A stretch of DNA of 56,949 bases from an uncultured cyanobacterium. Lineage in GTDB: Bacteria; Cyanobacteriota; Cyanobacteriia; Cyanobacteriales; FACHB-T130. The notes under the pieces are model-generated. The model made no database searches. It had not been told where the DNA came from and saw only the letters and a program-made list of their open reading frames with translations. The stretch spans positions 1-56,949 of the forward strand of contig CAKZHE010000062.1 in the NCBI GenBank assembly GCA_936920195.1, read 5' to 3'. Positions within the stretch are counted from its first letter, which is position 1; every line of letters starts with the position of its first letter. Position numbers and translations under genes: made by a program. Positions 1 through 56,949 of this stretch are shown here, one piece after another.

Positions 1-996
1 TGGATGCGTTTTTACAATTCCCGCTCTATCCCCGATGGGTTTCAAATTAAAACAGTAACAGTGAGACAGAAAGCTGATGGCTGGTATGTCTCGCTCAGGA
101 TAGAGAATAAAGAAATCCCGAATTTTCCAGTAATTCCAGACCAGGAAATTAAAACCGTTACTGGCTGCGATTTAGGGCTAGGAAAATTAGTTTATTTGTC
201 GGATGGGAGTAGTATTGAAAATCCCCGTTTCGCTACCAATAAAAAGACTAAACGTTTAATGCGAATTAGGCAGCGGCGGGTTAGTCGCAAACAGAAAGGA
301 AGTAAAAACCGTAGTAAAGCTCAACTAAAAGTCAATAAACTGCACAATCAAATTCAGCAACAGCGAGAATCTTACCAGTGGAATGTTGCTAAACGTATCC
401 TAAAAAGAGCCGATGCTGTTGCCGTTGAAGATTTGCAGATTAAAAACATGATGAAACGGTGCAAGCCCGTTAAGTCTGAGGCGGGGAGGTTTCTCCCTAA
501 CGGTCAATCAGCCAAACGGGGTTTGAATCGTTCTATTGCTGATGCAGGTTGGTATGCGTTAACTCAAAAGCTTGAATATTTGGCTGTGAAGTCAGGCAAG
601 AAATTGTATCGAGTTAACCCAAGATATACCAGCCAAACTTGCAGCAAATGTCAACACATCGATCCAGCTAGTCGCAGTGGTGAAAAGTTTATTTGTACCA
701 ATTGCGGACATATTGATGATGCGAATTTACAAGCTGCCAGAAATGTCAAAATTAAGGCAATAGAAAGATACTCTTTAAATATTGCCAAGATAGTTAAATC
801 AAAAACGGTACGGCGGGACTCGTCGAAACCAGCACAGTTGAGTCTTTTTGAGACAGAATTGTGCGAACGCTTGCCAGTTAATAGGCTGCCATCAAAAGCT
901 TGCACTGAGCATAGTCGAAGTGGCAAACGGCCTGTGGGCGAGAACCCAGAATATACGCAATTGTATTTCTGGGATATTAAGAACGAAATTTCTTAA
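1..996 (+). CDS. tnpB: TnpB (IS200/IS605 family OrfB), 5' end outside window
   Basis: TnpB is the RNA-guided RuvC nuclease carried by IS200/IS605 elements. The frame is open from base 1, so the N-terminal REC/WED part lies upstream of the window; the first ATG inside is at 4. Counting from that ATG, RuvC-I is the Asp at about 56 in TGCDLGLG and RuvC-II the Glu at about 142 in AVEDLQ. A zinc ribbon has Cys at about 213, 216, 231 and 234. In related proteins RuvC-III reads ADxNAARN, but here it reads ANLQAARN, so the expected Asp looks like Asn (about 241). A neighbouring DD pair makes the alignment slightly uncertain. The C-terminal tail runs to a stop just before a right-end hairpin. Family call is firm; nuclease activity is doubtful. 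Confidence 0.9.
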   Translation, partial: WMRFYNSRSIPDGFQIKTVTVRQKADGWYVSLRIENKEIPNFPVIPDQEIKTVTGCDLGLGKLVYLSDGSSIENPRFATNKKTKRLMRIRQRRVSRKQKGSKNRSKAQLKVNKLHNQIQQQRESYQWNVAKRILKRADAVAVEDLQIKNMMKRCKPVKSEAGRFLPNGQSAKRGLNRSIADAGWYALTQKLEYLAVKSGKKLYRVNPRYTSQTCSKCQHIDPASRSGEKFICTNCGHIDDANLQAARNVKIKAIERYSLNIAKIVKSKTVRRDSSKPAQLSLFETELCERLPVNRLPSKACTEHSRSGKRPVGENPEYTQLYFWDIKNEIS

Positions 997-997
997 G

Positions 998-1029
998 AAT
1001 CCCATCCCCTTTAGGGGTGGGAGGGTCAA
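998..1029 (+). mobile_element. right-end hairpin of the first IS200/IS605 element
   Basis: Directly after the tnpB stop, an imperfect hairpin (CCCATCCCC, loop TTTA, GGGGTGGG, with one bulged T) is followed by GAGGGTCAA. Subterminal hairpins and a TCAA-type end are usual for these elements, and the region also forms the 3' part of the guide RNA in TnpB systems. The next base resumes a different reading frame (a broken FGE-like gene), which supports placing the element end at about 1029. Confidence 0.6.
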
Positions 1030-1218
1030 AATGATTATTACGCTCAAAGCTATCTGAATTTAGCCAGGAAAGTTAAAAATGATAACCGTCCTCGGTTGTT
1101 GCGGGGGGGTTCGTGGGGCAATAATCCGAAAAACTGTCGTTCGGCGAATCGTCTCAAGCTCAATCCCGGCGATAGAAATTACAGCGTCGGCTGTCGGGTG
1201 GTGTTGTCTTTTGTGTGA
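1030..1218 (+). pseudogene. C-terminal fragment of a formylglycine-generating-enzyme (SUMF1/FGE) domain protein
   Basis: No start codon is available, but the frame from 1030 to a TGA at 1216-1218 reads through the typical end of an FGE-sulfatase domain. It contains LLRGGSWGNNPKNCRSANR followed by NPGDRN and then the VGCRVV closing motif. These domains in cyanobacteria are often fused to kinases or caspase-like proteins. The 5' part is cut off exactly at the right end of the upstream TnpB element, so the transposon most simply interrupted this gene. The fragment cannot be functional alone. Confidence 0.7.
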
Positions 1219-1236
1219 ACTCTTGTAGCACTTTTT

Positions 1237-1836
1237 TTAAGAGTTTAGTTGGCGCGATCGCTCTTGAATTTCCGCAATTTCAAATAATGCCTGGAACTTT
1301 AACCCCACGGATTTATAGAGTTCAGCACCCCCTTGCTGGCGATCTACCAGGGAAATCACCTCGGTGACTTCATAACTAGCCGCTCGCAGGCGTTCCACGG
1401 CATTCAGGGCAGATTGTCCGGTAGTGACCACATCTTCCAATACCACCACCTTCGCCCCTTGGGGTAAAGTTGGTCCCTCAATATAGGCGCGAGTGCCGTG
1501 TCCTTTGGCTTCTTTCCGGATAATCAGAGCGGGAATTGGTCTATGTTCGTAGGCCGAAACCACGCTGACAGCAGTGACAATGGGATCGGCTCCTAAAGTT
1601 AATCCGGCAACAGCTTGGGTATCTTCTGGCAATAAAGATAGCAGCAACCGACCAGTAGCTAAAGCTCCGTGGGGATGCAAAGTCACTTGCTTGCCGTTGA
1701 TGTAGTAGGTACTGGGTTGTCCCGAAGAAAGCACAAAATCGCCTTCTTGATAGGCCAACTGGCAAAATAAATCTAGTAATTGCTGGCGCAGGGCAGTTAA
1801 GTCAGTAGCTAAAGGCGGGGAAATGTTGTCAGTCAT
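1237..1836 (-). CDS. pyrE: orotate phosphoribosyltransferase
   Basis: PyrE transfers the phosphoribosyl group of PRPP to orotate, giving OMP in pyrimidine synthesis. The PRPP-binding motif VVVLEDVVTTGQS is present, as is the N-terminal substrate segment FVLSSGQPSTYYINGK. I chose the ATG at 1834-1836, giving 199 residues, the usual size. The open frame continues upstream to 1947 but would add a non-conserved extension overlapping the start of the divergent gene at 1935. The gene lies tail-to-tail with the FGE fragment. pyrG, another pyrimidine gene, is about 20 kb away and not in the same operon. Confidence 0.93.
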   Translation of the reverse strand: MTDNISPPLATDLTALRQQLLDLFCQLAYQEGDFVLSSGQPSTYYINGKQVTLHPHGALATGRLLLSLLPEDTQAVAGLTLGADPIVTAVSVVSAYEHRPIPALIIRKEAKGHGTRAYIEGPTLPQGAKVVVLEDVVTTGQSALNAVERLRAASYEVTEVISLVDRQQGGAELYKSVGLKFQALFEIAEIQERSRQLNS

Positions 1837-1934
1837 AGCGATCGCCGCAAAAGCAGAATTCCTGGAATTTTCACCAATCCCCATCGTAAACTTAAAGATG
1901 GGATAATATTGAAAAAACTTGAGGCTGAAAGCAA

Positions 1935-2378
1935 ATGCGCCTGTCACTGACTAAATTTATCAGCGCCCTGGCCTTGGCAGCTACTTCCACTGCCGCCTTA
2001 GCTGCCAGTGCGATCGCCGATCCCCTGCCTTCCACCGCCACTAAATACGGCATCGAAACCCTACCGGATTCCATCTTTAGAGCCGCCTATACTAACTCTG
2101 GAGACTATTATTACAATATGAGTACCCAGCGCCAAATTGACTTCATTATTGGTCCCCCTAGAAGCCTCTTTCAGCGCGGCTCGTTTCCAGAAGTAGAATT
2201 CGAGCGCGATGCCGAGCTAATTGAAATTATCTATCGGGATGCGATGTATCAGCAAACCCAATCTGACCCCTATCTTCGCACTCCAGATTTACCCAATCCC
2301 TTCGGCGGCAGTTTATTTCAGCAACTATCCACCGGAGCCTTAAATAACAGATTAACTACCTCTGAATTTAAGCCATAA
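1935..2378 (+). CDS. conserved secreted protein of unknown function
   Basis: The 147-residue product starts with a clear Sec signal peptide: positive MRLSLTK, then an Ala/Leu-rich core ending in AxA-type sites near residues 22-28. The mature part is acidic with many aromatic residues (for example GDYYYNMST) and ends with a Pro/Gly-rich segment. I recognise no catalytic motif. It is divergent from pyrE with about 100 bp between the two starts, so the promoters lie in that gap. Probably periplasmic or cell-surface; the function is unknown. Confidence 0.75.
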   Translation: MRLSLTKFISALALAATSTAALAASAIADPLPSTATKYGIETLPDSIFRAAYTNSGDYYYNMSTQRQIDFIIGPPRSLFQRGSFPEVEFERDAELIEIIYRDAMYQQTQSDPYLRTPDLPNPFGGSLFQQLSTGALNNRLTTSEFKP

Positions 2379-2404
2379 TAGTCAGCGTAAGACTTCCAGC
2401 TCCC

Positions 2405-2887
2405 ATGCTAGTTTTTGAGTTCAAAACCTACGGAAAACGTCCCCAGTTCGCCGCCATTGACGACGCAATTCGGACTGTGCAGTTCATTCGCAATAAATGT
2501 ATCCGCTTTTGGATGGATAACCCGAAGGTCAGCAAGTACGACTTGAGTAAGCAATGTGCAATTTTGGCGGCGGAGTTTCCCTTTGCTAATGAACTTAATT
2601 CAATGGCACGTCAGTCTCACATTTGTCAATGTGGTTGTAGACTAGACCGCGACCATAACGCTGCTATAAATATCCTTAACGCAGGATTGGGTACGGTAGG
2701 GCATACCGGAACCTTGGCACTAGACACTTCGGCTATGCTCAGTGCAGGTGCCAGCAACGCTTTAGGAGATTCGCCCTCTACTCTGGTTGGTGAAAGCCTG
2801 CTAGGGCAAGGCGAATCATTGATTAAAGAATCCCCGTGCCTTGTATCAGGGGAGTGTCAAGTCTTGGAAAGACCACCAACGCGATAA
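2405..2887 (+). pseudogene. internally deleted TnpB remnant (N-terminus joined to C-terminus)
   Basis: Residues 1-70 match the N-terminus of a full-length TnpB (VFEFKTYGKRPQFAAIDDAI, then IRNKCIRFWMDN and LNSMARQ). From residue 71 the sequence jumps to the end of the zinc ribbon and RuvC-III (CQCGCRLDRDHNAAINIL) and the usual Ser/Gly-rich tail. Roughly 260 residues, including RuvC-I and RuvC-II, are missing, yet the frame stays open. This is a deletion derivative that could at most be mobilised in trans. An imperfect inverted repeat (GTAGTTCGGCTT at 2898-2909 and AAGCCCAACTAC at 2931-2942) follows and may belong to its right end. The tRNA gene starts just beyond it. Confidence 0.8.
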
Positions 2888-2959
2888 AAAAGGTTAGTAG
2901 TTCGGCTTGAGCTTCAGATAGCTGCAACTAAAGCCCAACTACCAACTTTCTTGTGCCAA

Positions 2960-3040
2960 TCCAGGGTGCTGGGGTCGAACCAGCCTTGGGTTACCCCACG
3001 GATTATGAGTCCGCTGCCTAAACCGCTCGGCCAACCCTGG
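2960..3040 (-). tRNA. class II tRNA with CAU anticodon; amino-acid identity uncertain
   Basis: The minus strand folds into a full cloverleaf. The acceptor CCAGGGT pairs with ACCCTGG, the discriminator is A and CCA is not encoded. The D-arm is GCC-GAGCGGTTTA-GGC, with G18G19. The anticodon stem GCGGA/TCCGT closes the loop CTCATAA, so the anticodon is CAU. The variable region is long (13 nt, GGG-TAA-CCC core), and the T-arm is GCTGG-TTCGACC-CCAGC. A CAU anticodon belongs to Met, initiator or Ile2 tRNAs, which are class I. Long variable arms belong to Leu, Ser and Tyr tRNAs. The A discriminator favours a Leu-like identity, while the D-arm resembles both Ser and some Leu tRNAs. All canonical positions look intact, so I do not treat it as a decayed gene. 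Confidence 0.85.
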
Positions 3041-3171
3041 CTAAAGTTTATATTAGAGTAAATTGGTAACTATCGGCAACCTAACACAGAATTTCTGGTC
3101 AATTAGTCTCAATACCCCCATCTGGGCAGCCGCAAAACTTTTCTCTCCTTCCGGTCGTAACTTGAACCCCC

Positions 3172-3882
3172 ATGAGATTGAATTCTACCCTAGCACTGAC
3201 TTTAATTTTACTGTCCTCAATGTTGGGAGCAGGTTTTGTGAGTTCGATGTGGGGGTTTACACTGGGGCATGAGGCACTTAAAGCCGTGACTCAGCCAGAC
3301 AGTCGCCCAAACAAAAAACTCCCGCGCAATAAATTAAAGACTCCCGGCAAAGAAGGATTGGCAATTTTACGGGAAGAGGATATTCTGATTCGGGTGAAGG
3401 CCCAAATTGATGGTCAAGGCAAGGATTTAAAATCGGAAAAAGAGCCAGACGACAGTAAAAAGAGCAATCAGTTAACTTCAGTTCCCAAACCCAGCAGCGA
3501 ACCTAGTCCAGAAGCCAAGGAAGCTAATTTGCCAAGCAAGTTTCCGATTAAAAGTCAAGATCGCGGCGTAACTTTAGAAGTGATTAGTGCCAATCAACAG
3601 GGAAATTCTTTATTATTAAATGTTAGTTTGAAAAATAAAGGCGATGGGGCAGTACGATTTCTTTACAGTTTTTTGAATGTCACCGATGAGCAAGGACGCG
3701 CTCTGAGTGCGATTACCGATGGTTTGCCGGGGGAGTTACCCCCCAATGGCAAGGAATTTTATGGCACGGTGAGCATTCCCACGGCGTTATTAAGTAACTC
3801 TCAAAAACTGTCGCTAGCGCTGACAGATTATCCCGATCAAAAACTCCAGTTGAAAATGGCTGGGATTCCCGTAGTGAGGTAG
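3172..3882 (+). CDS. membrane-anchored or secreted protein with C-terminal beta-rich domain
   Basis: The 236-residue product begins with a hydrophobic segment (residues 5-28) that could be a signal peptide or an N-terminal anchor. A charged, low-complexity Lys/Glu/Ser/Pro linker covers about residues 38-125. The last 110 residues alternate hydrophobic and polar positions (VTLEVISANQQGNSLLLNV, then SLKNKGDGAVRFLYSFLNV), as in an immunoglobulin-like or DUF4352-type beta sandwich. No catalytic motif is visible. It is followed after about 60 bp by the CNNM-type gene on the same strand. Function unknown. Confidence 0.75.
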   Translation: MRLNSTLALTLILLSSMLGAGFVSSMWGFTLGHEALKAVTQPDSRPNKKLPRNKLKTPGKEGLAILREEDILIRVKAQIDGQGKDLKSEKEPDDSKKSNQLTSVPKPSSEPSPEAKEANLPSKFPIKSQDRGVTLEVISANQQGNSLLLNVSLKNKGDGAVRFLYSFLNVTDEQGRALSAITDGLPGELPPNGKEFYGTVSIPTALLSNSQKLSLALTDYPDQKLQLKMAGIPVVR

Positions 3883-3943
3883 AAATTCTCGCAATAAAAA
3901 TGATAAGTTTTTTTTGGTTGAGTTGGCACTTGGTAGAGGCTTG

Positions 3944-5386
3944 ATGAGTCAAGTCCCACTATACCTAACCAAGCCGGACATTTTGTTGAGATTGCTATCG
4001 GTGGTGTTGCTGATTGCAATCAATGCTTTCTTTGTGACGGCGGAATTTTCGATGGTTTCAGTCAGGCGATCGCGCATTAATCAATTAGTCGCCGAGGGAG
4101 AAGTTCGCGCCAGAGCGGTACAGGCGTTGCAGCGCAATGTCGATCGGTTGCTATCGGCAACGCAATTGGGCATTACCCTATCTAGTTTAGCCTTGGGGTG
4201 GATTGGGGAAAGTACCATGGCGGTGCTGATTTCCTATTTGATGTTGCGGTTGCCGCTGCCAGCGGAATTTGCCTATGCGATCGCCCATTCCCTGGCTATT
4301 CCGACGGCTTTTTTGGCGATCGCCTATTTACAAATAGTTTTAGGAGAACTTTGCCCCAAATCCCTCGCCTTGATGTATTCGGAAAATTTGGCTTTATTTT
4401 TGGGTGCGCCTAGTTTAGCGATCGCGCGTTTTTTTAACCCCTTTATTTGGGTACTAAATCAATCTACGCGCTTTCTCTTAAAGTTATTCGGCATTGAGTT
4501 TACTGGAATGCCCTATACCCGCGTTACACCAGAAGAATTGCAGATGATTATTGCGACGGAAAGGGAATCTAGCGGACTGGAAGCGGAACAACGGGAACTG
4601 TTAAATAATGTCTTTGAATTTGGCGATGCGGTGGCAGGAGAAGTGATGATTCCCCGCACTAAGATTGCGGCTATTCCCATCACGGCTAATTTCCAAATGC
4701 TTTTAGAAGAAATTGCTGCCAGCGGCTATTCCCGCTACCCAATGATTGGTGAATCCCTGGATGATGTCCGGGGAATAATTGATTTTAAACAATTAGCGGC
4801 TCCCTTAGCGCAAGGACAAATTAATGTTGATTCTCTGGTACATCCGTGGATGCGATCGCCCCAATTTGTCCCAGAATTTACTGCCCTGCGAGAATTATTG
4901 CCGATGATGCAGCGATCGCCCCAAGCCATTGCCATTGTCGTTGATGAATTTGGCGGTACGGCAGGTTTAATTACCCTGAAGGATTTGATTGCTCAAATCA
5001 CTGGGGATAATCTTAAATTAGATAGTGCCAATGAATTGCCAGTACAGTTTATCGATGCTCAAACATTTATTGTCCAAGCCCAAATTAATTTAGAAGATGC
5101 CAACGATTTATTAGGTTTAGATTTACCTCTGCACGAAGAATATCAAACCCTGGGAGGATTTTTACTTTATCAGTATCAAAGAATTCCCGCCCAGGGCGAA
5201 ACCTTGAATTTTAACAACTTAGAATTAACCGTTATTTCTGCCAGCGGTTCCCGCCTGCACGAAATTCGGATTTATCGTCCAGAACCGGAACTGGAAAGCC
5301 CAAATATTGATGGATTTGAAGATTTAGAAGCCGAGCCAATGCCAGGGGATAGAAAGGAGAATATGGAAGGCGATCGCCCAAATTGA
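3944..5386 (+). CDS. CNNM/CorC-HlyC family membrane protein (DUF21 + CBS pair)
   Basis: Members of this family (CorB/CorC, CNNM, formerly 'hemolysin') are implicated in Mg or other divalent cation efflux. The 480-residue product has a four-helix DUF21 membrane domain, roughly residues 10-195 (start motif LIAINAFFVTAEFSMVSVRR). A CBS pair follows at about 205-335 (VMIPRTKIAAIP and IAIVVDEFGGTAGLITLKDL), then a C-terminal CorC_HlyC domain at about 350-440. The frame opens at a TTG at 3914, but the ATG at 3944 has GAGG just upstream and starts nearer the membrane domain, so I prefer it. The C-terminal tail is acidic and probably disordered. Confidence 0.9.
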   Translation: MSQVPLYLTKPDILLRLLSVVLLIAINAFFVTAEFSMVSVRRSRINQLVAEGEVRARAVQALQRNVDRLLSATQLGITLSSLALGWIGESTMAVLISYLMLRLPLPAEFAYAIAHSLAIPTAFLAIAYLQIVLGELCPKSLALMYSENLALFLGAPSLAIARFFNPFIWVLNQSTRFLLKLFGIEFTGMPYTRVTPEELQMIIATERESSGLEAEQRELLNNVFEFGDAVAGEVMIPRTKIAAIPITANFQMLLEEIAASGYSRYPMIGESLDDVRGIIDFKQLAAPLAQGQINVDSLVHPWMRSPQFVPEFTALRELLPMMQRSPQAIAIVVDEFGGTAGLITLKDLIAQITGDNLKLDSANELPVQFIDAQTFIVQAQINLEDANDLLGLDLPLHEEYQTLGGFLLYQYQRIPAQGETLNFNNLELTVISASGSRLHEIRIYRPEPELESPNIDGFEDLEAEPMPGDRKENMEGDRPN

Positions 5387-5714
5387 TAACTGGCTGCATT
5401 AATAGGGGCAAATAGCAAGTACATTTTTGACATTTTAAACAAAAAATCGGATTTGTCACTCCAAATTAAAAACCTGTGAAAATTACCTTGCTTTTTTAAT
5501 TCATCTATGAGATGCTGTTTTCTAAGTCTGTAAGTACGGCAAGTCAATCGAGTTACAGTGGATTCAGGAAAACAGGAAGGTTGTGGGACTTCAGCCTGAG
5601 TAATGGCAGGACTTTCAAACATAGTTGTATCTACATCTAATTTTAGATTGCAGAAAGAATATTAGTAGAGCAATTCTAAATTATTACCAAACAATCAAAA
5701 CCACCCTATTTCCT
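5387..5714. other. intergenic region without a recognised gene
   Basis: There are 328 bases between the CNNM gene and the PhnD-EAL gene. Open frames exist on both strands (a minus-strand frame of 116 codons, and a TTG-initiated extension of the PhnD-EAL frame from 5625), but neither shows protein-like composition or a recognised motif. The part from 5625 may be the decayed signal-peptide region of the following gene. I see no RNA gene. Confidence 0.4.
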
Positions 5715-6965
5715 ATGCTCCCTAAAAATCAGAGTATTAAAATTGGCATCCTGGCTGTCAGAGGAGAAACACAGGCTGTCCAGATGTGGCAGCTAACAGC
5801 AGAATATTTAAGTGCGGAAATTCCCGAATATGAGTTTAAAATTGTCTTACTCAGTTTCGAGCAAATTCACAACGCGATCGCTCGGAGCGAAGTTGATTTT
5901 GTGATTACCAATTCAGGCATATACATTGAATTTGAAGCTCAAGGCAGCGTCAACCGTCTTGCCACTTTAAAACGCCTGAGAATGGGCAAAGCATACACTG
6001 TTTTTGGGGGGACAATTTTCAGCCGCTGCAATCGCTCGGATATTAACCATTTGCCAGATCTGCATGGCAAAACCTTCATGGCAGTTGCAGAAAACTCCTT
6101 GGGAGGTTGGCGGATGGCTTGGCGAGAAATTGTCGAAGCCGGAATTAACCCCTATCGAGACTTTCGAGAACTCAGCTTTGGATGCACTCAAGACGCTGTA
6201 GTTGACTATCAACCAATTGTTTCCTTAAGCGATCGCCGCATCAGTGGCTTTGAAGCCTTGATGCGCTGGCAGCATCCCCAACGGGGTTTAGTTTACCCCG
6301 CAGATTTTATTCAAGTAGCCGAAGAAACTGGACTTTTAATCCCTATGGGGTGGTGGATGTTGGCCGAGGGATGCCGCCAATTACAGCAATGGCAGACACA
6401 ATTTCCGATGCAACCTGCCCTCACCTTAAGTTTAAACCTGTCGGCGAAACAATTCCAGCAACGAGATTTAAGCGATCGCTTGCGGCAAATTCTCCTCGAA
6501 ACTGGTCTGAACGCGCATTATTTAAAGTTAGAAATTACTGAAAGTTGTCTCATGGAAAATGCGGATGCTGCCGCCGCCATAGTCATGGAATTGAAAGCTT
6601 TAGGCGTACAGGTATATATTGATGACTTCGGCACAGGTTATTCTTCCTTGAGTCGCCTGCACGACTTTCACATCGATGCCTTGAAAATTGACCGCAGCTT
6701 TATTAGCCGAATGTTGTTGGATGAAAAAAGCTCAACTATTGTCCGTACAATTGTCATTTTAGCCCATCATCTAGGTATGAATGCGATCGCCGAAGGAGTG
6801 GAAACCCTAGAACAATTAGCCCTACTCAAAACGCTCCATTGCGACTATGCTCAAGGATACATTTTTTCTCGCCCAGTAGATCGCACAGTCGCCGAGGTAT
6901 TACTCCAAGAAGAATTTGCTACAAATACTGAATTTCGGAAAAAATTGCTAGGTAGATGCGGATAA
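5715..6965 (+). CDS. PhnD-like sensor fragment fused directly to a c-di-GMP phosphodiesterase (EAL) domain
   Basis: Residues 1-160 match the first half of a PhnD-type phosphonate-binding sensor (SIKIGILAVRGETQAVQMWQ, then LHGKTFMAVAENSLGGWRMA). At the usual ELSFGGTxDAVV motif the sequence switches within a few residues to an EAL domain (YQPIVSLSDRRISGFEALMR). The EAL signature residues are present: EAL, N in LSLNLSAKQF, E in LEITESC, DDFGTGYSS, K in ALKIDRSF and E in AEGVETLEQ, so phosphodiesterase chemistry looks possible. Cyanobacterial relatives carry a whole PhnD domain, a membrane helix and usually PAS/GGDEF before EAL; all of that is missing here, in frame. I chose the ATG at 5715; a TTG at 5625 would add 30 residues. 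No signal peptide is evident, so it is probably cytoplasmic. Confidence 0.8.
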   Translation: MLPKNQSIKIGILAVRGETQAVQMWQLTAEYLSAEIPEYEFKIVLLSFEQIHNAIARSEVDFVITNSGIYIEFEAQGSVNRLATLKRLRMGKAYTVFGGTIFSRCNRSDINHLPDLHGKTFMAVAENSLGGWRMAWREIVEAGINPYRDFRELSFGCTQDAVVDYQPIVSLSDRRISGFEALMRWQHPQRGLVYPADFIQVAEETGLLIPMGWWMLAEGCRQLQQWQTQFPMQPALTLSLNLSAKQFQQRDLSDRLRQILLETGLNAHYLKLEITESCLMENADAAAAIVMELKALGVQVYIDDFGTGYSSLSRLHDFHIDALKIDRSFISRMLLDEKSSTIVRTIVILAHHLGMNAIAEGVETLEQLALLKTLHCDYAQGYIFSRPVDRTVAEVLLQEEFATNTEFRKKLLGRCG

Positions 6966-7016
6966 TTACGGAGAGAAGACTGGGAATTTTGAATTGCATA
7001 ATACTGATGCCAAAAC

Positions 7017-7048
7017 ACTAGATCGAGATCTAGTATTAAGGTAATACT
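7017..7048. promoter_or_regulatory. two overlapping perfect inverted repeats sharing one arm
   Basis: ACTAGATC-GA-GATCTAGT (7017-7034) is a perfect palindrome with 8-bp arms. Its right arm overlaps the left arm of a second one, AGTATTA-AGG-TAATACT (7032-7048, 7-bp arms). The two cannot both form as RNA hairpins. They lie about 70 bp upstream of the hydrolase-like gene at 7116, so they may be an operator or an RNA switch. No T-tract follows, so a simple terminator is unlikely. Confidence 0.45.
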
Positions 7049-7115
7049 TGGGTGCTAAAGAGTTCTGACGATTCTCAAAACCAATTCTAAAATTCCAGTT
7101 GAGTAGGTTATCTCT

Positions 7116-7991
7116 ATGCAAACCCAATTTGATCTTCCGGAAGTTCTAGACACATATAAATCTCACCAAAATTATCAAATTTACGATCTCAATCCCAATG
7201 ACGATCGTTGCCTAATTTATTTTTCTAGCCACGCCATTTATTATCCCAACGATCAGGAAACATTTCTAGACAGAATTATCAATGGTAATCGATTTGAATG
7301 GCAACGCAATATTTTACCTTCAGTGCGCCGCGCCATCCTAGTGAGAGATGTCTGGAAGCAATGGTATTTGCAAGGAATTAATGGGGAAATTAATACCATT
7401 GAGAAACTATATCAGTTTCTGAAAAAAGAGACTGCGGGATTAAAAATAACTTGTATTGGGAATTCCGGCGGCGGTTATGCTGCCACCCTCTTCGGCTGCT
7501 TGCTAGGAGCAGAAAGAGTTTTTAACTTCTCTGGACAGTTTTATCTAGCTAGTCTCTTGAGTACCGAGACTGAACGAACAGAAAATCAACTTTTAGTCAA
7601 ATATGCAGATGTGCCAGAAATTAGTCAATATTATGATTTGACAAAATTACTGACCACTACCCAAATGCCAGTTTTTTATTTATACCCTGCTCATTGCCAG
7701 TTCGATATCGAGCAAGCAGAAAGTATCCAGTCGAGTCTAAATGTTTATCCTTTTGCCTTCAACCATCACCGTCATGGGCAAACTTGCTATCCGATTAATT
7801 ATTTAGACCTCTGGCAATGTTCTAATCAAAAATTGATTAACCTGAGCCGTAAATACCAAGGCCGAATGTTTAGTTCTCTAGGATTTTCCCTAGAAGTTTC
7901 AGGCTGGCTCAACACTGGCAAATATCTCTGGAGTGTAATTACTAAAAAAATCAAAAAGCTGATGATTTCATCGGGCAGCAAATCGCGCTAA
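7116..7991 (+). CDS. putative alpha/beta-hydrolase-like protein
   Basis: The only clear motif in this 291-residue protein is the nucleophile-elbow-like CIGNSGGGYAA at about residue 118, preceded by hydrophobic strands (LKITCIG), as in serine hydrolases. Other conserved-looking segments are CLIYFSSHAIYY near the N-terminus and FNHHRHGQ near residue 220, which could supply a histidine. No signal peptide or membrane segment is seen. It overlaps the 3' end of the convergent small gene at 7988 by 4 bp. I infer an esterase or lipase-like fold; the substrate is unknown. Confidence 0.65.
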   Translation: MQTQFDLPEVLDTYKSHQNYQIYDLNPNDDRCLIYFSSHAIYYPNDQETFLDRIINGNRFEWQRNILPSVRRAILVRDVWKQWYLQGINGEINTIEKLYQFLKKETAGLKITCIGNSGGGYAATLFGCLLGAERVFNFSGQFYLASLLSTETERTENQLLVKYADVPEISQYYDLTKLLTTTQMPVFYLYPAHCQFDIEQAESIQSSLNVYPFAFNHHRHGQTCYPINYLDLWQCSNQKLINLSRKYQGRMFSSLGFSLEVSGWLNTGKYLWSVITKKIKKLMISSGSKSR

Positions 7992-8272
7992 ACATTTTCG
8001 TCTTGATTATTGCGGCGGCTCAAATAGCGCACCTCTTCCAGCAAAACATTAAATCGGGCATCACTTTCTGCCTGCCGTTGTTTGATTAATTCCATATCCC
8101 GCTGACTTTGAGCCGCTACTTGCAAAAGTGCTTGTGCTGTCACTCGCAACCCATCTACACTGTCTCGTACCGTATCCACTCTCTCTCCTAACTCTGATAA
8201 ACTATTTCGCAACTCCGATACGCTTAAGGCTAAACCATCAAGCATTCCATCTGTCCAACGTTCTACTGCCAT
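7988..8272 (-). CDS. small coiled-coil protein of unknown function
   Basis: The 94-residue product is almost entirely helical, with heptad-like Leu/Val spacing through LSVSELRNSLSELGERVDTV and a second stretch near QSQRDMELIKQRQAES. Proteins like this are common and uncharacterised in filamentous cyanobacteria. Start is the ATG at 8270-8272. It converges with the hydrolase-like gene and overlaps its stop by 4 bp. A palindromic repeat cluster lies immediately upstream of the gene. Confidence 0.65.
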   Translation of the reverse strand: MAVERWTDGMLDGLALSVSELRNSLSELGERVDTVRDSVDGLRVTAQALLQVAAQSQRDMELIKQRQAESDARFNVLLEEVRYLSRRNNQDENV

Positions 8273-8330
8273 AATCCCTGTTCTCCATCATCCTCCACTC
8301 TGATTATACCAGTCAAAAGTTAAGTTTTTA

Positions 8331-8461
8331 CTCGTTCCCAGGCTCTGCCTGGGAATGCCTATTGAGAGGCTCTGCCTCGCTTGGTCATCCGAGGCAGAGC
8401 CTCGCGATTCGGTTCCCAGGCAGAGCCTAGGAACCAGTTTAACCAGTTTAAACCAGTTTAA
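8331..8461. repeat. palindromic GTTCCCAGGCTCTGCCTGGGAAC repeat cluster with short direct repeats
   Basis: Two nested palindromes built on the core CCAGGCTCTGCCTGG and GAGGCAGAGCCTC form one large inverted repeat from 8331 to about 8435. It is followed by AACCAGTTTA-type units repeated three times (about 8432-8461). A related, reverse-oriented and expanded copy lies at 23797-24092 and a decayed one near 54780-54815. No reading frame is convincing. Confidence 0.8.
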
Positions 8462-8482
8462 TTGAGTTCTCGCTGACAAAAA

Positions 8483-9916
8483 TTAAGTTTTCCAGAAAAT
8501 CTTTAATTTGGTAAATAAACTAACTATCAAGGCAATAACCAAGGTAGAAATTACCCCTTTCAAGAATCCCAGCCAAGGTGTCGCGGTATTCTCAATAATC
8601 CATGCTTCCCAACCTGTTAAATTTAAAATAGGCCAAATCAAATTAGCGAATCCCACATAGGCAATCATCGGATTTTGTCCATTCTCAATCAGCAATTGCA
8701 GCCATTTTTGTTGCTTGAAGATATCAATCGCCACTGTGAAGGCAATTAAAATAAAAAACGATATGCTGACGGTGATAAAACAATAGCTGACGGTAGTGGG
8801 ATCTTTTTTAATCCCTCCTTGGAAAGGTTCGAGAGCTAAACCCAGCGCCAGCCAGTAAACCCCCCATTGATAATAATGCTTGAGCAAATTGGCAGTGGGA
8901 CTAGCAGGATTAACAAATAAGCGCCAGCCCAAACCACATAAAATTATACTGGCGACAGTGGTTTTTAAAACCATTCTTGATTGCAATCCCACTAGCAAGG
9001 TGAGACAAAGAGCAAGCATTAGTAGAATTATCCCCAAGAACTGCCACTTTTCCCTAGGATTTTCAATTTTATTCTCTACGGCTGGAGCTTGTAGCCAAGT
9101 AATAATGGCATCCCCAGCAATTGTGGCTGGAATGACAATGAATAAATACTTCAAATAATCTAATTGAAATAGCCAGGGGGCAAAGGATTTATGCCAAAGT
9201 ATGCCAATCCAACTTTCAGAATTAGTAACAGAGAGCCTCATCCCAAATAATACACTTAAAAATCCTAAGCGCCACCACAAATTAGACCGAGTTAGCCACC
9301 AAACTAAGGAACCAAAAACGGCGGAATTAGCAAGAAGAATTAAAATAATATCATTGCGCTCAAAGGAAAATCCTTGTCCATTGGGATATTGAATTTGGGA
9401 GATTAACAAAATTGCTGCTATCCAAGCTCCCAGATTAATGATTAAATTTAGATCGCTCTGATAGCGTTTATTTTTGATAAAATTGGGTAGACGGACAAAC
9501 ATTAAAAATATCAGGACAAATCCTTTTAAAGCTAGCCACCACTTTTCCATATCAGCATCACTGGGATGGATGATGTGGGGACGCAGATGTTGTAAAAATA
9601 AGGCAAAGGCTGTGAGTAAAAATCCTCTTTTCAGAATATACAAAACTATTGATAGTGGAGAATCTTTTTTTTCTAAGCGCCGCGACATAGCCAGGGGAAT
9701 TGCGGCTCCTAGAGCAAATAAAAATAGGGGAAATACTAGATCTACCCAGGTTAATCCCGGCTCTGGAGAAGTTAGTTGAGCGTGATACATCCATGAGGGC
9801 AAAATTTTGTATCTAATTGTGCCAGATAAAACCATGGTCAAAATAGCAAATCCTCGCACAGCATCTAAGGCGGTGGCGCGGTTTGAGTTAGAATTATCTG
9901 GAAGGGTTGTAGTCAC
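8483..9916 (-). CDS. DUF5009/HGSNAT-like membrane acyltransferase
   Basis: The 477-residue polytopic protein has about eleven to twelve hydrophobic segments and the N-terminal family signature RATALDAVRGFAILTMVLSG, followed by LTWVDLVFPLFLFALGAAIP. That pattern is typical of DUF5009 proteins, which are related to eukaryotic heparan-alpha-glucosaminide N-acetyltransferase and bacterial NagX/YeiB-like proteins. They are thought to move acyl groups onto sugars across the membrane. A GTG start at 9914-9916 fits the family start. The polysaccharide deacetylase gene lies 39 bp upstream on the same strand, so the pair may act together on surface or cell-wall sugars. That link is inference. Confidence 0.82.
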   Translation of the reverse strand: MTTTLPDNSNSNRATALDAVRGFAILTMVLSGTIRYKILPSWMYHAQLTSPEPGLTWVDLVFPLFLFALGAAIPLAMSRRLEKKDSPLSIVLYILKRGFLLTAFALFLQHLRPHIIHPSDADMEKWWLALKGFVLIFLMFVRLPNFIKNKRYQSDLNLIINLGAWIAAILLISQIQYPNGQGFSFERNDIILILLANSAVFGSLVWWLTRSNLWWRLGFLSVLFGMRLSVTNSESWIGILWHKSFAPWLFQLDYLKYLFIVIPATIAGDAIITWLQAPAVENKIENPREKWQFLGIILLMLALCLTLLVGLQSRMVLKTTVASIILCGLGWRLFVNPASPTANLLKHYYQWGVYWLALGLALEPFQGGIKKDPTTVSYCFITVSISFFILIAFTVAIDIFKQQKWLQLLIENGQNPMIAYVGFANLIWPILNLTGWEAWIIENTATPWLGFLKGVISTLVIALIVSLFTKLKIFWKT

Positions 9917-9955
9917 GTTTTTTAGTGGTTAGTATGGGTAATGAGAGATGGAAGG

Positions 9956-10849
9956 TTAACAGCGATCGCGTTTAACTTGATGGGATTTTTGTGCCATTTC
10001 AATGACACTTTGCGGTGATTTTTCCCGATTTACCGTTAAACGAGAAATTTGATAGCGGTTTTTTAACCAACAATGGTTGAAAAATTTGCTATTGTAGAGA
10101 TAACCTGATTTATAATACTTGGCAGCAGCGGCTTCTACCTGTTTATTTGCCGAGCCATAGGGATAGGCAATATGAGTGCCAACTTCCCGATTGGGGTCTA
10201 AATCCGCAGTACATTGTTTTAATTGGGTTTGGGCTTCTGCCAATTCAATTGTCAGAGTTTTGGGGTCAATTTTAGCTAAATTTTTATGGGTTAGGCCGTG
10301 GGATTGAATATCATAAAAGCCCTTTTGTAATCCCTCTCTGATTTCGGGACAGCCTAATTTAGTCGAGGCGATACTCTCTTTGGTTGCCAAAGTGCCGGGA
10401 TTGATAAACAAAACGACTTTAACTTTCTGGTTGTACTTTTTTTCTAGGCTCTCTAACAAAGGTAGTAAATTAACGTAATCGGTTTTATAGCCATCGTCAA
10501 AGGAGAGCATAATTGGTCTTTTGCCAATCTTTTCTGCGGGCAGAGGTTGGGATTTAGTTAAAAAATAATCGTACAACTCCTGAGTAGAGAGAAACCAGTA
10601 GTTGTTTTGCAACAGGTAATCTAAGACTGGCTCTAAATCCTGCTTATTGTAGGCCATTTCTTGAAATGCCGTACCTTGGACAAATACCTGGTCGGGTTTT
10701 TCTAAATCAATGATGCCATGAAAGCCCAGCAAAGGAATTTTGGGAGCAGTGATATACAAGATCAAAATCGAGATGGCGACAAAAGTTATCAGTCCGATGG
10801 CGAAACTGAAAAAGAAATTCTTATATTTAATCAATTTAGCTAGCTTCAT
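9956..10849 (-). CDS. polysaccharide deacetylase (NodB domain), membrane-anchored
   Basis: A single N-terminal membrane helix (residues about 12-33) is followed by a NodB-type carbohydrate esterase 4 domain. The metal and catalytic motif reads MLSFDDGYKTD (about residue 118) and the second metal motif is IQSHGLTHKNL (about 188); AYPYGSANK and a late ISRLTVNR complete the family pattern. These enzymes remove N-acetyl groups from GlcNAc-type polymers. The orientation predicts the domain outside the cytoplasmic membrane. It precedes the DUF5009 gene by 39 bp, suggesting an operon that deacetylates and re-acylates glycans. Confidence 0.88.
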   Translation of the reverse strand: MKLAKLIKYKNFFFSFAIGLITFVAISILILYITAPKIPLLGFHGIIDLEKPDQVFVQGTAFQEMAYNKQDLEPVLDYLLQNNYWFLSTQELYDYFLTKSQPLPAEKIGKRPIMLSFDDGYKTDYVNLLPLLESLEKKYNQKVKVVLFINPGTLATKESIASTKLGCPEIREGLQKGFYDIQSHGLTHKNLAKIDPKTLTIELAEAQTQLKQCTADLDPNREVGTHIAYPYGSANKQVEAAAAKYYKSGYLYNSKFFNHCWLKNRYQISRLTVNREKSPQSVIEMAQKSHQVKRDRC

Positions 10850-11049
10850 TCAATAAACACTTCAAATGAGTTTTGTGGAACTAGATTATTTGGACGATAT
10901 TCGGTATATAGTATAGGCGAGAATGGTTTTTTGGACAATTGAAAGTAGCGATCGCCCTTTATCCTCCCATCTCCCTAGATTCCTGCCTGCCATCCTGACG
11001 GCAGGTAGATGTAGATGTTTCTGTTTTTGTTCCCCATCCTCCTGAACTC

Positions 11050-12435
11050 ATGCTGCCGTTATTGCCCATTGTCTCCCTTGCTCAAACTCCACCCCCGCCC
11101 TCGCCCTTCCTGCTGGCTCAAATCGTCACCCAACCCCAGGAAGTCCGCCCACTGCCGGGGAAGTTGGATGCAGTGCCAGTTTTCAACAGCAACAGTCCAG
11201 AAGTGATTCAAACAGAAGGCATTTTGCTTTCGACTTTTTATACTCTGGGCAAGCGTTCTCTGTTTGCCCACCTCAATTACTCCTTTGACGGACGGTTTGA
11301 TGTCTTTGCCCATCATATTGCCAGACCACCAAGATCTAAAAGTTCTGCCCCTTTATACTTAGGGGTAATTGTTTTTAATCCCGGCGACCGACCAGTTAAA
11401 CTGGATGTTCTCCAGGCGGTGAGCTATCTGACGTTTCCCGATGCCCCGTTTATTGATTTGCCTCCGGTAGTCGAAAACCCCTTGGGGACAGTCTATTCTG
11501 GACCAGGTTCCCGCCTCGCAAATGATATTCTGCGCGGCGTACATCAAGACTTTTTCCCGACGCAGATTGAGATTCTGCCCGGTAAAAGTCAAATGTTGCT
11601 GAACTTACCTATTCCCAATAGTACCGGAAGGTCAACACTGATCCGGTTAAATAGTAATGGTCGAGTCTATGTGGCGAGTTTAGCGATGCACGCTCGCCCC
11701 GACAGCAGCAAGGGGAAGACATCGGAGATTGCTTACCGCGCTCCGACGGTGGAGGAATGGAAAAATTTACTTGATAATGGCACGTTGGTGTCTCCGCGCG
11801 ATCGCCCCCCCACACCCCCAGAACTAATTGACAAAATTCCCCAAATTTATTATGGACGAGTAGCAGGGGTGGCGATGGGTTCCCAATGGCAAGCCACGGC
11901 TACGGATAACAATAGCCCAGATCTGAGCATTCCTGAAGCCGGAAAAGCTTTTTCCTATCCGATTAGTACGGTGGAAGATGGCACGTTAGGCACAAATCAG
12001 GTTCAAAGCGCTCCCCTAGCAGTTCGCTACTCGGATACGGCTTATCACGCCCACGGCAATTATGGAGTCCGCTATAGTTTGTCTTTGCCCCTACATAATC
12101 CCACCCGCGACACCCAAGCCGTGGCGGTGACAGTTCAAACCCCTTTGAAAGAAGATGAGGTTAAGGGCGGATTGCGATTTGTCCAGTCGTCGCCAGAAGA
12201 CGATCCGGTGTTTTTTCGCGGTACAGTACAATTGTCCTATAAAGATGATTATGGCGAAGAAGTCACTCGCTATGTCCATTTAGTCCAGCGGCGGGGGCAA
12301 ATGGGAGAAACCCTAATTGGATTAAATATGCCACCAGGCGATCGCCGTTTGGTAAAAATCGATTTTCTCTACCCTCCCGATGCCACTCCTCCCCAAGTAG
12401 TGACGGTGAAAACTTTGGATACAAAAGCACCTTAA
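11050..12435 (+). CDS. DUF3370 family secreted protein
   Basis: The 461-residue protein matches the cyanobacterial DUF3370 pattern: QEVRPLPGKLDAVPVFNSN, GILLSTFYTLGKRSLFAHLN, LYLGVIVFNPGDRPVKLDVL and a GRVAGVAMGSQW segment. Function is unknown; the family is predicted extracytoplasmic. The ATG at 11050 gives only a short hydrophobic leader (MLPLLPIVSLAQ). An ATG at 11015 in another frame encodes another hydrophobic stretch (MFLFLFPILLNS). A one-base slip would join the two into a normal signal peptide, so either a frameshift has occurred or the short leader suffices. Confidence 0.85.
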   Translation: MLPLLPIVSLAQTPPPPSPFLLAQIVTQPQEVRPLPGKLDAVPVFNSNSPEVIQTEGILLSTFYTLGKRSLFAHLNYSFDGRFDVFAHHIARPPRSKSSAPLYLGVIVFNPGDRPVKLDVLQAVSYLTFPDAPFIDLPPVVENPLGTVYSGPGSRLANDILRGVHQDFFPTQIEILPGKSQMLLNLPIPNSTGRSTLIRLNSNGRVYVASLAMHARPDSSKGKTSEIAYRAPTVEEWKNLLDNGTLVSPRDRPPTPPELIDKIPQIYYGRVAGVAMGSQWQATATDNNSPDLSIPEAGKAFSYPISTVEDGTLGTNQVQSAPLAVRYSDTAYHAHGNYGVRYSLSLPLHNPTRDTQAVAVTVQTPLKEDEVKGGLRFVQSSPEDDPVFFRGTVQLSYKDDYGEEVTRYVHLVQRRGQMGETLIGLNMPPGDRRLVKIDFLYPPDATPPQVVTVKTLDTKAP

Positions 12436-12772
12436 TAAAAAATTTTAGCTAGTATTTAACTGGTATGCGGTGCGTTACGCTATCGCTAACGCACCATCAA
12501 CGCTATATACGGAGCAACTGCGTAAGTCCTGATAGAGTTTTGTAGGGGCAATCCCCCCGTGGTTGCCCCTCTTAGTCTTGCTAAATTTAACACAACTTCA
12601 AATAAATGCGTGCTAAAATGCTCCTTAGCGCTTTTAGGCGCTTCCCCCTTATCCCTCAAGGGCGGGGCTTGGTCTATTAAGTGTTGGTAAGACAAGGTTT
12701 AATTCGGCAGCAGCAATAGCTTGTATCCGATATTCTGCTTGGATTTTTGTTTAAGTTTTGGAGATAAGTCTC
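12436..12772. repeat. repeat-bearing intergenic region upstream of the RNA-binding protein
   Basis: It holds a perfect inverted repeat GGTGCGTTA-N9-TAACGCACC at 12469-12495, identical to a copy at 23982-24008. A partial copy of the TGCGTAAGTCCTG / GGGGCAATCCCCCC element lies at 12519-12580, and GC-rich palindromic DNA at about 12625-12680. The last 90 bases are AT-rich and are the likely promoter and 5' leader of the RRM gene. The minus-strand frame through the repeats is not a gene. Confidence 0.7.
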
Positions 12773-13069
12773 GTGACGATATATGTTGGCAATCTTTCTT
12801 ATCAGGTGACAGCTGAAGACTTGAAAGAAATATTCTCTGAATACGGCACTGTGAAAAACGTGCAATTGCCTGTAGACAGGGAAACAGGCCGTCCCAGAGG
12901 CTTCGGCTTTGTAGAGATGGAAAGCGATGCCCAAGAAACCGCTGGCATTGAAGCCTTAGATGGAGCCGAATGGATGGGGCGACAATTGAAGGTGAACAAA
13001 GCCAGACCAAAAGAAGAAGGATCTGGTCGGGGCAACCGTCGCGGCGGTGGTGGCGGTGGCTGGAATTAA
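12773..13069 (+). CDS. RRM-type RNA-binding protein (cyanobacterial Rbp family)
   Basis: The 98-residue protein is one RRM domain with RNP2 (IYVGNL) at residues 3-8 and RNP1 (RGFGFVEM) near residues 44-51, followed by a Gly/Arg-rich tail. That architecture is typical of cold-inducible cyanobacterial Rbp proteins that bind RNA. I chose the GTG at 12773 because GGAG lies at 12760-12763 with good spacing and the protein then begins, as in the family, just before the first beta strand. An in-frame TTG at 12758 is less likely. The long AT-rich leader would suit cold-regulated expression, but I see no proof. Confidence 0.92.
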
Positions 13070-13381
13070 GCAGTCATAATATAGCGATCGCCCTATCCTA
13101 GAATTCTCCCCCATAAATTGTCAGGCCAGTCGTCCCCGCCTCGCAATTTATAAAAAATCCCCTGAAAACCCTTTAGATCGAGATTTGTTGCCAGTGAAAG
13201 TTGCTGACTAACCTTTTAAGAATTAAACTTTGGGTGGATTCATCCCCCAAAGTTTGTCCTTAATGGACAGAAGTGGGTTTGGAAGAATAGTTGAAAGAGC
13301 GATCGCATTAGCGCACAATTACAGAAGGGTATTACTCTGCTGAGGTTAAAGTTTCTAAAAACTCTTGGACAAATAGTTAAA
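13070..13381. other. intergenic region with a strong hairpin and a duplicated gene tail
   Basis: A perfect 10-bp stem, AAACTTTGGG (13225-13234) and CCCAAAGTTT (13246-13255), may end transcription of the RRM gene, though no T-tract follows. Bases 13331-13372 repeat 14070-14111, the 3' end of the HTH/pentapeptide gene, at 40 of 42 positions. The remainder shows no gene that I can support. Confidence 0.65.
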
Positions 13382-13795
13382 CTATTTTGGGCTAATCTCG
13401 AATGCTGAGGCTGATCTGTAAAAACAGACATCAAACGAAAGAAAGAAGTTCATATGCCCCAATATTAACGGTGCATATTTATCTTGTGTCCAAGCAAAAG
13501 CTAAATCCACAGCAGGGAATTGTTCAACAGTAGCTTTTACAACCAATGCACGAGCTTCAAATCTAGCTAAATTACCTCCTAATGGTAAAGGTAGCCTTTG
13601 ATTTTCCCAGACCGCGCCTAATGCTAAACCCATTTCATAGGGCAAGACATTAACACTTGAGCCAGTGTCCAACAAACCTGAAACACTCAAAGATTGGTTT
13701 TGGTACGTTAATGTTAGTGGCAAATAAGGAAGGGTACTTAACGCTCCAAAACTATGATCTACCTCGGTGAAAGCAAATCTTACTTTATTAGCCAT
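13382..13795 (-). CDS. retropepsin-like aspartic protease-fold protein
   Basis: The 137-residue protein carries the retroviral-type protease signature LLDTGSSVNVLP (D43-T44-G45), preceded by strands YLPLTLTYQNQSLSVSG. A later LILGHMNFF matches the second hydrophobic-Gly motif of clan AA proteases (usually LLGxxFF). Such single-domain proteins would have to dimerise to form an active site. The ATG overlaps the 3' end of the upstream small gene by 8 bp, so the two are translationally coupled. Substrate unknown; an addiction-like or processing role is speculation. Confidence 0.8.
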   Translation of the reverse strand: MANKVRFAFTEVDHSFGALSTLPYLPLTLTYQNQSLSVSGLLDTGSSVNVLPYEMGLALGAVWENQRLPLPLGGNLARFEARALVVKATVEQFPAVDLAFAWTQDKYAPLILGHMNFFLSFDVCFYRSASAFEISPK

Positions 13796-14009
13796 GAATC
13801 AATTCTTGATTCTCTTTTAATGCTTGGGCTAGAATGGCGGCAGCCTCAAAAGAGTCATGTAAACCTTGTCTAGGCAGATCGTCTTGAATAGATAGCGGCA
13901 CAATACCAGACTCTCTGAGCAACTCGGCGACAAGGAGATTAAGCAATAAGAGCTTATCGGAGTGAGACAATTGCCTAAGCATGGGAGCAAATTGAGTAGT
14001 TGTCAGCAT
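13788..14009 (-). CDS. small helical partner of the retropepsin-like gene
   Basis: The 73-residue product (ATG at 14007-14009; a GTG at 14045 would add 12 residues) is predicted helical: MLRQLSHSDKLLLLNLLVAE, then a C-terminal segment FEAAAILAQALKENQ. No known enzymatic motif is present. It overlaps the protease-like gene by 8 bp, and such short leucine-rich proteins sit upstream of retropepsin-like genes in other cyanobacteria. An adaptor or regulator of the protease is a reasonable guess. Confidence 0.65.
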   Translation of the reverse strand: MLTTTQFAPMLRQLSHSDKLLLLNLLVAELLRESGIVPLSIQDDLPRQGLHDSFEAAAILAQALKENQELIHG

Positions 14010-14070
14010 AGATTTTAGAAAGCTACAGATATTAATTTTTGGCACTCCGTCTCAGTATAACACCACCTTA

Positions 14071-14907
14071 TTACTCTACTGAGGTTAAAGTTTCTAAAAA
14101 TTCTTGGACAACTCGATCTGGCTCTATTTGGCATCGGCTAGCATAGTAATGCTGAACGGTTTGAATGCCGTGAGATTGAAAGATTTGAAGCTCGGCGATC
14201 GCGCTTTCCCGATCTTTTTCTTCATCTTCATGCCACACTTGTAGAATCCCCCATTTGCCTTGGGAGAAGATTAGAAAATCAGGTTGTTGATTTTGTTTGC
14301 CCTCGGAAGTTGTCATTCTTATTCTAGATTTGGGAATAAAGAGAACGCCAGCACGATCGAGTGCTTCTGCAATTTCTACTTCTTCCTCTGAGCGAAAATG
14401 CCAACCATTCCAGTAATATTTTCTCTCTTCAGATTTAGATTGAACTCCCTGATTATTTTCATCTTTGCTAGATAGATTTTCTTGATCTAATTCAGTTCCA
14501 CTACTAGGAATTCTTTCTCTGTATAAATCTGCCTGACATGATTCTGCCTGACCTGAGTTTGCAAACAATTTTGCTCCAGTAAGGTTAGCTTCAGATAGGG
14601 TTCCTCCACTAAGGTGTACTCCAATTACATGAGTTTGATGTAAGGTGATATGATTCCTTCTTAAATATCGCTTTAAAACTGATTGAAGATTATCTTTTTT
14701 AACTTTTTCTCCCAGTGCTTTTGAAAGTAACTTCCACAGTTTAGCACCAGCATCTTTAATATAATCAACTTCATAATCAGCACTTTTAGCAATTTCAGCA
14801 TAAGAGCGTCCTTCCCAAGACTGCCGAAACACTAGCTCTTGGACTTTGTTTAAGCGATCGTAGTCTAGGGCAGTTTCTAAAATTACTAGCGCCTCTTCAG
14901 CAGTCAT
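14071..14907 (-). CDS. HTH-like N-domain, pentapeptide repeats and PD-(D/E)XK-like C-domain
   Basis: Residues 1-70 match the N-terminal helical (HTH-like) module found in front of many cyanobacterial NB-ARC, WD40 and pentapeptide proteins (ALDYDRLNKVQELVFRQSWE, then GRSYAEIA). A few pentapeptide repeats follow at about 95-115 (LSEANLTGAKLF), then a charged linker. Residues 165-275 resemble the nuclease-like tail seen in such proteins: FRSEEEVEIAEALDRAG, IPKSRIRM and PDFLIFSQGKWGILQVW. The second acidic residue of the PD-(D/E)XK core is usually Glu in ILEVDG; here it is Gln (about 223), so catalysis is doubtful. The gene sits in the accessory island next to the protease pair. Confidence 0.7.
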   Translation of the reverse strand: MTAEEALVILETALDYDRLNKVQELVFRQSWEGRSYAEIAKSADYEVDYIKDAGAKLWKLLSKALGEKVKKDNLQSVLKRYLRRNHITLHQTHVIGVHLSGGTLSEANLTGAKLFANSGQAESCQADLYRERIPSSGTELDQENLSSKDENNQGVQSKSEERKYYWNGWHFRSEEEVEIAEALDRAGVLFIPKSRIRMTTSEGKQNQQPDFLIFSQGKWGILQVWHEDEEKDRESAIAELQIFQSHGIQTVQHYYASRCQIEPDRVVQEFLETLTSVE

Positions 14908-15022
14908 TTGTCAAAATCCTTCATTAGTAAAGTGTTAAGGCTTACGCGGGGCATAGCAAATCCCCTTTAAACCTGAATTTAAATCCAGATGGATATAGAT
15001 CTTATCACAACAAGCAGGCAAT

Positions 15023-15055
15023 GTTACTTTTTTGCTACTTTTTCGTTACTTTTTT
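15023..15055. repeat. three 11-bp direct repeats (T/G-rich iterons)
   Basis: GTTACTTTTTT, GCTACTTTTTC and GTTACTTTTTT follow each other without gaps in the divergent promoter region between the HTH/pentapeptide gene (minus) and the truncated adk (plus). An 11-bp period is close to one helical turn, so the copies face the same side of the DNA, as for a cooperative regulator. The role is inferred. Confidence 0.6.
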
Positions 15056-15098
15056 ATTGCTTTTCAGGCTATCAAAGTTGATAAATAATTGTTAGAGT

Positions 15099-15834
<736 letters not shown>

Positions 15835-15836
15835 GT

Positions 15837-16346
15837 ATGACTCGACAATATAACAGCTACGGGCGCGATCTAATCAGTATTGAAAATCTGCATTTTGCGC
15901 CATCAATTACTGGACAAGATTTGCTGAATAGAGGAATCCAGTTGTTAAGCCAACGAAATTATCCGCAAGCTGTCAGTGTGTTGAGTGATGCAATAAAGAT
16001 TGATCCACTACTTTCAGACACTCCCTATTACTTAGCAATTGCGCTATTAAGTGGCAAAAAACCTCGGAAAGTTGACGAGTGGACGATTCGAGATATTGAA
16101 GAACAATTGCGTGTAGCAGTTGATAAAGATGCTAATCCCTCAAGGTGCTATGTGCTTTGGGCAATTGTAAAACATGGTTTCTATACAATGAATGGATTTA
16201 TAGAGAATCCGCCCACGTCTGCTGAACTTTTCAGCTTGGGTGAATCTATTCAAGCAAAGGATGTAGAAGAAATTCTTTACCACTTGAATGATCCTTCAAA
16301 TCCCTGCTGGCTCAGACTGTACAACAAATTTGGCAAAGCTCATTAG
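15837..16346 (+). CDS. TPR-like protein, second gene of the cassette
   Basis: It begins two bases after the first gene's stop. Residues 1-20 carry the shared RQYN-YGRD-ISIE motif. From about residue 25 a TPR unit is visible (LLNRGIQLLSQRNYPQAVSV, then LSDAIKIDP), followed by helical repeats up to LYNKFGKAH. TPR proteins in conflict operons often bridge sensor and effector. The shared motif suggests that this protein and its upstream neighbour form the same edge-strand contact, either with each other or with a common partner. No enzyme motif; total 169 residues. Confidence 0.72.
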   Translation: MTRQYNSYGRDLISIENLHFAPSITGQDLLNRGIQLLSQRNYPQAVSVLSDAIKIDPLLSDTPYYLAIALLSGKKPRKVDEWTIRDIEEQLRVAVDKDANPSRCYVLWAIVKHGFYTMNGFIENPPTSAELFSLGESIQAKDVEEILYHLNDPSNPCWLRLYNKFGKAH

Positions 16347-16365
16347 AAAGGATAAATTCATCTCC

Positions 16366-17214
16366 ATGACTACTTCTCTCAATCGTCCTGAAGCAGTACG
16401 CAAATACTTTACAAAGACTCCTCTTAAACCTACTGAGCCTAATTATTCTAATCATCAGACAAAAATGGGGATTGGAGGTGGCTTGATCTTTCTAGCGCTC
16501 ATCCTATTATTTTCAGGTCAAGGTCTTCTCATTTTTCTAGGTATTGTTTCAGGATATTTCGGTTTCAATCTCCTAAGTAATGGATTTTCTGCGTATTCTA
16601 GTCAGAAGAAAAAGTATGAATCAGATTATGAGCAGTATGAAAAGGATTATGAGAGAGCAGAACCTAAGCCGTCAGATGAACAGATGGATCAGTGGATGAA
16701 TAGCGATATAGACAAGATTACTGCTGAAGCTTTGAGGCGACTTGATTTGGAGCATGAAGACTATAAGGCAAAACCTTATACGATCGGAGGTCCTGCATCC
16801 TTAAAGGAAACAAGGTTTGCTATCGGCAAGGATGGTAAAACTAGATATTCACATTTCAATATTTTAGTTGTTTTTTTAACTGAGTACCATGTCGCAGCTT
16901 ATCAGTCTGATAACAGCATGGAATATGGGCAAATACTAACTGATAAGACGCAAGAATTTCCTTACAGAGAAATTACTAATCTTGGAACACAAATAGTTAA
17001 GGAGAACATTCGTCTTCTTGATGATATTGTTGAGTCTGAGAGTGGGATGCAAGAATTTACTCTTGCAACAAGTGGAGGAAATGTCATAAAAGTTGCATAT
17101 CAGTTTGCACGAAACACAGATTACCAGGGAGAGCTAGTCAAGATTGGTGGAGAAATCACAATTGCAGCTATTCGGAAGAAGTTGCAGGATTACAAGCAGA
17201 AATACGAAAAGTAA
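16366..17214 (+). CDS. two-helix membrane protein with C-terminal beta-rich domain, third gene of the cassette
   Basis: From the ATG at 16366 the product has 282 residues; an upstream ATG at 16288 would overlap the TPR gene by 59 bases. Two adjacent membrane helices cover about residues 33-70 (GGLIFLALILLFSGQGLLIF, then LGIVSGYFGFNLL). A charged coiled-coil region full of Tyr, Glu and Lys follows (about 75-125). The last 140 residues alternate in a way that resembles a bacterial PH-like domain (FNILVVFLTEYHVAAYQSDN, then EFPYREITNLG). It could be the membrane-acting effector or anchor of the cassette. It converges with the gene at 17255 and is 40 bp from it. Confidence 0.68.
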   Translation: MTTSLNRPEAVRKYFTKTPLKPTEPNYSNHQTKMGIGGGLIFLALILLFSGQGLLIFLGIVSGYFGFNLLSNGFSAYSSQKKKYESDYEQYEKDYERAEPKPSDEQMDQWMNSDIDKITAEALRRLDLEHEDYKAKPYTIGGPASLKETRFAIGKDGKTRYSHFNILVVFLTEYHVAAYQSDNSMEYGQILTDKTQEFPYREITNLGTQIVKENIRLLDDIVESESGMQEFTLATSGGNVIKVAYQFARNTDYQGELVKIGGEITIAAIRKKLQDYKQKYEK

Positions 17215-17254
17215 AGCAAGGTGCTTGAATTAACCATTGCGGTCTAATGACGAC

Positions 17255-17626
17255 TCATAAGATCGCATTCAAAGCAGGAATTAATCCACGCATCACGGCA
17301 ACCTGCATTGCCTTAGCTTTCCGCACCGAACCATGACGATAAACTTGCATTAACTCATTCAGTTTCTTAATTTCCTGTGCATTAAGCAATCCTTCACTAT
17401 GTCGAGATTGTAAATCGCTAAAAACTCTTTGCTGCTCTTCGCCCATTTGCAAATTACAAAGAGCCAGAACCTGTTCATCAGGCAAGGCTTCTATGGGGAT
17501 ATCATTAATAGTGCGATCAATCCATTCAATCAGCATTTCTTCAATCCCTTGGCGATTGAATGCGGCAATTTCCTTAACTTTTTTGACCAAAGATTCAGGA
17601 ATTTCTAAGGCGATCAACTCAGACAT
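17255..17626 (-). CDS. antitoxin-like or regulatory small protein
   Basis: The 123-residue protein starts at the ATG at 17624-17626, which has GTGAGGA just upstream; an ATG at 17650 is in frame but lacks this. The N-terminus LIALEIPESLVKKVKEIAA is like the strand-helix start of ribbon-helix-helix proteins. The rest is helical and ends with a basic stretch and MRGLIPALNAIL. Proteins of this shape are common in cyanobacteria and often lie upstream of small nuclease genes; no such partner is present here. It lies 29 bp downstream of the dynamin gene and is probably co-transcribed with it. Confidence 0.6.
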   Translation of the reverse strand: MSELIALEIPESLVKKVKEIAAFNRQGIEEMLIEWIDRTINDIPIEALPDEQVLALCNLQMGEEQQRVFSDLQSRHSEGLLNAQEIKKLNELMQVYRHGSVRKAKAMQVAVMRGLIPALNAIL

Positions 17627-17655
17627 ATTCCTCACAGGATTCACTACCATTAGGT

Positions 17656-19710
17656 TTACAAGACATCAATGGCTCGCAGTTCAGCGGCAATTTCCGCCTC
17701 AAGATTCTGCAAACGCTGTAATTCCGCTTCGCGATCGATTTCCCGCGACTGTTTCTGCTCTACCAAATTATTCAACTCCGCTTGGCGAGATTTAATATCA
17801 TCATTAATTTGTTTAATTACTTCCCGCTCGTAATTATCAAAGCAGCCTTTCACCGCTTCAAAAATTGGTTGCCATTGTTCCTGTGCCACTTGGGGCAAAT
17901 ATTTGATAAACTCCTTTTTAGTTAGAGCAATTAATTCTTGTCTGGCGGTTTCTACTTGCCATGCTCCCACCCCTAAACCCAGGACAAAAACTCCCAATGG
18001 TCCCCCAATTAAGGACAGGGAAAAGATCGAGAGAAAGCTCCAAATGCCTAATACTGCCAAAGCATTGACAAAGATATTTTTCCAGTCAAATCCCGCCCCA
18101 GCTAGAGCTATCCCCGCCACATTACCCCAGGCTAAGGAAACAAAACCCACCGCCCAACTCGCCCAGTTGGGAGAACTTTGTTCCACACCAATATTAATCC
18201 CGGTTTTTACCTGCTGTCCAATCAATTTTTCCCCGATAGTTTGGGATACTTGAGCATAAGCGGCTCCGTGAACGGCAGCACTGCGAGCTAGTTCGCCAAA
18301 GGCGGCGGCAATCTCCCGTTCGGCAGTTAATTCCCAAGCAGCAATTTTATCATTGATATACTGCTCGAAACCCCGTTTAAAAGCAGCATTAAATTCTTCC
18401 CGCTTGCCTCTTTCCAAAGATTCAAAAAAGCTGATATTGGGTTGATAGGGGGAAAAATCCGCCGCAAAAGTATTCCCCAAATTTAGAATATACGCCCGAA
18501 ACCCATCAGCGATCGCCTGCGCTTTCTTATCCCTAGTTTGGCGGATTTCGTCCTGAAAGCGATCGCGAATTTCTCCCAACTGCTCAAATTCGGGAGCCAC
18601 CGCATTCATCCGTTGTTGCAATTCTGCCAAATCTTGATCTAGTAGGGGGATGCGTCTTGCCAAAGCCTCCCGCACTCGATGATATACTTGTCCTGCCAAA
18701 GTCTTCGCCTGGTGCATTTCTGCCACCGCCCTTTCCTGAGTTAAAAAGTGATTCAGGGCTTGGGTAAACTCTGGAAATCCCGTTCCCACTAAGTTATCAT
18801 CGGGATTTTTAATTCGCCGTCGCAGAGCATTAATTGCTGAAACTTCAAATACTCTTTTGGCATAAAAATTCTGCCCATCTGCCTCGCAATATTCTCCCAA
18901 ATTATTGCTAAAAACTTGTCGCAATCGCGATTCTGCCGCCACTAACTCTTCAGCATTATCGGGATCAATTAAACTATCCCGGACTTCATCCCAACCATTG
19001 ATTAAAAAGAAAACCGTTAAACCTCGACCTTTGAGATAATTCTCCAAATAGCGGCGTTCTTCTAGAGTATAGGGTTGGGATGCCCGAAAGACAAACAAAA
19101 TGGCATGGCAGTTGTTGATATAACTCAGAGAAAGTTCATTTCGAGCTTCCGTATCATTTAATCCCGGACTGTCAATAATTTCAATTCCCCTTTCCAGTAA
19201 AGGCAAAGGATACTCAATTACCGCATGACTAACTTCAGGAAAAGCCAGTTTTGACTCCTCTTCCAGTTTTTTCGCTTCATCTGGGTCAATAGTATATTTT
19301 TCTTGAAAAGATGGCAAATCTAGTTTAACTGCATCTCGATTATCCTTGAAATGAACAGTTACTTTCTTATTTAATCCGTAGCGCAGCACCGTCAACAACG
19401 CCGTACAGGGATTGACATCGCTGGGCAATAACTTCTCCCCAATCAAAGCATTTAGTAAAGTGCTTTTGCCCCGCTTCAAATCTCCTAAAACCAATAGCCG
19501 AAAAACCCCTTGCCGCAAACTGTCACTAGCCAAGTTGATTTTAGCCACTTCCGCTGCTAATCCCAACCTACCCGATGCCGTTTCTCCCGCTAATTCCGCT
19601 TGGGCAATAGTATCAGCAATTTTACTTAAACGGCGAGCAATTTCTTGTCTAGTTTTGGCAACTCGTTCCAAATCGCCCAGCAAACTGCTATTTTCAACGG
19701 TATAGCTCAT
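17656..19710 (-). CDS. bacterial dynamin-like GTPase
   Basis: Dynamin-family proteins bind GTP and remodel membranes; the Nostoc BDLP is the classic bacterial example. This 684-residue protein has G1 GDLKRGKST (about residues 76-84), the G2 Thr in PCTALLT, G3 IDSPGLND, G4-like NGWDEV and a G5-like VSAI. A long helical stalk follows. A hydrophobic paddle (about residues 500-575, Trp/Gly/Ala-rich, for example WGNVAGIALAGAGF and LIGGPLGVFVLGLGVG) could insert into lipid. It ends with a coiled coil. The ATG at 19708-19710 fits the domain start; an upstream frame to 19809 would overlap the neighbouring small gene. It is preceded by a small membrane protein and followed by the 17255 gene, forming an operon. 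Confidence 0.9.
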   Translation of the reverse strand: MSYTVENSSLLGDLERVAKTRQEIARRLSKIADTIAQAELAGETASGRLGLAAEVAKINLASDSLRQGVFRLLVLGDLKRGKSTLLNALIGEKLLPSDVNPCTALLTVLRYGLNKKVTVHFKDNRDAVKLDLPSFQEKYTIDPDEAKKLEEESKLAFPEVSHAVIEYPLPLLERGIEIIDSPGLNDTEARNELSLSYINNCHAILFVFRASQPYTLEERRYLENYLKGRGLTVFFLINGWDEVRDSLIDPDNAEELVAAESRLRQVFSNNLGEYCEADGQNFYAKRVFEVSAINALRRRIKNPDDNLVGTGFPEFTQALNHFLTQERAVAEMHQAKTLAGQVYHRVREALARRIPLLDQDLAELQQRMNAVAPEFEQLGEIRDRFQDEIRQTRDKKAQAIADGFRAYILNLGNTFAADFSPYQPNISFFESLERGKREEFNAAFKRGFEQYINDKIAAWELTAEREIAAAFGELARSAAVHGAAYAQVSQTIGEKLIGQQVKTGINIGVEQSSPNWASWAVGFVSLAWGNVAGIALAGAGFDWKNIFVNALAVLGIWSFLSIFSLSLIGGPLGVFVLGLGVGAWQVETARQELIALTKKEFIKYLPQVAQEQWQPIFEAVKGCFDNYEREVIKQINDDIKSRQAELNNLVEQKQSREIDREAELQRLQNLEAEIAAELRAIDVL

Positions 19711-19756
19711 GGATTGTACCTGTAGTGGGGAATGCGAACTATTCGAGAATTGCCAA

Positions 19757-20074
19757 TTATTTCGGTGGGCGATCGCTTTCCAAAAAAATCTTGTATGCGA
19801 CCCAGGCAACAGTACCTACAATAATCGCATAAGCCAACCAAGCAGCAATCTGCATCGCCGCCGTCACTGCCACCACCACCCCCACAAACTTGCCCACATT
19901 TAGCAATTTGCGCTGCCAACCTTTTAATTTATCGGTTGGTGCTTCTTTAGTTGTTTGATAAAATGGCACTTGTCCGTTTACCTGCTGTTCCCGCAACTGC
20001 AATTCCCGCTCTCGCGCTTGCAGTTCTAGTTCCCAGCGTTGCAATTCTTCATGTTTGTCCTTGGGAGAATTCAT
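19757..20074 (-). CDS. small coiled-coil membrane protein upstream of the dynamin gene
   Basis: The 105-residue product starts with a charged coiled coil (ELQRWELELQARERELQLRE). One or two hydrophobic helices follow at about residues 60-97 (VGKFVGVVVAVTAAMQIAAW, then LAYAIIVGTVAW), and the tail is short and basic. It ends 46 bp before the dynamin start on the same strand, so co-expression is likely. It could anchor or recruit the GTPase to the membrane. No homologue with a known role comes to mind. Confidence 0.65.
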   Translation of the reverse strand: MNSPKDKHEELQRWELELQARERELQLREQQVNGQVPFYQTTKEAPTDKLKGWQRKLLNVGKFVGVVVAVTAAMQIAAWLAYAIIVGTVAWVAYKIFLESDRPPK

Positions 20075-20383
20075 ATTGTTTAAGGGTATTTACTCATAAA
20101 CGCGGCGATAGCGCTAGCGCGTATGCCTTTGGCACGCTACGCGAACGCAGAGCTTCGCGCTAACTCAAAAAAACCGCTACTTTAGCCTGCCTGCCTTCAA
20201 TCTAACCTCAAATCTCCCCCCTTAGCAGAAAAAGTTAAGAAAATTTAAGTTCAGGTTACTGTAATTCGCAGTTTTAGATAATTTAAGAGTAGACCGCTAA
20301 AATTTTGCATTCTATTCCTTTTCCGTCCAATCCCAAACTAATTAAACAAAAAATTAATTAGCGTTAACCGGAGCTTGGTAAAA
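20075..20383. repeat. intergenic region with a GC-rich palindromic repeat
   Basis: Bases 20096-20163 form a dispersed cyanobacterial repeat of nested palindromes (TAGCGCG, GGCACGC/GCGTGCC-like arms, GAACGCAGAGCTTCGC). The rest is AT-rich and contains the promoter of the pentapeptide gene; I see no gene. Confidence 0.6.
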
Positions 20384-21268
20384 ATGAAAGTTAATCATCT
20401 AATTCATCTTTATGAACAAGGAGCTAGGGACTTTACTGGGGTTGACCTCAAAGGAGTAGATCTGAGCGGAGTTGCCTTAATTGGGGTTAACCTCAGAGGC
20501 GCAAACCTGACCGGGGCAAATCTTAGTCGAGCCTTTCTCACCAAATCGGACCTCAGCGAAGCACTCCTCAACTGGGCAGACCTGAGTTTTATCAAAATGA
20601 GTGAAGGCAAAATGATTAATGCCGATCTTACCAAAACTAACCTGAATGGGGCATTTTTAGTCAAAGCCAAATTACCCGGAGCGAAAATGAGTGGTGCTAA
20701 CTTGAGCAGCATCAACTTACGCGCGGCAAACTTGTGGGGGGCAAATTTTTGTGGAGCCAGTTTAATTAGGGCGAATTTGCGCGAAGCCAATCTCAACGGC
20801 GTTAATTTCAATTGGGCAAATTTATCTGAAGCTCGACTCAGTGGGGCTAAACTCTACGGCGCTTCCTTCAACAATACTAATCTCAGCCGAGCCTTCCTCA
20901 AAGGATTAGACCTCATGGGAGTTGAGCTAGCCGGAGTCAACTTGAGCGAAGCCAAACTCAGCGGCTCTAATTTAGAAGGAGCAAATTTGGTTTCGGCAGT
21001 AATGAGCGATGCGGCTCTACGCGCCACCAACTTAACTGGAGCCAACCTGAGTAAAGCCAACTTAAGCAGAGCCTCGTTAGAAGAAGCGAATCTCACTTGG
21101 GCAATTTTTAATCAGGCAGATTTAACCGGGGCAAACCTCAGTGGAGCAGCCCTCAACGGCACGCAATTTGATGGTGCTTTGTTGAAAAATATCAAGGTAT
21201 CAGATACTTTCAGTGATTTTTTTTACTCGGCTGCTCATGAAAGAATGAGAGCGGCAATGGCAGTTTAA
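20384..21268 (+). CDS. pentapeptide-repeat protein
   Basis: Nearly the whole 294-residue product consists of A(N/D)Lxx pentapeptides (for example VDLSGVALIGVNLRGANLTG and ANLSKANLSRASLEEANL), which form a right-handed quadrilateral beta helix. There is no signal peptide, so it is probably cytoplasmic. Cyanobacteria contain many such proteins with mostly unknown targets. The ATG at 20384 has GGAG upstream; a TTG three codons earlier is possible. The long antisense open frames here are composition artefacts of the repeats. Confidence 0.9.
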   Translation: MKVNHLIHLYEQGARDFTGVDLKGVDLSGVALIGVNLRGANLTGANLSRAFLTKSDLSEALLNWADLSFIKMSEGKMINADLTKTNLNGAFLVKAKLPGAKMSGANLSSINLRAANLWGANFCGASLIRANLREANLNGVNFNWANLSEARLSGAKLYGASFNNTNLSRAFLKGLDLMGVELAGVNLSEAKLSGSNLEGANLVSAVMSDAALRATNLTGANLSKANLSRASLEEANLTWAIFNQADLTGANLSGAALNGTQFDGALLKNIKVSDTFSDFFYSAAHERMRAAMAV

Positions 21269-21294
21269 TATTATACTCGACTGTTGGGCGTTAG

Positions 21295-23049
<1,755 letters not shown>

Positions 23050-23256
23050 AACTCGGTTGTTAGTTGTTGGTTGCTAAGTTGGTAGACCCAAACAAAAAAA
23101 GTGTTTTATGCCCTGGCTTTCTTTGCCAAAGAAGATTGCCGAGTATATTTGTTTCTGTCGGCTGGCTTAACTTTTGGTTGTTGATAGCTAGGGATTCCCA
23201 GAAGCTAGTCCCTAGTTGCCAACGACTAACCACTAACCGCTAAACGAGGAGGTTTT
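23050..23256. repeat. intergenic region with imperfect palindromes
   Basis: A hairpin CTAGGGAT ... GTCCCTAG (about 23189-23214) and GTTGG/CCAAC-type and TTAGTGG/CCACTAA-type short repeats surround it. They are typical dispersed repeats between cyanobacterial genes. AGGAGG at 23247-23252 is the ribosome binding site of the next gene. Confidence 0.5.
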
Positions 23257-23673
23257 GTGGCCTATTGGATCAAGATTAATTATGAGCGAAATGAATATGT
23301 AATTGACCTCGACCGGATCAGTGCCTTTGCTTGCGCTCCCAACGGTAGAATCACGTTTTGGTTGCCAGATAGTTCGATTCCAATTATTATTACTCAGCAG
23401 GGCAATCCTGAAGACTATCATCAACTTTCAGAGTACGTTCAAAAAGCGACAAGGTACTCGATTAAATCATCTTGGATTAAGCTTTTTTACGATCGTTGTG
23501 AATATTTAATCGATCTGGATCGGATCAGCACTTTTTCCCATGCGGCTAATGGCAAGTTAACTTTTTGGTTGCCCGGAAGTTCCATTGAAATTATTATTAC
23601 TAAGCATGGCGATGCTGATGGATACCATAGAATTTTAGATTATATTAAGCAGAAAACTGGATATTCTTTGTGA
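23257..23673 (+). CDS. protein of two tandem copies of a ~65-residue domain
   Basis: The 138-residue protein is an internal duplication. Residues 1-65 (WIKINYERNEYVIDLDRISA, ITFWLPDSS, IIITQQGNPEDYHQL) match residues 72-136 (WIKLFYDRCEYLIDLDRIST, LTFWLPGSS, IIITKHGDADGYHRI) almost motif by motif. The pattern of short strands suggests a small beta-rich domain. It starts with GTG preceded by a strong AGGAGG. No enzymatic residues stand out; function unknown. Confidence 0.75.
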   Translation: MAYWIKINYERNEYVIDLDRISAFACAPNGRITFWLPDSSIPIIITQQGNPEDYHQLSEYVQKATRYSIKSSWIKLFYDRCEYLIDLDRISTFSHAANGKLTFWLPGSSIEIIITKHGDADGYHRILDYIKQKTGYSL

Positions 23674-23693
23674 TTTTGAATTTTAAACGATGA

Positions 23694-23784
23694 CAGGACT
23701 TACGCAACTATCCTAGGAATAGGGGCAACCACGGGGGGATTGCCCCTACAAAACACTATATTTAGAGGGTCTGCGTAAGTCCTG
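23694..23784. mobile_element. 91-bp MITE-like element
   Basis: The 13-bp ends CAGGACTTACGCA and TGCGTAAGTCCTG are perfect inverted repeats. Inside is a second palindrome, GGGGCAA-CCACGGGGGGA-TTGCCCC. Related pieces lie at 12519-12580 and 38677-38709, and a weaker one near 54675-54700, so it is a dispersed family without coding capacity. Confidence 0.75.
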
Positions 23785-23796
23785 GATGATTTGAAC

Positions 23797-24092
23797 TGGT
23801 TCCTAGGCTCCGCCTGGGAACCGATCTCAAGAGGCTCTGCCTAGGCTGTTCACTTTGCGAGTTTTTGAGGCATATTGTTCATACAATAACTATGTCAACA
23901 GAATGCGCCTAAATCATTGACACAAATCTGTATCCAGTAGGGTGCGTTAGCGGCAGCGTAACGCACCGTTAACTGGTAGGCGGTGCGTTACGCTATCGCT
24001 AACGCACCCTACTAATACTAATACTTTTTCATCCGAGGCAGAGCCTCTCAATGGGCATTCCCAGGCAGAGCCTGGGAACGAGTAAACGAGTA
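23797..24092. repeat. composite repeat: the GGTTCCTAGGCT palindrome family split by GTGCGTTA inverted repeats
   Basis: The left part (about 23797-23844) and right part (about 24031-24092) together correspond, in reverse orientation, to the 8331-8435 element. About 190 bp in the middle is extra. It contains two copies of GGTGCGTTA-N9-TAACGCACC (23941-23967 and 23982-24008), the second identical to 12469-12495. No gene lies in this stretch. Confidence 0.7.
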
Positions 24093-24104
24093 AAGAATGT
24101 TCAT

Positions 24105-24998
24105 TTAAGAGATGATTTCCCAAGCTAGTTTCGCCGCTCCTACTATTCCCGCTTGATTGCCTAACTCGGCAGGTAATATTTGCAGTCCAGCGCGAGAACT
24201 GGGGAGAACTCGCAGTTCAATTTCGGCGATCGCACTGGGTAAAAATAATTGGGCGCTGGCACTAACTCCCCCACCAATAATTACTACTTCCGGGGTGAGA
24301 ACATAAAGGATGCTAGTTAGGCCAATGCCTAACAACCTGCCATAATTTTCCCAAAAAGTCAACGATTTGCGATCGCCTGCCAAAGCGCGAGCAGCTAATT
24401 CTTCTGGCTCTAGTCCAGTATTGCGGCGAACGGCTAGAATTGAAATATATTGCTCTAAGGAACCGTTGTTGCCGCTGTTACAACGGGGACCATCGGGATG
24501 TAAATTGATTAATCCTAGTTCTCCGGCTGCTCCCTGATGTCCAGTAAACAGCTTGCCATCGATAATAATTGCGCCCCCAACTCCTGTTCCCAAAGTGATT
24601 AAAATCGAGTTGCGGAAATGGCGGCTCGCCCCTAACCAAGCTTCTCCCAATCCGGCACAGTTGGCATCATTTGCCAACGTTGTCGGCAATCCCGTTTTCG
24701 CTTCTAACCAGTCTGCCAAAGGCACATCTTGCCAGCCAGCCAAGTTAATTGCTACTCTAGCAATCCTCCCCCCTACATCCGCAGGTCCAGGCGTACCAAG
24801 TCCGATAGCGCGAGCTTGATGCTGGGGATCTAATTGGGCGATCGCCGCTACAATGGCCTCTAATACGGCTTCTGGGGTGGCAGGTTGCGGCGTTGGCACG
24901 GTTAAGGATTCTAAGCAAGTACCACTTTTTAAAAACCGTCCTAGTTTGATGGCGCTGCCACCTAAATCAATTCCAATTACCGATAAATCGTTTTCCAT
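24105..24998 (-). CDS. ROK-family sugar kinase (probable glucokinase)
   Basis: The 297-residue protein has the ROK ATP-binding start VIGIDLGGSAIKLGRF, the catalytic region LANDANCAGLGEAWLGASRH, and TLGTGVGGAIIIDGKL. The zinc motif of ROK repressors and kinases (CxCGxxGCxE) appears as CNSGNNGSLEQY, with only one Cys, a form common in cyanobacterial members. There is no N-terminal HTH, so this is a kinase and not a repressor. Likely reaction is ATP-dependent phosphorylation of glucose; exact sugar specificity cannot be read from sequence. Confidence 0.85.
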   Translation of the reverse strand: MENDLSVIGIDLGGSAIKLGRFLKSGTCLESLTVPTPQPATPEAVLEAIVAAIAQLDPQHQARAIGLGTPGPADVGGRIARVAINLAGWQDVPLADWLEAKTGLPTTLANDANCAGLGEAWLGASRHFRNSILITLGTGVGGAIIIDGKLFTGHQGAAGELGLINLHPDGPRCNSGNNGSLEQYISILAVRRNTGLEPEELAARALAGDRKSLTFWENYGRLLGIGLTSILYVLTPEVVIIGGGVSASAQLFLPSAIAEIELRVLPSSRAGLQILPAELGNQAGIVGAAKLAWEIIS

Positions 24999-25063
24999 TT
25001 ACTTCCGCTAATCTTTGCCCTAAAGCTGTTATCCATTGTACACTCGGAGGTCATTCGATCAAG

Positions 25064-26428
25064 TCAACTAAATTCCCCATTACCCATCTCTTCCTGCTTC
25101 ATCTGGTCAGCAATTTCTAAATTTCGGATGGCTTCCTGATTATCTGGTTGCAATTTTAGAACGGTTTTATAAATTAAAATTGCTTTGTCCAAATCGTTCC
25201 TTTGGAGGAGAAAGTTACCTAAATTCAGATAGATGGTATGATTTTCTGGATTCAGGGCGATCGCTTCCCGATAAACTGATTCCGTTTGAGCCGGAGAACC
25301 AGCAATTGCTAACAAACTGCCTAACCGATCGTAGGCATCAATTAAACTGGGATTGAGAGCTATCGCTTTTTGATAGACAGTCACAGCCTGCCAATTATCC
25401 CCAAGCTTTTCTAAAATCAAACCTAAGTGATAATGATATTCCGCTTGCGAAGCATCTAATTTAATTGATTTCTCCGCCATATTTAGCGCCTCTTGATATT
25501 GGCCTTTCTGATAATAAGTTTTGCCTAGATGATAGTAAGTGCTGGCATGATGGTTATCCCAAAGTAAAATTTCCTTCCATTTTTGTTCGGCTTCATTCCA
25601 ATGTTGGGCATTATGCAACTCTAAAGCTTGTTTTTCCAAGGATTGAATTACTTTCACTTTGGCATTAAATTCAAAATCAATATTAGAATTATGTAGAGCT
25701 TGAATAAATGGTTGGTGGCGAAACCTTTCAGTTAAAGTAGACCAACTATAACCATGAGTTTGATACCGATCCCAACTAAATACCTGAAGGCCATTCCAAA
25801 AGGTATGATGGGCATTGCAAGGTGTCGGTAAATCCAGCAAAAGTTGCGATTGGGGATAGGCTGCCATGAAATCCCAATTTGCCTGCTGGACAGAACTCCA
25901 GTTAGTATCATCAGCAATAATTAAAGCTCGTTCTGCCAAAAACGGTTTGACTAACAATAGTCCTAATAGCTGCGAGCGATAATCCCGCGCCCCACCATAA
26001 AAATAAACCCCGATTTTAATTTGGGGGTTCAGATTTCTGAGATCGCAGAAAAATTCTTCAAAATTCCGATTGTAAAAAAATACCTGTTCTTCCAAGTGAA
26101 AATTAATTAAATTATTAGTTAGCTGCTCAAAATTTTCACCCCGCACATCAAGCTCGGAAAAATTATCTACCGCATAGGCAGTTTGATGGGGGCGATTCAG
26201 AAGCGCCCCAATTAAATTAGCCCCTTGAAAACAACCAATTTCGCAATAAATTTCTCCTGGCTCTAGACATTGCACCGCCCAATTCAGCATTTGCATGGTA
26301 TTAACGGTAGTTAATCCCTTAACTTGGGCTAAAATTTCCTGAAATTGAGGAGATTGGGGACGAACTGATTCTTCCCCCCAAGATTGGTATAAATAAGGTA
26401 GTTGCTGAATAAATTTCTGATAATCCAT
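25064..26428 (-). CDS. methyltransferase-like domain fused to TPR repeats
   Basis: Residues 1-240 resemble class I SAM methyltransferases of the type found in glycan and toxin clusters: GEIYCEIGCFQGANLIGALL as motif I, then AVDNFSELDVRG and RALIIADDTNWSSVQQANWD. Residues 265-445 hold four to five TPR units (ASTYYHLGKTYYQKGQYQEA, AEYHYHLGLILEKLGDNWQA). Start ATG at 26426-26428, three bases after the stop of the upstream ABC permease gene, so both lie in one operon. A protein or glycan methylation role is inferred from the neighbouring surface-modification genes. Confidence 0.75.
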   Translation of the reverse strand: MDYQKFIQQLPYLYQSWGEESVRPQSPQFQEILAQVKGLTTVNTMQMLNWAVQCLEPGEIYCEIGCFQGANLIGALLNRPHQTAYAVDNFSELDVRGENFEQLTNNLINFHLEEQVFFYNRNFEEFFCDLRNLNPQIKIGVYFYGGARDYRSQLLGLLLVKPFLAERALIIADDTNWSSVQQANWDFMAAYPQSQLLLDLPTPCNAHHTFWNGLQVFSWDRYQTHGYSWSTLTERFRHQPFIQALHNSNIDFEFNAKVKVIQSLEKQALELHNAQHWNEAEQKWKEILLWDNHHASTYYHLGKTYYQKGQYQEALNMAEKSIKLDASQAEYHYHLGLILEKLGDNWQAVTVYQKAIALNPSLIDAYDRLGSLLAIAGSPAQTESVYREAIALNPENHTIYLNLGNFLLQRNDLDKAILIYKTVLKLQPDNQEAIRNLEIADQMKQEEMGNGEFS

Positions 26429-26431
26429 AAA

Positions 26432-27325
26432 TTATTTGTCTGAAGAACGGTTTGGCGATCGCGGATTAACGATCTCGCTCAAACCCTCTCCCAGTAAAGA
26501 AAGTCCTACCACCATCAAGGTTAACGCTAAACCGGGAAACAGCGTCGTCCACCAAATACCAGTCGGGAGAGCATCCAGAGCTTGCCGCAAATCTCGCCCC
26601 CACTCCGGCACATCTTCAGGCAATCCCAATCCTAAAAATCCCAAACCGCCTAAAATCAAGATAGCATCAGCAGCATTGAGGGTAAATAGTACGGGGACGC
26701 TTTGAATCACGTTCAGAAATAGGTAGCGGGATAGTACAGTCCAAGTAGAAGCCCCTAATGCCTGGGCTGCCTCGATAAATAATTCCGTTTTCACGCTTGC
26801 CGTATGGTTGCGGACAACGCGATAATATTGGGGAACGTAGGAAATGCTGAGGGCGATCGCGGCATTAAATACCCCCCTGCCCACCACAAAGGCTAAAGTC
26901 ACCGATAGTAGCAAACCTGGGAGCGTGTAAATTGTATCCATCAAAAATAATAGCAGCCGATCGACCCTACCCCCCAAATAACCGCTAACTAATCCCAAGG
27001 GTACTCCTACGCACAAACTCAAGGTAGTTGCCAGCACCACGACTTGGAGAGCCGCTTGGGAGCCAAACAGCGTCCGCGAAAAAACGTCATATCCCTGACG
27101 ACTGGTGCCAAACCAATGATTTAATGATGGGGGGTCATGAATAGGATTTTTCAGGGATTCAATCGGGTTTTGCAGCCAACCCCAAGCTTGCAGGGTGGGG
27201 GCAAACAGGGCGATCGCGATAAAACCAATAGTAATGCCAATCCCTGCCAGCATCAGCCGTCCAGAGAGGTTGTTAGTTCCCAAAAACCGCCAAAATCGCG
27301 GCAAGTTTATTTTATTTAACGTCAT
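26432..27325 (-). CDS. ABC transporter permease, DppC/OppC type
   Basis: The 297-residue protein has an N-terminal helix, a periplasmic loop with HWFGTSRQGYDVFSRTLFGS, and five further membrane helices. The coupling motif EAAQALGASTWTVLSRYLFL is in the fourth cytoplasmic loop. This is the pattern of the second permease of peptide/nickel/oligopeptide importers. No DppB partner, ATPase or binding protein gene is seen in this window, so it must assemble with subunits encoded elsewhere. The next gene starts 3 bp after its stop. Confidence 0.9.
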   Translation of the reverse strand: MTLNKINLPRFWRFLGTNNLSGRLMLAGIGITIGFIAIALFAPTLQAWGWLQNPIESLKNPIHDPPSLNHWFGTSRQGYDVFSRTLFGSQAALQVVVLATTLSLCVGVPLGLVSGYLGGRVDRLLLFLMDTIYTLPGLLLSVTLAFVVGRGVFNAAIALSISYVPQYYRVVRNHTASVKTELFIEAAQALGASTWTVLSRYLFLNVIQSVPVLFTLNAADAILILGGLGFLGLGLPEDVPEWGRDLRQALDALPTGIWWTTLFPGLALTLMVVGLSLLGEGLSEIVNPRSPNRSSDK

Positions 27326-27418
27326 TTGTAGGCGATCGCTTCCTAAAAAAAGCTTTATTTAGCCTATCAGAACTGTACCCGTCCCGCAATATGTCAGAAA
27401 AGCAAGGTAGTTGTGACT

Positions 27419-28741
27419 ATGACTCCTCCAGATCCAGAAAAAATCGAAAAAATTCGCCAACAATATGATAGTCTTCCCTATCCTGCTACTCCCTTAGAAC
27501 AAACTCCTAAAAACAACCATAATTTGCTCTATATCAATAATTTGGTCACACCTTACTATTTAAGAAATCAAAAAGTTATAGATACTCAAGATAAAGTAAT
27601 TTTAGATGCTGGGTGCGGCAGCGGGTACACATCCTTAATTTTAGCATTAGCCAATCCGGGAGCTAAGATTGTGGCAGTTGATATTTCTGCTGCATCCATT
27701 GAAATGACTAAACAAAGATTGCAATACCACGGATTTGATAATTTTGAATATCATGTAGCCTTAATTGAAGAATTACCCCAGTTAGGCCAGAAATTTGATT
27801 TGATTAATTGTAACGAAACGCTTTATTTTTTTGAAGATCCCTGCGTTGGATTACAAGCAATGCAGTCCGTTCTCAAGCCAGAAGGAATTATCCGCTCAAA
27901 TATTCATAGCTATCTCCAGAGAAAAAACTTTTATCATGCTCAAAGATTATTTAAAATGATGGGTCTAATGGACGAGAATCCCGAAACAATGGAAATTGAA
28001 ATTGTGCGGACGACTATGAAATCATTAAGAGATCAAGTTAAATTGAAATCACGTACTTGGCAAGCTAATTTTGAGAATGACGATCAAAGGATTTTGATGA
28101 ATCATTTAATCCAAGAAGACAGAGGTTATACTATTCCAGAAATGTTTGCAATCATTAAAAATTCCGGCTTGGAATTTATTAATATGGTTAATTGGCGGCA
28201 ATGGAACCCAATACAGCTATTTAAAAACCCAGCCGAAATACCTGAGTTTTTCAATCAGAAACTTTCCCAAATGTCAATAGCAGAGAAACTACATTTATTT
28301 GAGCTTTTCAGCCCCGTACATCGTTTGTTAGACTTTTGGTGCGGTCATCCCAATCTCGGACAGTCTTTTGTGCCAGTATCTGAGTGGCAAATGTCTGATT
28401 GGCAGCAAGCAAAAATTCGCCTCCACCCCCAAGCTAAAATGCCAGAACTGAAAGAATCATTGATTAATTCCCTTGCTCAACTGCATCCGTTTAACATTAG
28501 CCAGCAGTTAGTATTAGAGTGGCCATCTGTGTTTTTAGACAGTAGCATTGCTATTTGTTTGCTACCTTTATGGTCAGAACCACAGTTAATGAGTTCGTTG
28601 GTAGAAAGATGGCATAACTTGAGAGCGCTTAATCCTGTAACCTTAGAGCCAACTTCTCAGGCAGAGGCTTGGGATGTATTAACTAAAGCAATAACTGATT
28701 TGGAAAGTATGGGATATATATTGGTAGAACAATGCTCGTAA
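27419..28741 (+). CDS. class I SAM-dependent methyltransferase, first of two tandem paralogues
   Basis: The 440-residue protein has an N-terminal methyltransferase core with motif I VILDAGCGSGYTSL, post-I AVDISAASIEMTKQRL and motif IV FDLINCNETLYFF. A long C-terminal region of unclear fold follows (for example RLLDFWCGHPNLGQSF). EKIRQQYDSLPYPATPL near the start is typical of cyanobacterial methyltransferases next to TPR or glycosyltransferase genes. I used the ATG at 27419; a GTG two codons earlier is possible. The paralogue follows 24 bp downstream in the same operon. Substrate unknown. Confidence 0.82.
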   Translation: MTPPDPEKIEKIRQQYDSLPYPATPLEQTPKNNHNLLYINNLVTPYYLRNQKVIDTQDKVILDAGCGSGYTSLILALANPGAKIVAVDISAASIEMTKQRLQYHGFDNFEYHVALIEELPQLGQKFDLINCNETLYFFEDPCVGLQAMQSVLKPEGIIRSNIHSYLQRKNFYHAQRLFKMMGLMDENPETMEIEIVRTTMKSLRDQVKLKSRTWQANFENDDQRILMNHLIQEDRGYTIPEMFAIIKNSGLEFINMVNWRQWNPIQLFKNPAEIPEFFNQKLSQMSIAEKLHLFELFSPVHRLLDFWCGHPNLGQSFVPVSEWQMSDWQQAKIRLHPQAKMPELKESLINSLAQLHPFNISQQLVLEWPSVFLDSSIAICLLPLWSEPQLMSSLVERWHNLRALNPVTLEPTSQAEAWDVLTKAITDLESMGYILVEQCS

Positions 28742-28765
28742 AGAAGATCTCTGATTTTTTAATAC

Positions 28766-30046
28766 ATGGTTATAATTAGCATCAAAAATATGAACCTTAG
28801 AATGGCAGAATTTCAAAATAAAAAAGTGAAGTCGCTTTACCTTCACAACTTAGCAACGCCCTATTATTTGAGATATCAAAAATTCATCGATAGCCAAGAG
28901 AAAACAATTTTAGATATTGGGTGCGGTAATGGCGATAAAATCTTGATTCTGGCAGAAGCTAATCCGCAGGCCAGAATTATAGGGATTGATATTGCAACTG
29001 AGTCAATTAAGGTTGCCGAGCAGCACTGTCAGGATCGGGGCTTCAGTAATGTGGACTTCCAGGTTCTATCAATTGAAGACTTACCCCAGCTTAACTTAGA
29101 ATTTGATTATATTAATTGCGATAATGTTTTATCTTTTTCCCAGAATATAGCTAGGGACTTGCAGGTAATGAAGTCGGTGCTAAAGCCAGAGGGAATTATT
29201 AGGGCGAATTTACACAGTGTTTTGCAGAGAGATTACTTTTATCGAGGCCAGAAAGCTTTTGAAATATTGGGTTTGATGGATCGAATACCTCAAGAAAGAG
29301 AGGCGGCGATCGCCAGGGAAGTCATAACCGCTTTGAAAGATAATACCCATCTCAAATTAGCCACCTGGGATCGACAAAAAGAAACTGACCTCCAATGGTA
29401 TCTAACTAATTATTTACAGCAAGGCGATCGCGGCTATGAGATTCCCGATATGTTCGCAGCGATCGCCCAAGCTGGACTAGAGTTTATTAGTATGGTTAAT
29501 TGGCAGCAATGGAATTTACTAGATTTATTTACCGATCTAGACGATCTGCCGACATTTTGGGCGATGAGTTTGCCTGCTATGTCAGTAGAAGAGCAATTAC
29601 AGGTATTTGAACTATTACATCCCATCCACGCATCCTTGGATTTTTGGTGCGGTCATCCCCAACCAAACCAAATATTACCAGTAGAGGAATGGACAGTAGC
29701 AGATTGGCAAGGAGCGAGAGTATCTCTGCACCCCCAGCTGAAAACTGCCCAATTTCAGGCAGACATCTTGAGCAGCATTGCTCAAGCATCTCCGGTAGAA
29801 CTGAACCAGTATTGGCCAATACTGGAAACATCTGTAGTGATTGAAAGTACCACTGCGGCGAGCCTCTTGCCCTTGTGGACAGAAGCCCAAGGAGTGCGAT
29901 CGCTCACTCAGCACTGGCTGAAAATCAAACCAGTAGATCCTGCTACCCTAATACCAATTGCCGAACCAGAGGCGTTTAATGCCATCAGACAGATATTAAC
30001 TGAGCTAGAACGCTACCACTGCGTACTTTTAGAGCGATTACCTTAA
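28766..30046 (+). CDS. class I SAM-dependent methyltransferase, second tandem paralogue
   Basis: The same overall layout as the upstream gene: TILDIGCGNGDKILILAEAN as motif I, GIDIATESIKVAEQHC, and the C-terminal landmarks YEIPDMFAAIAQAGLEFISM and HPIHASLDFWCGHPQPNQ. The N-terminal LPYPATPL segment of its neighbour is missing, replaced by about 25 unrelated residues. It starts with ATG at 28766, with another ATG at 28790. The second copy probably arose by tandem duplication followed by divergence, and it precedes the pilin gene by 110 bp. Confidence 0.82.
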   Translation: MVIISIKNMNLRMAEFQNKKVKSLYLHNLATPYYLRYQKFIDSQEKTILDIGCGNGDKILILAEANPQARIIGIDIATESIKVAEQHCQDRGFSNVDFQVLSIEDLPQLNLEFDYINCDNVLSFSQNIARDLQVMKSVLKPEGIIRANLHSVLQRDYFYRGQKAFEILGLMDRIPQEREAAIAREVITALKDNTHLKLATWDRQKETDLQWYLTNYLQQGDRGYEIPDMFAAIAQAGLEFISMVNWQQWNLLDLFTDLDDLPTFWAMSLPAMSVEEQLQVFELLHPIHASLDFWCGHPQPNQILPVEEWTVADWQGARVSLHPQLKTAQFQADILSSIAQASPVELNQYWPILETSVVIESTTAASLLPLWTEAQGVRSLTQHWLKIKPVDPATLIPIAEPEAFNAIRQILTELERYHCVLLERLP

Positions 30047-30156
30047 AAATCAAAAAAAATTTCTCGGGGATGATATGAAATGGAAAGTAGGTGGGTAAGT
30101 TAGTTGTAGAAGAGATTAGACACCAAGCCACCCCGACTTCGAGGAGAAGCAAAATT

Positions 30157-30672
30157 ATGAAACCTGAAGTACAAGCTAAATTTTTACAACACCTGAACAG
30201 AAAAAATAAAGATGGCGGTTTTACCCTGATTGAACTGCTGGTTGTAATCATCATTATCGGTATTCTAGCGGCGATCGCCCTGCCCTCCTTCCTCAACCAA
30301 GCTCAAAAAGGCAAGCAATCAGAAGCCAAGCAATATGTAGGTGCAGTAAACAGAGCGCAGCAAGCTTATTACTTAGAAAAGGGTAAATTTGCCACTGATG
30401 CCATAGGCGATTTAGGTATAGGCATCCAAACGCAAACCGAAAATTATACGTACACAGTCGCTGATGCCCCTCCTGTAAGTGGTGTAGATACATTAGGTCA
30501 GGCAAGAGTTGGTGCGCTCAAATCCTATGGCGGTCGTACCTATCTCAGCGAATCTGGCGCAACCAGCGACACTACTTCTCTAGCAATTTTGTGTGAGACG
30601 ATTAAGGCAGAACAAACTTTCCCTGCTTTTGATGGCACTGTCTGTCCTGATAACACTTCAAACGTAAAATAG
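30157..30672 (+). CDS. type IV pilin (PilA-like)
   Basis: The 171-residue prepilin has a 21-residue leader ending in DGG, followed by the conserved FTLIELLVVIIIIGILAAIA. PilD should cut before Phe and methylate it, and Glu5 is present. The globular part has a likely disulfide pair late in the sequence (LCETIKAEQ and GTVC). The ATG at 30157 has GAGGAGA upstream. It sits between methyltransferases and a GT41 glycosyltransferase, so modification of this pilin is plausible but unproven. A terminator follows at 30720-30748. Confidence 0.93.
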   Translation: MKPEVQAKFLQHLNRKNKDGGFTLIELLVVIIIIGILAAIALPSFLNQAQKGKQSEAKQYVGAVNRAQQAYYLEKGKFATDAIGDLGIGIQTQTENYTYTVADAPPVSGVDTLGQARVGALKSYGGRTYLSESGATSDTTSLAILCETIKAEQTFPAFDGTVCPDNTSNVK

Positions 30673-30719
30673 AATAGCTCAGAGCCTAATTATAGGTTGT
30701 TCAGCACCAATTTTGATCG

Positions 30720-30750
30720 AAGTGGGTAGTTTATGCTACCCACTTTAATT
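30720..30750 (+). terminator. rho-independent terminator after the pilin gene
   Basis: AAGTGGGTAG (30720-30729) pairs perfectly with CTACCCACTT (30736-30745) over a 6-nt loop, and is followed by TTAATTTT. It separates the pilin unit from the GT41 gene, which starts at 30777. Confidence 0.85.
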
Positions 30751-30776
30751 TTGGTAATTTCTAATCGTTGTTAAAC

Positions 30777-33005
30777 ATGACTCCGGTAAAATTTTCTACT
30801 GACTCTAACTATTGGGACAAACAAGCCGATCGATATTTCCTTGAAGATAAGTACGATCGGGCTGCTGGTGTCTGGGAAGAAGCTATAGAAGCTGAACCTT
30901 TAGTCAAGTCTCACTACTGGCATTTAGGATTAATGTTGCTGTTGCAGGGACAAGAAGAAACAGCACAAACAACTTGGCTATTAGGGATGGTAGAGGGCGA
31001 ACCAGAACAAGTGGAGCAGTGGACGCTCGAATTGCTCCAGGTACTCCAAACTGAAGCTGAACGGCGAGAAACTATACCTGACTACCTAGTTGCCTGGATA
31101 ATTCGGCAGCATTTCCAGCAAATAGCGCCATTAGAAATAAATAATTTATTGAAGTTAGTTTGGTTGAACATTCAGTTAGAGAAATTAAGCGAAGAAGATT
31201 TAAAGAATTTAGATATTATTAGGGTACTGCAATCAAAACCATCAGAAATTTCTGTACCTCTGTTAATAGAAGTTTTGCAAAGCATACTAAATTATGCTCC
31301 GATTCATCCCTTATCCCTAGAGTTTAGTAAAGCTTGTTTAGATTATATTACTGAGCCTAAAGTTTTTATTGATATGGTTATTCCAACAGCAGTTAGAATC
31401 GCCTATTCTCTTGGTCAACCATCTGTCGCAGCACTGTGGATGGAATTATGCTTAACTATAGATGAAAAAAATTTAGAAGTTCTTAAACATTTAGCAACTT
31501 TTTATCAAAATAGTCGCAATTATGCTAAGGGAATTGAAACAGCTAAACTCTGCTACGATCTCGCCCTAAACTTGCCCGAAAAAATCATCAGCAATCATCT
31601 AGTGTTGCGCGGATTATTAAATTCGGGGAGCTATTGGCAGGAAGCTTGCTCGGTATTGCAGCAACACCAGGATTTATTGCAACAATTAATTACCGCATCT
31701 CCTAGCAATATTGACCAAACTATACTTCTGCGATTGGTTAATACTCCTTATTTTCAGCCATATTTTGAAGATAACCCCCAAAAAAGTCGCTCAATTCAAA
31801 ACGAATTAGTAAAAATTTTCCAAAACAATACGCGCCAAAACTTTCAGGAACAGTGGAAACGCTATCAACAGCAGCGATCGCCATCTGCCAAAACTCAACC
31901 GATTAAAATCGGCTACCTTTCCCACTGCTTATGCAGACATTCTGTAGGTTGGCTAGCAAGATTTTTGTTTAAACATCACAATCGCGATCTTTTCCAAATC
32001 TATACTTATTTTATTAATTACAGAGAAAACAACGATCCTATACAACAGTGGTATGTTAACCAGTCAGATAGCGTCTACCAGGGGGGCATTTATGGCGAAG
32101 ATATTGCCGATCGCATCTACGAAGACAAAATTGATATCTTAATCGATCTCGATAGTTTAACATTAGATATTAACTGTGAAATCCTAGCCCTTAAACCATC
32201 TCCAATTCAGGCTACTTGGTTGGGGTGGGATGCGGCAGGAATACCAGCAATTGATTACTTTATTGCCGATCCTTACGTTTTGCCCTCAGAGGCACAAGCA
32301 TATTATCCCGAAACTATTTGGCGGTTGCCGCAAACCTATATTGCGGTAGATGGTTTTGAGGTAGGAGTACCAACTCTGCGCCGAGATCATTTAGATATTC
32401 CTAGCGATGCTGTGGTGTATCTGAGCGCACAACGAGGATATAAACGCCACCCAGATACAGCCCGATTGCAAATGAAAATAATTAAGGAAGTACCGAATAG
32501 CTACTTTCTAATTAAGGGGCTAGCGGACGAGAAAGCAGTTGAGGAATTTTTTAATCAGCTGGCAGAAGAAGAGGGAGTCGCAACCGATCGCTTGCGTTTT
32601 TTAGGCCAAGAGGTTTTGGAAGAAACTCATAGAGCTAATTTAGGCATTGCTGATATAGTATTGGATACATACCCCTATAATGGAGCTACCACTACCCTGG
32701 AAACCCTCTGGATGGGCATTCCTTTAGTAACGCGAGTGGGACAGCAATTTGCGGCTCGCAATAGCTATACAATGATGGTAAATGCTGGCATCTTGGAGGG
32801 AATTGCTTGGACTGATGAAGAATATATAGAGTGGGGAGTGCGTTTAGGTAAAGATGCTGGTCTAAGAGAGCGAATTCATTGGCGGTTACTTCAGTCCAGA
32901 CAAACAGCGCCTTTATGGAATGCCAAGCAATTTGCTCGTGATATGGAAAGCGCTTACGAACAGATGTGGTCAAAATACGTCGAAGAGAATCAGCGATGGC
33001 GGTGA
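30777..33005 (+). CDS. GT41 (OGT/SPINDLY-like) glycosyltransferase with TPR-like N-domain
   Basis: The 742-residue protein has an N-terminal helical repeat region and a C-terminal GT41 catalytic domain. That domain carries IKIGYLSHCLCRHSVGWLAR, ILIDLDSLTLDINCEILALK, PIQATWLGWDAAGIPAIDYF, and the donor-site motif DTYPYNGATTTLETLWMGIP with Gly/Thr-rich loop. These enzymes transfer GlcNAc or a related sugar to Ser/Thr residues of proteins. I used the ATG at 30777; a TTG at 30768 is in frame. Placed after the pilin gene, it is a candidate for glycosylating surface proteins. FkbM and two GT-containing proteins follow. Confidence 0.88.
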   Translation: MTPVKFSTDSNYWDKQADRYFLEDKYDRAAGVWEEAIEAEPLVKSHYWHLGLMLLLQGQEETAQTTWLLGMVEGEPEQVEQWTLELLQVLQTEAERRETIPDYLVAWIIRQHFQQIAPLEINNLLKLVWLNIQLEKLSEEDLKNLDIIRVLQSKPSEISVPLLIEVLQSILNYAPIHPLSLEFSKACLDYITEPKVFIDMVIPTAVRIAYSLGQPSVAALWMELCLTIDEKNLEVLKHLATFYQNSRNYAKGIETAKLCYDLALNLPEKIISNHLVLRGLLNSGSYWQEACSVLQQHQDLLQQLITASPSNIDQTILLRLVNTPYFQPYFEDNPQKSRSIQNELVKIFQNNTRQNFQEQWKRYQQQRSPSAKTQPIKIGYLSHCLCRHSVGWLARFLFKHHNRDLFQIYTYFINYRENNDPIQQWYVNQSDSVYQGGIYGEDIADRIYEDKIDILIDLDSLTLDINCEILALKPSPIQATWLGWDAAGIPAIDYFIADPYVLPSEAQAYYPETIWRLPQTYIAVDGFEVGVPTLRRDHLDIPSDAVVYLSAQRGYKRHPDTARLQMKIIKEVPNSYFLIKGLADEKAVEEFFNQLAEEEGVATDRLRFLGQEVLEETHRANLGIADIVLDTYPYNGATTTLETLWMGIPLVTRVGQQFAARNSYTMMVNAGILEGIAWTDEEYIEWGVRLGKDAGLRERIHWRLLQSRQTAPLWNAKQFARDMESAYEQMWSKYVEENQRWR

Positions 33006-33044
33006 CTAACCCAAGATCATAATCATTAGTACAGAAGATATTAT

Positions 33045-33893
33045 ATGCCCAAAGAATATGAAATTGGACGTTATAAAATATTATTGCCAGACGATCATGC
33101 CCTAGATCGTTATCAATCAATTTGGCACAGATATGACACAGCGTTAGGGTATATCGCCCAAAAAGTAATTCAAAAATACCCGGCAACAACTGCTATTGAT
33201 ATTGGGGCAAATGTGGGAGACAGTGCAGCACTAATCCAAAAATATCAAGAGATGCCAGTATTATGTGTTGAGGGTAATCCGGCCTTTCTAGAATATCTTA
33301 GGCACAATGCAAGTATTATTGGAAATACTGAAATTGCCGAATATTTTGTTGGTACTGATGGAGAATCTGTAGATGTCCATCTGATACATAATGTTTCTGG
33401 CACAGCATCAATTGTGCAGGCAGTTGTACCCAATAACGACTCTATAATTAAGACAAAAAGCTTGGAGAAAATTCTGCAAGAATATTCCAGGTTCCAAAAT
33501 TCAAAACTTTTAAAAATTGATACTGATGGTTTTGATTTTGAGATTATTCAATCCTCAATAGATGTGATTTCTGATATGGAACCAATTATCTATTTTGAGT
33601 ATGATATTTCATTTACACCTACAGCAGAAGATGATGCGTTACAAGCATTAGGAATGCTTTGTGAAGTTGGTTATGAAAAATTCATTGTTTACGACAACTT
33701 TGGCAACTATTTACTCAGTCTTTCTGAGCATGATTATGAGAAATTTATCGATCTTAATGCTTATTTATTGTCGAATCGCTTAAAAAGTGGTACATCTGCA
33801 GTTTACTACTTTGATATCTGTGCTTTTGCCAATGAAGATATCGATTTATACGAACATCTTCGGTTCCAAGAAATTAGAATGCTCCTGAGCTAA
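33045..33893 (+). CDS. FkbM family methyltransferase
   Basis: The 282-residue product matches FkbM-type SAM methyltransferases: ATTAIDIGANVGDSAALIQK as motif I, PVLCVEGNPAFLEYLRHN, and later LLKIDTDGFDFEIIQSS followed by IIYFEYD. Family members O-methylate sugars or small molecules, often in capsule, LPS or pilin glycan clusters. It starts 39 bp after the GT41 gene and ends about 20 bp before a convergent gene. A role in methylating a glycan made by neighbouring transferases is inferred. Confidence 0.88.
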   Translation: MPKEYEIGRYKILLPDDHALDRYQSIWHRYDTALGYIAQKVIQKYPATTAIDIGANVGDSAALIQKYQEMPVLCVEGNPAFLEYLRHNASIIGNTEIAEYFVGTDGESVDVHLIHNVSGTASIVQAVVPNNDSIIKTKSLEKILQEYSRFQNSKLLKIDTDGFDFEIIQSSIDVISDMEPIIYFEYDISFTPTAEDDALQALGMLCEVGYEKFIVYDNFGNYLLSLSEHDYEKFIDLNAYLLSNRLKSGTSAVYYFDICAFANEDIDLYEHLRFQEIRMLLS

Positions 33894-33914
33894 GGAAGGG
33901 GATCAAGTCCAATT

Positions 33915-35297
33915 TTATTCAGCAAGCCCTAGCATTAGATCGCTAGCTTGATATAAGGGCAGGTTATTAATTAGGGCTTGCACGTGTAAAAAAGAAGAAA
34001 ATGATAGCAAATTTTCATTTGCTAACGCAATCCGAGCGCGAATGCCAGATAATAAAACTAGCCACTGAATTTCGTCTAAATCTCCTACTATAACTATCTC
34101 TGGTTCTTTCAAAAAAGCCATGCCTTCTTGCATTAATAAGTTCATCATTGCTGTGGATAAAGCTATCTGAACATCTTCTTCATTAAAACCGTTTTGGTAA
34201 ATGAGTAAAGTTATATGACTGGCACTTGAGTGAGTAGCAATCGACTTTATTGTTTGTTCCAAATTAGAGATAATTGTCTCTTCTGCTAGCTGCCAGTCAG
34301 GAAAAGCAATTAAATTAATTAGACTCAGTTTAAAAGGTAAAATATTATGAATTTGATTAAAATCATCATTGTTGAGTGGATTTTTCTTGCTAATGCTTCC
34401 ATCTAATGTTGATGTTGCATTATAACAATCACTTCTGGCTAACCACTTTGAATTAGACTTAACAATCAATTCACCTCTGAAATAGTCTTTGATATATTTT
34501 TTAGCGTAGCCTTGAAAGTGCAAAGAGTTAAATTTAATTTCTTCTCCTGAGATTATATGCTTCGCAAATGGAATATTATCTATAAAATAAATATTCTTTA
34601 TCCCATTATTCATTTCAAAATCTTCCGAAAGATTAATATTATGGTCATACCTAGAACCATCAATAATTTCAGCCATTTCGCCAACTCTATCTGGATATTT
34701 AGCCGCAAATTTGCAAAATGCTAGCATATCAGAAACCCCCCCAGACCAGTTGTTCCGCAAGCATTCCTGCCAGGTAGCTTGAATCGTCTTTAGCAATTCA
34801 CTATTAGTGTAAATTTCAAATATAAACTCGCAAAAAATTTCTAATTCTTTCAAGTCATTAATAAAGACGCAATGGAAACTCGCATTAGGCAAAAGCGGAT
34901 TGGATAAACCTGAGTATGTTGAACCAGTTAAGCCAAATTTAGCAAATTTTTTCTGTTCTTCTGTAACATTAGCATAAAGCATTATATCAGAATCTATGCA
35001 AAGACATTTTTCGATGTGATTAGCTATCATGAAATCTTTCAGTACAAACCATCTTTGAAAACACCATAATTCAAACCACAATGGATTAGTATTAAAGTGT
35101 TGATAAATATGGCTAAATCTAAATGCAGACCGGGCATAATTATCTATTCTGTCGTGGGTAATAAATTCGTATTTATCATTACTCTCATATCCTAATAAGA
35201 TTACATCGGATTGAGGATTAGATATTTTGGCTTGAGCTAAAACATAGGCCAAATAGTCTCGATCGTTTAAACTGAAAGTAATGATAGGCAAGGACAT
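33915..35297 (-). CDS. GT-A-type glycosyltransferase with the shared C-terminal domain
   Basis: Residues 1-300 resemble a GT-A glycosyltransferase: MSLPIITFSLNDRDYLAYVL, then a DxD-like CIDSDIML (D102, D104), NNWSGGVSDM and KFNSLHFQGYAKK. Residues 326-450 form a separate domain, present also at the C-terminus of the next gene: LINLIAFPDWQLAEETIISN, SHITLLIYQNGFNEEDVQIA, MMNLLMQEGMAFLKEPEIVI. That domain also occurs in other cyanobacterial glycosyltransferase fusions as far as I recall. The gene follows the 775-residue gene on the same strand by 67 bp. Acceptor and donor are unknown. Confidence 0.72.
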   Translation of the reverse strand: MSLPIITFSLNDRDYLAYVLAQAKISNPQSDVILLGYESNDKYEFITHDRIDNYARSAFRFSHIYQHFNTNPLWFELWCFQRWFVLKDFMIANHIEKCLCIDSDIMLYANVTEEQKKFAKFGLTGSTYSGLSNPLLPNASFHCVFINDLKELEIFCEFIFEIYTNSELLKTIQATWQECLRNNWSGGVSDMLAFCKFAAKYPDRVGEMAEIIDGSRYDHNINLSEDFEMNNGIKNIYFIDNIPFAKHIISGEEIKFNSLHFQGYAKKYIKDYFRGELIVKSNSKWLARSDCYNATSTLDGSISKKNPLNNDDFNQIHNILPFKLSLINLIAFPDWQLAEETIISNLEQTIKSIATHSSASHITLLIYQNGFNEEDVQIALSTAMMNLLMQEGMAFLKEPEIVIVGDLDEIQWLVLLSGIRARIALANENLLSFSSFLHVQALINNLPLYQASDLMLGLAE

Positions 35298-35364
35298 ACT
35301 TTTTAACCTGGTAATGAGAAAGTAAAACTTAGGGGACAGGGAGATGCAAAAGCGATCGGGAATT

Positions 35365-37692
35365 TCAATCTAAATCTACAGCTATTGTTTTTTCAGACGA
35401 ATTGGCAACAAATCTAGTTATTTGGAAAGCAGGAATAACGTCAATTCCTGATTGAACTATTTCTATATCATTTTGGTGATTGAGAATAATTCTAGATTGT
35501 AAGCGAGAACGCAAAAGAGAATATTGGATCGGATCTAGTTTTCCCACCAAAGAAATTTCTAGTCCATCTTCCATGTCTACATTTTCTTCAATTAGCAAAT
35601 TCATGATTGTACTAGATAAGAAAAAATTGACTTCTTCTTCAGAAATATTGGTAGTATTTATTAATAGAGTTATCTTATTTTTATCTGGATACTGGGTTAA
35701 ACAGCTAATAATTTCCCCTAATTCTGAATGTAGGTACTCTTCTGGAACAGACCAATCTGGAAAAACAATTAAATTAATTTCTCTTAGATTGAGATATTGC
35801 AAAGTAGCATCAACTAAAACATCGCTAACAATTTGAGCCATAGTTGACCAAGAGAATTTTTGGGCTTGTTTTAACCCGGCTGTGATTAAAGATTGACGAA
35901 TTGCAGGTTTTTGAATATCGCATAAAGCTTCTGCTAGCTGGTTAACATCACTATCACTGACATATAAGGCAGCGTTCCCTGCTACTTCTGGAATAGAAGC
36001 ATTAGCACAGGTGATCGTTGGACAACCGCAGGCGATCGCTTCTAAAACTGGTAGTCCAAATCCTTCATACTTAGAAGGATAAACTAGGGCGATCGCGCCA
36101 GCATAAGCGAGTCTTAATTCTTCATCTTCTAGCTGTAGCATATATACAGCACTGCCAAAGGTATAACTTCTCCATTCTGGCTCTGTAGCAAAACCACTGC
36201 CTGTAAAAACAATATCAAATGCTGGTTTGGTAGCAAGTTGAGCAAAGGCTCTTAGAAAATGAATGGTGTTTTTATAACCGCCTCCTGCCCCTACCAAAAT
36301 AAAATAAGGCTTTGATATACCATATTTAATCTTAAATTGATTCACTTCTGCAATATCAGCGGGTTTAAAAATATCTGCAATACCGCATAATGCTACTGTT
36401 ACATTTTCTGGAAGAATTTCTGGAAAGAATTTCACTAAATCCCGCGCTGTATTTTCAGAAATAGTAATATATTTTGATCCATATTTAATTCCCTGATGTT
36501 TTACTTGCCACATCGGATTTCTTAAGTCCCATCCTAAAACTTCAGGAATCATGTCATAGGCCATGAAAACAGCCGGAGTTGTCAGAGGGGTTGTGTAGTA
36601 GGTAGAAATGAATAAATCTGCTCCAATTTCATTGCAAATTTCTTGTAATACTTCTCGGTCTTCTGCATCAGTTTTAAAATCATAAGGTGGTATCGAAAAA
36701 TATCGGATTCCTGGTACTTTCGGAGCGGTGTTAGCTCGATCTAACACAACTAAATACTTGCCAAAACCATTGCTTGCCCACTCTTGTAACAATGTTTTCC
36801 ATACTCTGGCTATACCAGTTTTATATAACTGAAAAAATACCCCATCAATCGCAATTGTCATTCTTGGCGTAGCCGTTGGTAAGCTGTTGGCTTCTTGAGT
36901 AATGGTTGCTTTTGTCCGTATGTCGCTATCCGTTAATTTACCAATAGCTTTTAGGTAGTCTTGTTCGAGTAATGATCGCTTTTTGATGTTTGATGTAGGC
37001 GACGATAATAAACCATTGAAATTAGATATTATTTTTTCTGTCAGCAAATGCAAGGAACGCCCATTAGAATAGAAATTTAATCCGTATTTACTAGCAATAA
37101 TAGATAAGGCTTCACTAGTATAAATAGCAATATGTTGTCCTTCTTGCAACGCATAATACCACCATTCATTGGGCTTAGGATTATTTGCTGGTAATAGATC
37201 GGTACTAAATAAAATATTTCGAGAATATTTTAAAATTTGCTCTATTTCATCTAAAGGGTTAGTAAAATGTTCAAATACTTCAAAAGCAGTTACTAATTCA
37301 TATTTTTCGTCGATATTGCTTGAGATTTTAGCTTCAAACCCTTTAGCAAAAATATTTTGACAAAATTTATCATGCCAATAAAAATTAAATCCTGAATCCC
37401 TCATCAGGCGCACAAATAAACCATAGCCAGCACCATAATCTAAAAACTTAGCATTATGATCAAATAACTGAGGTATTATATGACTAGCTATCTGAGATAG
37501 CTGCCCATTTCTAAATACTAGGCCAACATCACTGCTAGCAATAGCTTCTGAATAAGCTTCTGTTAACCAGAATGGTTCTTCGGTTTGTATAAAACCACAA
37601 TTTGAGCATTGAAAGTAATTAATTTCATGTTTATTTAAAACTGTAGCCCGATCAAATTGATGAACTAGCGATGCACAAATTTTACAATTCAT
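35365..37692 (-). CDS. zinc-ribbon methyltransferase + GT4 glycosyltransferase + shared C-terminal domain
   Basis: A 775-residue fusion. Residues 1-235 form a C-methyltransferase-like module with a zinc ribbon (C3, C6, C29, C32) and SAM motif [16 protein letters not shown]. Residues about 258-625 form a GT4 family glycosyltransferase: [20 protein letters not shown], and the donor-site E-x7-E region [20 protein letters not shown]. Residues about 636-765 repeat the C-terminal domain of the downstream gene ([20 protein letters not shown]). Combining methylation and sugar transfer in one chain suggests stepwise synthesis or capping of a glycan. The ATG is at 37690-37692. Confidence 0.85.
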
Positions 37693-37797
37693 TATAATTA
37701 CCTATCAAATCTAATTAAATCATTAAAAATCTTGACATTGTTAAGTTGCAAGCTGAATAAACTATTTGAGATGAATAAACTACGAGCGATCGCCCTT

Positions 37798-38187
37798 CTA
37801 TTTTGGCTTTGGCTTCTCTGTTGAAACAGAGCGTTTTTTGACTTCAGCGAGAAGTAATTTATAGCTTTCAACGTTAGGATTGAGTTTAACTAGCTTTTCT
37901 AGGGGGGCAACTGCTGCCTGCAAATTCCCTACTTGCAACTGTAGCTTGACTAAACCCTCTAAAGCCGATTGATTTTCTGGCTCTCGCTTTAAAACTGACT
38001 CATAGCCGCGAATTTGGACTTGAAGTTGCTCCTCTATAGACGTTGCCGCTACTTTGTTCTTCTTATTGGTGCTTTCTTGGGGATTGGTGGTAAAGAGGCT
38101 AACAGCACCCAAGGCTGTAGACGCAACAAAAGCGATACCGGATACTAAAATCAGAACCTGCTGTAATCGTTTGGGTTTTTCTGCCAT
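37798..38187 (-). CDS. TPR-containing membrane-anchored protein
   Basis: The 129-residue protein has one N-terminal membrane helix (about residues 9-30, VLILVSGIAFVASTALGAVS). A linker follows, then TPR-like repeats (RGYESVLKREPENQSALEGL, AAVAPLEKLVKLNPNVESY) and a basic C-terminus. Such small proteins are widespread in cyanobacteria and could be scaffold proteins. I chose the ATG at 38187 instead of the TTG one codon earlier. It lies upstream and on the same strand as the modification genes but 105 bp away. Function unknown. Confidence 0.72.
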   Translation of the reverse strand: MAEKPKRLQQVLILVSGIAFVASTALGAVSLFTTNPQESTNKKNKVAATSIEEQLQVQIRGYESVLKREPENQSALEGLVKLQLQVGNLQAAVAPLEKLVKLNPNVESYKLLLAEVKKRSVSTEKPKPK

Positions 38188-38386
38188 CAAAACCTCCTCA
38201 GCCTCTTGAAACTGCTCGCACTGGGGGACTGACAGTTAATGTCTGCCCACACTAGGTTAGCAAAGATATACCTTTAAAGTACCCAGTTATGCGAGATGAG
38301 CGATCGCCATCCCCCCAAACTCTTCTGCCAAAGCGCCAAACCAATCCGAGTTAAAATGATCTTACCAGAATTTTAAACCGAGAACT

Positions 38387-38671
38387 ATGCCGAAAGCTAT
38401 TTGGAATGGAACCGTAATTGCCGAGAGCGATCGCACGGAAGTTGTGGAAGGCAACCACTATTTCCCCCCAGAAACCATTAAGCAGGAGTATTTCAAGCCC
38501 AGCAGCAAACATTCTACCTGTCCTTGGAAGGGAGTTGCCAGCTACTACAGCATCGAAGTGGACAACCAAGTTAACCAGGATGCTGCCTGGTACTATCCAG
38601 AAGCCAAGTCAGCCGCCAAGAATATTGAAGGTTACGTGGCTTTCTGGCGCGGGGTGAAAGTCGAAGCCTAG
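38387..38671 (+). CDS. DUF427 family protein
   Basis: The 94-residue protein matches DUF427 throughout: MPKAIWNGTVIAESDRTEVV, GNHYFPPETI, STCPWKGVASYYSIEVDNQ and AAWYYPEAKSAAKNIEGYVA. This compact beta-rich family is conserved in many bacteria and cyanobacteria; its biochemical function is not established. It has its own promoter region and is followed by a fragment of the GGGGCAATCCCCCC repeat at 38677-38709. Confidence 0.9.
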   Translation: MPKAIWNGTVIAESDRTEVVEGNHYFPPETIKQEYFKPSSKHSTCPWKGVASYYSIEVDNQVNQDAAWYYPEAKSAAKNIEGYVAFWRGVKVEA

Positions 38672-38676
38672 TCTTT

Positions 38677-38709
38677 TGTAGGGGCAATCCCCCCGTGGTC
38701 GCCCCTATT
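38677..38709. repeat. partial copy of the GGGGCAATCCCCCC repeat family
   Basis: TTTGTAGGGGCAATCCCCCCGTGGTCGCCCCT-type sequence. It matches the centre of the 23694-23784 element and part of 12535-12575, but lacks the TGCGTAAGTCCTG ends. A decayed fragment; it could fold into a hairpin at the end of the DUF427 transcript. Confidence 0.6.
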
Positions 38710-38736
38710 TATGGTATGATTGCACCCTGTTTCCTT

Positions 38737-40383
38737 TTAAATTGGATCGAATTGATATTTAGATCCTGGCGGTCCATTGGAACCCGAAACAGCTTTAACT
38801 AAAGGCACTTCTTTAAGAATATTAAAATCTGTGGCAGTGCCGCTAATCGCAATACCTTGGTTGAGTTGTTGCGCTACCCCATTCCGAGTGGGACTTTGAT
38901 TTAGGGCGGTGGCTAAAGCTTGGGTGGCATCGTAGGCGGTGGCAGTGCGCCAGCTAACACGCCCTTTCCAAATTGATGCAGCTTGTTTGGCAAAAGGATC
39001 GTTGGGTTGGGAACTCCAGGGAACTGCCAAAACAATCCCTTTGATGGCATCTCCCCCAGAAACCAGGATAGTAGGATTATAAAGTTCGTCGCCACCTACC
39101 AGTTGAAGATTTCCAGAACTATTGGCTTGGGCAATGGCAACGGCACTATCAACTTTATTTTTACTCAGAGCAAGCACGGCAATGTTGGCTCCAGCTTTAC
39201 TGGCATCGGTTAGTTCAGTGGCAGCATTAAAACCGGGAACAGTAATATCTACTTCTTTAACTACTTTGCCATTGAATTGCGATAGGGCTGTGACAAATTG
39301 CTGTTTCAGTTGTTGGCTGTAGTTGCTATCCGAGTTATAAAAAACTACTACTGAAGCAGGGCTGCGCTTTTTATTAGCATACTTTGCCAAGGTTTCGCCC
39401 ACGGTTTTTAAGTAAGTGGAAAGCAACTCATTGGCTTTTTGAGCTAGAGAAATGGTTTTTAAGGTGGATTGAGAACCCGTACCGGGGAGAATGCTGGTAC
39501 TGATGGGCGAAAGCACAGCTAATCCAGCTTGTTCGTAGAGGGCGATCGCTTGTCTGCTGCCATTATCTACCCCATGTCCCAAAACTGCTAGTACGTTGGG
39601 AGATTTAATTAAATCCTGAGCTAAGGAAGCCGAAGTTAAAGAATCAATATCGTTGACAATGACCACTTCTAGCAGAGTATTGGGGGTAGGCGGCGATTGG
39701 TTAAACTTATCTTGGGCTTGGGCAACGCCCCGCAAAACTTCCTTGGCGGCATCGGGGCTAGGCGTGAGGGGAACTGCCACCGCCATTGTCAGGGGATTGC
39801 CAGCTTTTTTAGCCTTAGCGTTGTTTAGGTAAATCTTGACTTCCGGATCGTTTGGGTCTTTAATTGTGGCTTGTTGATATTGGGCGATCGCTTCATCCCA
39901 ATTCTTTTGGGCAAAAGCTGCTGCTCCCGCAGTTTTAGGAATATTTTGCCCCCCAGCCAAAAGAATTTTTTCCCCTTGGCTAATTAGTTGGGCATTAACA
40001 GCGTTACTACTAACTAGCGCTTGAGGATCGATCGGGACAGCCACAGGACTGATACTAGGAGAGGAAGATTCTATTACTTTCCCCGGTTCTTGAGTGTTTT
40101 GCAAAACCTTCCACGCCCCAAATCCCACCCCCAAGGCGGCGAGCAATACCAAGCCAGCGATCGCTAAACTAGGTAAAGGAGAAGACGGCCCAGAAATGAT
40201 CGTGGCTTGAGGAGAATTGTTACCTTGCTGCCCTTTTTTCGCCACCATTGCTTCCTTGGGCAATCCGCACATCAAACAATCTGGGCCAAAGTTTTCGTAG
40301 GATTCGTGGACACCAGAACAATTAGGATAGGACTTGCCGTCTTTTGGTTGACCATCACAGAACCAGGATTTTTGCGAACTCAC
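38737..40383 (-). CDS. zinc-ribbon, membrane helix, TPR and LivK-like receptor fusion
   Basis: The 548-residue protein starts with a four-cysteine cluster (C9, C22, C36, C39) that looks like a zinc ribbon facing the cytoplasm. One membrane helix follows (about residues 73-93, LAIAGLVLLAALGVGFGAWK), then a short TPR-like stretch (about 150-190). The C-terminal type 1 periplasmic-binding domain (about 230-540) contains LAVLGHGVDNGSRQAIALYE and YDATQALATALN. LivK-type domains bind amino acids or other small ligands. Here the receptor is tethered to the membrane and linked to a zinc motif, which suggests signalling and not only transport. GTG start at 40383. Confidence 0.82.
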   Translation of the reverse strand: MSSQKSWFCDGQPKDGKSYPNCSGVHESYENFGPDCLMCGLPKEAMVAKKGQQGNNSPQATIISGPSSPLPSLAIAGLVLLAALGVGFGAWKVLQNTQEPGKVIESSSPSISPVAVPIDPQALVSSNAVNAQLISQGEKILLAGGQNIPKTAGAAAFAQKNWDEAIAQYQQATIKDPNDPEVKIYLNNAKAKKAGNPLTMAVAVPLTPSPDAAKEVLRGVAQAQDKFNQSPPTPNTLLEVVIVNDIDSLTSASLAQDLIKSPNVLAVLGHGVDNGSRQAIALYEQAGLAVLSPISTSILPGTGSQSTLKTISLAQKANELLSTYLKTVGETLAKYANKKRSPASVVVFYNSDSNYSQQLKQQFVTALSQFNGKVVKEVDITVPGFNAATELTDASKAGANIAVLALSKNKVDSAVAIAQANSSGNLQLVGGDELYNPTILVSGGDAIKGIVLAVPWSSQPNDPFAKQAASIWKGRVSWRTATAYDATQALATALNQSPTRNGVAQQLNQGIAISGTATDFNILKEVPLVKAVSGSNGPPGSKYQFDPI

Positions 40384-40539
40384 CCTTCATTATCTCCAAG
40401 TAATTATTTTTTTGATTCAATTCTAGAAATTTTTAGCCCCGCTTAAAATATCTACCTATTGAGTTTATTGGCGCTCTCACCATCATGATCTTTTGCTACA
40501 AAGCTCAAAAAATAGCGGTTAGCCGCATCCTTAATTACT

Positions 40540-40630
40540 TTGACATACTCACTGGGCTGAAGCCACGGGGAAACACTTGACGCTTCACCGACTGATGCTA
40601 CCAAAATAGTCTTACTCTGTCTCCGCGTCT
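40540..40630 (-). mobile_element. solo right-end fragment of an IS200/IS605 element
   Basis: Read on the minus strand, these 91 bases match 54027-54117, the 3' tail and right end of the second TnpB element, at about 83 positions including the terminal TATGTCAA. The rest of an element is absent. It may be a deletion remnant or a non-autonomous end. The match includes the stretch that, in TnpB systems, encodes the 3' part of the guide RNA scaffold. Confidence 0.75.
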
Positions 40631-40860
40631 GGTATGTTATAAATACTATATCACTAGGATATCCCAGACTGGCAAAATAAACTTAGGGATTATATTGATG
40701 AATTAATCAATTAAAAGCCGTCCTAGAAGGTGGTCACTGAGCGTTCGACTGAGCCGCGTGGACAGTGAGCTTGTCGAACTGCACGCCGAAGTCTTCGCCG
40801 AACGTCCTTAAAAAGGGGGACTTTGAGAAAATTTCCGGTTCCCTTTTGAAGGGCAGGGCT

Positions 40861-41020
40861 GTTTCACGCTAAGGTTCAATTTCCGATCTTCAGCTTTCCA
40901 ATCCCTCTCCCAGTAGGCAAAACCGGAGTTTTTAATAATTGCAACCTTCTTGGCAGAAATTACCGTCTGAAACCCTCGCAAAGCGAGGGTTTCAGACCAT
41001 CAAAAATCCTAGCGTGAAAC
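40861..41020. mobile_element. 160-bp MITE-like element with internal perfect palindrome
   Basis: The ends GTTTCACGCTA (40861-40871) and TAGCGTGAAAC (41010-41020) are perfect 11-bp inverted repeats. Inside lies GTCTGAAACCCTCGC (40965-40979), a 3-base loop, then GCGAGGGTTTCAGAC (40983-40997), a perfect 15-bp stem. No coding capacity. It is either a MITE or the DNA for a highly structured RNA. Confidence 0.65.
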
Positions 41021-41065
41021 CCACATTCCGCAGATGTTAGTTCATTCTCAATTAGTTTTTGGTCA

Positions 41066-41108
41066 AAATAACCTGCAATCCTTTCAGGGAAAAAATTGCA
41101 GGTTATTT
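41066..41108. terminator. hairpin terminator-like structure downstream of ubiA
   Basis: AAATAACCTGCAAT (41066-41079) pairs perfectly with ATTGCAGGTTATTT (41095-41108) across a 15-nt loop. It lies about 65 bp past the ubiA stop on that gene's strand. The stem is strong but lacks a long T-run. Confidence 0.6.
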
Positions 41109-41172
41109 GATGTATTTATGATTCTTGGGCGATTATTGACACTATTCTCAACTATTTTATTGATGAAAGCGA

Positions 41173-42057
41173 TTAGAACCAGCTTGAGGAAAGCATCCCT
41201 GCCAATAAGATCAAGCCCAACCAAACGTTTTGACCAAAAATCTCTCCGTAGACTGGTCTAGGTAAACTTGGCTGGCGCAAACGCAAATATTGCCACAACC
41301 AACCGCCACTAGCAATCAATAGCGATAACCAAAAAGCCCCAGACAATTGCATAATTAGGCCTAACTCGGCTAATAAACCGACAGTTCCGGCAAAGAAAAT
41401 TCCAACAGCAACGGCAGCATAATTGCCGAAAAATAGGGCGCTAGAATTAATCCCCAGTTGGCGGTCATCTTCTCGATCGGACATTGCATAAACAGTATCA
41501 AATCCTAGCGTCCAGAGTACCGTTGCTCCCCACAAGATCCAAGTTGCCGGGACTAAATTAGCAGTGACAGCGCTCCAACTAATTAGCACTCCGAAACCCC
41601 AGGCAATGGCAAGTACCAGTTGGGGGATGGGGAAAAACCTTTTTGCTAAGGGATAAAGGATAATAGCGGGAACTGCGGCTACACAGAGTCCAAAAGTGAT
41701 GGGGTTGAGATAAAGAGCGATCGCCCCCGCACACAAAAAAGCTACAATTGCTACTACCACCCCGACTTTAACCGATAGCGCTCTAGAAGCTAAGGGGCGA
41801 TCGCGGGTTCTGGCTACTTGCGGATCTATATCCCGATCCCAGAGATCGTTAACTACGCATCCGGCGGCGCTAGTAGCTAAACTTCCCAACACAATTGCCC
41901 CCACCAGCAGTAAAGGCGGCTTGCCCTCCCCCGCCAAAAATACCGCCCACAGCGCCGGAATCATTAAAATTAAGCGCCCAGCTGGTTTATCCCAACGCAG
42001 CAGGCGAATAATTGCTTGCCAAACGGGTTCGGGTTTTTGTTCTGGCTGAGAAATCAT
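41173..42057 (-). CDS. ubiA: 4-hydroxybenzoate solanesyl/polyprenyltransferase (plastoquinone pathway)
   Basis: In cyanobacteria this membrane enzyme prenylates 4-hydroxybenzoate on the way to plastoquinone. The 294-residue protein has about eight to nine membrane helices and both Asp-rich motifs: NDLWDRDID in the first conserved loop, and DREDDRQLG in the second. RDRPLASRALS follows the first motif as in true UbiA. The ATG is at 42055-42057, with the gene divergent from ppx and about 200 bp between them. Chlorophyll synthase and menaquinone relatives differ in the second motif, so the call is fairly specific. Confidence 0.92.
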   Translation of the reverse strand: MISQPEQKPEPVWQAIIRLLRWDKPAGRLILMIPALWAVFLAGEGKPPLLLVGAIVLGSLATSAAGCVVNDLWDRDIDPQVARTRDRPLASRALSVKVGVVVAIVAFLCAGAIALYLNPITFGLCVAAVPAIILYPLAKRFFPIPQLVLAIAWGFGVLISWSAVTANLVPATWILWGATVLWTLGFDTVYAMSDREDDRQLGINSSALFFGNYAAVAVGIFFAGTVGLLAELGLIMQLSGAFWLSLLIASGGWLWQYLRLRQPSLPRPVYGEIFGQNVWLGLILLAGMLSSSWF

Positions 42058-42254
42058 GGGATCTAGTTCAAAGGTTTAAATTTAGGATATCGTTAATCTG
42101 GTATCTCTGTCAGAGGGGTTGGGATCAGCACCCAACAACCAAAATAGTTGCTACCGCGCAACTTTAGTTGCAGAGATCGACAAGCTTTTTCTTAGTTTCA
42201 ATTCCCCCATAAATCTAGGGGATAAATCCACAATCCCAAATTAATTAACTCGGC

Positions 42255-43907
42255 ATGGTTAATGTAGTGTCCGCAGATTTGGCAAGCCTTCCTGAAGGCG
42301 GGGTGCAACCAGACAGAATTCTGGCAGCAATTGATATTGGCACAAATTCCATTCACATGGTAGTTGCGCGGATTATCCCCTCGCTACCAGCCTTTACTAT
42401 TATTGAACGAGAAAAAGAAACTGTCCGACTGGGCGATCGCGATCCCATTACAGGTAATCTCAAACCTGCGATTATGGAAAAAGCGATCGCTGCCCTTCAA
42501 CGTTGTCAAGGCATTGCTCGCAGTCTCAACGCCGAACAAATCATCGCCGTTGCTACCAGCGCCGTGCGGGAAGCCCCCAACGGGCGAGACTTTTTAAAAG
42601 AAATAGAATCTCAAATTGGCCTATTTGTCAATCTCATTTCTGGTCAAGAAGAAGCTCGCCGGATTTACCTAGGCGTACTATCGGGGATGGAATTTAACAA
42701 CCAACCCCACGTCATTATTGATATTGGTGGCGGCTCCACAGAATTAATTTTAGGCGATGGCGGGGAACCACTTTCTCTCAGCAGTACCAAAATTGGAGCA
42801 GTCCGTCTCACGGCGGAATTTGTCACTACCAATCCCATTAGCGATCAAGAATTTAATTACTTGCAAGCCTTCGTGCGAGGGCAGTTAGAAAGACCAATCG
42901 AAGACGTGCGATCGCACTTAAAAGCCACCCAAGTTATCCCTAAATTAGTTGGTACTTCTGGCACCATTGAAACCCTGGCGACTTTATTAATCCGGGAAAA
43001 ACTGGCAACAGTGCCAACCACTATTTCCGGCTATCAATTCAGTTTAAAAAATTTGCAGGAAATGCTCCATCGCCTGCGCCGCCTTTCCACCTCCGAACGC
43101 TCTGCCTTACCGGGAATGTCCGATCGCCGTTCCGAAATAATTGTGGCTGGAGCCATAATTTTACAAGAAGCGATGACCCTTCTAGGAGTAGATACCATTA
43201 CCATTTGCGATCGCTCTTTGCGAGAAGGTGTAATTGTGGATTGGATGCTGTCACGGGGCTTAATTGAAGATCGTTTGCGGTATCACAGTTCTGTTCGCCA
43301 GCGCAGTATTCTCAAAACCGCCCAGAAATATCAAGTTAATTTAGAACATAGCGATCGCGTCGCCAAATTTGCCCTCAGTCTTTTCGATCAAACTCAAGGT
43401 ATTCTCCACAATTGGAGTTCCGAAGATCGGGAATTACTTTGGGCTGCTGCAATTTTACATAACTGCGGGCATCACATCAGTCATTCTGCCCACCATAAAC
43501 ATTCCTATTATTTAATTCGCCACGGAGAGTTACTAGGATATACCGAAACAGAGATTGAAATAATTGCCAATTTAGCTCGCTATCACCGTAAAAGTCCCCC
43601 CAAAAAGAAACACGAAAATTACTACAATCTTCCCAGCAAGCAATATCGACGTTTAGTTAGCCAGTTAAGCGCTATACTCCGATTAGCAGTGGCTCTCGAC
43701 CGCCGACAAATTGGTGCGATCGCCCAAATTAAGTGCGAATATCGCCAGCAATTCCAAGAACTTCGCCTATCCGTCACGGCTAGCCAATCACAAGATGATT
43801 GCGCTTTGGAATTTTGGAGTCTAGACTATAAGAAAGCACTGTTTGAGTCCGAATACCATCTCAAATTAGTTCCAACCCTAGAACCCATTCCCCTAACCCT
43901 TGGTTAA
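42255..43907 (+). CDS. ppx: exopolyphosphatase / Ppx-GppA family phosphatase
   Basis: The 550-residue protein has the acetate/sugar kinase-like core of Ppx/GppA: ILAAIDIGTNSIHMVVARI, a Glu/Arg-rich KETVRLGD, IIDIGGGSTELILGDGG and LVGTSGTIETLATL. The C-terminal region is an HD-like module (WAAAILHNCGHHISHSAHHK). The enzyme hydrolyses terminal phosphates of polyphosphate and possibly pppGpp. Length is close to other cyanobacterial Ppx proteins. It has its own upstream region with short repeats and is followed by repeat DNA, so it is probably monocistronic. Confidence 0.93.
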   Translation: MVNVVSADLASLPEGGVQPDRILAAIDIGTNSIHMVVARIIPSLPAFTIIEREKETVRLGDRDPITGNLKPAIMEKAIAALQRCQGIARSLNAEQIIAVATSAVREAPNGRDFLKEIESQIGLFVNLISGQEEARRIYLGVLSGMEFNNQPHVIIDIGGGSTELILGDGGEPLSLSSTKIGAVRLTAEFVTTNPISDQEFNYLQAFVRGQLERPIEDVRSHLKATQVIPKLVGTSGTIETLATLLIREKLATVPTTISGYQFSLKNLQEMLHRLRRLSTSERSALPGMSDRRSEIIVAGAIILQEAMTLLGVDTITICDRSLREGVIVDWMLSRGLIEDRLRYHSSVRQRSILKTAQKYQVNLEHSDRVAKFALSLFDQTQGILHNWSSEDRELLWAAAILHNCGHHISHSAHHKHSYYLIRHGELLGYTETEIEIIANLARYHRKSPPKKKHENYYNLPSKQYRRLVSQLSAILRLAVALDRRQIGAIAQIKCEYRQQFQELRLSVTASQSQDDCALEFWSLDYKKALFESEYHLKLVPTLEPIPLTLG

Positions 43908-43954
43908 CAGTGCATCAAACCTCTCGAATTTTAACATATTTTAATATTTTCCAG

Positions 43955-44028
43955 AGATCCAATATCAGTTTTATAAAGCTATGCTCATTAAAGATCCAAT
44001 ATCGTTTATGTAAAGCTATGCTCATTAA
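43955..44028. repeat. two tandem 37-bp direct repeats
   Basis: AGATCCAATATC...GCTATGCTCATTAA occurs at 43955-43991 and 43992-44028 with a few differences in the middle. Two copies without spacers do not make a CRISPR array. It could be a binding-site duplication upstream of the kinase gene. Confidence 0.7.
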
Positions 44029-44051
44029 AAATTGTTTGCTGACAATATTCG

Positions 44052-44130
44052 TAGGTTGGGTTGCGCGATAGCAAAACCCAACAAACCACTGATAAATGTT
44101 GGGTTGACCCTATCGTTACAACCCAACCTA
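44052..44130. repeat. 79-bp TAGGTTGGGTTG inverted-repeat element
   Basis: TAGGTTGGGTTG (44052-44063) and CAACCCAACCTA (44119-44130) are perfect 12-bp ends. AACCCAAC and GTTGGGTT form an inner palindrome. This is a widespread type of short cyanobacterial repeat. It lies 50 bp upstream of the kinase start and may affect its leader. Confidence 0.7.
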
Positions 44131-44179
44131 AGATTCACAACCGATCAACCGGATAATTAAATACAAGAGAGGACGAAAA

Positions 44180-47100
44180 ATGAATTTCATCATACCCGGT
44201 TATAACATCACTGAAAAAATCCATGAAGGCCAGCAAACCATTATTTACCGTGCGCTCAAAGAGTTATATCAAACAAAAGTAATTCTTAAGGCTACTAAAT
44301 CTAGCTATCCCACCTTGCAAGAAATTACTCGGTTGCGCCATGAGTATAATATTTTGCAATCTCTTCATCTAGAAGGTATTACCCAGATCCTTGGCCTAGA
44401 AAATGTCAATAACGGCTTGGCTTTGGTTTCAGAAGATTTTGAAGGGATTTCCTTGAAATCTTTAATTAATAAACAAAAGCTATCAATTAAATTCATGCTT
44501 TCCATTGCTATCCAGTTAGCAGAAATTCTCTCGCAACTCCACAAACAGCACGTAATCCACAAAGATATTAAACCTCATAATATTCTCGTCAATGAAGAAA
44601 CTAGCGAAGTTAACCTGATTGACTTTAGTATTGCTTCTCGTCTTTCTAAAGAAACACCTTCCATTACCAATCCTGATTTACTGGAAGGAACTTTAGCTTA
44701 TATGTCTCCAGAGCAAACTGGGCGGATGAATCGGGCAATTGACTATCGCACCGACTTGTATTCCCTAGGCGCGACTTTGTATGAAGTGTTTACAGGCAAA
44801 GTCCCCTTTCTAGCGGCTGATGCCATGGAATTAGTTCACAGTCATATTGCCAAAACTCCAGAACCACCTCATCTTAATAATCCCGAAATCCCCCCAACCG
44901 TATCAGCCATTATTCTGAAATTATTATCCAAGACTGCCGAAGAGAGATATCAAAGTTCTCTAGGATTAAAAGCTGACTTAGAACGCTGTTATCAGCAACT
45001 CACTACCAAAGGCAAAATAGAATCATTTACCCCCGGCAAACTGGATAAATCTGGACAATTTTTAATTCCCCAAAAACTCTATGGGAGGGAAGCCGAAGTT
45101 GCCCAGTTAATGTCTGCTTTTGAGCGAGTTAGTTTGGGGCAGACAGAAATGGTCTTAGTTTCGGGATATTCTGGGATTGGGAAATCCTCCTTAGTCAATG
45201 AAGTTCATAAACCAATTGTCCGACAACGAGGTTACTTTATTGCGGGGAAATTTGACCAATTCAAACGGAATATTCCCTACGCGGCTTTGATTCAAGCTTT
45301 TCAAGACTTGATTCAGCAGTTGCTCACGGAAAAATCAGAAAGTTTGGAAAACTGGAAATCTAAGTTATTAACCGCCCTAGGGGAAAATGGACAAATCATT
45401 ATTGATGTCATTCCAGAATTAGAGCGGATTATTGGCAAGCAACCTGCCGTATCAGAGGCGGGAGCAGCGGAAAAACAAAATCGCTTTAACCGGGTGTTTC
45501 AGCAATTTATCCAGGTGTTTGCCCAACAATCCCATCCCCTAGTTTTATTCCTAGATGACTTGCAATGGGCGGATAATACTTCTTTGAAGTTAATTCAACT
45601 CCTGACAACGGATGCCGATAGTAAATATCTGCTGTTAATTGGGGCTTATCGGGATAATGAAGTGGATGCCGCCCATCCTTTAACCAGTACAATTGAGAAG
45701 ATTCAAGCAGACAATGGTCAGATTAATAATATTGTCCTCAAGCAACTGAGTTTGACAAGTGTTTCAGCTTTAATTGCTGATACTCTAGCAGTAGAAACAG
45801 AGTATGATGACAAGCAAGTAAGTAGCCAAGTTGCCGATAGAATCCAACCCCTAGCGGAGTTGCTTTATAATAAAACGCAGGGCAATCCATTTTTCTTAAC
45901 TCAATTACTGCAAACTCTCTATAGTGAAGAATTATTGACTTTTGATTTTAGGCAAGAATGCTGGCAATGGGATATCCAGCAAATTCTCTCCCAAGAGATA
46001 ACTGATTATGGGATTGTGGAGTTGATTGCTAGAAATATTCAGAAACTGCCGGAAGACACCCAGAAAACTTTAAAATTAGCGGCTTGTATTGGCAATAGAT
46101 TTAACTTGTATGTGCTGGCAGTGGCTTCGGAAAAATCTGCTTCGGAAACCGCAACTTTCCTATGGGCAGCGCTGCAAGCTGGATTAGTGTTGCCATTATC
46201 TGAATCCTATAAAATTCCCTTGGTTGGGACTGTAGATTGGGAACAGAATAATTATTCATTGCAAATTGGTTACAAATTCTTGCACGATAGGGTACAGCAA
46301 GCCGCTTATTCATTAATACCAGAAGACGAAAAAAAAGCAACGCACTTAAAGATTGGGCAGTTGGTGTTAGCAAACACACCAGAGCCTGATATTGAGGAAA
46401 ATGTTTTTGATATTGTTAACCAGTTAAATATTGGTCGAGAATTTATCCAATCTCAGGTTGAAAAGAATAAATTAGCAGAACTTAACCTAATAGCAGGGAA
46501 GAAGGCCAAGGATTCAACTGCTTATGATGCAGCTACTAGGTATTTGAATTCGAGCTTGGAATTACTTGATAAAAATAGTTGGGAAACCCAGTATCAGTTA
46601 ACTCTAGATATTCACGTAGAAGCGGTAGGAGCAGAATATCTTAATACTAACTTTGAACGAGCTAACCAGTTGTCTGAGTTGGTTTTTGAACGGGCTAAAA
46701 GTCTTATAGAAAAAATCCCAGTATATGAAACCAAAATTCAGTTTTATATGGTTCAAAACCAGATGCCAGCAGTAATAAAAACTGTTATGCCTTTGTTAGA
46801 AACTCTGGGATTTCCCCTCCCTAAAAAAGCAAATAAATTAGTAGTATTAATGGAACTTCTCGGAACAAAAATAAAGCTAGGCAAAAAGCAGATTGAGGAA
46901 TTAGTTGCTTTGCCAGCGATGACTGATCCTTATAGACTAGCAACAATGAGGCTGTTAAATGCTGTATTTGCAGCTGCTGGGGCAACAAATCCGGAACTAG
47001 TACCAGTAGTGGCAATGAGGATGATAAATTTCAGCCTGAAATATGGTAATTGCCCAGAAACATCTGTTGGCTATGGTCTGTATGGGTTAATTTTGTGTGC

Positions 47101-49615
47101 CGGAATGGGAGATATTAAATCTGGCTATCAATTTGGTCAACTAGCAGTAAAGCTAATCGACAAATTTGATTTCAAACAGCTTAAACCCAAAGTATATTTG
47201 CTGTTTTGGGCTTCTATTGCTCATTGGAAACAACCTGCCAAAAGTATAGTTGAACCTTCCTTAGAAATAATTAAGGCTTCCACAGAGGTTGGCGATCTAG
47301 AGTATTCTGCATATGCAGCATTTACTTATTGCGTAATTTTGTTTTTAAGTGGTATTAGTCTTGAGATTTCATGTCAAAACTATAGTAAATATATTAGTAT
47401 AATGGCAACACAAAAACAACAGTATCATGTTCAGTTAAACGGCGTATGGAGACAACTTATTTTCAATCTTCTTAACCAAAATATTAATCAAGATATTTTG
47501 CTAAATCACAACGAAAATGCCAGCACCAAATTTTCAAATTCAACATTTCTAACTGATATTGATAACGGAACTTTAATGTTTAATACTAGTTTTACTCAGT
47601 GTATTTTTGCTTATTTAATGAAAAATTATACTTTGGCTGTTGAAACAGCTAAAATCGCAGAAAAACATAGTGTAAGTGTGCTTGGTATTTTTCCTGTTGC
47701 AGTTCACAATTTTTACTATTCTCTCTCTCTTCTTGCTGTTTATAATAATATTTTTCACGAAGAAAAAAAACAATGTCTGAAGAAAGTTATTGCTAATCAA
47801 AAAACAATGAATAATTGGGCAAATCATTCTTGTATTAATTTTCGGCATAAATATGACTTAGTAGAGGCAGAAAAAGCGCGAGTTTTGGGGCAAGACTATC
47901 AAGCAATCACATATTACGAACAAGCAATAGCCGGAGCCAATAAAGAAGGATATATCCATGAAGAAGCATTAGCCTGCGAACTAGCTGCCGAGTTTCATTT
48001 TTCTCGAAATAGAGCTATAATTGCTAAAGCTTATTTATTAAAATCCTACTATGCTTATATCCGCTGGGGTGCTTTAGCTAAGGTCAAAGATTTAGAAAAA
48101 CGGTATCCAGAAATATTTTCAGAAGTATTGAAAAGGGAAGCATCTACAATTGACTTCAGCGCAACTACCAGTGCCAGTTTTACCTTAACTTCTACTACGG
48201 GGACAACTGGCAATCACTCAGCAATGCTAGATATGCTTTCGGTAATGAAAGCATCCCAGGCGATATCTGGAGAACTGGTTTTAGAAAAGCTGTTTTCTAG
48301 CCTAATGACAATCTTGATGGAAAATGCTGGAGCGAGAATCGGCTTTTTATTGTTGAAACAAGCCGATAAATTAGTACCAGTAGCTTCTGGAAAGCTAGAG
48401 AACAATCAAGTCGCTTTACTGCCTTTGGAGCATTTATTATCTCCTGAAGATTTACCTTTTTCAGCAATCAACTATGTGGAAAGAACTTTAGAACCAGTTA
48501 TCTTAACCAATGCTAGTCAGGAAGGGATTTTTACTCACGATCCCTATATTGTTAAGCATCAACCAAAATCTGTCTTGGGAATGCCAATTGTTTATCAAGC
48601 TAAGTTAATTGGCATCCTTTACTTGGAGAATAATCTAGCTACTGGAGCATTTACTAAGCAAAGGCTAGAAGTATTGAAACTCTTGACTTCCCAGGCTGCT
48701 ATTTCTCTGGAAAATGCCACTCTGTACCATGAATTGCAGGAGTTAGCCGCCAAGGAAAGGGAACGAGCAGTGGAGCTAGGAGAATCTCTGAATAAGCTGC
48801 AACAAACGCAGGCGCAATTGGTGCAAACGGAGAAAATATCTAGCTTGGGACAACTCGTAGCTGGGGTAGCCCATGAAGTTAATAATCCGGTGGGTTTCAT
48901 TTCTGGTAATCTGCATCATGCTACGGAATATGTAAATGCCTTAACTAATCATATCAGTCTCTATCAAGAAAACTTTCCCAATCCTCCCGATCAAATTAAG
49001 GAAGATGCCGAAGATATTGAAATAGAATACTTGATTGAAGATTTGCCTCAAATGCTATCTTCAATGAAATTGGGTATTGACCGCATCCGCGATATTATGC
49101 AGTCCCTCCGTAATTTTTCCCGGGTGGATACGGCTGATAAAAAACCTGCGGATATCCATGCGGGGATAGATAGCACGCTGATGATTCTTCAGCATCGCTT
49201 GAAACCCAAAGGCGAGTTAGAAGAGATTGCGATTATCAAAGAGTATGGCGATTTGCCAGAAATAGCCTGTTATAGTGGTTCGCTGAATCAAGTGTTTATG
49301 AATATCATTGCTAATAGTATTGATGCTATGGAAGGGGAAAGAGCTAGAAGCCCAAAGCATATTACCATTAGGACTGAACAAATTGATGATGATAAGGTCG
49401 TGATTCGGATTAAGGATGATGGACCCGGAATGACTGAGGAGGTGCGAGAGCGTTTATTTGATGCTTTCTTTACTACTAAGCCAGAAGGGAAAGGCACGGG
49501 TTTAGGGCTTTCAATTTCATATCAAATTGTGGTGGAAAAACATGGAGGTAAGTTGCAGTGTGTTTCCGCGCCCGGTCAAGGGGCTGAGTTTATCATTGAA
49601 ATTCCTATTGATTAA
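44180..49615 (+). CDS. Ser/Thr kinase + AAA ATPase + GAF + histidine kinase signalling protein
   Basis: The 1811-residue protein is of the HstK type known from filamentous cyanobacteria. Residues about 8-270 form a PknB-like kinase: VILKATKS carries the Lys, catalytic loop HKDIKPHN, DFS in place of DFG, SPE. Residues about 300-560 are an AAA_16-type ATPase (Walker A GYSGIGKSS, Walker B LVLFLDDLQWAD). A long helical region follows, then GAF (about 1350-1520) and a histidine kinase with H-box VAGVAHEVNNPVGF (His about 1565), N-box IIANSIDAM, KDDGPGM and GTGLGLSISYQI. There is no membrane helix or receiver domain. GAGGA lies before the ATG. It neighbours the P450 and terpene synthase genes and could control them. 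Confidence 0.93.
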   Translation: MNFIIPGYNITEKIHEGQQTIIYRALKELYQTKVILKATKSSYPTLQEITRLRHEYNILQSLHLEGITQILGLENVNNGLALVSEDFEGISLKSLINKQKLSIKFMLSIAIQLAEILSQLHKQHVIHKDIKPHNILVNEETSEVNLIDFSIASRLSKETPSITNPDLLEGTLAYMSPEQTGRMNRAIDYRTDLYSLGATLYEVFTGKVPFLAADAMELVHSHIAKTPEPPHLNNPEIPPTVSAIILKLLSKTAEERYQSSLGLKADLERCYQQLTTKGKIESFTPGKLDKSGQFLIPQKLYGREAEVAQLMSAFERVSLGQTEMVLVSGYSGIGKSSLVNEVHKPIVRQRGYFIAGKFDQFKRNIPYAALIQAFQDLIQQLLTEKSESLENWKSKLLTALGENGQIIIDVIPELERIIGKQPAVSEAGAAEKQNRFNRVFQQFIQVFAQQSHPLVLFLDDLQWADNTSLKLIQLLTTDADSKYLLLIGAYRDNEVDAAHPLTSTIEKIQADNGQINNIVLKQLSLTSVSALIADTLAVETEYDDKQVSSQVADRIQPLAELLYNKTQGNPFFLTQLLQTLYSEELLTFDFRQECWQWDIQQILSQEITDYGIVELIARNIQKLPEDTQKTLKLAACIGNRFNLYVLAVASEKSASETATFLWAALQAGLVLPLSESYKIPLVGTVDWEQNNYSLQIGYKFLHDRVQQAAYSLIPEDEKKATHLKIGQLVLANTPEPDIEENVFDIVNQLNIGREFIQSQVEKNKLAELNLIAGKKAKDSTAYDAATRYLNSSLELLDKNSWETQYQLTLDIHVEAVGAEYLNTNFERANQLSELVFERAKSLIEKIPVYETKIQFYMVQNQMPAVIKTVMPLLETLGFPLPKKANKLVVLMELLGTKIKLGKKQIEELVALPAMTDPYRLATMRLLNAVFAAAGATNPELVPVVAMRMINFSLKYGNCPETSVGYGLYGLILCAGMGDIKSGYQFGQLAVKLIDKFDFKQLKPKVYLLFWASIAHWKQPAKSIVEPSLEIIKASTEVGDLEYSAYAAFTYCVILFLSGISLEISCQNYSKYISIMATQKQQYHVQLNGVWRQLIFNLLNQNINQDILLNHNENASTKFSNSTFLTDIDNGTLMFNTSFTQCIFAYLMKNYTLAVETAKIAEKHSVSVLGIFPVAVHNFYYSLSLLAVYNNIFHEEKKQCLKKVIANQKTMNNWANHSCINFRHKYDLVEAEKARVLGQDYQAITYYEQAIAGANKEGYIHEEALACELAAEFHFSRNRAIIAKAYLLKSYYAYIRWGALAKVKDLEKRYPEIFSEVLKREASTIDFSATTSASFTLTSTTGTTGNHSAMLDMLSVMKASQAISGELVLEKLFSSLMTILMENAGARIGFLLLKQADKLVPVASGKLENNQVALLPLEHLLSPEDLPFSAINYVERTLEPVILTNASQEGIFTHDPYIVKHQPKSVLGMPIVYQAKLIGILYLENNLATGAFTKQRLEVLKLLTSQAAISLENATLYHELQELAAKERERAVELGESLNKLQQTQAQLVQTEKISSLGQLVAGVAHEVNNPVGFISGNLHHATEYVNALTNHISLYQENFPNPPDQIKEDAEDIEIEYLIEDLPQMLSSMKLGIDRIRDIMQSLRNFSRVDTADKKPADIHAGIDSTLMILQHRLKPKGELEEIAIIKEYGDLPEIACYSGSLNQVFMNIIANSIDAMEGERARSPKHITIRTEQIDDDKVVIRIKDDGPGMTEEVRERLFDAFFTTKPEGKGTGLGLSISYQIVVEKHGGKLQCVSAPGQGAEFIIEIPID

Positions 49616-49664
49616 GGAATAGCAAAGAATTTATTTGATCGATTCACTGCTAATTGATTAATTC

Positions 49665-49700
49665 TAATGTAGAGATATCTCGTCGAACTTCTCTACATTA
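49665..49700. terminator. hairpin between the convergent kinase and P450 genes
   Basis: TAATGTAGAG (49665-49674) pairs perfectly with CTCTACATTA (49691-49700), 16-nt loop. It lies between two converging genes and could stop transcription from both sides. Confidence 0.65.
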
Positions 49701-49737
49701 TAACGATTTCAGAAAATCAGGAGAAATTCACCTCAAG

Positions 49738-50967
49738 CTAGAAAACTAGCCACAAATATTTCAACCCTCGTGCTATCGCACTTGGCTTTCCTTTATATCC
49801 CCCAGTTCTTAGATGAAATTCCGGGAAACGTTGTAGTATGCTCTTAATAGAGATTTTTATTTGTAGTCTCGCTAGTGCAGCGCCTAAACACAAGTGAATG
49901 CCAGTACCAAAACCAAAATGCTGATTATTTGGACGAGTAATATTAAGCGATTCTGACTCCGAGAACTGATCTGGGTCGTGGTTTGCCGATGCCAGCCAAG
50001 CATAAATATCCTGTCCAGCTTTAATTAAATTTCCTTGCAACTCAAAATCATTTTTCGCAAGGCGGTGGATAAACTGGACAGGGGCTTCATATCGCAATGT
50101 TTCTTCAACTGCAGTCTCTACTAGAGAGAGATTTTCTCTCAAAAGTTTTAGCTGTTCTGGATATTTCAGGAGTAGAAAAATGCTATTTCCTATTGCATTG
50201 ACTGTTGTCTCGTATCCAGCATTGAGTAATAGCCATATCATTCCCTGCAACTCTTCGTCACTAAGGTAATATCCCTCTTCTTGTGCCATTATTAAGTCGC
50301 TTAATAAGTCTTTTCTTAAATGCTGGCGGTGTTGCAAAATCTGTTCTTGGATGTAATTTAAGAATTCAGTCCGAGACTGATACATAAGCTCTAGAGAGAC
50401 AGGAGAGCCGCCAAGAAATTCGACTTCATTTTTGACCCAGTTGTTGATTGTCTCATAGTCTTTACGAGGAAACCCGATTAGATCAGAAAGTACATTTACG
50501 GGGAGTATTTCAGCAAAATTCTCAATAAATTCTATCTCCTGAGTATTTTGCCAGTTATCCAAGAGTGAATTAACATTTTCTTGAATTTGTAAGCCCATTC
50601 CTTCTATAATTTGGGTAGTAAATGTTTTACTAACTAGCGAACGGAGGCGTGTGTGTTTTGGAGGATCGCTAAATAGTATTGATTTTTGAGTAATACTAAA
50701 CAATTGAGATATGATTTCCCGCGCCTCTGCTGGGTAGCGTTCTAATTCAAGGGGAGGCATCTCTGAAGAAATTTGGCGATCGCGCAATATTGATTGAATA
50801 TCTGCATATTTAAAGATATGCCAAGCTCCCACTCCACTACTAAAGCCTGTATGAAATTTGGAATCCCATACTACGGGGCTTTCAGCACGCAATTTGGCAA
50901 AAGTTGGGTAGGGATTTTCCAAAAATTCAGGGCTTAAATAGTCTAAGTTCAGTTCTGTTGTGACCAT
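49738..50967 (-). CDS. cytochrome P450 (bacterial soluble type)
   Basis: The 409-residue protein has all P450 landmarks: DPPKHTRLRSLVSKTFT (about residues 101-117), the I-helix oxygen site AGYETT (250-255), the K-helix ExxR as ETLR (289-292) and the heme loop FGFGTGIHLCLG with Cys about 360. Size and the FGxGxHxCLG pattern place it with soluble bacterial CYPs that take electrons from ferredoxin. It is divergent from the terpene synthase across a 468-bp region, so oxidation of the terpene product is the natural hypothesis. Nostoc terpene miniclusters also pair a synthase with a P450. The substrate is inferred from context only. Confidence 0.94.
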   Translation of the reverse strand: MVTTELNLDYLSPEFLENPYPTFAKLRAESPVVWDSKFHTGFSSGVGAWHIFKYADIQSILRDRQISSEMPPLELERYPAEAREIISQLFSITQKSILFSDPPKHTRLRSLVSKTFTTQIIEGMGLQIQENVNSLLDNWQNTQEIEFIENFAEILPVNVLSDLIGFPRKDYETINNWVKNEVEFLGGSPVSLELMYQSRTEFLNYIQEQILQHRQHLRKDLLSDLIMAQEEGYYLSDEELQGMIWLLLNAGYETTVNAIGNSIFLLLKYPEQLKLLRENLSLVETAVEETLRYEAPVQFIHRLAKNDFELQGNLIKAGQDIYAWLASANHDPDQFSESESLNITRPNNQHFGFGTGIHLCLGAALARLQIKISIKSILQRFPEFHLRTGGYKGKPSAIARGLKYLWLVF

Positions 50968-51435
50968 AGTCTTTGCCTCGGTAGATATGCTTTTAAGCTT
51001 ACCAAGTCCAAATCTTAGTCTTTCCTATGCGATCGTATAATGTTACAAATTTTATGATTAGCCCAAGTCACCCTTGCAGACTTTGTATAAGTCCTGCCTT
51101 TTTTGCTCTTGAGAGAGGACGACTGGATATTGGCTAGGGCGATCGCCTTTCGCAGAGCTTCTTTTGTCATAATTCTCAGCGATCGCCCTTAGACTGAAGT
51201 GAGTGGGAGGGTATATTTTTTATTGACAATCTGTATCTTCTCTGGTATAGCTTTACTTCTTTGCTTTCTGAGTATTTCTGCTGATGATTTCGCTATTATG
51301 CCTAAAATTTACAGTTTGTGGGGAAAACTTTAACGAAACTTTATCTTAAATGGGGTGTTGCTCATTGTCATACCAAGAAATCGTGATATATTGACTATGG
51401 TCTTTTTCCTAAGTACATTTACGGACATTGAAGAT
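50968..51435. promoter_or_regulatory. divergent promoter region of the P450 and terpene synthase
   Basis: A good sigma-70-type promoter reads toward the terpene synthase: TTGACA (51223-51228), 17-bp spacer, TATAGC (51246-51251). That would give a start near 51258 and a leader of about 180 nt. Two GCGATCGC-containing stretches lie at 51140-51190. Near-repeats TTTAACGAAAC/TTTATC lie around 51330-51345. I see no clear promoter for the P450 on the minus strand and no gene inside. Confidence 0.6.
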
Positions 51436-52737
51436 ATGCGAGTACAAACGAACGCTTCTGCCACCGACTGCAATCTTTTAGCCAATAAGTCAGATGCTAC
51501 GGCTGCCAGTCAAGTTAAAAATAAGTTAAATTCAACCCCTGCCACTTCCATTAAAAATACATTGAATTCAACTGCTACCACCTCCGTTAAAAATAAGTTA
51601 AATTCTACTGTTACTACTCCCGCTAACAACAAGTTAAATAGACCTGTTTCCACTCCTGTTAATAACAAATCAACTTCGTTTGATCGCGATCTCTTTACTA
51701 ATACATCAGCCAAGTTAAACACCGCTCAGATTAAAAATCATCGTCTATTTTATCCTCTATCGTGGAAACCAACTCTTAATCCCTATGCTTCAACCATGAT
51801 TCAAGAAATGGCTGATTGGCTAACGGAATTAGAAATTCTTAAGGATCGGGAAACAGTTAAAATCTTACAAGAAGAAAGAGCAGATTTATACGGAGGCTAT
51901 CCATTTCCTTTTGCTAGTTTTAAGAAACTGAAGGGACTCACTAAGTTTCTCGCACTATGGATGGTATTTGATGACGTAGCAATTGAAAGTTCCAATGACT
52001 ATTGGGAAACCAATAACGTTTCCATTGAGGACTATATAGAAGCTATGCGTGGTGGTAGCTTGTCCGAAAATACTGATGTTTTTCTACGAGCATGGTGGGA
52101 AGTTGGCCAATGTTTTGCAGAAAGTATGAGTCAAAAATGGCTCGATCGCATGGCTAATAACTTTGCCCACTGGTTACGAGAAACAATTAGAGAACGTGAA
52201 ACTTACACCGCGCTAAAAAATGCTGGTAAACTGCCAGATTTAAATACATATTTTGGTATTCGCTGTACTTCAGTTGGTGTTTTAGAAACACTTCATCTAA
52301 TTGAATATGCTGGGGATTTCGAGTTACCTGATGAAGTCCATAATCACCCAATAATCAAGGCATTGCATGAATTAGGCACAAAATTAATCTTCTTAAGCAA
52401 TGACATTGTTGGTCTTGAAAAAGATCTGCGTTCAGGTTGGCCTAATACTGTTACTATCCTCCAACAAGAATATGGCCTAACGTTGTCTGATGCGCTAACC
52501 CAAGCTGTTGAATTGCATAATGATTGCGTTTTTAGTTTTATCGATGCAGAAAGCAAAATTCCTTCCTTTGGTAGAGAAATAGATCCTTTTGTCCGTGGTT
52601 ATGTAGAAGGTATGCGTTTTGTAGTTCGAGGCATAGCACAATATCAATACGATGCAGAACGCTACCAGTGGAAGCGCGAATTAGCACCTGGTAAAGCACC
52701 ATTTGCTGTATCTCTGGCTTCTTTCGTAGATAAATAA
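51436..52737 (+). CDS. class I terpene synthase (probable sesquiterpene type) with repetitive N-terminus
   Basis: Class I terpene synthases ionise prenyl diphosphates with three Mg ions. From the ATG at 51436 (433 residues) the first 110 residues are a low-complexity Asn/Lys/Thr/Ser region. The catalytic domain then starts with FYPLSWKPTLNPYA. The Asp-rich motif is FDDVAIE (D179, D180, E184), a DDxxxE form. The second metal motif is NDIVGLEKD (N322, D323), where the usual Ser is Gly and the final Glu is Asp. The pyrophosphate-sensing Arg (R276, in YFGIRC) lies 46 residues upstream of N322, and a late ERYQW matches the RY pair. It is not a two-domain geosmin synthase. GTG 51355 and ATG 51397 are alternative starts. 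The product cannot be predicted. Confidence 0.88.
   Translation: MRVQTNASATDCNLLANKSDATAASQVKNKLNSTPATSIKNTLNSTATTSVKNKLNSTVTTPANNKLNRPVSTPVNNKSTSFDRDLFTNTSAKLNTAQIKNHRLFYPLSWKPTLNPYASTMIQEMADWLTELEILKDRETVKILQEERADLYGGYPFPFASFKKLKGLTKFLALWMVFDDVAIESSNDYWETNNVSIEDYIEAMRGGSLSENTDVFLRAWWEVGQCFAESMSQKWLDRMANNFAHWLRETIRERETYTALKNAGKLPDLNTYFGIRCTSVGVLETLHLIEYAGDFELPDEVHNHPIIKALHELGTKLIFLSNDIVGLEKDLRSGWPNTVTILQQEYGLTLSDALTQAVELHNDCVFSFIDAESKIPSFGREIDPFVRGYVEGMRFVVRGIAQYQYDAERYQWKRELAPGKAPFAVSLASFVDK
51517..51660 (+). repeat. four 36-bp tandem repeats inside the terpene synthase gene
   Basis: Each 12-residue unit reads approximately KNKLNSTxTTSV: KNKLNSTPATSI, KNTLNSTATTSV, KNKLNSTVTTPA, NNKLNRPVSTPV. 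DNA is less conserved in the last unit. The region precedes the catalytic domain, is probably disordered and may vary in copy number between strains. Confidence 0.85.
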
Positions 52738-52761
52738 AATTCATTCTCAATATTAAATACT

Positions 52762-52799
52762 AAAAAAATCTGCAATTCGATCGAATTGCAGATTTTTTT
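52762..52799. terminator. perfect 19-bp palindromic terminator after the terpene synthase
   Basis: AAAAAAATCTGCAATTCGA (52762-52780) is followed at once by its reverse complement (52781-52799), ending in seven T. It lies 25 bp past the stop codon and is a strong rho-independent terminator usable from either side. Confidence 0.92.
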
Positions 52800-52986
52800 A
52801 GTTTAGATCTGTGATATCTACTGATGCAATTCCGAATTAATATCTTCAATTTATTAGCGTGGCTGGAAATTCCGCGCCGTGCTAGAGAACGCGAACGCCT
52901 GGTAAAATAACGCTAGACTCTCCCCCTAAGTCCGTGAGAACCGACACAATTTTTTATCAGAAAAATGGGTCTAAAACCCCGTCCTT

Positions 52987-53244
52987 CTAGGACGGCTTTT
53001 CTTGTTCGCGAATGTACTGTTTAAGTACCTCTATGGGCGCACCTCCGACTGAGCTAACAAAATAACTAGGACTCCAGAGGGCATCTTTCCCTAATGGCTT
53101 ACGGTATCCACTTTGACCGTATCGACGACTAGATACTCCTTTTAGTGCGTTCACCATCTGAGAGACAGAAAACTTAGGCGGGTATTCAATTAGCGTGTGA
53201 ATATGGTCAACTTCACCGTTAAATTCAAGAATCTGAAAATCCAT
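52987..53244 (-). pseudogene. N-terminally truncated TnpA (IS200/IS605 Y1 transposase)
   Basis: The 85 residues match the C-terminal two thirds of TnpA. The metal-binding HUH-type DHIHTLIEY is present, as are LWSPSYFVSSVGGAPIEVL and the catalytic Tyr in KQYIREQ. An in-frame TAA lies directly before the ATG, so the first 45 or so residues (normally a strand-rich start with KYRRK) are lost. It is divergent from the adjacent tnpB, the standard layout for this type. A left-end hairpin CCGTCCT-TCT-AGGACGG lies at 52980-52996, overlapping its 3' end. Probably unable to transpose. Confidence 0.85.
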
Positions 53245-53269
53245 TTACAGACCAATTCTAGCACAGGCA

Positions 53270-54100
53270 ATGAAAGCGAGATATCAATACCGTTTCTATC
53301 CGACAGAGCAACAACGACAGAGCCTAGCTCAGTTGTTTGGTTGCGTTCGGGTGGTTTGGAATGATGCCCTAGCTTTCAGTAAGTCCAGTAAATACCCTGG
53401 GTACAAAGCTCTATCCAAATCTCTTACTTTGTCTAAAAAGACAATTGAAAGAGAGTGGCTAAACAACGTCTCGTCTGTCCCCTTGCAGCAATCTCTAATG
53501 TCTGATGGCTCCAAGGCTCAAAGCCCTGACTACTCAAAGGCAGACCGCAAAATTCGCCAGCTTCAGAAGAAATTGGCGCGTCAACAGAAAGGCTCAAATC
53601 GCCGACATAAAACTCGTCTCCAAATAGCCAAGCGGCACAATCGAATCGGCGATACCCGCAAAGACTTTTTGCATAAGCTATCTACCAAAGTTGTTAGGGA
53701 AAACCAAACTATCATTTTGGAAGATTTAAACGTCTCTGGCTTGGTTAAAAATCGTCGGCTTGCTAGGACAATTAGTCTCCAAGGATGGAGAGAATTTAGG
53801 ACGCTATGCGAAGCTAAGTCGCAGAAGTTTGGGAGAGTTTTTCGGGTAGTAAGTCGATGGGAGCCAACCAGTCAAATTTGTTCTGAGTGTGGCTATAAAT
53901 GGGGCAAACTCGATTTAAAAGTGCGGTCGGTTAGATGTTTAAACTGCGGTACTGAACACGACCGAGACGAAAATGCGGCTAGGAATATAGAAAAAGTCGG
54001 GATAGGGCATTGCCACGACTCTAAACGGACGCAGAGACAGAGTAAGACTACCTCGGTAGCATCAGTCAGTGAAGCGTCAAGTGTTTCCCCGTGGCTTTAG
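53270..54100 (+). pseudogene. internally deleted TnpB lacking RuvC-I
   Basis: The open frame (276 residues) starts like a normal TnpB (YQYRFYPTEQQRQSLAQLFG, CVRVVWNDAL). At residues 76/77 it jumps from VSSVPLQQSL to MSDGSKAQSP, which in intact proteins lies just after RuvC-I GIDLG. About 100 residues, including the first catalytic Asp, are missing in frame. RuvC-II (ILEDLNVSG, E151), the zinc ribbon (C204, C207, C223, C226) and RuvC-III (DRDENAARN, D233) remain. Nuclease activity is not expected. The element's right end, TATGTCAA, is at 54110-54117. Confidence 0.88.
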
Positions 54101-54117
54101 CCCGGTGAGTATGTCAA
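54027..54117 (+). mobile_element. right end of the second IS200/IS605 element
   Basis: The tail of tnpB and 17 bases beyond its stop. It is duplicated as the solo fragment at 40540-40630. CCCCGTGGCTTTAGCCCGGTGAGTATGTCAA-type sequence can form the subterminal hairpin. The flanking DUF2887 fragment resumes at 54118, which fixes the element boundary. Confidence 0.7.
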
Positions 54118-54595
54118 CAACTCTTTCAAACCTTCCCCAGCTTATTATTTGAACTAATTGGACAATCTCCAGAACTCTCCCAGAAATATGAATTTTCGTC
54201 ACGGGAAATCAAAGAACTGGCGCGGCGCTTTGATGGCATATTTTTACCACTGCCAGAAGCCATAGACCAACGGCTCTATTTTGTCGAAGTCCAGTTTCAA
54301 CAATCTTAGTCGCCAGGAGATAGAAACTATGTTTGGACTAAGCGATCTCAAGCAAAGCAAGGTTTACCAAGAAGCTAAGGAAGAAGGCAAGCTGGAAGGC
54401 AAGCTGGAAGGCAAGCTGGAAGGCAAACTGGAAGGCAAACTGGAAGGCAAACTGGAAGGCAAACTGGAAGGCAAACTGGAAGGCAAGCTTGAAACAGTTC
54501 CTTTGTTATTACAGTTAGGATTAACTGTAGAACAAATTGCCGAACGCTTAGACTTGAAGTTAGAGACAGTCAAAAAAGCCGCTCAACAACAATAA
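54118..54595 (+). pseudogene. broken DUF2887 (Rpn-like putative nuclease) gene
   Basis: From about 54124 the frame reads LFQTFPSLLFELIGQSPELS, RREIxxLxRRFDGIFLP-like text and RLYFVEVQFQQS before a TAG. This is the N-terminal half of DUF2887 proteins, which belong to the Rpn/transposase-like PD-(D/E)XK group. The sequence then jumps, in another frame, to the C-terminal part (NLSRQEIETMFGLSDLKQSK, a GKLE repeat, and LGLTVEQIAERL). The start codon region is cut by the IS element at 54117, and roughly 120-150 residues are deleted internally. So the gene has at least two lesions and is dead. Confidence 0.85.
54383..54490 (+). repeat. nine 12-bp repeats (GAAGGCAAGCTG) encoding EGKL units
   Basis: Nine head-to-tail copies, with a single G/A variation (AAGCTG or AAACTG) in the middle group. 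Such a run is prone to slippage and is typical of the C-terminal linker of DUF2887 proteins. The long antisense frame across it is an artefact. Confidence 0.9.
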
Positions 54596-54839
54596 GAATC
54601 AGATCTGAGACAAACTTCACTGAAAATAGAGCGATCGCCTTTGGCAGGAGGCGCGATCGCCTGGTAAAATCACCCTAGGCAACCACGAGGGGATTGCCTA
54701 ATTCATTGAGACGCGCTATATCTGGCAAATGTGGGTTTTAACGTTAAACTATTTGATTTTGGGCAAGCCTCTCGTTACTTGTTCCCAGTCAAAGCCTAGG
54801 AACGAGTAACGAGTAGAATGATTTAGACGGGAGATAATA
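54596..54839. repeat. intergenic DNA with decayed dispersed repeats
   Basis: Contains HIP1-like GCGATCGCC runs, a weak copy of the GGCAACCACG-GGGGATTGCC repeat (about 54675-54700) and a degraded GTTCCCAG...CTAGGAACGAGT palindrome (54780-54816). No gene seen. Confidence 0.5.
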
Positions 54840-55583
54840 TCAACCCTTACTCCGGACTAAAAAACCTTTCTCCTTCAAGAAAATTCCTAGGGCAACAAAG
54901 AGAACAATAATTAATGCTCCGATACCGATAGGACTGGGCAACCAAAAGACAAATTCTAAATGATTAATTTGTCCCGGTTGTAAATGCCAAATAGTTTGGT
55001 TTCCTTGGTTGACAAATTCTGGCGCTATCGCATCGCTTTTGCCAGAAACATCTTTTCCACCCCAAGGCGATCGCACCCTAAAATCCAAATTAATTAAGGA
55101 ACCTGGACTAATTAGTACCGCCCCTTCCTGGGAAGCCACACCTAGGGAACGCAGATCCACATCATAGACTAAATGATTGCGAATAAAGAAGATAAAGTTG
55201 CCTTGACTAACTTTGAGGTGAGAGCTAATTTTGGGCAAATCTGCTAATTCTGCCTGGGCGACTTCCGCATTCGCTTGCTCTACTGGATTGAAAAAGCGGT
55301 TAAATTTCTCTTCCAATTCCTTGCCGCTGGCAAAGGGAATGGTGACGATGGTTTCCTGGGGCGATACCCGCTGAATTCTCCCATCTAGCTCCCGCGATCG
55401 CTTTTTGATGCTCTCCAACCACTGCTGGACGGTAGACTTGCTAAAACTGGTTAATTGCTCGCCCAATTGAATCCGCTGGACAATCGCGCCGCGATGTTCC
55501 CCGTCAAAGTTCACCCCCAAGTCGTACTGCACGCAGCCAGAAAGCGCTAGCGCCGCCAACAGTGCCACCCCCAGCACCCGCAT
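54840..55583 (-). CDS. DUF3153 family lipoprotein with C-terminal membrane helix
   Basis: From the ATG at 55581-55583 the 247-residue protein starts with a lipoprotein signal peptide (MRVLGVALLAALALSGC, lipobox LSGC). YDLGVNFDGEHRGAIVQRIQ and VSPQETIVTIPFASGKELEE are typical of DUF3153, a cyanobacterial and plastid-related family. A C-terminal helix (IGIGALIIVLFVALGIFLKE) would anchor it a second time. The open frame continues 29 codons upstream to a GTG at 55670; I prefer the start at the signal peptide. Function is not known. Confidence 0.83.
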   Translation of the reverse strand: MRVLGVALLAALALSGCVQYDLGVNFDGEHRGAIVQRIQLGEQLTSFSKSTVQQWLESIKKRSRELDGRIQRVSPQETIVTIPFASGKELEEKFNRFFNPVEQANAEVAQAELADLPKISSHLKVSQGNFIFFIRNHLVYDVDLRSLGVASQEGAVLISPGSLINLDFRVRSPWGGKDVSGKSDAIAPEFVNQGNQTIWHLQPGQINHLEFVFWLPSPIGIGALIIVLFVALGIFLKEKGFLVRSKG

Positions 55584-55845
55584 TTTCTGCCAGATGGGGG
55601 CAATCGCTCTATTCTTGCTCTTATTCCCTTTCAAAATCGCGGTTATCACTGGTTCTCTCCGGTTTTCCACCTCGCCATCATTATGTTAAGGCTTTCTCTG
55701 ACTCCATTCCAAATGTTGCCCAGATTGATTTTCCTGACTAGGGTTCCCCGTTTAGATGGTAGCAGATCCAGGGATACTTTGTGATTCCCCTAGAAAATAT
55801 CTTCAATATATGTTAGTGATCAATTAAAGTAACGGGACATTAAGC

Positions 55846-56247
55846 ATGGTTAATAAAAGTGAAAGTGTAGGTATAAAGTTTTATGTTCTGGAGAAACTAA
55901 GAAATGAATTTAAAGCCGAATGCGCCCGCCACGGCAGAAGTATGGGTGAAGCTTTAGCCGCCCTCATGCAAATAGTTGTGGAATCTCCAGAATTATTCTT
56001 TGATCGATTACCGGAGGAGGAAATTAGTATTGCGAATCTGATTGCTTCCTTCCCGGACTTACCAGAGTTAGCTAAAAATAGCTATATTCCTTTGGAGAGA
56101 TTGCAAGAGTTACTAGCGGGAGCCTACGCTTCCGATCGGGAGTTGATTGGTCTGGCAAGAGTATTGCTCAAAAATGGCAAGCCCAGACATCCAATCGATC
56201 TAAAAATGATTCGCGATCGCACGTTCCTAGGGCAAAATCCAGAGTGA
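55846..56247 (+). CDS. small protein with ribbon-helix-helix-like N-terminus
   Basis: The 133-residue protein begins VGIKFYVLEKLRNEFKAECA, then RHGRSMGEALAALM, a pattern like ribbon-helix-helix DNA-binding proteins or ParD/CopG antitoxins. The acidic, Pro/Leu-rich rest (EEISIANLIASFPDLPELAK) shows no known domain. No toxin-like gene accompanies it. The start has only a weak upstream purine stretch. A DNA-binding regulator is possible but unproven. Confidence 0.6.
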   Translation: MVNKSESVGIKFYVLEKLRNEFKAECARHGRSMGEALAALMQIVVESPELFFDRLPEEEISIANLIASFPDLPELAKNSYIPLERLQELLAGAYASDRELIGLARVLLKNGKPRHPIDLKMIRDRTFLGQNPE

Positions 56248-56257
56248 TTTTAGCAAC

Positions 56258-56857
56258 TTATGGCGATCGCTCCGGCACAGGCCAAGGTTGAGAGGGAGCA
56301 GTACGGGAATTGCTGCGGGAATGCCCCAGCATCTCCGAAGCGAAATAATAACCAGCATAGGCCGGAACCACAATAGCTAAGATAGCCGCGATCGCCCCTA
56401 AACCACTCATAGCCGAGAAGGAAGAGCCATAATGACAGCGATAGGGGTCATAGGTCAAATGATCGGAATTAATTAACTCCCGCAAAGCCATAGGGCGTTT
56501 AAAGCGGACTCGACGATCATCTAACTTTTCTACCATTACCCAACCAGCTTGAGCTTCTTCTTCGCAGAGATGCTGAAAAATAGCGGGATTGCGAAACAGA
56601 TCCCGGTTAGCCCGGACAATTTTAAATTCCCAACCCGTGGCGGGGGGTTCAGAGGGAACCGATTTGCCATTGCCATTGGGCGATGACTCGGTGATGGTAG
56701 CCCGATCTTCGGGAGATTCATAAGTGGTCAATCTTTCTTCCTCCTCAGCTTCTTGTGGTCTGGGGACAACCTGCTGCTGGCGCATCCACCAACTAGCGAC
56801 TATTGCCTCCAAACCCAGACCGCCGATTGCCAAGCTAGAAATTACTATTTCGAGCAT
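56258..56857 (-). CDS. membrane protein of unknown function
   Basis: The 199-residue protein has a short hydrophobic N-terminus (IVISSLAIGGLGLEAIVASW) and an acidic, disordered linker. The central globular segment is WEFKIVRANRDLFRNPAIFQ followed by EEEAQAGWVMVEKLDDRRVR, and there is a second membrane helix at about residues 153-175 (GLGAIAAILAIVVPAYAGYY). The middle segment resembles a small alpha-beta domain found in several cyanobacterial membrane proteins. It converges with the preceding gene, with 10 bp between stops. Function unknown. Confidence 0.72.
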   Translation of the reverse strand: MLEIVISSLAIGGLGLEAIVASWWMRQQQVVPRPQEAEEEERLTTYESPEDRATITESSPNGNGKSVPSEPPATGWEFKIVRANRDLFRNPAIFQHLCEEEAQAGWVMVEKLDDRRVRFKRPMALRELINSDHLTYDPYRCHYGSSFSAMSGLGAIAAILAIVVPAYAGYYFASEMLGHSRSNSRTAPSQPWPVPERSP

Positions 56858-56879
56858 ATAAGCTATTAGATGGTGAACT

Positions 56880-56949
56880 ACCAGACGCTGACCGCCTAAG
56901 CGGTACAGCGCTGGCTTCCTGATTCAACGGGGATAGCGTCCAACAAAAC
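56880..56949. other. possible IS200/IS605 end or repeat at the window edge
   Basis: ACCGC-CTAA-GCGGT (56891-56904) is a small perfect hairpin followed by CAGCGCTG. Subterminal hairpins of IS200/IS605 elements look similar, but no transposase is visible before the window ends, so this is only a suggestion. Confidence 0.25.

Follow-up and report, generated by a model that had tools for sequence, protein, structure and literature searches.

An apparent look-alike of the Nostoc terpene synthase, P450 and dual-kinase locus in an uncultured cyanobacterium

In Nostoc, the germacrene A synthase gene alr4685 adjoins alr4686, encoding CYP110C1 (available text of PMC3411444), and their neighbor all4687 is listed as a dual Ser/Thr-His kinase (available text of PMC2176072), so that the "two-component protein" of this locus is of the HstK type. 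The same three gene classes lie together in the window, i.e., the whole stretch of 56,949 nucleotides analyzed here from an uncultured cyanobacterium, which raises the question of whether it carries the Nostoc circuit, a second circuit built from other parts, or accidental neighbors. ORF calls and a domain search confirmed the three genes as real (Table 1), in the order kinase, P450, and synthase, with the kinase and P450 convergent (122 bp, tail to tail) and the P450 and synthase divergent (468 bp apart). The gene classes proposed in an earlier note on this DNA were borne out by Pfam domains and by motifs matched to the usual consensuses, and the P450 type and synthase orientation do differ from those of Nostoc, as it had stated. 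No description of a locus resembling this one was found in the literature searched, which covered a minority of subscription journals. A single-protein scan of named genomes gave no close relatives, and the 35 plasmid records were all below 60% identity (28% for the best of the 25 listed).

Table 1. Coordinates of the features in and around the three-gene locus
Feature	Position	Strand	Evidence
HstK-type dual kinase (cbSTKIII), 1811 aa	44180..49615	+	ORF, Pfam, tree
Soluble bacterial-type cytochrome P450, 409 aa	49738..50967	-	PF00067, PDB matches, identity comparisons
Probable synthase promoter, TTGTCA-N16-TATATT, TG before -10	51365..51392	+	Consensus match, conservation in C173 paralogue
Class I terpene synthase of 433 aa (corrected start)	51436..52737	+	ORF, Pfam, structure prediction, alignment
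Low-complexity tail at the synthase N terminus, initial 85 of roughly 90-100 residues	51436..51690	+	Composition, repeats, C173 remnant
Terminator-like palindrome with 20-bp stem, behind the synthase	52759..52802	. (scan: - strand)	Scan; such sites not above shuffles
Remnant of 5' part of C173 radical-SAM gene	52820..52894	+	16/16 and 57/59 bases
Truncated IS200 TnpA (Y1_Tnp, profile positions 40-121 of 121)	52987..53241	-	Profile match
TnpB of IS200/IS605-type element, 276 aa	53270..54100	+	Profile matches; family models longer (360-389 positions)

The Nostoc precedent proved stronger than the earlier note had put it. Among 53 Nostoc-type loci whose synthase ORF exceeded 250 aa (L260, having no such ORF, lies outside this set), synthase and P450 were neighbors in 48, an HstK-type kinase was present in 48, and all three genes, with the kinase convergent with the P450, were present in 45. 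In every one of the 48 kinase-bearing loci a kinase lay downstream on the opposite strand, including three loci where no P450 resembling the cluster P450s was found. The assignment of the cluster P450s to CYP110 follows the available text on alr4686 (PMC3411444). The window shares with the Nostoc NS1 locus and its Fischerella counterparts the neighborhood of synthase, P450, and HstK-type kinase and the tail-to-tail arrangement of kinase and P450. In contrast to them, it has no cluster-like P450 directly downstream of the synthase on the same strand, the two genes being divergent; the best tree does not place its synthase within the Nostoc-type clade; its P450 is 23 to 29% identical, over 187 to 362 residues, to 20 P450s of other, Nostoc-type, terpene loci; and its kinase comes from another clade. 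A single clade of the window kinase and 21 cluster kinases was rejected (p-AU 3e-70), which rules out orthology of the whole trio at the kinase, while orthology of the P450 was ruled out by identity and orientation. The window thus appears to be a look-alike of the Nostoc trio, with none of its three genes demonstrably a counterpart. One locus of the order, L110, has synthase and P450 divergent as in the window. The earlier note had named a lack of co-conservation as grounds against its reading, and no co-conservation of the three genes was seen among 388 genomes of the order; 13 others held both a synthase match and a match of the window P450 type, and the two were adjacent in none of the 13, counting scored candidates only, at most four per genome.

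The kinase carries HKDIKPHN and an intact-looking H-box, both read directly from the sequence, and its domains are Pkinase, AAA_16 ATPase, a long middle part, GAF, and HisKA/HATPase, with HisKA slightly below the cut-off. It thereby combines Ser/Thr kinase, GAF, and histidine kinase domains within a single polypeptide, the definition of HstK or cbSTKIII dual kinases in the available text of PMC2176072, and is like Alr2258, Alr0709, and Alr0710 in this respect. Unlike these, it belongs to a four-paralogue group of its own genome, clustering with three paralogues at support 100 in a tree from which 7 of 92 ORFs of ≥1,200 aa were dropped because they had no kinase match or no long match to AAA. 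The genome holds 24 proteins with kinase and AAA parts, 22 of which also match GAF/histidine kinase. Under random placement, which assumes no clustering although accessory genes do cluster, the chance that a given synthase starts 468 bp or less from any of the three P450s is about 0.05%, or 0.25% when all five synthase loci are counted, and the chance of a gap of 122 bp or less between an HstK and any of the three P450s is 0.3%. For one of the five synthase loci to lie this near an HstK-type kinase the chance is about 7 to 9% (24 to 30 copies), a figure that follows from the size of the kinase family and, like the grouping of the kinase with its paralogues, favors an incidental kinase.

The improbably short gap between P450 and HstK speaks for a meaningful three-gene locus. 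Together with the close tie of such kinases to the synthase in Nostoc-type loci, even where no cluster-like P450 was found, it favors a functional trio with an origin separate from that of the Nostoc locus, in which an HstK-type kinase was recruited again and would control the pair by phosphorelay on a GAF or AAA ligand. We regard this as unlikely, in view of the different clade of the kinase and its close paralogues in the same genome, the missing co-conservation, and a synthase that lies on the same strand as the kinase instead of convergent with it. Equally doubtful is the broader proposal that two or more recruitments, each from its own clade, brought HstK-type kinases into cyanobacterial synthase/P450 loci, in tail-to-tail arrangement with the P450, as dedicated switches for an oxidized sesquiterpenoid, the window being a second, independent origin. 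A signaling role of the window kinase for the terpene pathway is not supported by descent and is unproven. A real conserved Nostocaceae circuit of synthase, P450, and a kinase clade of its own is thereby distinguished from a look-alike, and caution is therefore needed, as kinase control is not readable from proximity alone. If functional, the look-alike would be a natural repeat of the circuit from other parts, allowing a test of HstK-type kinases as gates on terpenoid output.

The P450, with FGFGTGIHLCLG and EETLR read directly from the sequence, resembles its best PDB matches, the soluble bacterial P450s PksS and BioI, in length and in its heme and ExxR motifs; unlike them, it adjoins a terpene synthase. 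A tandem pair on contig C181 is 62% identical to it and has no adjoining synthase, and the 34 synthase loci read in other genomes contained no P450 more than 29% identical to it. Among the nine best relatives in other genomes, surroundings were read for seven (36 to 41% identity), excluding G200 and G079; the stretches read contained no class I synthase and no HstK-type kinase. Four of the seven adjoin an AMP-binding/phosphopantetheine gene, three of these with a ketosynthase gene on the opposite side (Pfam-confirmed in two, by eye in the third), and a fifth has a squalene-hopene cyclase gene at a distance of about 3.2 kb, a point in favor of a terpenoid link.

The acyl-activating and ketosynthase neighbors are in keeping with the three genes being accidental neighbors in an insertion region, the synthase working alone, the P450 on a polyketide, fatty acyl, or other substrate, and the kinase on something else. 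The DNA behind the synthase points the same way. IS200/IS605 remnants adjoin, and part of a radical-SAM gene seems to have traveled along with the synthase, which also seems to have its own conserved promoter. The two remnant segments of the radical-SAM gene are contiguous in the window and separated by 182 bp in its C173 counterpart; these DNA traces form a link between the window locus and the radical-SAM locus on C173. All five same-family genomes have the UbiA-Ppx pair, and in the 15 to 20 kb read around it the block is missing in all five, with no kinase of the window type, P450, or synthase. Mere accident is nevertheless rather unlikely, though less so than the recruited three-gene locus, since a synthase beside one of only three P450s is not expected under random placement, the two genes are neighbors in most Nostoc-type loci and divergent in L110, and one P450 relative has the squalene-hopene cyclase gene nearby. 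The explanation we tentatively place first is a lineage-specific synthase/P450 pair, most likely assembled recently through local DNA movement, that came to adjoin one member of an expanded kinase family. The remnants behind the synthase and the absence of the block from the five relatives also favor a recent assembly. Counting against such a pair are the acyl genes near the P450 relatives and the lack of a class I synthase in the stretches read around them, the C181 paralogues without a synthase, and changes in the NSE motif of the synthase.

The synthase matched PF19086 (E 2.4e-31) and solved sesquiterpene synthases (E as low as 1.9e-24), and the AlphaFold model of its body (pLDDT 82.6) predicted the alpha-helical class I fold, in agreement with the profile match. 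The 50 PDB structural matches listed all carry the name of a terpene synthase or of Cop4, with 1-epi-cubenol and T-muurolol synthases at the top. With bacterial class I sesquiterpene synthases (10-epi-cubebol, 1-epi-cubenol, and T-muurolol) it shares the fold, the aspartate-rich motif, and the R...ND...RY positions; it differs from them in its identity of 18 to 24% in the structural matches, in Gly and Asp within the NSE motif, and in its low-complexity N-terminal tail. Most catalytic motifs are present: DDVAIE, NDIVGLEKD, and the final RY were read directly, and in a 14-row alignment the synthase retains the columns that are invariant (D, R, N-D, and R-Y). In NDIVGLEKD, Gly replaces Ser and Asp replaces Glu of the usual consensus, at two metal-ligand positions; the Gly also occurs in L083 and L084, and the two changes together could weaken catalysis. 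Identity to the homologues found in the 388 genomes was at most 30% over most of the length, and the product could be an uncommon one. Two stretches in genome G020 (47% over 79 residues and 44% over 73 residues) proved to be pieces of broken L083-type copies, not a closer relative, the whole L083-type gene being 27% identical. In the best tree, which omitted ORFs of <280 aa (fragments in L091, L117, and L118), another synthase of the same genome, on contig C258, was sister to the Nostoc-type clade (support 100/98), and neither P450 nor HstK adjoins it. The AU test did not reject joining the window synthase to that clade (p-AU 0.122), and its placing is unsure because of its long branch. In the favored reading of a synthase/P450 pair, the synthase would ionize and cyclize a prenyl diphosphate, most probably farnesyl diphosphate, to a sesquiterpene or sesquiterpenol, a sesquiterpene product being likely. 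The divergent P450 may then oxidize this product with photosynthetic ferredoxin as a candidate electron source; tailoring by the P450 is plausible.

The presence in the genome of two family 2B encapsulin shells prompted us to consider a targeting function of the tail. Both shells are SrpI-like with a cNMP-binding domain, each beside a gene for a two-domain terpene cyclase of geosmin-synthase layout; the synthase would then be an unlinked cargo. As in the window synthase, whose first 90 to 100 residues are of low complexity and precede one cyclase domain, 2-MIB-type cargos are described in the available text of PMC8346489 as a disordered first 100 to 120 residues followed by a single cyclase domain. 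The same text gives a GPTGLGT-type targeting motif for family 2B cargos; in contrast, the window synthase has neither a GPTGLGT- nor an LGTS-type motif, while the two-domain cyclases of the genome contain GLGTS-like stretches by eye. No shell adjoins the synthase, both shell matches of the genome being confined to contig C98, and the best encapsulin-cargo profile scored 43 bits against a cut-off of 400, which leaves this function very improbable.

The most likely start of the synthase is ATG 51436 (433 aa) and not GTG 51355 (460 aa), because the conserved promoter-like stretch overlies the proposed GTG start. This stretch has 10 of 12 consensus bases, falls inside the GTG-started coding region, and is kept, as is the ATG, in the alignment with a fragment of a paralogue from contig C173. 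Taken over all its sites, the promoter scan gave 10 versus 10.2 in shuffles, i.e., no excess, so the argument rests on conservation in the two copies. A coding leader upstream of the ATG (the GTG frame, or a short ORF noticed by eye in each of the two copies) was set aside, since the differences between the copies had no coding pattern by eye and the promoter fits. When the upstream block was searched genome-wide as a repeated element, the C173 copy alone was significant. The tail itself is about two-thirds N, T, S, K, and A, is partly made of 36-bp tandem repeats (51513 to 51639), and is likewise found in the C173 remnant.

The three neighbouring genes on contig C62, in a draft genome of 5.7 Mb, belong to enzyme classes that are each ordinary, but their combination is uncommon. 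The kinase and P450 genes are convergent with a gap of 122 bp, and the P450 and synthase genes are divergent. The known catalytic motifs were present in kinase, P450 and synthase with one departure, the synthase NSE motif NDIVGLEKD, in which Gly replaces Ser and Asp replaces Glu. In the alignment, Gly occupies the same place in two homologues, L083 and L084. Directly upstream of the kinase, a 37-bp repeat is found in two copies (43955-44029). The most likely mechanism is formation of a sesquiterpene by the synthase, whose product the P450 would possibly oxidise; control by the kinase is hypothesized.

Genes of the kinase, P450 and terpene synthase neighbourhood in the window
Feature	Position	Strand	Evidence
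HstK-type dual kinase	44180-49615	+	ORF and domain match
Soluble P450, 409 aa	49738-50967	-	ORF and domain match
Class I terpene synthase	adjoins P450	+	ORF and domain match

Gene neighbourhoods were read at 34 synthase loci in other genomes of the order. The full set of synthase, P450 and HstK-type kinase was present at 17, synthase and kinase at four, synthase and P450 at two, a synthase fragment adjoining kinase pieces at one, and neither P450 nor kinase at ten, in one of which the synthase was broken. The scan of named genomes for Nostoc-type synthases gave 54 loci, 53 with a synthase ORF of >250 aa; the full trio was present in 45 of these 53, and the others had the kinase only (three), the P450 only (three, one near a contig end) or neither (two). 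All 48 kinase-bearing loci have a kinase on the opposite strand, downstream. Excerpts of published work describe alr4685 as germacrene A synthase and alr4686 as CYP110C1 (PMC3411444), all4687 as a dual kinase (PMC2176072), and an 8.2-kb Fischerella locus with synthase, P450 and a "hybrid two-component" gene (PMC4558948). By analogy with alr4686, the cluster P450s would be of CYP110 type. At locus L110 (9319-12044), synthase and P450 are divergent as in the window, and an HstK-type kinase is absent from the stretch read.

The comparison with Nostoc drawn in the earlier note is apt in outline, the three gene classes being neighbours in both, and fails by descent for both kinase and P450. In a tree of 85 kinases, the 21 cluster kinases grouped in a single clade (support 91); the window kinase fell elsewhere, with three close paralogues from its own genome (support 100). 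Forced placement in the cluster clade was rejected (p 3e-70). The genome has 24 kinases of the window type, and a GAF/histidine-kinase match was obtained for 22 of them. Less probably, an HstK-type kinase was recruited to a terpene locus a second time, independently of the Nostoc case. Across the Nostoc-type terpene loci (L082-L109 and L207-L259), the 21 kinases placed in the tree make up this separate clade, and at three named loci a kinase still adjoins the synthase though a cluster-type P450 was not found; the kinase of such loci is a candidate dedicated kinase worth testing.

The window P450 shared 23-29% identity with cluster P450s over 187-362 residues, and its nearest kin were two tandem copies on contig C181 of the same genome (62%). 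Neighbourhoods were read for seven of the nine best outside kin (36-41% identity): an AMP-binding/phosphopantetheine gene adjoined four of the seven, with a ketosynthase gene also present in two of those four by Pfam and in a third by eye, and a squalene-hopene cyclase gene lay 3.2 kb from one of the seven. Neither a class I synthase nor an HstK-type kinase was found in these stretches.

In 388 genomes, no homologue that aligned with most of the synthase exceeded 30% identity. Seemingly closer kin in genome G020 (44-47% over 73-79 residues) proved to be pieces of broken L083-type genes, a type 27% identical overall. One such gene in G020 (L118, 9535-12791) is broken into two parts separated by about 2.3 kb; between them is a 383-aa ORF resembling, by eye, a group II intron reverse transcriptase, and a further piece lies in L009. 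In the best tree, another synthase of the window's genome, on contig C258, was sister to the Nostoc clade (100/98) with the window synthase outside; joining the latter, whose branch is long, to that clade was not rejected by the AU test (p 0.122). The C258 synthase adjoins neither P450 nor HstK-type kinase, a kinase on the contig starting about 17 kb downstream, and its C-terminal tail carries repeated KSDKNLL (L016, 11021-12184). Elsewhere in this genome, on contig C227 (L017, 315-2978), a class I synthase-like gene of highly divergent sequence stands directly 3' of the gene for a 528-aa protein with neither a Pfam match (E 0.001) nor an NCBIfam match (E 1e-10). On contig C98 (L021, 449-8588) are two genes for terpene cyclases with the two-domain layout of geosmin synthase, each adjoining an SrpI-like encapsulin shell gene with a cNMP-binding domain; in the cyclases, GLGTS-like stretches were seen by eye in the interdomain region and C-terminally.

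As a rough estimate under random placement, the chance of one of five synthase loci lying this close to one of the 24 HstK-type kinases is 7-9%, of one of three P450s lying this near a synthase 0.25%, and of a P450 within 122 bp of an HstK-type kinase 0.3%. These odds speak for the pairing of synthase and P450 being meaningful, and do not decide on the kinase. Co-conservation, raised in the earlier note, was not borne out: 13 other genomes of the 388 had scored matches to both synthase and P450 types, adjacent in none. All five same-family genomes had the UbiA-Ppx gene pair with the trio absent beside it, and gave no synthase match at 1e-10 and no P450 match at 1e-40.

Contig C173 of the same genome carries a paralogous fragment matching the first part of the synthase gene (64/80 bases identical at 51320-51399; 158/255 over the tail, 51436-51690). 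The GTG start at 51355 proposed earlier is doubtful, since a promoter-like stretch, TTGTCA-N16-TATATT in its window form (51365-51392), lies inside the proposed coding part, in the best-conserved part of this alignment, and ATG 51436 is kept in the C173 copy; translation probably begins at the latter, giving 433 aa. The N-terminal tail of about 90-100 residues is of low complexity and contains 36-bp tandem repeats. Judged by ORF length (286-387 aa), none of the single-domain homologues compared has such a tail; the longest, the C258 synthase, is extended C-terminally, not N-terminally.

Behind the synthase stand 75 bp of a radical-SAM gene, matching the C173 gene at 16/16 and 57/59 bases in two parts that are 182 bp apart there. 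On C173, the synthase-tail remnant is directly upstream of this gene; five of five relatives have the radical-SAM gene (80-82%), with no synthase trace in the 1.5 kb upstream. From these shared remnants and the relatives' arrangement, synthase DNA and the radical-SAM gene start were apparently transferred between the window and C173, whether by copying or by movement, the synthase body being lost on C173. A single event or duplication does not fit, because identities between window 51320-52894 and L015 (the C173 locus) 10211-11124 are unequal: 97% for the remnant's longer piece, 62% for the tail and 80% for the leader. On one reading, the present gene may be a composite, its promoter and tail native to the window and its body a later arrival from C173. 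IS200/IS605 remnants, a cut-off TnpA and a short TnpB (52987-54100), adjoin the synthase. A short ORF at 54281-54595 is weakly similar to the Rpn family and contains about nine copies of a 12-bp repeat that encodes GKLE.
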